DNA of 28,457 bases, taken from positions 1 through 28,457 of IMG/VR virus record IMGVR_UViG_3300042305_001508. One strand, 5' to 3'. Every line of letters starts with the position of its first letter. The stretch's first letter is position 1. The position numbers and the translations under genes are program-made. The DNA comes from a virus. The notes beneath the pieces are model-generated. The model was given only the letters and a program-made list of their open reading frames with translations, ran no database searches and was not told the DNA's origin. Of the stretch, positions 1 to 28,457 are shown piece by piece.

Positions 1-72
1 ATGCGACCAACGGTGCCGAGACAAGGAAAGCACGCGGCGATGGAGCGCCCTAGCGTCAGGGGTGCAACATGA
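1..72 (+). CDS. C-terminal end of a small upstream gene, cut by the window edge
   Basis: Frame 1 is open from the first base and stops with TGA at 70-72. Its last residues are basic (MRPTVPRQGKHAAMERPSVR then GAT). The stop overlaps the integrase ATG (69-71) as ATGA, the arrangement of two translationally coupled genes. A small gene just upstream of a phage integrase is often an excisionase or HTH protein, but nothing here is long enough to show a domain. An ATG at 1-3 would also allow a 23-residue peptide. Confidence 0.4.
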   Translation: MRPTVPRQGKHAAMERPSVRGAT

Positions 73-959
73 TTCGACGCGATCGACCACAAACGCTGCT
101 CGAGTTCCTAGACGACTACTGCCTGCGGCGGGACGTCAGGGCTGGAACCATCCGGCAATACCGAATAGTTGTCGATCTATTCGACCGCTGGGCCGGCCGC
201 CACGTCAGGCTCGACGAGCTGGACGAGCGGATGGTGTCGAAGTGGCTCCAGGCCTACTCCGCGACGGTGGCCCCGCACACTGTGCGGTCGAAGAAGGGCA
301 TGTTGCTCGCTCTGTGGCGAGCCGCGTCGGACGAGAATCTGTGCGAGGAGCCTCGCACGCGCCGCGTGCGTCGCGTCAGGCTACCGGAGCGTGTCGTCGT
401 CGCCTGGACGAAGGCCGAGGTAGAGAAGCTGCTGGCGGCATGCGTGACGCTCCCGCGGTGGCACCGCTGCGGACTGCGTCGTGCGGCCTGGTGGGATCTG
501 GCGATACGCGTCGCCTGGGATTCCGGCCTTCGCTGGGGCGATCTCGTCACGCTCCGCGTCGACGCGATCGGGCCGGAAGGTGCCTGCACCGTCTCGCAGA
601 GCAAGACGGGGCGAGTGGCGTCGTTCCGACTGTCGCCGAGCACGCTCGCAGCACTCCGCGAGTCTCTCGAGACGTGCCCCCGCAGCCTCGTGTGCCCGTG
701 GCCGACCAGCGGCGAGACGTTCCGCGACCAGGTCGACCGGTTGGTGGCGCGTGCCGGCATCAGACCAGGCACCTGGCGGTGGATTCGCCGTGGCAGTGGC
801 ACCGACGTGGAGCTGCAGGCCAGGGGGACGGGGCACATGCACCTTGGGAACACTCCTGCCGTGTTTCGGCAGTCCTACGAGGACCGGTCGCAGACCGGTT
901 CCGGGGTGCCGGCACCGCGAGAATTGGGCCGCCAGGGGCCGCCGCCAGAGGCGGCTTGA
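69..959 (+). CDS. int: Tyrosine recombinase / phage integrase
   Basis: 296 residues with the layout of a phage-type integrase: an N-terminal SAM-like core-binding domain (about 8-95, LLEFLDDYCLRRDVRAGTIR), a linker, then the catalytic domain (about 110-275). Visible catalytic residues are Arg155 in DSGLRWGDL, Lys179 in QSKTGR, Arg240 in WRWIRRG, His256 or His258 in GHMHLGNTPAVF, and the nucleophile Tyr270 in RQSYED. The usual HxxR box reads RxxR or WxxR here. It should catalyse insertion and excision of the element at an att site, which could not be located. AGGGG six bases before the ATG and the ATGA overlap support the start. Position at the edge of the early arm fits an element boundary near the window's left end. 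Confidence 0.92.
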   Translation: MIRRDRPQTLLEFLDDYCLRRDVRAGTIRQYRIVVDLFDRWAGRHVRLDELDERMVSKWLQAYSATVAPHTVRSKKGMLLALWRAASDENLCEEPRTRRVRRVRLPERVVVAWTKAEVEKLLAACVTLPRWHRCGLRRAAWWDLAIRVAWDSGLRWGDLVTLRVDAIGPEGACTVSQSKTGRVASFRLSPSTLAALRESLETCPRSLVCPWPTSGETFRDQVDRLVARAGIRPGTWRWIRRGSGTDVELQARGTGHMHLGNTPAVFRQSYEDRSQTGSGVPAPRELGRQGPPPEAA

Positions 960-970
960 CATACGTCAAG
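941..970 (+). other. Two adjacent inverted repeats at the end of int
   Basis: GCCGCC (941-946) and GGCGGC (950-955) form a 6-bp stem with a 3-base loop. CTTGAC (955-960) and GTCAAG (965-970) form a second perfect inverted repeat around ATAC, across the int stop codon. There is no T-tract, so these are not convincing intrinsic terminators. They could be protein-binding dyads. Confidence 0.35.
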
Positions 971-1130
971 TTGGCCTGGTTTTCGGCCGCGGCACGCTCG
1001 TTTTGGGGATTGTGCTGCCGGTGCGCGCACGGAAAATGGCATCATGCGGAGTTCGAAGCCGGGGGGCCGCCGCGTTTCGCGGCGGAAGGACCCCTGAACG
1101 GCCGTTCACCTGCCCCCCCACCAGTGTGGT

Positions 1131-1144
1131 GTGCATCCGTACAC
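1131..1144. promoter_or_regulatory. Dyad GTGCATCCGTACAC, shared with late-arm gaps
   Basis: This 14-mer matches 25390-25403 at 12 of 14 positions and resembles 11511-11522 read on the other strand (consensus near GTACATTCGTACA). All are outside genes. The symmetric GTAC-N4-GTAC form suggests binding by a dimeric regulator. The protein is unknown. Confidence 0.35.
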
Positions 1145-1161
1145 TTCGCCCCCCGGTAGGG

Positions 1162-1238
1162 GTATTTCGATCGCGGCCGGCCTGGCCGCGCGAGTATTTC
1201 GATAGGGGCCCTGCCTGGCCGCGCGAGTATTTCGATAG
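1162..1238 (+). repeat. Three GTATTTCGAT repeats at 32-33 bp spacing
   Basis: GTATTTCGAT occurs at 1162-1171, 1194-1203 and 1227-1236. The second and third lie in a perfect 25-bp direct repeat (1181-1205 and 1214-1238) that begins CCTGGCCGCGCGAG. A fourth partial unit, CCTGGCCGCTCGCGAG, follows at 1239-1254. The spacing is close to three helical turns, so all copies face the same side of the helix. This is typical of arrays bound by an initiator, an integrase (arm sites) or a repressor. Confidence 0.6.
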
Positions 1239-1300
1239 CCTGGCCGCTCGCGAGCTGGTCGCCCGGCGGCCGGCCGTCCGCCGGCGCTACGATCACGTCC

Positions 1301-1328
1301 GCCCGACGACCTGGCCAGGTCGTCGGGC
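1301..1328. repeat. 28-bp perfect palindrome
   Basis: Arms 1301-1314 and 1315-1328 are exact reverse complements with no loop (GCCCGACGACCTGG and its complement). A two-fold site this long could bind a dimer or extrude a cruciform. There is no adjacent T-tract, so a terminator is unlikely. Confidence 0.6.
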
Positions 1329-1505
1329 CGTCGGCCGTCTTGTCGACGTGCTCCGCCGCTGGTCGACCAGCGGCACCGGTGCCCGGCCTCACGTTGGCCA
1401 GGTCTCGAGGCCGGCGCCGGCCGGGCGGATTCTCACGGTACCAAGTGTCCAGTGGCATGCCATGCTGGCCACGTCATGGAGAAAAAGTTTTTTTGGATTC
1501 ACTAC

Positions 1506-1534
1506 TTGACAGCATATTTACCGATTGGTAATAT
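1506..1534 (+). promoter_or_regulatory. Early promoter P1, predicted leaderless
   Basis: TTGACA (1506-1511), a 17-bp spacer and TAATAT (1529-1534) form a near-consensus sigma-70 promoter. The spacer ends in CCGATTGG (1521-1528) touching the -10, inside a near-palindrome TTACCGATTGGTAA. An AT tract (GAAAAAG then seven T, 1481-1494) lies 11 bp upstream of the -35, as an UP element would. Only six bases separate the -10 from the ATG at 1541, so the transcript should begin at or beside the start codon. Confidence 0.85.
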
Positions 1535-1540
1535 CCTGGC

Positions 1541-2122
1541 ATGAACACGAACGACCACAAAGCACGAGCGGCGGCCGCGGGCCTGGATTGGGCAGTCGTG
1601 CTCGCCGCATACCGTGAGGCCCGCGGGCTCGAAGCCGCGGAAGTTGACCGCCGGCAGACTGCCCGCCGCGACGCATTCAAGGCGCAGCGTGGAGACGAGC
1701 ACGGCGGCCACTTCAAGGCCGCGCATCGGGCGGCATTCAATGGTGGCGACGCCACCTATGTCGTCGGCCTTGACGTTACGGCCGCCGATCGCGGCATGAC
1801 GGCCGACGAGCTATTCGACGAGCTGGCCGGCGACGCCGCGACGCTCCGCCCGGCCGACGACGTCATGGTGGAAACGATCGACCGCCTGGCCGCGATGGCC
1901 GCGGCCGACGTCGATGAAACGTTTGTGCCGCTCGTGCAAGCCGCGGCCGCGGCCGATATTACCGAACAATGGCTCCGCCAGCTCGTCAAGGCCGGCAAGG
2001 TCCGCGGCCGGAAGGCCGGCCGGAATTGGCTCGTGGCCGCGGCTGACGTTGCGTTTTTCCAGCGGCACCCCACGGCCGGCCGCCCGCGTTTTCGCGTTTT
2101 CCAGCAACCTGCCCCCTTTTGA
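1541..2122 (+). CDS. Winged-HTH (excisionase/MerR-like) regulator, predicted leaderless
   Basis: 193 residues. The N-terminal part (about 1-125) is alanine-rich and unrecognised. Residues 128-176 (FVPLVQAAAAADITEQWLRQ onward, with GRKAGRNWLVAAADV) match the excisionase/MerR-type winged HTH: a recognition helix followed by a wing. The tail has GRPR (180-183), like an AT-hook core. It is probably a DNA-binding regulator of this element. The ATG lies six bases after the P1 -10 box and has no Shine-Dalgarno, unlike nearly all its neighbours, so it is likely read from a leaderless mRNA. CCGATTGG in its own promoter suggests autoregulation (inference). The similar tail and promoter of the gene at 6155 make the two a pair. 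Confidence 0.75.
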   Translation: MNTNDHKARAAAAGLDWAVVLAAYREARGLEAAEVDRRQTARRDAFKAQRGDEHGGHFKAAHRAAFNGGDATYVVGLDVTAADRGMTADELFDELAGDAATLRPADDVMVETIDRLAAMAAADVDETFVPLVQAAAAADITEQWLRQLVKAGKVRGRKAGRNWLVAAADVAFFQRHPTAGRPRFRVFQQPAPF

Positions 2123-2189
2123 CCGAACGAACATAACGCCCGAACCCGGCCGCGGGCGCCAACGGCCGGAAAACCAGGAGCCCGAAACT

Positions 2190-2420
2190 ATGAATCCGAT
2201 CGTCGACAAGCTGGCCGGCCTTGCCCTGGCCGGCCTCACCTACGCGGCCGCGGCCCTGGCCGCATGGCGGGATGAACTCGAGGCCGAGCTGGCCACCGGC
2301 CGCTCGCCGCTCGCCCGCGAGCGTGCCGCGGCCGCCCGGTGCCGCCCGTGCCCGGTGCCGCCGCCGGTGCCGCGCATGCTCGTGAACGGCCGCCCGGCCG
2401 TCGTCGTCGCCAGGTCGTGA
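2190..2420 (+). CDS. Small protein with one hydrophobic segment, unknown function
   Basis: 76 residues, not recognised. Residues 4-25 (IVDKLAGLALAGLTYAAAAL) could be a membrane segment or an amphipathic helix. A charged helix (RDELEAEL) and a proline-rich end with CRPCPVPPPVP follow. The start is set by AGGAGCCCGAAACTATG, a variant of the early-gene initiation module. It is probably co-transcribed from P1, 67 bases after the HTH gene. Confidence 0.55.
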   Translation: MNPIVDKLAGLALAGLTYAAAALAAWRDELEAELATGRSPLARERAAAARCRPCPVPPPVPRMLVNGRPAVVVARS

Positions 2421-2476
2421 ACGTCCGAACCCGAACCCATAGCCCGAACCCACAACCCCAGGAGCCCGAACCCATG
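2421..2476 (+). repeat. Three tandem copies of the CCCGAACCCAT initiation motif
   Basis: CCGAACCCATA (2431-2441), CCCGAACCCACA (2443-2454) and AGGAGCCCGAACCCATG (2460-2476) stand in a row. Only the last has both a Shine-Dalgarno and an ATG. The upstream copies look like decayed start regions. The same layout recurs before the genes at 5021, 5377, 5697, 6484 and 6728. Confidence 0.7.
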
Positions 2477-2830
2477 GCCGCCTATCGCATCATCCGAACC
2501 CCCGACGCCCGCAGCCGCGGCGCCGTTTCCTTCTACGACGTGGAAAGCATATCGCCCGACGGCCGCCGCTTATGTATTGCCACAGTCGACACTCGCGACG
2601 AGGCCCGCGACCTGGTCGCCAGGCTCGAGGCCGACGACTGCCGGCCGGCCATGCCTCAGGCAGAACTCGACTCGGCCACGGCCGCCGAGCTGGCCGCCGC
2701 TCGCGACCAGGCCGCACGCGTGCGGAACTGCCGGAAGGGTGCACACGGCCGCCACCTGGCCGCCCGCCGCTTGTGGGCAGCCCGTGCCGCCTACATCGCC
2801 GCCGACGAGGCCGCCGATTGCCGCTGGTAG
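2474..2830 (+). CDS. Small early protein, unknown function
   Basis: 118 residues, not recognised. The N-terminal half (YRIIRTPDARSRGAVSFYDV, then RLCIATVDTRDEARDLVARL) looks like a small beta-beta-alpha fold. The same TRD-x-x-R-D-x-V pattern occurs in the 93-residue protein at 5377 (TRDAVRDYV), so the two may be distantly related. The second half is alanine- and arginine-rich and helical. The start is fixed by AGGAGCCCGAACCCATG, the last of three tandem copies of the motif. Confidence 0.6.
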   Translation: MAAYRIIRTPDARSRGAVSFYDVESISPDGRRLCIATVDTRDEARDLVARLEADDCRPAMPQAELDSATAAELAAARDQAARVRNCRKGAHGRHLAARRLWAARAAYIAADEAADCRW

Positions 2831-2947
2831 CTGCGGCCTCCCGGCCACCGGCCGCCGATCGGCGGCCGGGCACCGGGGCGCCGGGCACGTCGCCCGACAA
2901 CCCACAACCCGCGGCCACAAGCCGCACAACACCAGGAGCCCGAACCC
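2831..2947 (+). repeat. Intercistronic spacer with a 22-bp palindrome
   Basis: CCGGCCGCCGATCGGCGGCC plus GG (2848-2869) is a perfect 22-bp palindrome whose core CCGATCGG matches the operator in the early promoters. A 19-mer with a 5-bp stem (2880-2898, contains CGGGCACGTCGCCCG) is repeated exactly at 5324-5342. AGGAGCCCGAACCC then leads into the ardC-like gene. No T-tract is seen. Confidence 0.55.
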
Positions 2948-3901
2948 ATGGCCGCACGCACCACAACCCGAACCGATCGCCCCGACGTCTATAAGACCGT
3001 AACCGATTCCATCATCGCCGCCCTCGAGGCCGGCAACGTGGCCCCCTGGCACAAGCCGTGGCAGGCCGGCCACGCCGCCGGCCCCGTCTCCCGGCCGCTC
3101 CGCCACAACGGCCAACCCTACCAAGGCGTCAACGTGCTCGTGCTTTGGATTGCCGCCGAGGCCAAAGGCTACACCGCGCCGCTTTGGCTGACATTCAAGC
3201 AGGCCCAAGAGCTGGGGGGCAACGTCCGCCGCGGCGAGAAGGGTACGACCGTAGTCTACGCGTCCACGTTCACGAAAGAGGAGACGCGAGCGGACGGCTC
3301 GACGGCCGAGCGCAAGATTCCATTCTTGAAAACCTACACCGTTTTCAATGCCGAACAATGCGACGGGCTCCCCGCGCATTACACGGCGCAGCTCCCGCCG
3401 CCCGCCGGCGACGTCAAGCCGCACGAGACCGCCGCCGCTTTCGCGGCCGCCACCGGCGCCGATATTCGCGCCGGCGGAGCCCGCGCGTACTACTCGCCGA
3501 GCGGCGACTATATCCAGGTTCCGCACGCGGCCGCGTTCGAGACGGCCGAGGCTCACGCGTGCACGACTCTACACGAGCTGGCCCACTGGACCGGCCACGC
3601 TTCGCGGCTCGACCGCGACCTGGCTGGAAAGTTTGAGCGGCACGCCTACGCGGCCGAGGAGCTGGTCGCCGAGCTGGCCGCGGCTTTCCTGGCCGCCGAC
3701 CTGGGGCTCGAGGCGAGCCCGCACCCGGAACACGTCAACTACCTGGCCGCCTGGCTCGAGGTCTTGAAAAACGACAAGCGCGCCATTTTCACCGCGGCCA
3801 GCGCCGCCAGCCGGGCGGCCGCATATTTGCACTCGCTGCAGCCGGGCGGCGCCGGCGACCAGGAGCCCGCCGAGACCGAGACCGAGACAGTCGACGCCTG
3901 A
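2948..3901 (+). CDS. ardC: ArdC-like antirestriction protein (ssDNA-binding domain plus zincin peptidase)
   Basis: 317 residues. The N-terminal domain (about 12-135: DVYKTVTDSIIAALEAGNVA, PWHKPW, LTFKQAQELGGNVRRGEKG) matches the ssDNA-binding ArdC/TraC-like domain. The C-terminal domain is a zinc metallopeptidase with HELAHWTGH (209-217) and a downstream acidic helix, YAAEELVAELAAAF, for the third ligand. Known family members protect incoming DNA from restriction or process DNA on entry, and are common on plasmids and phages. The tail (300-317) is acidic and disordered. The start follows AGGAGCCCGAACCC. An antirestriction gene early in the left arm fits expression soon after infection. Confidence 0.88.
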   Translation: MAARTTTRTDRPDVYKTVTDSIIAALEAGNVAPWHKPWQAGHAAGPVSRPLRHNGQPYQGVNVLVLWIAAEAKGYTAPLWLTFKQAQELGGNVRRGEKGTTVVYASTFTKEETRADGSTAERKIPFLKTYTVFNAEQCDGLPAHYTAQLPPPAGDVKPHETAAAFAAATGADIRAGGARAYYSPSGDYIQVPHAAAFETAEAHACTTLHELAHWTGHASRLDRDLAGKFERHAYAAEELVAELAAAFLAADLGLEASPHPEHVNYLAAWLEVLKNDKRAIFTAASAASRAAAYLHSLQPGGAGDQEPAETETETVDA

Positions 3902-3908
3902 CCGTGCC

Positions 3909-3962
3909 GCCGGGCCCGGCCGCCGTTGGCCGGGCCCGGCAAACCACCACCACCACCACCAC
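3909..3962 (+). repeat. 13-bp GC hairpin followed by an ACC microsatellite
   Basis: Arms 3909-3921 and 3928-3940 (GCCGGGCCCGGCC and its complement) pair perfectly around a GCCGTT loop. Each arm is itself nearly palindromic. A run of ACC/CAC triplets (about 3943-3962) follows instead of a T-tract. It may stop RNase, pause polymerase or serve Rho, but it is not a standard intrinsic terminator. Confidence 0.6.
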
Positions 3963-3979
3963 CCGAGGAGCCCGAACCA

Positions 3980-4219
3980 ATGACCGCCGCCCAATTTTGC
4001 CGCCTGGCCGCACGCTACGCGAACCTGGCCGACGACGTCCGCCACGCCGTCGACGCCCTGGCCATGGCCGACGCTCGCGAGGCCGACCGCCACGCCGCCC
4101 GCGGCACCGACGCCCGACGAGCGGCCGACCGATTCATGCTCGACCTCGACGCCGTCGGCGCCGCCGTCGGCCCGGCCCGGCCAACGGCCGCCCGTACCGT
4201 CCCGATGTTCGCCGACTGA
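3980..4219 (+). CDS. Small helical early protein, unknown function
   Basis: 79 residues, not recognised. It is largely helical and rich in Ala, Arg and Asp (MTAAQFCRLAARYANLADDV, then HAVDALAMADAREADRHAAR). The start is set by GAGGAGCCCGAACCAATG. An in-frame ATG at 3926 would add an artificial run of prolines from the ACC repeat and is rejected. The stop codon overlaps the AT tract of the next promoter (P2). Confidence 0.55.
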   Translation: MTAAQFCRLAARYANLADDVRHAVDALAMADAREADRHAARGTDARRAADRFMLDLDAVGAAVGPARPTAARTVPMFAD

Positions 4220-4237
4220 AAAACTTTTCCTGGCCAC

Positions 4238-4266
4238 TTGACACCATATTTTCCGATCGGTAATAT
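4238..4266 (+). promoter_or_regulatory. Early promoter P2 with CCGATCGG operator
   Basis: TTGACA (4238-4243), 17 bp, TAATAT (4261-4266). CCGATCGG (4253-4260) directly abuts the -10 box. An AT tract, GAAAAACTTTT (4218-4228), lies 9 bp upstream of the -35, as in P1 and P4. Transcription should start near 4273, leaving a leader of about 45 bases before the ATG at 4319. Confidence 0.85.
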
Positions 4267-4318
4267 ACACCAACCAACGCACGCGGCCGCGGCCGCACAA
4301 CTCGAGGAGCCCGAACCC

Positions 4319-4918
4319 ATGAGCACGATTCGTTTCAAGACGCTCGGAATCATCGACGAGCCCGGCCACTGCCAGCTTTGCGGCACCTACTGCCCGGCTC
4401 GCCGCGTCGCCGTGGAGCTGGTCGACACGGACGGCGCCGCCACCGGCGACGTTCAATACTGGGGCGTCGTATGCGCCGCCGAGGCCCGCAGCGGCCGCCG
4501 AGACTCGACCCTAGCCCGCCAACTGCGGCAGGAGGCCGAGGAGGCCGGCGCCTACGACACGGCCGGCCGCCCGCACGCCGGCCGCCGCTCGCGGCCGACC
4601 GTCCGCCGCCAGACTCGCCGCGATGCCGCAGCGGCGGCCGCTCGAGCCTTCACCGAGTCTCAAATCGTCTGGGCCCGCACGGCTGCCCCGGTGCCGGCCG
4701 AGCACGTCACCGAAACGGGAATCGACGCCGCCGCCTACCGATACCGCCAGACGCACCGCACGACCGCCGGCGCCTATTTCATGGCCGACGAGGCCGGCCG
4801 TCTGGCCGTCGTCGACGGTAGCGACGCCGCCGACGTTGAGCTGTTCACGCGGCACGGCTTCCGGCCGCACGAGGCCGGCCGGCTTTCCTTCTGGTTCCCC
4901 GAACCCGCGGCCGCATGA
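4319..4918 (+). CDS. Zinc-finger-like early protein, unknown function
   Basis: 199 residues, first gene after P2. CQLCGTYC at 18-25 plus a later cysteine (WGVVCAAEA, about 53) suggests one structural zinc site at the N-terminus. The middle (about 60-115) is Arg/Ala-rich and probably disordered. The C-terminal part (YFMADEAGRLAVVDGSDAAD onward) looks like a small alpha-beta domain ending in a WFPEP motif. The start follows GAGGAGCCCGAACCC. An in-frame ATG at 4238 lies inside the promoter and is rejected. Function unknown. Confidence 0.65.
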   Translation: MSTIRFKTLGIIDEPGHCQLCGTYCPARRVAVELVDTDGAATGDVQYWGVVCAAEARSGRRDSTLARQLRQEAEEAGAYDTAGRPHAGRRSRPTVRRQTRRDAAAAAARAFTESQIVWARTAAPVPAEHVTETGIDAAAYRYRQTHRTTAGAYFMADEAGRLAVVDGSDAADVELFTRHGFRPHEAGRLSFWFPEPAAA

Positions 4919-5020
4919 CGGCCGCCCCCCGCGCGCCTGGCCGCCTGGCCGGGCCCGCCGGGGCCGGCCGACTTCCGACCGACCCGAACCCATGACCCAT
5001 AGAACCAGGAGCCCGAACCC
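4919..5020 (+). other. Intercistronic spacer: hairpin plus duplicated start motif
   Basis: A GC-rich hairpin with one mismatch spans 4947-4969 (GGCCGG at 4947-4952 pairs with CCGGCC at 4964-4969). CCCGAACCCATG (4983-4994) lacks a Shine-Dalgarno and would open only a spurious frame. The working copy, AGGAGCCCGAACCCATG, ends at 5023. Confidence 0.5.
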
Positions 5021-5272
5021 ATGGCACGCACGACCACGAACGACCACGCCGAGCTGGCCCACTACGAGCCCCACGTCCGCCTAGCAATTCTGGCACACCG
5101 AGCGACCGACGAGGCCGAGCGGCTCCGCCGTCTGCTAGCCGCCGCCGAGGCCGCCGCCGAGGCCGCTTGGCGTCGCGTGCATGAGGCCTGGCCGGCCGAA
5201 CCGACGGCCGACGGCCGCGGCACGCTCGAGCACTGCGGCAGCATGGCAGAGCACCACGCCGGCCGCCGTTAG
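5021..5272 (+). CDS. Small coiled-coil protein, unknown function
   Basis: 83 residues, not recognised. Residues 24-58 (LAHRATDEAERLRRLLAAAE followed by AAAEAAWRRVHEAW) have a strong helical, coiled-coil-like heptad pattern. The start is fixed by AGGAGCCCGAACCCATG. It would be transcribed from P2. Confidence 0.55.
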   Translation: MARTTTNDHAELAHYEPHVRLAILAHRATDEAERLRRLLAAAEAAAEAAWRRVHEAWPAEPTADGRGTLEHCGSMAEHHAGRR

Positions 5273-5313
5273 CCGCGGCCCCCGGCCGCCGGCCGTGGCA
5301 CGAGCCGCGACCG

Positions 5314-5342
5314 GTGCCCGGCGGCCGGGCACGTCGCCCGAC
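5314..5342 (+). repeat. GC hairpin overlapping a 19-bp repeat
   Basis: GTGCCCGG (5314-5321) and CCGGGCAC (5325-5332) pair perfectly around CGG. GCCGGGCACGTCGCCCGAC (5324-5342) is an exact copy of 2880-2898. This spacer sits between the genes at 5021 and 5377 and has no T-tract. Confidence 0.5.
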
Positions 5343-5376
5343 CCCGAGCCTATAGCCAACCCAGGAGCCCGAACCC

Positions 5377-5658
5377 ATGGAACCGAACCAGCAGACTTTC
5401 CAGCACGGCACGACAACCACCCGAACCACGGCAGGGTACGAAATCCGCCGCCGCGGCCAGCTTGTCGGCCGCGTACATATCCGCACGACGGCCCGCGCCC
5501 GTTGGTCCGCCGACATTTTCGCCTACGACGGCTTCGCCTGGACGCTCGACCGACGCACGCCGCCGGCCACGCTCCTCAAGACTCGCGACGCCGTCCGCGA
5601 CTACGTCACCGCCTACGACAAGCACGCCTACGTCGCTTCCGGCGACTGCCACAGATAA
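5377..5658 (+). CDS. Small early protein, unknown function
   Basis: 93 residues, not recognised. It reads as beta strands followed by a helix (YEIRRRGQLVGRVHIRTTAR, WSADIFAYDGFAWTLDRRTP, LLKTRDAVRDYVTAYDKHAY). The TRDAVRDYV helix resembles one in the protein at 2474. The start follows AGGAGCCCGAACCC, with an imperfect motif copy (CCGAGCCTATAG) just upstream. Confidence 0.55.
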   Translation: MEPNQQTFQHGTTTTRTTAGYEIRRRGQLVGRVHIRTTARARWSADIFAYDGFAWTLDRRTPPATLLKTRDAVRDYVTAYDKHAYVASGDCHR

Positions 5659-5699
5659 CCCAGCCCGAACCCATAGCAAACCAGGAGCCCGAACCCATG
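5659..5699 (+). repeat. Duplicated start motif before the 5697 gene
   Basis: CCCGAACCCATAG (5664-5676) lies 21 bases upstream of AGGAGCCCGAACCCATG (5683-5699). The first copy has ATA in place of ATG and no Shine-Dalgarno. Confidence 0.65.
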
Positions 5700-6014
5700 A
5701 CCGTTACAAAGACGATCGACCACGCCGATTACCCACGCCGGTGCCGCCGCATGAGCGACGCCGAGCTGCTGTTCACGATCGCCGACTGCCAGCAAACGCT
5801 CGCCGCCTGGCCAGACTCGCCGAACGCAGGCTACTACCAGGACGAAATACACTACGCGGCCGCCGAGCTGGCCCGCCGCGAGCGCGGCGGAAAGCGCCGC
5901 CCACCCAGCCGCTACCGGCTCGAGGAGACCGCCCGCCATGACGAGATGATCGCCGCGGCCATGGACCGGCCAGGACCGGTGCTCGCCGATGGACCGTGGC
6001 CCGACTACGAATGA
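5697..6014 (+). CDS. Small early protein, unknown function
   Basis: 105 residues, not recognised. The N-terminal half contains a short helical unit (RRMSDAELLFTIADCQQTLA, then YYQDEIHYAAAELARRERGG), and the C-terminal half is basic then acidic (DGPWPDYE end). The pattern of a short helical protein with several Arg/Glu pairs suggests a protein- or nucleic-acid-binding accessory factor, without proof. The start follows AGGAGCCCGAACCC. Confidence 0.55.
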   Translation: MTVTKTIDHADYPRRCRRMSDAELLFTIADCQQTLAAWPDSPNAGYYQDEIHYAAAELARRERGGKRRPPSRYRLEETARHDEMIAAAMDRPGPVLADGPWPDYE

Positions 6015-6120
6015 CGGCCAACTAGCCCGGCCGGACAACCCGGCCGGGCGCCGAACCCATAGACAACCCGGCCCGAACCCATGGACAACCGACCGACAAC
6101 GCAGCCCGAACCCCGCCGGC
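6015..6120 (+). other. Spacer with hairpin and two non-functional start-motif copies
   Basis: CCCGGCCGG (6026-6034) and CCCGGCCGGG (6039-6048) are self-complementary and can pair. CCGAACCCATA (6051-6061) and CCCGAACCCATGG (6072-6084) follow, neither with AGGAG. The ATG at 6081 would open a frame overlapping the real HTH gene and is not credible. Confidence 0.5.
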
Positions 6121-6148
6121 TTGACCGCCGTGGCCGATCGGCAATAAT
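6121..6148 (+). promoter_or_regulatory. Early promoter P3, predicted leaderless
   Basis: TTGACC (6121-6126), 16 bp, AATAAT (6143-6148). CCGATCGG (6134-6141) lies one base before the -10. Six bases separate the -10 from the ATG at 6155, exactly as at P1. The -10 is weaker than in P1 and P2, and there is no upstream AT tract. Confidence 0.65.
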
Positions 6149-6154
6149 TCACCC

Positions 6155-6373
6155 ATGCCAAAGATCGACCCCGCCAATTACGTTTCAATTCAGACCGGCG
6201 CCCGCCTGGCCGGCATCAGCCGGCTCCACCTGCGCGAATGTATCAAGGCCGGCCGCATCCAGGGCATCGAGATCGACGGGTACTACTTCGCCCTGCGCAG
6301 CTCGTGCGAGAAGTTTGAGCGCGACCCCGTCGGCCGCGGCCGACCCCGAACCAGGCCGGCCGACGGCAGGTAG
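6155..6373 (+). CDS. Small excisionase-type HTH protein, predicted leaderless
   Basis: 72 residues. YVSIQTGARLAGISRLHLRE onward (10-52) fits the excisionase/MerR-like HTH, with a wing at GIEIDGYYFALRSS. The tail GRGRPRTRP (60-68) resembles an AT-hook, as in the regulator at 1541. The size is typical of phage excisionases, so Xis is one possibility and a Cro-like regulator another. It has no AGGAG module. The ATG sits six bases after the P3 -10, so the mRNA is probably leaderless. A longer overlapping frame from 6081 is rejected. Confidence 0.7.
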   Translation: MPKIDPANYVSIQTGARLAGISRLHLRECIKAGRIQGIEIDGYYFALRSSCEKFERDPVGRGRPRTRPADGR

Positions 6374-6408
6374 CCGGACAACCAACGGAAAACTTTTTGC
6401 CTCACCAC

Positions 6409-6437
6409 TTGACCCCTATTTGACCGAACGATAATAT
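6409..6437 (+). promoter_or_regulatory. Early promoter P4
   Basis: TTGACC (6409-6414), 17 bp, TAATAT (6432-6437). The operator-like stretch is diverged (CCGAACGA, 6424-6431) but abuts the -10 as in P1 and P2. GAAAACTTTTT (6388-6398) lies 10 bp upstream of the -35. The start should be near 6444, giving a leader of about 40 bases before the ATG at 6484. Confidence 0.8.
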
Positions 6438-6483
6438 AGGCCAGCGAGCACGACCGAACCCATAACCAACGGAGCCAGAGCCC

Positions 6484-6687
6484 ATGACCATCCGAGACAG
6501 AATCGACGCGATGAAGGCCGCTTGTGACGCCCGGCCGGTTGCCACGCTTTACGACGCCCTGCGGCAGCTTGGCCCAGGCATCCCCGCCGAGGAGCACGCC
6601 CGCCTGGCCCGCGCGATGATGCTCGACAGCATCGAGCGCCGCTGCGGCGAGGCCGCCGTCGACGCCCTGCTTGCCGAACTGGCCTAG
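6484..6687 (+). CDS. Small helical early protein, unknown function
   Basis: 67 residues, first gene after P4, not recognised. It is predicted helical throughout (MTIRDRIDAMKAACDARPVA, then YDALRQLGPGIPAEEHARLA). The start follows ACGGAGCCAGAGCCCATG, the most diverged copy of the initiation module. A CCGAACCCATAA copy lies just upstream (6454-6465). Confidence 0.55.
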   Translation: MTIRDRIDAMKAACDARPVATLYDALRQLGPGIPAEEHARLARAMMLDSIERRCGEAAVDALLAELA

Positions 6688-6727
6688 GAAACCTGCCCCG
6701 AACCCATAACCCAAGGAGCCCGAACCC

Positions 6728-6991
6728 ATGACCACACCCCGCACGAAATCCGGCCTGCTCCCGATCGGTACGAAAGTATGCGGCAGCGATGGTTTCACTC
6801 TCCGCGTCGGCCAGGTCGCCGATCACACTATCGACAAGTGGGGCACATGGCACGTCGTGGCCGTGGCCGGAAAGTTTGAGAAGATCGGCCACATCGGCGA
6901 CGCCGGCCAGCTCGGCATTGGCTGGAAGGTATGGACCGCACGCGACGGCCGACACGGCGACTCGAGCGGCCCCGCGTATACCGGCGACTGA
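6728..6991 (+). CDS. Small early protein, unknown function
   Basis: 87 residues, not recognised. It reads as a compact beta-rich domain (GTKVCGSDGFTLRVGQVADH, KWGTWHVVAVAGKFEKIGHI), perhaps SH3-like. The start follows AAGGAGCCCGAACCC, with a CCCGAACCCATAA copy 20 bases upstream. It is second in the P4 operon and just before the Prim-Pol gene. Confidence 0.55.
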   Translation: MTTPRTKSGLLPIGTKVCGSDGFTLRVGQVADHTIDKWGTWHVVAVAGKFEKIGHIGDAGQLGIGWKVWTARDGRHGDSSGPAYTGD

Positions 6992-7018
6992 TCATCAACA
7001 CCCAAGGAGCGCGAACCC

Positions 7019-7516
7019 ATGGACAACATGACCGAACTGGCCAACCTGGCCGCCGGCGGCGGCCGATTCGTCCGCCTGGCCCGTGGCGAGAAACGGCCGC
7101 TGGGCGCCGCCTGGCAGACGAAATCCACGGCCGACGTGGAGCAGGTGCAGGCCTGGCTCGACGCCGGCAGTAACGTCGGCCTGCTGCTGGGCCAGGTTTC
7201 CGGCCTGGTGGACGTTGAATACGACGAGCCCGCCGGCCTCGAGCAACTGGCCGCCTACGGGATAACCGACCTGCGAACCCCAGCCTGGCGATCCGCCAGG
7301 GGCGAGCACAGACTATTTCGCTGGGCACCCTGGATGCCGCCGACGGCGGCGCTCAAGGTGGATGGTATCGAAATACGGATCGGCGGCCGTGCAGCACAAT
7401 CCGTGCTTCCGCCGTCCAGGCATCCGGCCGGCAGCCGCTACGAATGGATCGTCCCGCCGTCGGAGTGCCCGGTGGCGGAGTTTCCCGCTCAACTTTTGGC
7501 GGGAGCCTACGCATGA
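7019..7516 (+). CDS. Stand-alone Prim-Pol domain protein (bifunctional DNA primase/polymerase N-terminal type)
   Basis: 165 residues, about the size of the Prim-Pol catalytic domain alone. Family features visible are an N-terminal G-x-x-x-R/K-P strand (LARGEKRPLGAAW, 20-32), the metal-binding acidic motif as VDVEYD (64-69; D-x-E in place of the common D-x-D), GEHRLFR (95-101) and SVLPPSRHPAGSRYEW (128-143). Such proteins make primers for replication and are usually fused or adjacent to a helicase. None is seen here, so a helicase from the host or outside the window would be needed. The start follows AAGGAGCGCGAACCC. The stop overlaps the next ATG as ATGA. Confidence 0.78.
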   Translation: MDNMTELANLAAGGGRFVRLARGEKRPLGAAWQTKSTADVEQVQAWLDAGSNVGLLLGQVSGLVDVEYDEPAGLEQLAAYGITDLRTPAWRSARGEHRLFRWAPWMPPTAALKVDGIEIRIGGRAAQSVLPPSRHPAGSRYEWIVPPSECPVAEFPAQLLAGAYA

Positions 7517-7764
7517 TCCGCGACGCCTTCCGTGCCATCCTCGCCGTGGCCGTGCTCGCCGCTTCCGCCGGCATCGTCATTGAGGCCCGGTTCCACCTGG
7601 CCGCGATCGACCTGGCACACAGGAACGCCACCGCCGGCCAGCAAACGGCCTGGCACGGCCATCCAATCGCCGCCCAGCCAGCCCAGCAAGAGCCAGGCCG
7701 CCTCCGCCAGCTCGGCCGGGCGGCATTGAACATGGCCGATGCAGCCTTGAACGTCGTCCGCTAG
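7513..7764 (+). CDS. Small single-pass membrane protein, unknown function
   Basis: 83 residues. MIRDAFRAILAVAVLAASAG and the next few residues form a signal anchor or membrane helix, followed by a polar domain with HRNATAG and QPAQQEPG. The ATG overlaps the Prim-Pol stop (ATGA), pointing to translational coupling. It is the last early gene. Its TAG stop lies in a CTAG that is also the stop of the convergent late gene. Confidence 0.6.
   Translation: MIRDAFRAILAVAVLAASAGIVIEARFHLAAIDLAHRNATAGQQTAWHGHPIAAQPAQQEPGRLRQLGRAALNMADAALNVVR
7761..7764. other. CTAG shared by two convergent stop codons
   Basis: TAG at 7762-7764 ends the plus-strand gene, and TAG read from 7763 to 7761 ends the minus-strand gene. 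No terminator fits between the arms, so early and late transcripts should run into each other. Confidence 0.85.
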
Positions 7765-8135
7765 GTGGACGGGTTCGCGAGTCGTGCGGACAACCCGCGG
7801 AGAACCAGCCGCATGCTGGGCTCGGCGAACCAGACCCCGAGGCATACCTGGCAGACGGCGTCCACAGTGCCGCGCAGCATCATCGGCCAGAGCGGCCCGA
7901 TCCCGTGCCGGGCCTCCCACTGCTCGCGAACCTGGGCACGCACCAGGGCCATCGCGTGCTCGATCGCCCGGTGATTCTTGCCGCCTTGCCGCTCAATCGC
8001 CTCCAGGTGCCGGTGGGGCCAGTGCCGCACGACCAGGCGGACCAGCTCGTCGAACCTGGTTCCACAAATCGCCGCGCGGCTGCCACAAGATTGGCGAAGG
8101 TGTGCCGTCAGCTGCTCGAGGGCGTCGCCCGCCAT
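7761..8135 (-). CDS. Last late gene, unknown function
   Basis: 124 residues from the ATG at 8135, two to four bases after the preceding stop. A longer frame from 8324 would overlap a better gene and is rejected. It has a His/Arg-rich middle (LVVRHWPHRHLEAIERQGGK), then VREQWEARHGIGPLWPMMLR and a hydrophobic TVDAVCQVCLGVWFAEP. It is not recognised. The position at the end of the late operon, after the membrane protein cluster, suggests a lysis or accessory role (inference). Confidence 0.55.
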   Translation of the reverse strand: MAGDALEQLTAHLRQSCGSRAAICGTRFDELVRLVVRHWPHRHLEAIERQGGKNHRAIEHAMALVRAQVREQWEARHGIGPLWPMMLRGTVDAVCQVCLGVWFAEPSMRLVLRGLSARLANPST

Positions 8136-8139
8136 TCCG

Positions 8140-8430
8140 TCACCGTGGCGGGCAGCGGCCGTCGGGGCACGCGGGTTTTTTCTGGCACCGATCGCAGGTG
8201 CAGACGCACGGCTGCAGGATCCGGCCGTCCGGCTTCCAGTAGCCGTTGACGCAGGTGCGGCCGCAGACGCACTCGGCCGGGGCCGGCGGCACTGGGGCCG
8301 GCGGCGGAACCTCCAGGCTGGCACGGGCAGACGCTACCGCAGCGGCGGCCCGCGGGGCCTGGCGGTCGATCTCCGCCGGGTCGGCGGACCACGACGCCAG
8401 CAGAGCCACGATCCATTCAAATAGCGTCAT
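8140..8430 (-). CDS. Cysteine-rich small protein with hydrophobic N-terminus
   Basis: 96 residues. The N-terminus (MTLFEWIVALLASWS) is a short hydrophobic or signal-like segment, then a proline-rich linker (PPPAPVPPAPAE). The C-terminal 45 residues hold nine cysteines (ECVCGRTCVNGYWKPDGRI, CVCTCDRCQKKPACPDGRC), consistent with disulphides outside the membrane or bound zinc. The start codon directly follows the TGA of the gene at 8431. An envelope-facing role is inferred from these features and the neighbouring membrane proteins. Confidence 0.65.
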   Translation of the reverse strand: MTLFEWIVALLASWSADPAEIDRQAPRAAAAVASARASLEVPPPAPVPPAPAECVCGRTCVNGYWKPDGRILQPCVCTCDRCQKKPACPDGRCPPR

Positions 8431-8691
8431 TCACCACCCCTGGCCATGATCGACCATTTGGTATCCGTCCTCGCCAACCGGGCGAGCGTGAACGAGGTGC
8501 CGGTCGTTGTGCTGCGGAGGCTTCTCGGCCACCAGGGCAATCCACAGCAGGCCCTTTGCCGCCTTGGCGATCCACCGCAGGACGGGCCGATCGGCTTGCG
8601 GCGCGAACGGATTCGCCGACTGGCCACCAAACCACCACCCGATCGCCAGGCAGGCAACGGCCGCGAGCACTAACCTACGGTCTACGATCAT
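8431..8691 (-). CDS. Small membrane-anchored protein, lysis-cluster candidate
   Basis: 86 residues from the ATG at 8691, chosen because GAGGGG lies eight bases upstream. A GTG at 8706 overlapping the previous stop (GTGA) would add five residues. The N-terminus (RRLVLAAVACLAIGWWFGG) is one membrane segment, and a second hydrophobic stretch (GLLWIALVA) follows at about 50. Small one- or two-span proteins beside a candidate lytic enzyme are often holins or spanins, but no family is recognised. Confidence 0.6.
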   Translation of the reverse strand: MIVDRRLVLAAVACLAIGWWFGGQSANPFAPQADRPVLRWIAKAAKGLLWIALVAEKPPQHNDRHLVHARPVGEDGYQMVDHGQGW

Positions 8692-8702
8692 CGAAATACC
8701 CC

Positions 8703-9827
8703 TCACAGGCCTAATGACAACACGGCAGGCACAGGATCAAACAACTCGTCCGGCTGCGGCGGCCGCATCTCTGGCGGCGCCGGCTGCATCCAGTTGCCGT
8801 TGTGAATATCCCGCCACTGGAATCCGTTTTTCACACTCCCGATCGCCCAGGCATCGCCCAGCATGCCCTCGACGACGCGCCGCCGCGCCCAGAACGATCC
8901 AGGCGGCATATCATCCGGCCACCGGTTGTCGTATGGTTGGCACCAGGCGGGGCCCCAACTATTCAAAATCAGGACGCAATCGTCCGGCGATCCGTTGGAA
9001 CGGTAGCGAACCCCGATGGCCACCATCTGGTGATACCAGGTGCCAGAGGCCTCCATGATGCCCGACGGGCCGAGCTTTGAAGTGAATCCCTGCGAGCTGG
9101 CCAGCGTCACAGGGAACCCGGCCTCGAGGGCGGCCGCCAGCTCGTCCCAGGTGCGAACGGCTACGACGTGCTGGCATGGTGCCTTTCTGGCAATCTCCTC
9201 GAACTGCGGCCGCTGCTTTTCGCCGCCGGCACCGTAGGCACCCCACGTCCGCTCCAGGTCGCCACTGTAAACAGTCAGGTCGACGCCGAGATCGGCGAAC
9301 TTCTGCCGGTAGATCACGCCCCAGGTTTTCAGCCACTTCGCGGCACCGAACCCGGTCGCCCCATCGGACCACCCAGCAAACGATCGGCCCATCGCCTGGC
9401 ATCTGGCACCACCGTAGATGGCTTCCGTGCTTGGCATGAACGGCGGCTCGGCCGACTCGCCTAGCGACCATGCCACGCTTTCCTGGCAAAAAACGGCGTG
9501 CATGGCACCCCAGGCTACGCAGCTGCCATTGAGCTGCCGGCCAACCACGAACGGCTTTCCGTAGCGAGCCTGGTGGGCACGGTACATCGGCCGGTATAGG
9601 AACGTGTCGACGCCGCGGGCCTTGGCCATGCAATCGGCGCCGGCTTGGGCGAAAAACGGCTCGGCCAACTGGCCCAGAAACGCCCGCGCCCCGACTGGAT
9701 CCGGCACATAGCCAAAATTGGCAGACTGCGGCTGCGTCCGCTTGGCCGAAACGGCGATCGTCACCGCCACGCCGAGGAGCAGGGCAGCCACGAGCAGTCG
9801 GGCAGGATGGCGGTCAGCGTGCTGCAT
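8703..9827 (-). CDS. Membrane-anchored papain-like (C1-type) cysteine peptidase
   Basis: 374 residues from the ATG at 9827; an ATG 48 bases earlier is also possible. LLVAALLLGVAVTIAVSA (11-28) is a signal anchor. The rest resembles a papain-fold peptidase: oxyanion Gln98 and nucleophile Cys103 in QLNGSCVAWGA, general base His266 in TWYHQMVAIGV, and Asn289 in LILNSWGPAW, the NSWG box typical of the family. The order Q-C-H-N and spacing (about 163 from Cys to His) fit. It lies among small membrane proteins at the end of the late operon, where lysis genes usually sit, so it may attack envelope protein from the periplasm (inference). A virion maturation or host-defence role is the alternative. 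Confidence 0.75.
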   Translation of the reverse strand: MQHADRHPARLLVAALLLGVAVTIAVSAKRTQPQSANFGYVPDPVGARAFLGQLAEPFFAQAGADCMAKARGVDTFLYRPMYRAHQARYGKPFVVGRQLNGSCVAWGAMHAVFCQESVAWSLGESAEPPFMPSTEAIYGGARCQAMGRSFAGWSDGATGFGAAKWLKTWGVIYRQKFADLGVDLTVYSGDLERTWGAYGAGGEKQRPQFEEIARKAPCQHVVAVRTWDELAAALEAGFPVTLASSQGFTSKLGPSGIMEASGTWYHQMVAIGVRYRSNGSPDDCVLILNSWGPAWCQPYDNRWPDDMPPGSFWARRRVVEGMLGDAWAIGSVKNGFQWRDIHNGNWMQPAPPEMRPPQPDELFDPVPAVLSLGL

Positions 9828-10377
9828 CGTCGGCGGCCCTTGCAACCTCACGGTAGGCGGCGATCCAGGCGGCACGCTGGGCGGGCGCCAGCGGCCCGCC
9901 AGCCACCCCAGCGGCCTGGTCGAGATATTCGCGGATCGCTTCCTTGGCTCGAGGATGCTTGTCGCCGAGACTGACGCCGCGGCACAGGAGCAACCGGGCC
10001 CGCTGCCGCAGCTGATCCATCGCCTGGCCGGTTTTTAGGAGCGGCTCGGGCTGCATGCCGTCATACTCGAGCTCGGCAGCGACCTCGTACATGAGCGCCG
10101 CGGTGACTGCCGCATCGGTCGCGGCGTCGGGCCCGACGAACTTTCCACGCAAAACGAGCTTTGCGTCCGGCGGCAGCGGCGCCGGCGTCGGACTGTCAGG
10201 CTTTGCTGGCGAGTTGGCCCAGAGCAGGATGCCGGCGACCAGCAGGCAGCCCGCCGCCAGGTGCCGGGCGTCGAGCTTCGGCATCTCGGAGCCAGCAGAG
10301 AAGGCCGAAATGCGCTCGCGGAGATACGGGCCGGCGATGATGATGGCCGCGGCCACGATCAACACAAACGAAATCAT
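9814..10377 (-). CDS. Two-span membrane protein, unknown function
   Basis: 187 residues. Membrane segments are at about 1-17 (MISFVLIVAAAIIIAGPY) and 39-54 (HLAAGCLLVAGILLWA). A proline-rich linker (PAKPDSPTPAPLPP) leads to a helical domain with LRGKFVGPDAATDAAVTAAL and LLCRGVSLGDKHPRAKEAI. The start overlaps the previous gene as ATGA, and its 3' end overlaps the peptidase by 14 bases. It may deliver or control the peptidase, but this rests on position only. Confidence 0.6.
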   Translation of the reverse strand: MISFVLIVAAAIIIAGPYLRERISAFSAGSEMPKLDARHLAAGCLLVAGILLWANSPAKPDSPTPAPLPPDAKLVLRGKFVGPDAATDAAVTAALMYEVAAELEYDGMQPEPLLKTGQAMDQLRQRARLLLCRGVSLGDKHPRAKEAIREYLDQAAGVAGGPLAPAQRAAWIAAYREVARAADDAAR

Positions 10378-10748
10378 CGGGTAGCCTCACGAACGACTGG
10401 CAGTAGAGATTCCACGGCCCCGGCGACGGCCATCAACACGAGCGACCGCACCGTTGAGCGAACGACAAGCCAGACAGGCCAGGCCATGACGGGAACGCAC
10501 TTGTCCGCCACCGCATCGAACAGCAGGCCGACCGCCTCGACGACCCAGGCCTTCTTGAGCGCACCGTCGGCCGGGATCGTGTCCGCCGTGGCGATCACGA
10601 TCCGCATCAGAGAAATGGTCAGCTCGCCAAACTCGGCGACCGAAATGCCGCCGGCCGCAGCCGATCCGGCAGTCGCGATGAACGCGTGTACCTTCTCGAC
10701 AACAGTCGGTAGGCCGGACGCGGCGAACGCTGGAGCCTCGTGAATCAT
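10374..10748 (-). CDS. Hydrophobic protein, possible holin-like
   Basis: 124 residues, with hydrophobic helices around ELTISLMRIVIATADTI (42-58) and PVMAWPVWLVVRSTVRSLVL (86-105), then VAGAVESLLPVV. It has no recognised family. Its size, hydrophobicity and location just upstream of the membrane peptidase cluster make a holin or membrane effector plausible. It overlaps the next gene as ATGA and the previous one by four bases. Confidence 0.55.
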   Translation of the reverse strand: MIHEAPAFAASGLPTVVEKVHAFIATAGSAAAGGISVAEFGELTISLMRIVIATADTIPADGALKKAWVVEAVGLLFDAVADKCVPVMAWPVWLVVRSTVRSLVLMAVAGAVESLLPVVREATR

Positions 10749-11254
10749 GTATCCACCGTGCTCCCAACGCCCACGACCAGCAGGTCAATCTCGACCGCAC
10801 CGGCCGACGGATTCGCGATATAGACGACGTTGTTGACGTTACTTGCGACGGCCCATCCGTCCTGGTAGTCGGCAACTCGGTAATCGCCACCGCGGTTCAC
10901 ACGGGCCGAGTAACCGGTGGTGTCGCTCGGGCCGATGACGCCAACGAGGACGTACCGCGAGGCGGTCGTCGTGTTGACGATCAAGAAAAACTCTTTGAGC
11001 GTGTTGATGACGATTTTGCCACCGAACCCGAAGGCCGTGGCCCCAAGGTTCAGCAGGTCGATCGAGTAAGACTGCCCGGCTGCGATCGTCACGCGATTTC
11101 GCCAGGCTACGTTGGCCTGGCCGGCGCCCGTGCCATTGGAGATAGACCGCTGGGTGCGGATCTCGACGCTTTCCGCCAGACTGCCGAGAGTCGGGTCGTC
11201 GGAAAACGAGTAGGTGCAACGCGAGTTGCCGGTTACTGACAGCGAGGTCGCCAT
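10745..11254 (-). CDS. Beta-rich virion-like protein, unknown function
   Basis: 169 residues from the ATG at 11254, which shares one base with the upstream TAA (TAATG) and follows GGAGG. The protein is Ser/Thr/Gly-rich and beta-predicted (SLSVTGNSRCTYSFSDDPTL, RVTIAAGQSYSIDLLNLGAT, EIDLLVVGVGSTVDT). It starts MATS like the tail-surface protein at 26659, but no clear homology is visible. It is most likely a minor structural or decoration protein. Confidence 0.55.
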   Translation of the reverse strand: MATSLSVTGNSRCTYSFSDDPTLGSLAESVEIRTQRSISNGTGAGQANVAWRNRVTIAAGQSYSIDLLNLGATAFGFGGKIVINTLKEFFLIVNTTTASRYVLVGVIGPSDTTGYSARVNRGGDYRVADYQDGWAVASNVNNVVYIANPSAGAVEIDLLVVGVGSTVDT

Positions 11255-11487
11255 TAGCGGATCAAACCCTCCTGGTAGAGACGCTTTGCGGTCGCGACGT
11301 TGCAACCGAGCTGGTAGGCGAGCAGCTCCCAGAACGTCGTTTTGCTATCGCGGCTCGTGATCGAACCGATGCCGACTCCTCGCCGTGGCGTGTAGTGGAC
11401 GTGCTCGCCAGATGGCGGTGCCAACGGCTCGCGGCCCTTGGCCGTGTGCCGGAAATGCACTTCCTCGGGGCTTGCGCGACGTATCAC
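11254..11487 (-). CDS. Small protein with possible HTH end
   Basis: 77 residues from a GTG start (11487) preceded by AGGAG at nine bases. The N-terminus is basic (MIRRASPEEVHFRHTAKGRE). The C-terminal FWELLAYQLGCNVATAKRLYQEGLIR looks like a short helix-turn-helix. Function unknown. It is first after one of the few noncoding gaps in the late arm, so it may be read from its own promoter. Confidence 0.5.
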   Translation of the reverse strand: MIRRASPEEVHFRHTAKGREPLAPPSGEHVHYTPRRGVGIGSITSRDSKTTFWELLAYQLGCNVATAKRLYQEGLIR

Positions 11488-11568
11488 GACCAGGGCTCCT
11501 ACCCTCCATTGTACGAATGTTCACTACGTTTCCGGCGCGCGGCGCCGCCCGATAAATAGGGCAGGGGA
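11488..11568 (-). promoter_or_regulatory. Possible internal late promoter with shared dyad
   Basis: On the minus strand TACAAT (11513-11508) is a fair -10 box, placed so that transcription would start just before the AGGAG of the gene at 11487. No good -35 is visible. The dyad GTACGAATGTTC (11511-11522) overlaps the -10, matching sites at 25390 and 1131. An activator-dependent promoter would explain the missing -35. Confidence 0.35.
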
Positions 11569-12342
11569 TTAGCGGCCTCGAACCTCGGCCAAGGTCGCCG
11601 CATAGCCAGCCAGGTCTATGGGCGTATCGGGCGTCGGGGCCGGCCCGGCATCTCTGGCGATTTTGTCCAGGGCCATGATGATCGGCCAGTCGTCGATTGC
11701 GAACGGAGGCCTGCCGGCCTCGATCCGCCTGGCGATCTTTCTGCCAAACGCAGCGTTCATCAGGGCCACCGTAATGGCGAAGTGGTCGGCGGGCGGCCCG
11801 TAGGTCGCTCGCCGCTGCGCCACGGTCTCAATGGCCGTTCGCAGCATCTCCTCCGCAGGCGTCGGAAACCGGTCCCGCGGCCCGTCTGCGGCGAAGACTC
11901 TTGCCGGCTGCGGATCCTCGGCGGTATCGGCCTTTATCGCCGCGTGCAACTCACGGTGCCTGGCCTGCACGGTCGCCCACGCAGCTTCAATCGCCTCGGC
12001 CGGCATCGCATCGACGCACGCCGGCTCAATCGCCTCGTCGTCATCCTCGATAACCCGCTCTGGATCCACGAGCGGGCCGCGGGTGTCGATCGTCTGGCAG
12101 AGCGGCTCGCCCTCGCAGCATGCCGCCTCCGCGGCGTGAATCCGCGTCTCGACCGCCCCTCTTAGGGCGGCGTTGTGCTGCTCCAGTTCCGCGATTGTGC
12201 TCACGAGTCGCTTCCTTTCTTCTAGCAACCGAAACGCATCGGCAGCCAGCGACCCGCTGGTGCCCTGGTCCCATGTACCTTGGAATCGCCTGCATCTCCG
12301 CTCGACTGCCTCCAGGTAGTCGGCAGCCAGCGGCTCACGCAT
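11569..12342 (-). CDS. DUF6378-like phage protein
   Basis: 257 residues from the ATG at 12342, which has GGAGG upstream and overlaps the previous stop by eight bases. The N-terminal half has helices (RRCRRFQGTWDQ, RLLEERKRLVSTIAELEQHN) and a CC-x-x-x-x-x-C patch. The C-terminal 90 residues (TVAQRRATYGPPADHFAITV, then WPIIMALDKIARDAG, IDLAGYAATLAEV) match the phage domain known as DUF6378, with its conserved YG, K-x-A-R and D-x-x-GY positions. The role of this family is not established. Confidence 0.65.
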   Translation of the reverse strand: MREPLAADYLEAVERRCRRFQGTWDQGTSGSLAADAFRLLEERKRLVSTIAELEQHNAALRGAVETRIHAAEAACCEGEPLCQTIDTRGPLVDPERVIEDDDEAIEPACVDAMPAEAIEAAWATVQARHRELHAAIKADTAEDPQPARVFAADGPRDRFPTPAEEMLRTAIETVAQRRATYGPPADHFAITVALMNAAFGRKIARRIEAGRPPFAIDDWPIIMALDKIARDAGPAPTPDTPIDLAGYAATLAEVRGR

Positions 12343-13432
12343 TTGCAGCCACCCTCCCGCGGAGATCGCCGTCGCAAAACAACGGGTAGGCCTTCGTGAC
12401 CTCGTTTCGGCCATGGTCAATCACGACCAGGCCCTGGCATGGCCGCTCGTGCGAATTGGCCTTGATGAACACCGCATAGGCCGAGTGCCCGATCACGCTA
12501 CCGTTGCTGACGTAGCGGCTTCCGCGGAGCCATCCCCAGGTGTGGTAGTGCCCGAAAATGGTCAGGTCGGCCCGGCGGCTCGCGTCCCACGCCGCGATGG
12601 CCTTGGATGCCGGCAGGGCCAGCCCGTAGACCCCGCCGGCATAGCGGATGCTGTGCCCGTGTGTCGTCCGCAGCACAAAACCGTCAAGGTCGAGATAGCC
12701 CAGGTGGCCGGTGGAGATTCGCCACTCCACGTTTTTGTTTCGCTCCTCGCGGGCGAGGGTGTGATACAGAAGCTGCTCCCACGAATGATCCAACTCCGTC
12801 GCAATCCGCAGCTTTTCGGTCGAGCGGCCATGATTGCCCGCGTTCGTGCAGACCATCACCTCGTCGGCCCTGGACGCGATCGCGTCTATGAGCCCCCGGA
12901 GCCGCTCGCCGATCCACCGTGTTGCGTTTGGCGGGGTGAGCTGCGTCACCTCGACGCAGTCCGGGTGGATATGCCCCGTGATGAAGTCGCCGCCCAGCCA
13001 GACAACGATCCGGCGAATGTCCGCCAGGGCCCGCTCGTGCTCGAGCATCGAAAACAGTCTCGACTCCAGCTCGGCCAGGCGACGCTCGCAGACCTCTAGC
13101 GAGTAGTCGTTTTCGCCGTTGACGGTAGCCGGGTCTACTCGCTCCTCGCAGTGGACGTCCGAGAGCATGAACACCACAGTCGCCGCATGCCGCCGCTTTG
13201 ATGCCCTGGCCGGCCGCTTCGGGTGGACCGCGGCCAGGCCTTGAAGGCTTGCTAGGGCATCGGCCCGCTCCCGCTCGCGGTCGATCTGCGCGAGCGCCGC
13301 CTTGTAGCGGTTCTTGATCGTGGCAACCTCGGAACGCAAACGGGCCAGCTCCGCGTCAGCGGCAAGCTGCTGCTGCGATGCGACGGCATCGGCGACGGCC
13401 TCAACGGCACCGGTCACTCGCCTTTGAGCCAT
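12335..13432 (-). CDS. Calcineurin-like metallophosphoesterase
   Basis: 365 residues from the ATG at 13432, overlapping the gene before it by 19 bases. A longer frame to 13705 would run out of frame through that gene and is rejected. Residues 20-65 form a coiled coil. The catalytic domain has the family metal motifs in order: SDVH (91-94), GGD (147-149), GNH (199-201), HGH (258-260) and GHYH (294-297). Such enzymes hydrolyse phosphodiesters or phosphomonoesters with two metals. In phages they are often annotated as DNA exonuclease or phosphatase, but the substrate here is unknown. Its late-arm position argues against a purely early DNA role. Confidence 0.85.
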   Translation of the reverse strand: MAQRRVTGAVEAVADAVASQQQLAADAELARLRSEVATIKNRYKAALAQIDRERERADALASLQGLAAVHPKRPARASKRRHAATVVFMLSDVHCEERVDPATVNGENDYSLEVCERRLAELESRLFSMLEHERALADIRRIVVWLGGDFITGHIHPDCVEVTQLTPPNATRWIGERLRGLIDAIASRADEVMVCTNAGNHGRSTEKLRIATELDHSWEQLLYHTLAREERNKNVEWRISTGHLGYLDLDGFVLRTTHGHSIRYAGGVYGLALPASKAIAAWDASRRADLTIFGHYHTWGWLRGSRYVSNGSVIGHSAYAVFIKANSHERPCQGLVVIDHGRNEVTKAYPLFCDGDLRGRVAANA

Positions 13433-13662
13433 GCCTGGACTCCGTTTCGCCCGATGTTCGCGATGCCCCTCGAAGCCAGCACGCTTACGATCGCCAGCAC
13501 GGCAGGCCGCTGGTGGCGGCCGAACTTGCCGGCCAGGTATGCCTCCTTGATCGCCTGCAGCGTCGGCTGGTGCTCGTCCGCGACGCGATCCTGCCATCGC
13601 CGCGGCCGGCCATCGGGGATCGCCGCCGCAATTTCCGCGATGATGTCGTTGGCTTTGGCCAT
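13414..13662 (-). CDS. Small HTH-like protein
   Basis: 82 residues. LQAIKEAYLAGKFGRHQRPA, then VLASRGIANIGRNGVQAWLKGE, reads as a terminal helix-turn-helix ending in W-L-K, the pattern of small phage DNA-binding proteins. The start shares one base with the upstream stop (TGATG). It lies in a run of small late genes between tail genes and the phosphoesterase. A packaging or late-regulation role is possible but not shown. Confidence 0.55.
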   Translation of the reverse strand: MAKANDIIAEIAAAIPDGRPRRWQDRVADEHQPTLQAIKEAYLAGKFGRHQRPAVLAIVSVLASRGIANIGRNGVQAWLKGE

Positions 13663-13955
13663 CAGTCATCCTCGTGATCGTCGGCCTGGCGGAACCCTTC
13701 GGCATCCAAGATGGCGGCCGCCGTGCTGGCGACTTCCTCGACCGTGGATTCGCTCAAGTCTGGAAACCTGGCGTGGAGTAGCTCGTGGAGGAGAACGTCC
13801 ATCAGCGCCAACCCGTGCATGGAGCGATGAACTCGGATCGTGCGTTTACCCCAGTCGCAATCGCCCTCACGGTCCCGCGGGTAGTCGACGCGGCGGATCG
13901 ACCAGCGGCGGTCGCCGATATACACCCGCGTCGGCTTGCGTCGCCTGGGGCTCAT
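13662..13955 (-). CDS. Small zinc metallopeptidase-like protein (HELLH)
   Basis: 97 residues. MDVLLHELLHARFPDLSEST carries an HExxH motif (HELLH, about 57-61), and the following VEEVASTAAAIL helix supplies acidic residues for the third ligand. A basic N-terminus with a W-S-I-R-R-V strand and two short strands precede it, as in minigluzincin or SprT-like folds of phages. The substrate is unknown. The start overlaps the upstream stop as ATGA. Confidence 0.7.
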   Translation of the reverse strand: MSPRRRKPTRVYIGDRRWSIRRVDYPRDREGDCDWGKRTIRVHRSMHGLALMDVLLHELLHARFPDLSESTVEEVASTAAAILDAEGFRQADDHEDD

Positions 13956-14245
13956 GGATTTGGTTGTGTCCCATTCTGCGCCGGCGTCAAGTCGGAATCC
14001 GTGCTAGCACCGATGCCCAGCCGCCGGCCGGCGGCGTTCATCCACTCGCGGCGCTCATGGCATGCGCAGTCCTCGATGCCAGCGGCGGCCGCCAGCCGGG
14101 CCACCCTGGCCTCCGTAATGCCGATGGCTGACAGGGCCATCGCGGCCACGTCCCCAAGGCCAGGCGTGCAGCGGCGTTTGGGGTACGGTGGATCGCGCCG
14201 CGTTAGGCAGTTTTGACAAATGCCGTTTTCAAAAACGCACCACAT
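13952..14245 (-). CDS. Small cysteine-rich protein, possible zinc ribbon
   Basis: 97 residues from the ATG at 14245, sharing one base with the previous TAA (TAATG). MWCVFENGICQNCLTRRDPP, then RRC, gives a CxxC plus C cluster. The C-terminal part has EDCACHERREWMNAAG, a C-x-C-x-x-R-R pattern seen in small phage proteins of unknown role. It belongs to the small-gene block after the tail-tip genes. Confidence 0.55.
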   Translation of the reverse strand: MWCVFENGICQNCLTRRDPPYPKRRCTPGLGDVAAMALSAIGITEARVARLAAAAGIEDCACHERREWMNAAGRRLGIGASTDSDLTPAQNGTQPNP

Positions 14246-16170
14246 TATCGCAACGTAAACGTGGCAATACCGCACTCGTCACCGAGCCCTTCACTACTAG
14301 AAATATCGCGAATGAATGAAGACGACCCAAGAGTCTTCCCGCTCCACGGATTGCATCTAGCAGTAAGGCCAGATTGCGTCGGAAACTCTGCCATAATCCA
14401 TCCCCAAGCCATTCGCTTTTGCCGTATTCCGCCAATAGGAAGCGACACAGGCTCGCCGCGCAGTATTTTGTTTGGTACACGAATATCGCCACTTGTATAA
14501 AGCCGGTACCGGCCACCAGGAACCCTGGCCGGCACACTGAATAGAGGTTGCTTTAGCGTTTGCACCCGGCCGCAGAACGTGAGGAATACGTCAAACTGAT
14601 CCCTATCGAGATCAGAGCCGCATGGGTCAATAGGCCAGTTTACGGTTAGCTGGCACGACAACTCATACTGCGTTTCACCGTCGTAGTCTTGAAACCAAAA
14701 CTGGTTATCTGCTAGCTGACTCCCGTTAGGTGCTAAAGCGCCAAGCGTATATTTGCCGGCTTGGTACAGTTCTCCATCAAACTCTACGTCAAGCTCCGAA
14801 AAACACTGTCCCGGTGCTGCGTGCGTAACGCGGCAGTTCTTTGTCCACCTGCGGCAGTTTGTTCGCACCGAGGCGGAGATGGCTGCCGCAGCATCTTGTG
14901 CGTTTGTCTCGCACGGACTAATGCCGGGAGCCCCGGTTTCATTGAACTCCATAGGGACGTGCCCCACGGTCACGGCGATATTTGAGGATTCTCCAACACG
15001 AACTCCGATATATTCGACATTCCGAGAACTTTCTGTCGGTGCAAATGTATGCCTTGATGGCAATTTCGCGAGTGGTGCGTAACTCAGTTGCGGACGAACG
15101 GCACTTTGCCCGACTTGGTCGTATTTCTCCATGTCGGTGTCGGCAAAATCCATGGGGCTAAGACTCTCGAATCCAGTTTTCACAACGCCCGGCATGGGGT
15201 TCATCAAGCACTCAACAGAAATCTCGCCAGAGCATCCGACTACAAACCGGAATGTCGGTTTCCCAACAACCCTGCGTTGCGGCACTACATTTTCCATCCC
15301 CAAGTAGGACATCTGAAAAGGGATTTGTATGTAGTCTGGCACTGCCCAGTGCGTACCTCGCGACGGGAACGCAGCAAACTGCACGGTCTGCTGCGGCCCT
15401 CCGCCATTAGCGAGCAGCTCTGCGTAAATAAAAACCTCGCGCACAAATCTGCTTTGTGCCGACTCCTGCTGCATAAGGTGAGTCTTTAGGGGCGTAGGGT
15501 AGTCTGCGCCGGTCGGATCCCACGATTGCCCGAACTCCAGCCGCACGCGGACAGTGCAGGCAGGCTCCAGCCCTTGCTCGTCGCATCCAATAAGCAGGTC
15601 TATCGTGACTGGACCCGAGGACCAAGACATGTCAATCGAGACGTCAAAAACGTGGCGAGGATTGTCGAATGGACCGCGAACTAAAAGCGTCCCAGGTGAC
15701 ACCCGCAGCGCCCTGTTGGTGGCAAGGCCTGGCCAATCGCCCTGCGGCTCGCCTGGCGGCTTGATTGGCAAAATGCGTTTCCATTGGTCGGCGCGTTGCT
15801 TTCTTGTGAATTGGCCCATCGCAGACTCGATCGTCGCCGCCGCGGCCCTTGCTGACTGATCCTTCAGCCAATCGTAAGACAACCCAAGCTCGGCTAAGGC
15901 TGCGTCTCTAGTCGAAGGCCACATCCCGCCTATCTGGGCAAACGTAAGCTCGTTCTGGATCGCTCCAGACTTGAGCCTCCAGACACAACTTGTGTCGTAT
16001 GATTCGAGGTCGAGCGGCAGCCGGTCGTCATGTACGTCTGCCGCCAGCTCCACTGGTATACGAGGCGGCGAGAGGGATCCGTCAGGAAATCTCACCACCG
16101 GCACGGAGTAGCGGCACCGCCCAAAACACCCGCCACAACAACGGCACTTATGGCCACGCGAAGGAGCCAT
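14245..16170 (-). CDS. Large virion-associated protein of unknown function, lower GC
   Basis: 641 residues, not recognised. The N-terminus is cysteine-rich (HKCRCCGGCFGRCRYS). The middle and end are beta-rich with many aromatic and Asn/Gln residues (FDVSIDMSWSSGPVTIDLLI, GELYQAGKYTLGALAPNGSQ), typical of tail-tip or fibre-like proteins. It follows two conserved tail proteins, which supports a tail-tip role. In 14281-14520 GC is 52 percent by my count, against about 70 percent in a line of the nearby gene at 11569, and codon ends are far more often A or T. This suggests recent acquisition from another source. Confidence 0.6.
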   Translation of the reverse strand: MAPSRGHKCRCCGGCFGRCRYSVPVVRFPDGSLSPPRIPVELAADVHDDRLPLDLESYDTSCVWRLKSGAIQNELTFAQIGGMWPSTRDAALAELGLSYDWLKDQSARAAAATIESAMGQFTRKQRADQWKRILPIKPPGEPQGDWPGLATNRALRVSPGTLLVRGPFDNPRHVFDVSIDMSWSSGPVTIDLLIGCDEQGLEPACTVRVRLEFGQSWDPTGADYPTPLKTHLMQQESAQSRFVREVFIYAELLANGGGPQQTVQFAAFPSRGTHWAVPDYIQIPFQMSYLGMENVVPQRRVVGKPTFRFVVGCSGEISVECLMNPMPGVVKTGFESLSPMDFADTDMEKYDQVGQSAVRPQLSYAPLAKLPSRHTFAPTESSRNVEYIGVRVGESSNIAVTVGHVPMEFNETGAPGISPCETNAQDAAAAISASVRTNCRRWTKNCRVTHAAPGQCFSELDVEFDGELYQAGKYTLGALAPNGSQLADNQFWFQDYDGETQYELSCQLTVNWPIDPCGSDLDRDQFDVFLTFCGRVQTLKQPLFSVPARVPGGRYRLYTSGDIRVPNKILRGEPVSLPIGGIRQKRMAWGWIMAEFPTQSGLTARCNPWSGKTLGSSSFIRDISSSEGLGDECGIATFTLR

Positions 16171-16698
16171 TTACATGCACCCCACTGCCCAGCGGACTTC
16201 GTCGGTGCCTCCATCTACCCACAGCAGCTGCACAAGTCCGCACTTTGCCGTGACGAGCTTTGTGTGATCCATGTTGTTGACTGTCGCGTAGCGATGCGAT
16301 GAACTCGCATACTGCACTTTGCAGGCAAACACACCGCCAACAGCGGCCATCCCAATTTTTGTGGCGCTGATCGGTTCCAGGCAGACAACGAATCGGTCTG
16401 CGTGATCGGACGTGTTTGGCTTTACGCCGGCGAGCGCAGGACGCCTAGCGAACTCTCGGGCGTGCGACTCGCTCTGTCGCGGATTTACGACGACGTCACT
16501 GATTCCGAGAACGCCAAACTGCGGCACGTCGACGCCGGCGTCGTTTCGGATCCAGACCGTATTCTGCGCCGGCTGCAGGGATCCCAGCTCTCCGCCAGTG
16601 CGACCGGAGGCCTTCACCAAGTCGAGCATCCTATTCCACGCCACGGCAGGCACAACCAGCCGCTCGCCTGGATTTACCTTCTGGTAAGGATCTTTCAC
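16171..16698 (-). CDS. Conserved-looking tail-region protein, unknown function
   Basis: 175 residues. It begins MKDPYQKVNPGERLVVPAVA, with a helix (WNRMLDLVKAS), then a beta-rich body (NTVWIRNDAGVDVPQFGVLG, RFVVCLEPISATKIGMAAVG, CGLVQLLWVDGG). It is most likely a minor tail or virion protein by position, between the protein at 16695 and the 641-residue one. It overlaps the gene before by four bases (ATGA), and its TAA directly abuts the next ATG. Confidence 0.6.
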   Translation of the reverse strand: MKDPYQKVNPGERLVVPAVAWNRMLDLVKASGRTGGELGSLQPAQNTVWIRNDAGVDVPQFGVLGISDVVVNPRQSESHAREFARRPALAGVKPNTSDHADRFVVCLEPISATKIGMAAVGGVFACKVQYASSSHRYATVNNMDHTKLVTAKCGLVQLLWVDGGTDEVRWAVGCM

Positions 16699-17642
16699 GG
16701 CTTGAACTTTGGTGTCTTTGGTGGATAGATCGCCGGGAACGTGTTTCCAATCTGTAACCGCGCAAAATCTTTCGCTCGATAAACCGTGTTGATAATCACA
16801 AACTTGGGTTTTCTGAAAATTGTCGACGAAGACGCAGCCGTCTCGTACATCACGCTCATTTGTTCCCAGCCCATCTTGCCATTTACGTCGACCCCTCCAA
16901 CCTTGAAGTTGGAGCGATTCGGTCTCGCGGCGAATGAAAACGTGATGGCCGCCGCTGCTGCGCCGCGCGTTATGTCGCCACGGGCACCCATGAACAGCAC
17001 CTCGCCTGGCTCAAACACTCGCCATTTGTCATGGTTATTCGTGCCAGTCAGTTCGTAGAGCGTGGCGATATACGAATTGACCAGGTACGAAGCCGGGAAA
17101 ACCCAGGTTTCCGAAAAATTGAACTGCGGAACGACAATGTCGATCCCCTTGACCTGGTCGCCCTCGACGTTGATGGCGCCTTCGAGGTCTGGGAGCGCGC
17201 TGGCATCGCCAGTCACCTTGTAGCGAGCCTGGCCGCTTTGGCCGGTTTGCGAGCCTTTGACCCCCAGCTCGTCGGGCATATCCCACGTCGCAAACGACTG
17301 TGTGATGTGCTCTGTGCCACCGGTGGTGTCGAACGAAATAGTGTTTGCGACTGGCTCCTTCGTATCGTCGCCCGTTTCTTCCTTTTCCGGTATCAGCGTG
17401 CCGTAAGTCGCGGCGATCTCGTACCACTTGCTGCCGATGCTGCGAACGTCGAGACGATTGCGGCGGTGCCCGAACATCTCGAGCGGCGCCAGCTCAATGC
17501 CTTTGGTTTCGGCGGCCGTGTAGTCGGCCATGTTTGGCACGAGCCATTTCAGATTCACTTCGCGCTGCAGCGTGCCGTCGTCTTGCGTCGACAGCCCGCC
17601 GCTAGCGGAATCAAGCGTCTCAATTTTGCTCGGGTATGCCAC
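16695..17642 (-). CDS. Tail protein (distal tail-like position)
   Basis: 315 residues from a GTG (17642) with AGGAG seven bases upstream, overlapping the end of the tape measure gene. The protein is beta-rich (ANTISFDTTGGTEHITQSFA, FNFSETWVFPASYLVNSYIA, VLFMGARGDITRGAAAAAIT). It lies immediately downstream of the tape measure gene, where siphophages usually place the distal tail protein. No motif proves this. Confidence 0.6.
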   Translation of the reverse strand: MAYPSKIETLDSASGGLSTQDDGTLQREVNLKWLVPNMADYTAAETKGIELAPLEMFGHRRNRLDVRSIGSKWYEIAATYGTLIPEKEETGDDTKEPVANTISFDTTGGTEHITQSFATWDMPDELGVKGSQTGQSGQARYKVTGDASALPDLEGAINVEGDQVKGIDIVVPQFNFSETWVFPASYLVNSYIATLYELTGTNNHDKWRVFEPGEVLFMGARGDITRGAAAAAITFSFAARPNRSNFKVGGVDVNGKMGWEQMSVMYETAASSSTIFRKPKFVIINTVYRAKDFARLQIGNTFPAIYPPKTPKFKP

Positions 17643-17651
17643 GCTATGCTC

Positions 17652-19964
17652 CTACGCGAACGCTACTCCGCCATCGCGAACGCTGCGGGCGATCTGCTCC
17701 AGCAACTGCACCTGCCGCTCGGATGCCATGGCGGTCTGCTCGGCGGCTGAAAGCATGCTCTTGTCGTCGGACGCCAGCGGCGTCGCCGTTGCATCGCCGA
17801 TAGCTGCAATCGCCTGCTGCATGCCGGCTGGGTCAATCGTCTGGATTCCGCCCTTTCCGAAGTCGACCATGTTGATAAGGTCGTCAATTCCGTCGGCCGC
17901 GCGCTTGGTGTTGTCCGCCGTTTGCTGGACGGCGTCGATTTGCGGGCCGATGCCGATTTGCTCGGCAATGCCGGCGGAGAACGTCGAGAGAACCGCACCG
18001 AAAGCCGCCGCCGCCGGGGCCTGCGGGCCATCAAAACCAGGCTCCCGCCTATCCGAACGCTTGGCGGAAGTTTTCTCGTCGGCAGGCTTTTTCTTGGGGG
18101 CCCGCGCGGCCTCAAGCTGGGCCCGCAGCCCTTCGATCGTGGCGTCGTAAAACTCGTTCCGTGCGTTGTCCGCTGCCTGCCGCTCGTCGGCCGCGGCTTG
18201 CCGCGACGCCGTCCGCTCCGCCGATCGCGAATCAGCGTCCCCGCCACGGGCCCGCTGCCGCTCCAGCTCAGTATCCACCTCGGCAAGTGCCGCCCGCAGT
18301 CCAGAGACCGCGAACTTCCAGTCAAAGGCGGCACGGAAGTAGAGGCCGAGCTTCTCAAACCCTGCCTGCAGGGCGAGTATGTCGGAACCAAACACTCCCA
18401 TAAGCCGGTCCAGGCCTTCAATCAGCGAGTCGGCAAGGTAGGCGCCAGTGGCCGCCGCCGTGTTGGTCAGGAACGCGAAGAAGTCGTGCGCCGCCTTGGT
18501 GGCCTGCGTCAATGCGATTGACAGGTTGATGGTGAGGAGTTGCCAGGCGCGGCTGAAATCCAGTTCAGCCAGGGCCGCCATGATGCCGTCCATTTCCTTG
18601 CGGAAAGCCGGCGACAGCTGCCTTGCGACGACGACAGCGGTCGCCACGCCACCAACCAGGGCAGCCACAACCAGGCCAATCGGCGAGAGCACCGCAGTCA
18701 AGACGGCCCCAATGACGCCAATGGCGGCGGCGAGCACCTTGCACGCGATCCCGGCCACGATGGCCGTCGTGCCCAGCAGAAACACCGCGGCCGTGACGCC
18801 GGCTACAACCTTTGCAGCCAGCGGGAACTTCTCGATAAGCATGCCGAGCACGTCCAGTATCCAGGTCAGGCCGGAAACCACTTGTCCAGCCGAGTCGCCA
18901 AGAGCCTTGGCGAACGACACCGACAGTCGCTGCACGGCCGCGCCGATCTTCTCAAACGCTCCGCTCAATCCGCTCATCAAAATCTGAAACTTCGCGGCGA
19001 CCGGCAGGTTGGACTCCATCGCATCGGCCATCGTTTCAAACCCTGCGGTGCCGACCTGCAGGAACGCACCGATCACGCGTATTCCGCGGTCGCCGAAAAC
19101 CCTGCCAAGAATGTCGTCGCGAGTCTGCTGGTCGACTCCCTGGAGGGCCTTTTCCAGAACCTCGACGATTTGCACGAGCGGTAGCAGCTTCCCGTCGGCG
19201 TCGCGGAAGTCGCTCATGGACAGCCCGACCTGGGCAAGAGCGTCCGCCGCCTCTTTGCTGGGCGACGTCAGTCGCACCAGCATGGTCTTGATGCCCGTGC
19301 CGGCTTCCTCGCCGCGGATTCCGTATCGGGCCAGGATCGCCAGGCCTTGCGAAATATCGAATAGCGACTGGTTGAAAAGGGCGCCGGCAGAGCCGACCAG
19401 TGCGAACGATTCCACCATCGCGGCGATCGACGTTTCGGACGCGTCTGCTGCCGCCGAAAGGGTATCCACGGCCTCCGTTGCAGAGACCCCGAAACTGTTC
19501 ATGGCGACTTTCATGAACACGGCCGCGTCGGCCATCTCGACGCCCGAAACGCGGGCGAACTGCACCGCGGCCTCCGCGGCCCCGCCAATCACGTCCTTGA
19601 ACTCCATGCCGGCCTTCGCCAGCTCGAGCATCGCGTTGGCGATCTTCGCCGGGGCAATTCCCATGCTGCGCGAAAGCCGCATGGCCTCGTCGTCGAGCTG
19701 CTTTACCTGGTCTTCGGTGAGGCCGGCAGCCGCCCGCATGCCGAGCAGGGCATCCTCGTAGGTCGCTGCACTCCTGGCCGCCAGAATGAGCGGCAGGCCC
19801 ACGGCCGTGCCGCCGAGGGCCAGTTTTGTGCCGAACTGCTGCATCGCGGCACCGACAGCCTTGAGCTTCGCCTGGACGCGGCTCATGGCCTGCTGGAACG
19901 CGCCGTCCTTGGCGAACACCTCGACGAACGCGCCGCCAGCCCGAACTGCTCCAGCGCTTGACAT
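17652..19964 (-). CDS. Tail tape measure protein
   Basis: 770 residues. It starts with a coiled region (FAKDGAFQQAMSRVQAKLKA), then the TP901-type core (about 70-230: YEDALLGMRAAAGLTEDQVK, AKIANAMLELAKAGMEFKDV, GTGIKTMLVRLTSPSKEAAD). Strongly hydrophobic helices follow at about 370-450 (AAKVVAGVTAAVFLLGTTAI, IGAVLTAVLSPIGLVVAALV), as in tape measures that form a membrane channel. The C-terminal part is long and helical (RSAERTASRQAAADERQAAD). Length predicts a tail of roughly 115 nm by the usual 0.15 nm per residue rule. It is the main proof that the element is a siphovirus-type phage. Confidence 0.93.
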   Translation of the reverse strand: MSSAGAVRAGGAFVEVFAKDGAFQQAMSRVQAKLKAVGAAMQQFGTKLALGGTAVGLPLILAARSAATYEDALLGMRAAAGLTEDQVKQLDDEAMRLSRSMGIAPAKIANAMLELAKAGMEFKDVIGGAAEAAVQFARVSGVEMADAAVFMKVAMNSFGVSATEAVDTLSAAADASETSIAAMVESFALVGSAGALFNQSLFDISQGLAILARYGIRGEEAGTGIKTMLVRLTSPSKEAADALAQVGLSMSDFRDADGKLLPLVQIVEVLEKALQGVDQQTRDDILGRVFGDRGIRVIGAFLQVGTAGFETMADAMESNLPVAAKFQILMSGLSGAFEKIGAAVQRLSVSFAKALGDSAGQVVSGLTWILDVLGMLIEKFPLAAKVVAGVTAAVFLLGTTAIVAGIACKVLAAAIGVIGAVLTAVLSPIGLVVAALVGGVATAVVVARQLSPAFRKEMDGIMAALAELDFSRAWQLLTINLSIALTQATKAAHDFFAFLTNTAAATGAYLADSLIEGLDRLMGVFGSDILALQAGFEKLGLYFRAAFDWKFAVSGLRAALAEVDTELERQRARGGDADSRSAERTASRQAAADERQAADNARNEFYDATIEGLRAQLEAARAPKKKPADEKTSAKRSDRREPGFDGPQAPAAAAFGAVLSTFSAGIAEQIGIGPQIDAVQQTADNTKRAADGIDDLINMVDFGKGGIQTIDPAGMQQAIAAIGDATATPLASDDKSMLSAAEQTAMASERQVQLLEQIARSVRDGGVAFA

Positions 19965-19972
19965 AACTCACC

Positions 19973-20270
19973 TCACCCCTCGCCAAACAGCTCGTTGAAG
20001 ATTTCTGGCGTGACTAGCTGCGGTTTCGGCTGCTCGTGGAACGGGTGAAACTCGTGCGGGTGATACGGTTTGATGCGTTTCTTCGGGTCGCGGTGAATCG
20101 AATACTGCTGGGCAATCAAGCTGCTGGTGTGGTTCCACGCCTCTTTTTGCCTGGCTTTGACTGCCCAGAGGAGTTGTCGGAGCGTCCAGTCTCCGGGGCT
20201 GACTCCGATGATTCCGCATAGCTCGAAGCAGAACCGATAGATGTCAGGTAGCTCTCGAGCGCCGCGTCCA
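19973..20270 (-). CDS. Tail assembly chaperone, -1 frame extension (T-like)
   Basis: The reading frame ending at 19973 codes a natural-looking stretch, DIYRFCFELCGIIGVSPGDW, then TLRQLLWAVKARQKEAWNHT and YHPHEFHPFHEQPKPQLVTP. It lies between the chaperone gene and the tape measure and has no ATG, GTG or TTG near its real beginning. It is in the -1 frame of the gene at 20116-20670. This is the classic layout of a gpG/gpGT-type chaperone made by programmed frameshifting. The 5' limit given is approximate: codon ends suggest the shift occurs at about 20225-20265. No canonical slippery heptamer is visible there. Confidence 0.65.
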
Positions 20271-20670
20271 TCTCCCTCCCCAGGCTGCCGATCCTGGCCT
20301 GCATCGTCTCCGTTATCCGGCGTTCCGCTTCGCGGCCCTTCTGCAGTGCCATCTCCAGCGCCGGCCTCACTTCTTTCCGGCAAAAAAAAATCGTTTCCTC
20401 GATCAAGGCCTCGGAGGCTGCATGGAGGACGTCGGCGTTGAATCCCTCGGTGAACTGGTCCGGCGTCAGGCCGCGTGAGTCGACCTGCTCCTGGCACATG
20501 AGGTAGAGCACCTGGCCGAGAGTGAACGGATCGCCCAGCCTGCGGAGGCACTGCTGCGTCGTCGGCAGGTCGAGCATGTCGACGCCGGTCGCGGTCTTGA
20601 TTCGCAAGAACGCCGGCAGCGTGCCCTTGACGTTCCACAGCCGGCCTTCTGTATCTGTAAACGTCTTCAT
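20116..20670 (-). CDS. Tail assembly chaperone (G-like)
   Basis: 184 residues from the ATG at 20670, which overlaps the tail tube stop (ATGA). It starts MKTFTDTEGRLWNVKGTLPA, a small beta unit, then helices (LRRLGDPFTLGQVLYLMCQE, LIEETIFFCRKEVRPALEMA, ERRITETMQARIGSLGREMD). The last 40 or so residues (SASSYAESSESAPETGRSDN onward) look like the non-coding alternative of the overlapping frame. Position between tail tube and tape measure and the overlapping -1 frame support the chaperone call. The run of nine T at 20390-20382 is a possible slip site, but codon use says this frame stays real past it. Confidence 0.75.
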   Translation of the reverse strand: MKTFTDTEGRLWNVKGTLPAFLRIKTATGVDMLDLPTTQQCLRRLGDPFTLGQVLYLMCQEQVDSRGLTPDQFTEGFNADVLHAASEALIEETIFFCRKEVRPALEMALQKGREAERRITETMQARIGSLGREMDAALESYLTSIGSASSYAESSESAPETGRSDNSSGQSKPGKKRRGTTPAA

Positions 20671-21044
20671 TTCCCGTGCATCCACTGCTTCAGTGTGAAC
20701 GTCGCCAGGACTGCACCGTCGAGCGGCTCGTCCATGGTGGATTCCGCGACCATGAAGTCTGCGGAAACGTCGCGCATGCCATTGGTAGTTGTGACAGTGA
20801 CCACCGTCCCGTCAACCTCTGCGGCACGCAGTTTTTCCACGTCCGCCGGCTTGACGACCGTCACGCTCAACTCGAGCGTGCGATGCGTGACGATCGTCGA
20901 CTCGGCGGAGTGCCCGTACCCAGTGGCGTCGATCTCGCGCGTGCGGCGCTGCACCGAGACGTCACGGACGCCGGACAATATCACCCCATCAAGGGCGAAC
21001 GTGCAGTTGCGCCCAAGGCGATACTTGTCGGTGGCACTGGGCAC
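20667..21044 (-). CDS. Tail tube-like protein (copy 2)
   Basis: 125 residues from a GTG (21044) with GGAG upstream. It begins DKYRLGRNCTFALDGVILSG, then VRDVSVQRRTREIDATGYGH, typical of small siphophage tail tube proteins in which the R-x-x-x-x-D-A/V-T-x-x-G loop follows the first strands. It is clearly related to the gene upstream (21057-21431) along its length: Y-x-LG-K/R-N-x-x-F, D-V-x-S-V-x-x-R-x-T, and L-D-G-A near the end. Confidence 0.7.
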   Translation of the reverse strand: MPSATDKYRLGRNCTFALDGVILSGVRDVSVQRRTREIDATGYGHSAESTIVTHRTLELSVTVVKPADVEKLRAAEVDGTVVTVTTTNGMRDVSADFMVAESTMDEPLDGAVLATFTLKQWMHGK

Positions 21045-21056
21045 GGGCTACTCCGT

Positions 21057-21431
21057 TCACGCGCCGGTCGTGGACGGTGTCTTCCGCAGGCTGATCGTCC
21101 ACTCAATGGCCCCGTCCAGCTCCTGGGGCTCCGAAATGCTCATGACCTGGAAGGTGCCGCTGGGCTGCGCTGGGCCGGACGGCGAGATCGTCATCGTCAC
21201 GCTACCGGTCGATCCAACCGTCGCCGAATGATCCAGGCAGACGACCTCGATCGTCGTGTTGGACCGCACGAACGCGAACTCCTGCTCGCTGTCCGAGCCG
21301 CGCGTCGTGACGTCCGCCTCGGCCGCCGTCTCGCGGTTCACCGTGACGCTCTTGACGTCCTTGTTGGCGATCGAACTGCCAAACGTGAAGCTCGCGTTTT
21401 TCCCCAGGTAATACTTGTGCGACTGCGGCAT
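21057..21431 (-). CDS. Tail tube-like protein (copy 1)
   Basis: 124 residues from the ATG at 21431, with AAGGAG eleven bases upstream; a TTG at 21440 is too close to it. HKYYLGKNASFTFGSSIANK and VKSVTVNRETAAEADVTTRG match the paralogue at 20667. EPQELDGAIEWTISLRKTPS matches its EPLDGAVLATFTLKQW end. Two neighbouring, diverged tube-like genes suggest one forms the tube and the other a special ring or decoration. Confidence 0.7.
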   Translation of the reverse strand: MPQSHKYYLGKNASFTFGSSIANKDVKSVTVNRETAAEADVTTRGSDSEQEFAFVRSNTTIEVVCLDHSATVGSTGSVTMTISPSGPAQPSGTFQVMSISEPQELDGAIEWTISLRKTPSTTGA

Positions 21432-21494
21432 GAGTGCCAATGCTCCTTTGCGTGCGGCGGGAATCGCCTACCTGTACGTCAGTATACCTAATTG
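21432..21494 (-). promoter_or_regulatory. Gap with a -10-like box and weak shared dyad
   Basis: On the minus strand TATACT lies at 21486-21481, and the dyad half-sites GTAC and GTAT, four bases apart, lie at 21474-21485 on the plus strand (GTACGTCAGTAT). This resembles the dyads at 11511 and 25390 only loosely. AAGGAG for the gene at 21431 is at the left edge. Confidence 0.25.
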
Positions 21495-22268
21495 TCAGCC
21501 CCGCCGGCCGATCGAAACTCCGCGGCCGGCCTGCGAAACACGGAATTGCCCCTGGAAAATCTTGGCCAGCGTGCCGCTACTCACGGCCCACTGCATCGCC
21601 GGGAACATGTACGGCCGCTCCGGGTATTGAACCGACTGCGGCGTGCCGATCGGGCCCGTCCACTTCGCCCGGTTTCGCGGCACCTGCCCCTGGCCGAGCC
21701 GCCAGATGATCGGATTCATGTTGCCCTTGTATTGCGGAATGTATGCCCAGGTGGTGAGGACTTGGCTCCCTCCGAACTCGTGCAGGTATGGCAACATCTT
21801 GCCCTTCTTCGACGGCCCCACGACTGCCGAATGGCTCGACGGATCGTAGAAGTTCCAAAGATTGCGGCGGAAGCCGAGCATATGCCCGTATGGAACGTGC
21901 GTATGCGGCGGCGTGCCTGGTGCGGACGGCGGCCGCGTCTTGATTTCTCTGACGCGTTGCAGGATCGCCTTCTTGGTGTGCTTGCGGAGGCCTGGCAACC
22001 GATACAGCTCGCGGAGGTTGAGGCCAGGATTCGCCAGGGCTACCTTCAGCTTCGGCTTTGCCATGCCCATCTTCTTGATCGACCGTTTCGCGCGATCCTT
22101 GATCCGCAGCGAGCCTTTCGTCAGACACCGATACTCCATATCGGAGAGTGCGTTTTTCACCGCGGCACGGTCGAAGAAATTGCTCGTCACGGCGTGCATA
22201 TGCACGCCGGGGATACGGATGCCGCCACCCATGCCTGGGATTAGCCTGCCCGTCGGAAACATCACCAT
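21495..22268 (-). CDS. HK97 gp10-like head-tail / tail completion protein
   Basis: 257 residues. The N-terminus is VMFPTGRLIPGMGGGIRIPG, then a basic helical part (KGSLRIKDRAKRSIKKMGMA). RPPSAPGTPPHTHVPYG resembles the glycine/proline loop of gp10-type proteins. The C-terminal PERPYMFPAMQWAVSS matches the family signature R-P-x-x-x-P-A. It acts in joining head and tail. It is longer than typical members (about 130-160), due to an insertion around 115-215 with W- and P-rich sequence. GAGG precedes the ATG. Confidence 0.65.
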   Translation of the reverse strand: MVMFPTGRLIPGMGGGIRIPGVHMHAVTSNFFDRAAVKNALSDMEYRCLTKGSLRIKDRAKRSIKKMGMAKPKLKVALANPGLNLRELYRLPGLRKHTKKAILQRVREIKTRPPSAPGTPPHTHVPYGHMLGFRRNLWNFYDPSSHSAVVGPSKKGKMLPYLHEFGGSQVLTTWAYIPQYKGNMNPIIWRLGQGQVPRNRAKWTGPIGTPQSVQYPERPYMFPAMQWAVSSGTLAKIFQGQFRVSQAGRGVSIGRRG

Positions 22269-22270
22269 GG

Positions 22271-22744
22271 TCAGGCCTCTTGTGCGGTGACGTGATCTCT
22301 GGGCACGCGATAGGTGACGTTGATCTGTCCGAGGAAAACCCGGCGATCCATCAGCGCGTCGCGGTCAAACGTCGTCGCCATCGCGGCGCCGAAATACCGT
22401 GCGTTTTCTGGCATCCCAGGCGTCACAAGCAGGTCGGAGCGGATCGCGTCGACAATCTCCTCGCAGAGCCGCATTAGGGCGTCGGCCGCCGCGTCAGTGC
22501 CGTCGACGTGGCGGGCCAGGACGATCATCACCTCGTGGGTGAATAGATCCTGCCCACGGGACGACCTTTCCGTTTCAACCGTTCCTGGCACCACGCTGAC
22601 CACAAGGGAACGCAAGTCCTGCCCCTCTGGGTCGGCGAAATACCGCCGCCTGGCATCTATCGCCGAGTAAGGTGCCGAAAAGACGTGGCCAGACAGCCCG
22701 GCGGCCAGGGCGTCGGATATTTCGATAGCGATGGCATCGGGCAT
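22271..22744 (-). CDS. Tail terminator-like protein
   Basis: 157 residues from the ATG at 22744, just after the glycosyltransferase stop. It begins with a helix (IAIEISDALAAGLSGHVFSA), then strands carrying RSLVVSVVPGTVETERSSRG, DLFTHEVMIVLARHVDGTDA and a helix (ADALMRLCEEIVDAIRSDLL). This alpha-beta order matches small tail terminator or neck proteins. Its place before the gp10-like and tube genes in transcription order agrees. A longer frame reaching 23131 lies inside the neighbouring gene and is rejected. Confidence 0.6.
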   Translation of the reverse strand: MPDAIAIEISDALAAGLSGHVFSAPYSAIDARRRYFADPEGQDLRSLVVSVVPGTVETERSSRGQDLFTHEVMIVLARHVDGTDAAADALMRLCEEIVDAIRSDLLVTPGMPENARYFGAAMATTFDRDALMDRRVFLGQINVTYRVPRDHVTAQEA

Positions 22745-22746
22745 GA

Positions 22747-23802
22747 CTATGCGGCCTTCGGGCCGTCCTCCTTGGCCTCTGTCTCTAGTAGAGCGAGATT
22801 GCCGGCCAGCCTCGGGTCGGCAGGGTCGCGCTTGAACGCTTCGCGAGCGTGCTGCAGGGCCTCCCGGTCGAGCCCCAGCCTGGACGCCGCGACGCATGCC
22901 AAGTCTGGAGCCCGTGGCCCGTAGGCCCGCGGATCGCTCGCGTGCGTCTGGTTGTTGGTATGGCAAAACGCCGCATGCCTGGCGTAGTAGAGCGCCGAGA
23001 CCCAGTCGCCCATCGCCTCGGCCATCTCGGCGAACGCCAGAAAGGCCTCTGGCTCGCGGGGCGAAGCCTGGATCGCCTCGAGGAGTCTGGGCTTGCAGCG
23101 GTCTGGCTGCAGCCTGGCGAGCACCCGGCACGCGTATGCTCGTTCCGTGGCGGCGCCGCCCGGCATGGCCAGGTACCGCTCGAACGCCGCGGCGGCCTCA
23201 TGGTCGCCGGCATAGTCCAGCTCGCGGGCGAGGTACCAGTGCATCCGCACGTCGAGCGGGTTTTCCCGCACCGCCTGGCGGAGCAGCGTTAGGTCAGATT
23301 TGTGCGTCTTGCCTGGCTGCCGATGGTGGCGAATGACGAGGTTGTCGGCCTGCGATTGCAGCTCGTCGCCGGACCAGCACGACAGCCCCTCGTGGGTCGC
23401 CCCCACCCAGCGATACCCTGCCCGCCGGTGGATGCGGTCGGACAGGAATCGCACGTCATGCGACCACTGATACCAATACCGCAGTTTCGTCGTCCCTGGC
23501 GTCCAGGCAGACTCCAGGGCCTCCCGCCAACCCGGATCGAGGACTTCGTCTAAGTCGAGCCGGATAGCCACGTCCACGTCGGCCGGCAGGTGGTAGAGCG
23601 AAAGGTTGTGGGCGTCGTCCCATCGCCACGGCACCGGAGCACCATGAGCCACCGCCACGCCGGCGGCGGCCAGCAGCTGGACCGTCTCGTCAGTCGAGCC
23701 GGTATCGGTGACGACCCGCACGTCCGCCTCGCGGCAGGACGACTCCCAAGCCGGCACGTTCGCCGACTCGTTCTTCGCCAGGGCGTAGATGCCGATTTTC
23801 AT
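22747..23802 (-). CDS. Family 2-type glycosyltransferase with TPR tail
   Basis: 351 residues from the ATG at 23802 (ATGA with the gene before). The N-terminal GT-A fold has IYALAKNESANVPAWESS and VVTDTGSTDETVQLLAAAGV (31-50), then RLDLDEVLDPGWREAL with D-x-D at 83-85 for metal-sugar binding. WVGATHEGL is also usual. Residues about 165-340 form helical TPR-like repeats (LRQAVRENPLDVRMHWYLAR, AFLAFAEMAEAMGDWVSALY). It should move a sugar from a nucleotide donor to an acceptor. It sits in a three-gene block with a methyltransferase and a beta-propeller enzyme, between fibre and tail genes. Confidence 0.82.
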   Translation of the reverse strand: MKIGIYALAKNESANVPAWESSCREADVRVVTDTGSTDETVQLLAAAGVAVAHGAPVPWRWDDAHNLSLYHLPADVDVAIRLDLDEVLDPGWREALESAWTPGTTKLRYWYQWSHDVRFLSDRIHRRAGYRWVGATHEGLSCWSGDELQSQADNLVIRHHRQPGKTHKSDLTLLRQAVRENPLDVRMHWYLARELDYAGDHEAAAAFERYLAMPGGAATERAYACRVLARLQPDRCKPRLLEAIQASPREPEAFLAFAEMAEAMGDWVSALYYARHAAFCHTNNQTHASDPRAYGPRAPDLACVAASRLGLDREALQHAREAFKRDPADPRLAGNLALLETEAKEDGPKAA

Positions 23803-24353
23803 GTGAGGATCGCCACCCGGCGTAGCCCATCGTTGATGAACTCGACGTTGCGGTTCGCCTCCCTGGCAAACACTTCCACGGCCCTGGCAACTTCCTGGTT
23901 GCAGCAATCGTCGGCCAGGATGGCCCGGCAGTGTGCCACGAGCCGCAGGTCAGCCAGGGCCCCGGCGAAACTGTGATCGCCGTCGACGTGGGCGAAGCAC
24001 GCTGGCGGAAGGCTTTTGATCGCGTGCGAATCGACGACCACCAGGTCGGCCTCAATCTGATGCCGGTTGATAAGGGATTTCGCGTGCGCGAGGCAGTCCA
24101 GGGAATCCTCGTCCATGCAGCCGTCGATGCAGAGGAAAGATGCCCGCGGGGCCACGGCGGCGAACACCAGGAGCGAATAGCCGCAGCGGGTGCCAATCTC
24201 CAGCACGCGGCGCGGCTTATACCGCTCGCATATCGCGGCCTTCATCGCGTAGTGAGCCACCACCTTGGAATCGCAGAAAAACCAGTCGTTTTCCCGCCAG
24301 TTGGATTCCAGCAGTTCCTTGACTCGATCGTAGGTTCCAGCCGAGATCGTCAT
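23799..24353 (-). CDS. Class I SAM-dependent methyltransferase
   Basis: 184 residues. The SAM-binding motif I is RRVLEIGTRCGYSLLVFAAV (48-67), motif II is SFLCIDGCMDEDS (72-84), and AHVDGDHSFAGALADLRLVA (121-140) matches the V-D-G-D/A-H-x-Y-x-x-x-x-x-D box of the sugar- and small-molecule-type (Methyltransf_24-like) family. It overlaps both neighbours as ATGA, so the three are likely made together. It probably methylates a sugar or glycan added by the neighbour (inference). Confidence 0.82.
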   Translation of the reverse strand: MTISAGTYDRVKELLESNWRENDWFFCDSKVVAHYAMKAAICERYKPRRVLEIGTRCGYSLLVFAAVAPRASFLCIDGCMDEDSLDCLAHAKSLINRHQIEADLVVVDSHAIKSLPPACFAHVDGDHSFAGALADLRLVAHCRAILADDCCNQEVARAVEVFAREANRNVEFINDGLRRVAILT

Positions 24354-25387
24354 GGTTTCACCAGCAGGTTGACGACCTCGGGCACCGTCATTTCCACTAG
24401 CCAGGCCTCGGCGTCGCGGACCCCGAACGATGCGACCAGGCGATCGCCCTTCCTCGCCAGGCCGGCGGCAAACTCGATGCTACGCGTCTCAAGAAACGCG
24501 AACGGCATCGAAATACCTGCGACTTCCCATCCGGCGAACTCGTTGAACATCACGAACCGATGCTCGTAGATCCGCCTTCCATCGTCCTCGGCGACCTCGT
24601 GGACGACCGCCAGCCATCGCCCGTTGTCCATCGGCACGAGCTGCGATCCGCCACGGAAGCCGGATGCGACGTGCGGGGCATGGGAGTGCGTCTCGACGAG
24701 CCAGTCACCGGCATCCTCCCGCACCGTCGACACCAGGCCGTTATTCGAGCAGGCGTATAGCCACTGCCTGCGACCAAGAATCGGCATCCAGTTTTTTTCG
24801 TGCTTTCCCGGCGGCGTTGGCAGGCACGTCACGACGCCACGCTCGCCTGACGTGGCGATTCGGCAGGTGCCGTCCAATGGCTCGAAGTTGCGAACCGTTG
24901 CCGACAGCAGTATGGAACCGTCGACGACGTTGAGACGAACGTCCTCGAGCCCGTCCACCGGAAATCCAGTCCTTGGGTATTCATGCACCAATAGCTGGCA
25001 CGAAACCTGGCGGTAGTCGTCTGCGAGCGATGCAAGAAGGTTGTCGGTACGGATGACGTCTCCATCTTCCGGCGGTATCTCGTACCTGCCGCCGACGATG
25101 CGGTAGTTGCTAGACCGCACGTTCACCGTCCATCCGCCTGGCACGCTAATCACGGACGGATTGAACAACGACCAGCCAGGGCGCGTCTCGGGCGACAGCC
25201 GGACAAATCGCGTGCTCACCAGCTCGTCGAGGCGGTGCGTGTACCAGGTGCGGTTGCGTCTCACGAGCGATTCCATTCCAGCAGGGAGCTGCTGGCTCAA
25301 GAGCCGTTCGCACGCCCGCCGGCCCGCATCCAGCTCGCCGCAGTGCCAGGCATGGGCCGCGACAGACTGTAGGTGCTTTATGAGCAT
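24350..25387 (-). CDS. Five-bladed beta-propeller sugar-acting protein (GH130/GH43-like), fold call tentative
   Basis: 345 residues. The N-terminus (LQSVAAHAWHCGELDAGRRA) is a TPR-like helix pair. The rest has repeated blade-like units: GWSLFNPSVISVPGGWTVNV, FPVDGLEDVRLNVVDGSILL, HEKNWMPILGRRQWLYACSN, SGFRGGSQLVPMDNGRWLAV and SIEFAAGLARKGDRLVASFG. The E-D-V/P-R, K-N-W-x-P and R-G-G-S spots match the active-site layout of GH130-like phosphorylases and related propellers. Whether it is catalytic is unknown. The ATG lacks a clear Shine-Dalgarno and sits two bases from a shared dyad. Confidence 0.62.
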   Translation of the reverse strand: MLIKHLQSVAAHAWHCGELDAGRRACERLLSQQLPAGMESLVRRNRTWYTHRLDELVSTRFVRLSPETRPGWSLFNPSVISVPGGWTVNVRSSNYRIVGGRYEIPPEDGDVIRTDNLLASLADDYRQVSCQLLVHEYPRTGFPVDGLEDVRLNVVDGSILLSATVRNFEPLDGTCRIATSGERGVVTCLPTPPGKHEKNWMPILGRRQWLYACSNNGLVSTVREDAGDWLVETHSHAPHVASGFRGGSQLVPMDNGRWLAVVHEVAEDDGRRIYEHRFVMFNEFAGWEVAGISMPFAFLETRSIEFAAGLARKGDRLVASFGVRDAEAWLVEMTVPEVVNLLVKP

Positions 25388-25439
25388 GGGTACATTCGTA
25401 CACCATCCTGCGCAGGCGGCAACCCAGGTTTTCCCGCGG
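25388..25439 (-). promoter_or_regulatory. Dyad GTACATTCGTAC just upstream of the sugar block
   Basis: GTACATTCGTAC (25390-25401) is a GTAC-N4-GTAC dyad lying two bases from the ATG at 25387. ACATTCGTACA is shared with 11510-11520 (other strand). A -10-like TACGAA within it would make the transcript nearly leaderless, but the -35 is poor. Confidence 0.35.
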
Positions 25440-25751
25440 CTAATGCGGGTCTTCTGGCATGAGGGCGAGGGCTTCGTCCAACGGGATCACGTCGACGTTG
25501 TCGAGGAGCACGTCCTGGTCGGCTGCCTCCCACATGGCCGCCAGGAGCCCATCCGGGCCGATCTCGGTCAGAATGTCGGCGCAGAGCATCCAGCGGCCGT
25601 CGACCATGCGAGTTGGGGCTGGCACACAGTTTGGCGTGCCGTACTGACGATGCACGTCCGCCAGGCGTGCAGCCAGGGCGGACGAGAACACTAAGGCGTA
25701 GCCCCTGGCGTCCTCGAGCGGTGGCGGCATCGGGAAGTCGCGGAGCTTCAT
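25440..25751 (-). CDS. Small protein, unknown function
   Basis: 103 residues, not recognised. It begins MKLRDFPMPPPLEDARGYAL, and the second half has MLCADILTEIGPDGLLAAMW. The last third is acidic (EAADQDVLLDNVDVIPLDEA). It directly follows the fibre-like gene as ATGA, so a fibre chaperone is possible, but nothing in the sequence shows it. Confidence 0.55.
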   Translation of the reverse strand: MKLRDFPMPPPLEDARGYALVFSSALAARLADVHRQYGTPNCVPAPTRMVDGRWMLCADILTEIGPDGLLAAMWEAADQDVLLDNVDVIPLDEALALMPEDPH

Positions 25752-26662
25752 TTGCGTGCCAGGGAGCGCATAAGGGAATCCCAGATCGCCGCATAGGTGC
25801 CAGCCTGCTGGGCATTTAGGTGGCCACCTATGGAATATCCGCCGATGCGAGCATTAGTGTGCTGCGTAAATGATCCGGTCGATAGCTGCAAAGCAAATAT
25901 CGCCAATCCGGTACTCACCAGTCCCGGTTGGTTTCCTACCCCGGCAATACCGTTGAACGTGCCGTTCCTATAGATCGCCGAAGTTCCGTTCACGTTTGAT
26001 CCTGGCGAACTGCCCAGCACAAAATCGCCGTTGGTGTGTATGCCGCTAGTGCCGCCGCCGGCTCCCTGTCCGTCTGCCGTGGTGCGAAGGTTCTCCATTC
26101 TGTATGTGGTTGTCGGACTATCGCATTGAAGCGACAGGGTTCCGTCGTGCGCTACGGACCCGGCGGCTGCAACATAAGAACGAAACGCGATCGTGCTAAG
26201 AGAGAAGACATAAGCACCAAGGTGCCTGCTGGTGCTAAAGTTTAGTGGCACGCCTGTTAGCAATCGTTTGTTTGATCCGTTGCCAAGCAGTCCTGATTGT
26301 GGAACGTAGTCGCTCGAGAGAAAGTTGTCGTTTGTATCGGCTGCGTTTCCCGTGACGGTGCCGAACGGAGTTGTCGACCGGTACAGCGGCACGAGGGCCG
26401 CCAAGATTGAACCACCGCACATGGGATTCACTCTCCACAGCAGGGACCGCAAACCGCAGGCGTCAATTCGGTCACAGAAAGTGCTTACCGCCGACACTAC
26501 GGCGAGACTGGCGTCGCCTCCGTTTGCACGGACTCGCGAAAGCCAATCCAGGGCCTCCGGGTGCAGCGGTATGCCAGGCATCGGAACGGGGGTTGTGGCC
26601 CCGGCCAATCCGTAAGGGGTCGGAACCGGCGACCGCACATGCGCGACGATGCCTGCGTTCAC
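25748..26662 (-). CDS. Fibre or receptor-binding-like surface protein
   Basis: 304 residues from a GTG at 26662 (GTGA overlap with the previous stop); an ATG 27 codons later is also possible. The N-terminal part (EALDWLSRVRANGGDASLAV, FCDRIDACGLRSLLWRVNPM, CGGSILAALVPLYRS) is a pattern often seen at the start of phage surface proteins. The rest (GLLGNGSNKRLLTGVPLNFS, TTTYRMENLRTTADGQGAGG, YSIGGHLNAQQAGTYAAIW) looks like a lectin/LamG-type jelly-roll with GG and N-rich loops. It is probably exposed on the tail or fibre. Confidence 0.65.
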   Translation of the reverse strand: MNAGIVAHVRSPVPTPYGLAGATTPVPMPGIPLHPEALDWLSRVRANGGDASLAVVSAVSTFCDRIDACGLRSLLWRVNPMCGGSILAALVPLYRSTTPFGTVTGNAADTNDNFLSSDYVPQSGLLGNGSNKRLLTGVPLNFSTSRHLGAYVFSLSTIAFRSYVAAAGSVAHDGTLSLQCDSPTTTYRMENLRTTADGQGAGGGTSGIHTNGDFVLGSSPGSNVNGTSAIYRNGTFNGIAGVGNQPGLVSTGLAIFALQLSTGSFTQHTNARIGGYSIGGHLNAQQAGTYAAIWDSLMRSLARK

Positions 26663-27048
26663 AAGTCTGCGCCCAGGGCCGTGACGGTGCCGGCGTTGAC
26701 CGTATGCACGGTCGCCCGCAGCGACCAAGACGACGACGGCAGAATGAGGTTCGAGTAGGTCGTAGCGACTCGCGTTTGCTTGACTGACTGCGACCCCGTG
26801 GCGGCAGCGATCGCGACCTCGTCGAACAGGTAGTAGGTCGATCCGTCGTGCAGCCAGAGGCGGACCATGGTCGCTGACGAAACGGTGGCCGTCATTTGCA
26901 CGACGACCTCCGCGATTCTGGTACCGGCGGCAACGCCGGTCATGACGGTCACGACGTTCGTCGGCGAGGTGTAGGACGTGTCGGCCGAGCCCGAAAGGGC
27001 GACCGATCCAATGCGTGGCGTCGTGGCAAATGCAGGTGAGGTAGCCAT
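26659..27048 (-). CDS. Beta-rich tail-surface protein, unknown function
   Basis: 129 residues, Ser/Thr-rich and beta-predicted ([60 protein letters not shown]). The start shares one base with the stop of the collagen-like gene (TAATG). Its fibre-cluster position suggests an accessory virion protein, in the style of small phage proteins with a single beta-sandwich. Confidence 0.6.
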   Translation of the reverse strand: MATSPAFATTPRIGSVALSGSADTSYTSPTNVVTVMTGVAAGTRIAEVVVQMTATVSSATMVRLWLHDGSTYYLFDEVAIAAATGSQSVKQTRVATTYSNLILPSSSWSLRATVHTVNAGTVTALGADL

Positions 27049-27842
27049 TAGCGAAAGGTGCTCCAGAGGTACAGATTGAGGGCTGATTCAGTGTTCACGG
27101 GCAGCACGCCCGTCGGCCCCGTCAGGCCGGTCGGGCCAGTGCTCCCGGTCGGCCCGGTCGGGCCAGTGACGGTGCTGGCGGCACCGACAGAGCCGGTCGG
27201 GCCAGTGACCGTGCTTGCCGCGCCAGTTGGGCCAGTCGGGCCAGTGACGGCCAGCAAGTCGATGGTGGGGGCACCCCACACGCCGCCGCTTTTGGGGCCA
27301 TAGAAATCCGTGCCGGCCGTGTCGATATACCAGTCGCCGTCCTGGCCGTAGGCTGACAGCGGGGCACCAGAGCCGGCCAGGAGCGTCGCCCCGCGGGTGC
27401 CTGTCGCGCCCGTCGGGCCAGAAGGGCCGGTCTGCCCAACGGATCCGGTCGGGCCGGCCACCGTGCTGGCTGCCCCAGTTGGTCCGGTCGGGCCTGGCGT
27501 CGTCGATTGCGCGCCGGTCGGACCCTGCGGGCCGCTTTGGAGCTGGATGCCAGGGCCCCACGAGCCTGACGCCTTTGGACCGTAGAGAACCCCCGAGTTG
27601 ACGTCGAGCCAGAAGTCGCCGCTATTGCCGAAAGAGCCAGTCGGCCCGCTCGAGCCGGAATAGAACTTCGCACCGTCGACGCCTGGGGCACCGGTCGGCC
27701 CGGTCGTGCCGTTGCCTGGCGTCCAGGCCGTGCCGTTCCAGAACAGTCCGGCCCCGTTGGCGGGGGCGGTCGACGAAATGGCACGGCCCTGCAGTTGCGT
27801 GGCGTTGCCAGAGGACGGCGTTGAGATGCTGAAAAATGGCAT
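27048..27842 (-). CDS. Collagen-like tail fibre protein
   Basis: 264 residues. GPTG/GxxG collagen-type triplets occur at about 47-55, 108-150 and 198-255 ([17 protein letters not shown]). Two copies of a small fibre module lie between them: [20 protein letters not shown] and [20 protein letters not shown], each followed by G-x-W-G. Such modules with Gly-Pro-Thr repeats form trimeric rods on phage tails. The ends are non-collagen and probably serve attachment and trimer locking. It is a neighbour and likely paralogue of the fibre gene at 27846. Confidence 0.85.
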
Positions 27843-27845
27843 TGG

Positions 27846-28457
27846 TTATGACAGGAAGGGGAGTACCCGCCAGTCGGCCCCGTCGAACACGACAATCGCT
27901 TTTGAGGTTGATTGCACCGAGCCGAGTGTCGTCACGACTGTGGAGTCTGGTAGGGCGACCGTCAGGTCGTATCCTGCCAGCTCTGTCTCGGCGATGACGA
28001 AGTCGAGGCCGGCCGACATGCCGGTCGGAAGCTCAACTGTTCGGTGGTCTCCGTCGCAGGACAGGAACTGGTAACGCTCGCTGCTGCTGGTCAGCACAAG
28101 CGTGGAAGAAAGCGTCTCGACGTTGACGTCGCTTCTGAACGCAGGCCCAGTTGGCCCAGTGACGCCGGTCGGCCCGCCAGAAGGCCCGGTCGGTCCCTGC
28201 GGCCCGGTGGGGCCAGGGACGTCCGAAACGCCCGTCGGGCCAGTCACCGTGCTGGCCGGACCAGTATTCCCGCGTGGACCGGTGGCCCCAGTCGGGCCGG
28301 TGACGACAGACTGGGGTCCGGTGGCCCCTGCCGGGCCCGTGCGGCCAGTCGGGCCGGTGACGACAGACTGCGGTCCCGTCGGTCCAGTGACGCCGGTGGC
28401 TCCGATCACGCCCGTCGGTCCAGTCGGGCCACCCTGGATCGAAATACCCGCCGGCCA
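27846..28457 (-). CDS. Collagen-like fibre protein, 5' end beyond the window
   Basis: The frame is open to the window edge (last visible residues upstream are [15 protein letters not shown]), so the true start is missing. About 95 residues of Gly-Pro-Thr repeats lead into a globular end of about 100 residues: [60 protein letters not shown]. The end suggests a small beta-sandwich tip. At DNA level a 26-bp unit is repeated at 28288-28313 and 28345-28370 (57-bp period), so the number of repeats can change. Confidence 0.82.
28288..28370 (-). repeat. 57-bp periodic repeat in the collagen-like gene
   Basis: A 26-bp stretch beginning CCAGTCGGGCCGGTGACGAC occurs at 28288-28313 and 28345-28370. It codes part of the Gly-Pro-Thr rod with the QSVVTGPTG phrase. 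Similar but shorter repeats (GGGCCAGTGACGGTGCTGGC-like) run through 27158-27250. Confidence 0.65.

Follow-up and report, generated by a model that had tools for sequence, protein, structure and literature searches.

Why should eleven early genes of one virus begin with nearly the same sequence, and does that sequence serve the start of translation or the exchange of genes? The question is raised by a truncated viral contig of 28.5 kb (IMG/VR record IMGVR_UViG_3300042305_001508, positions 1 to 28,457; hereafter the window), and it touches two older problems. What the Start-Associated Sequences (SAS) of phages do has been a question since 2011, and how phages come to be mosaic at the level of single genes is under dispute. 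Pope et al. could not decide whether SAS work by themselves or are bound by a factor (PMC3203893). The phage family described here offers a probable start signal and probable swap joints side by side, and its related contigs are numerous enough to tell the two apart.

Results

A start module shared by early genes

The initial annotation of the window had claimed that AGGAGCCCGAACCCATG or a close variant stands at 11 early genes on one strand, and all 11 copies are real. Each of these starts is an ATG with a Shine-Dalgarno (SD) sequence; AGGAGCCCGAACCCATG is exact at the starts 2474, 2948, 4319, 5021, 5377, 5697 and 6728, and has one mismatch at 3980 and 7019 and two at 2190 (Table 1). The weakest start, 6484, reads CGGAGCCAGAGCCCATG, which differs from the 17-mer at three positions and falls outside the limits of the mismatch search. 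All matches in the window lie on the plus strand, with none on the minus strand or with the pattern read backwards, and the module is absent from the late genes (0 on the late strand). At up to one mismatch, the window holds 33 copies of CCCGAACCC, where 14.4 are expected and 100 dinucleotide shuffles gave 26 at most; these copies are concentrated in 2139-7018. The copies said to end in ATA without AGGAG were also found, as CCGAACCCATA from 2431, 5665, 6051, 6454 and 6698, together with two more AGGAG-less copies that end in ATG (ATG at 4992 and 6081). Two early genes without the module had been missed: 6155-6373, which has a promoter-like -10 upstream and no SD, and 7513-7764, which overlaps the preceding gene.

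Table 1. Start modules, linkers and promoter-like sites of the early region of the window
Feature	Position	Strand	Remarks
Promoter/operator TTGACAGCATATTTACCGATTGGTAATAT	1506..1534	+	Related sites 4238, 6121, 6409
Start module AGGAGCCCGAAACT-ATG, 2 mismatches	2176..2192	+	Gene 2190-2420
CCGAACCCAT copy ending in ATA, no SD	2431..2441	+	Others from 5665, 6051, 6454, 6698
Start module, exact	2460..2476	+	Gene 2474-2830
Linker	2831..2947	+	Hairpin 2835-2882, A/C-rich leader, module; hairpin model match 2830-2891, 30 bits
Start module, exact	2934..2950	+	ArdC-like antirestriction gene 2948-3901
Linker	3902..3979	+	Perfect 13-bp hairpin 3909-3940, A/C-rich leader
Start module, 1 mismatch	3966..3982	+	Gene 3980-4219
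Promoter linker	4220..4318	+	TTGACACCATATTTTCCGATCGGTAATAT at 4238, small GC hairpin, module
Start module, exact	4305..4321	+	Gene 4319-4918
Linker	4919..5020	+	Hairpin 4919-4970; 99% identical to L256:9911-10012, downstream genes unrelated
Start module, exact	5007..5023	+	Gene 5021-5272, slot gene; relatives have unrelated genes there
Linker	5273..5376	+	Hairpin 5277-5326; 90% identical to L256:7863-7967, flanking genes unrelated on both sides
Start module, exact	5363..5379	+	Gene 5377-5658
Start module, exact	5683..5699	+	Gene 5697-6014
Linker	6015..6080	+	Hairpin 6025-6049, 2 module-like copies without AGGAG
Start module, weakest, CGGAGCCAGAGCCC-ATG	6470..6486	+	Gene 6484-6687, missing in relative L256
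Start module, exact	6714..6730	+	Gene 6728-6991
Start module, 1 mismatch	7005..7021	+	Gene 7019-7516, primase/polymerase N-terminal domain (Prim-Pol)

Beyond the window, the module is common to four other contigs (five with a near-copy of the window) and was seen in nothing else searched, including 392 Planctomycetota genomes. A start preference of the host, as the initial annotation had considered, is not supported, because in these 392 genomes the 17-mer at one mismatch occurs at chance level and is never clustered; the host is itself inferred, being probably of the phylum Planctomycetota on the basis of portal homologues in 41 of the 392 genomes, mostly at 46-51% identity. The matches listed for GGAGCCCGAACCCATG in the GTDB contig set were only single, scattered ones. 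Ten Planctomycetota prophages with a shared portal carry no module in their guessed early regions, where A/C-rich leaders are rare, and one apparent repeated start (L384) proved to be an ordinary coding repeat. No close cultured relative was found.

In the five contigs, 48 SD genes were compared: any given position of GAACCC, just 5' of the ATG, is conserved in 44-48 of them and any of AGGAG in 37-44, which leaves AGGAG the less conserved of the two even though the set was chosen for having an SD; label permutation on this set gave 0/500. These figures bear on the reading that the module is only an optimised, unstructured ribosome-binding site, its uniform spacer a workable solution that spread by duplication, and the gene swaps described below ordinary mosaicism. 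The premise is that GC-rich phage starts need an open, A/C-rich leader. Throughout the family, most positions of -24..-15 indeed have an A/C fraction of 0.8-0.95, other spacers serve the relatives well, and the start regions of early genes are more open (0.65 unpaired) than those of late genes (0.45) or random sequence (0.43), although just modestly over shuffled sequence (0.65 against 0.58). We nevertheless think this reading unlikely, as it leaves unexplained a near-invariant GAACCC in five diverged contigs, a covarying hairpin and linkers common to unrelated genes.

Linker architecture and gene swaps

The module forms the 3' end of an intergenic linker of ~100 nt, in which a GC hairpin right after the stop codon is followed by an A/C-rich leader and then by the ribosome-binding site and ATG. 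The hairpin comprises 18 pairs, 92.7% paired, with a covariation of 0.342 against 0.087 when shuffled and at most 0.075 when slid; in 23 new contigs left out of the model, 95.1% were paired and covariation was 0.417 against 0.100. The hairpin model shows an orientation preference. Intrinsic termination was rejected as a role, since TTTT 3' of the hairpin, a T-run, was found in 0 of 41 strong-hairpin linkers. Promoter-like sites occur in a minority of linkers (for example 4238 and 6409). No Rfam family scored above its gathering score in the linkers, two sub-threshold matches lying outside them and both on the minus strand; no match to the hairpin appeared in 67 other ArdC contigs, and a genome search with it was likewise empty, a result that taken alone shows little.

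Whether cassettes differ between relatives exactly at the modules can be read from the nearest full relative (ArdC 93% identical), in which each of the four gene-content differences from the window has its break at a module. Homology is lost +2 to +16 nt from an ATG and resumes just 5' of the next module or +3/+4 nt past a stop. The comparison extends to 80 related contigs, many of which are near-copies, so the counts do not represent independent events. The same types of linker reappear across these contigs, roughly one copy per genome, with unrelated genes on either side, and homology halts at the ATG and at the stop codon. Linkers are 0.82-0.99 alike and the adjoining coding sequences score at background or close to it (0.46-0.67, against 0.48 for random 60-mers); 89 linker pairs reach at least 0.80 with neither neighbouring gene related, 'unrelated' here being a call by blastp of short proteins. 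The five largest of 17 linker types have 12-20 copies each, with rarely more than one in a contig, and stand upstream of 3-9 unrelated families and downstream of up to nine. Counted from the primase gene, the same type occupies different ranks, and window 5273-5376 resembles a linker of the relative L256 at a different slot. Linkers of one contig share at most 0.77 identity with one another, which looks like avoidance of ectopic exchange. Because linker types recur between unrelated genes and homology halts at ATG and stop, the linkers behave as joints for single-gene exchange.

Phages commonly exchange genes at gene edges, and strong selection on the RNA could make linkers seem conserved; both leave unexplained the alike linkers at different places (5273-5376 and L256 7863-7967). 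Metagenome assemblies may join at shared sequence, but such joining is hard to reconcile with linkers just 80-95% alike. The linkers might also be functional RNA elements (for example for RNase processing, or as 3' end hairpins) selected at fixed slots rather than recombination arms, while the genes diverge or are replaced by illegitimate recombination. Hairpin covariation, the model's orientation preference, the position directly after the stop codon and the lack of a terminator T-run all fit such elements. The varied genes upstream and downstream of one linker type, its varied ranks from the primase gene and the match of 5273-5376 to another L256 slot do not, and we regard this reading as unlikely.

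Exchangeable early genes can be found by looking between two linkers. Among them is one ArdC-like antirestriction protein; for most of those tested, neither Pfam nor PHROG gave a matching family. Relatives L256 and L261 encode a Sak4-like single-strand annealing ATPase; none was seen in the truncated window contig.

Spacer and linker as separate layers

When the same hairpin type is compared across lineages, the hairpin scores 0.87 and the spacer 0.58; for different hairpin types within the lineage of the window, the values are 0.47 and 0.94. The 9-nt spacer follows the phage lineage, not the linker, and only one lineage has it uniform from gene to gene, which points to a lineage-wide start signal akin to SAS. 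The spacer of another lineage reads GACCGAGACC. Contigs with the uniform module do not group as a single clade by ArdC, whereas they do so in the F6 tree and, weakly, in that of PrimPol; a gene exchanged across lineages thus carries the resident module.

Swapping is explained by the linker, not by the spacer. The initial annotation's cassette boundary stands for the whole linker, given the breaks at ATG and stop and the near-identical linkers between unrelated genes, and falls for the spacer, since relatives swap genes alike with other spacers; by the initial annotation's own terms, this refutes the spacer as a boundary sequence. Its proposal that the 17-nt module is itself a recombination site that shuffles cassettes draws on the breakpoints at module ATGs and on the module being the sole sequence common to all linkers of the lineage. 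We consider it quite improbable, because relatives without a uniform module swap likewise, the spacer does not move with the linkers, and linkers of one contig are never more than 0.77 identical. Integron-like or other site-specific recombination at attC-like hairpins is largely refuted, in spite of single-gene cassettes that each end in an imperfect hairpin and a tyrosine recombinase at 69-959: the attC core GTTRRRY occurs in 0 of 70 linkers, RYYYAAC is at shuffled level, and the integrase has only weak matches, all to general phage-integrase families.

For the spacer, a translation-regulator site or a lineage-specific start signal is the best remaining reading. No trans-acting factor for it was found. 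A phage-encoded antisense RNA to the module was rejected, GGGTTCGGG-like same-strand copies being few and at unrelated places, and the copy that follows the early operon (7771) not being conserved in L256, L073 or L260.

Discussion

Taken as a reading of sequence comparisons, a two-layer account, in which start-to-stop cassettes lie between ~100-nt linkers and a lineage start-signal spacer is superimposed, seems to us reasonably probable. Each early gene would be a cassette from start to stop, and the linkers would provide the homology by which co-infecting phages trade genes one at a time in general recombination. On the RNA, the hairpin may close or process the end of the preceding gene, and the leader would keep the next start open, so that any inserted gene could be expressed. 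The spacer would be a start-associated signal, kept uniform in the lineage by a trans-acting ribosome-associated or phage factor or, alternatively, by ongoing gene conversion. More tentatively, the linkers may be a common set of orthogonal, once-per-genome addresses, told apart by hairpin type, that permit start-to-stop replacement of any small early gene through homologous exchange, with each lineage's own uniform start signal read by a trans-acting factor; if so, newly acquired genes would fall under the translation programme of the resident lineage.

Comparison with known systems

Start-Associated Sequences (SAS/ESAS) were described in cluster K mycobacteriophages, and SAS-like motifs in cluster EF Microbacterium phages (PMC3203893, PMC7302621). 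Like the module, SAS are short, near-identical, one-orientation sequences at the ribosome-binding sites of many non-structural genes, with an SD core (AGGAG), extra conserved bases beyond rRNA pairing and inverted repeats upstream of some copies. SAS are not a motif of the host genome; the module is at chance level in the 392 genomes of the probable host phylum. The module consensus is AGGAGCCCGAACCC, against GGGATAGGAGCCC (cluster K SAS) or GGGAAAGGACCCC, and since its overlap with GGGATAGGAGCCC is only AGGAGCCC, the module is SAS-like rather than a homologous SAS. SAS are found mostly at genes with an upstream gap of >50 bp (PMC3203893); in the window, six gaps upstream of module genes exceed 50 nt and four measure 27-49 nt. 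About half of SAS are preceded by ESAS, which are paired 17-bp inverted repeats and for which Pope et al. saw little sign of RNA pairing (PMC3203893), whereas the linker hairpins are of several types, differ in kind and length, and covary. Unlike SAS, the module has conserved bases between SD and ATG, and gene swaps at its linkers are observed directly. The phages that carry it are unrelated to SAS phages and are probably phages of Planctomycetota.

Promoter-early stem-loops (PeSLs), the subject of Arbiol 2010 and Comeau 2014, are reportedly mobile regulatory cassettes of T4-like phages. As summarised in PMC4503421, they are intergenic stem-loop composites, some with an early promoter, and proposed shufflers of small early genes. 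They and the linkers both place a stem-loop between shuffled early genes; unlike PeSLs in that summary, most linkers have neither a promoter-like site nor a T-run terminator, their types are distinct within one genome and common between genomes, and they add a uniform translation-start module. Conserved boundary sequences at phage mosaic junctions, as cited in PMC3029335, are short, lie at gene borders and allow general recombination, whereas the borders described here are whole ~100-nt linkers, resolved to single genes in a large set of related contigs.

Linkers as proposed joints between unrelated genes

Gaps upstream of the early genes fall into two classes, one short and one spanning roughly 70-120 nt, with many close to 100. 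The long gaps, here called linkers, run 5' to 3' from a GC-rich hairpin at the stop codon through an A/C-rich leader to the module, a 17-nt start sequence made up of AGGAG, a spacer ending in GAACCC, and the ATG. The initial annotation had placed this module before 11 early genes, and its positions were confirmed: seven are exact 17-mers, two carry one mismatch, one carries two, and that at 6484 is weaker. All lie on a single strand, the window has no match to the reversed control pattern, and 33 CCCGAACCC-like copies occur against a shuffle maximum of 26. Copies ending in ATA are most readily interpreted as products of decay or slippage within the A/C-rich leader, unable to serve as starts. 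Late-gene starts are ordinary and for the most part overlapping.

Four gene-content differences separate the window from the related contig L256, and in all four homology stops +2 to +16 nt from a module ATG, restarting just ahead of the next module or +3/+4 nt past a stop. Linker 4919-5020 and its L256 counterpart share 99% identity; they are followed by unrelated genes (of 83 and 172 aa), and identity at the end of the preceding gene is just 67%. Window 5273-5376 shares 90% identity with an L256 linker in a different location. L256:10532-10638 and L073:1885-1991 (a second relative) are 97% identical, with slot genes around both unrelated by blastp.

Among 256 linkers from 80 contigs, 89 between-contig pairs were at least 80% alike with both neighbours unrelated, meaning short proteins without a blastp match, and no within-contig pair was that similar. 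Seventeen linker types each occur in at least four contigs. The five largest (20, 18, 15, 12 and 12 members), almost always single copy per contig, precede 3-9 unrelated downstream families and follow 1-9 upstream families, the fourth-largest having one upstream family only. By these similarities and counts, linkers are distinct inside a genome and shared between genomes, which matches the distribution expected of exchangeable joints without internal deletion and suggests a role in recombination. All compared sequences are metagenome contigs, several near-identical, and assembly chimeras might produce apparent swaps where linkers are identical; they could hardly do so where linkers are 80-95% alike. 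For exchange through linkers, the Sak4-like annealing ATPase encoded by the relatives L256 and L261 would be a plausible engine, the window contig being too short to reveal its own.

One slot holds a 333-aa gene in some contigs, probably the ArdC-like one from its size and place, and genes of 183 or 77 aa elsewhere, with the downstream linker retained (L450, L433, L462 versus L459, L453); the replacements could be alternative anti-defence genes.

A conserved hairpin

Twenty aligned hairpins share a geometry of 5 pairs, 1x1, 5 pairs, 3x3 and about 8 pairs, with pairing in 92.7% of cells, both-sided changes in 10 of 18 pairs, and covariation of 0.342 against 0.087 shuffled and at most 0.075 slid. 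Outside its training set, the resulting model gave 43 + strand hits, spread over 23 contigs, where 95.1% of cells paired and covariation was 0.417 against 0.100, in an alignment fitted to the model and so biased towards structure. Window hairpins have a related, more diverged geometry, the sole model match being 2830-2891 (30 bits). The linkers gave no Rfam family match, no T-runs after their hairpins and no attC core. The hairpin may act at the RNA level. Many linker hairpins (e.g. window 4919-4970) are broken by regularly spaced C-C mismatches, as if perfect palindromes were avoided.

The spacer as a separate layer

Four IMG/VR contigs (L256/L389, L073, L050/L390 and L260/L392) carry several copies of the exact 17-mer; a fifth carrier, L388 (= L078), nearly duplicates the window, its primase protein being 100% identical, and has two 17-mer matches at no more than two mismatches. 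Among 80 contigs with the primase gene, the uniform start is limited to the window's group, within-phage start similarity being 0.2-0.6 in the remainder. Across 48 Shine-Dalgarno genes of the uniform group, the GAACCC adjoining the start codon is retained in 44-48 genes per position, and AGGAG in 37-44. In Planctomycetota genomes the 17-mer occurs at chance level. A second, weaker flavour, GACCGAGACC, is present in L431 and L411; in a separate branch holding these two along with L443, L446 and L447, the weaker common flavour is AGGAGACCGAGACC, perhaps the same process caught earlier.

When one hairpin type is compared between lineages, similarity is 0.87 for hairpins and 0.58 for spacers; when different hairpin types are compared within the uniform lineage, the values are 0.47 and 0.94. 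The three uniform-module contigs with an ArdC gene do not form one clade in the ArdC tree, L260 grouping with L258/L259 (support 98/98), whereas a single branch separates the uniform-module contigs from the rest in the F6 tree (100/100) and, with weaker support, in the Prim-Pol tree (59/90). From this discordance, a gene exchanged across lineages therefore bears the resident spacer. The module is more than mere cassette baggage, its uniformity being held by something in the lineage, perhaps a reader of the spacer. Start regions have an openness of 0.65, against 0.45 for late and 0.43 for random ones; composition alone yields 0.58, so openness explains only part. No antisense RNA to the module was found.

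Gene layout and host

Features of the 28,457-base viral record
Feature	Position	Strand	Remark
Integrase-like gene	69-959		
Helix-turn-helix gene	1541-2122		
Operon of small early genes	2190-7764	+	
ArdC-like antirestriction protein	2948-3901	+	within early operon
Prim-Pol domain protein	7019-7516	+	within early operon
Late genes	after early operon	-	

No close cultured phage was found for the window, the best-ranked isolated phages having a portal identity of about 30%. Portal homologues occur in 41 of 392 Planctomycetota genomes, mostly at 46-51% identity, and a planctomycete is the likely, unproven host on this sequence comparison.

A promoter-like repeat, TTGAC-N..TATTT..CCGATCGG-TAATAT, lies at window 1506, 4238, 6121 and 6409, one copy immediately ahead of the helix-turn-helix gene. 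The site is present in 12 of 12 phages examined, and its palindromic CCGATCGG, between the -35 and -10, is probably a phage operator. The small gene 6155-6373 starts directly behind a -10-like TAAT without a Shine-Dalgarno and is possibly leaderless; judged by eye, it has an excisionase-like DNA-binding look, with no Pfam match.

Relation to known systems

In cluster K mycobacteriophages the starts of non-structural genes bear Start-Associated Sequences (SAS), GGGATAGGAGCCC, about half of them with paired inverted repeats upstream, a set without an assigned function (PMC3203893). A comparable set occurs in Microbacterium phages of cluster EF (PMC7302621). The present module behaves like a SAS, but its sequence differs from the consensus GGGATAGGAGCCC. 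For the linkers, the closest analogue is the set of promoter-early stem-loops (PeSLs) described in T4-like phages, as cited in PMC4503421.
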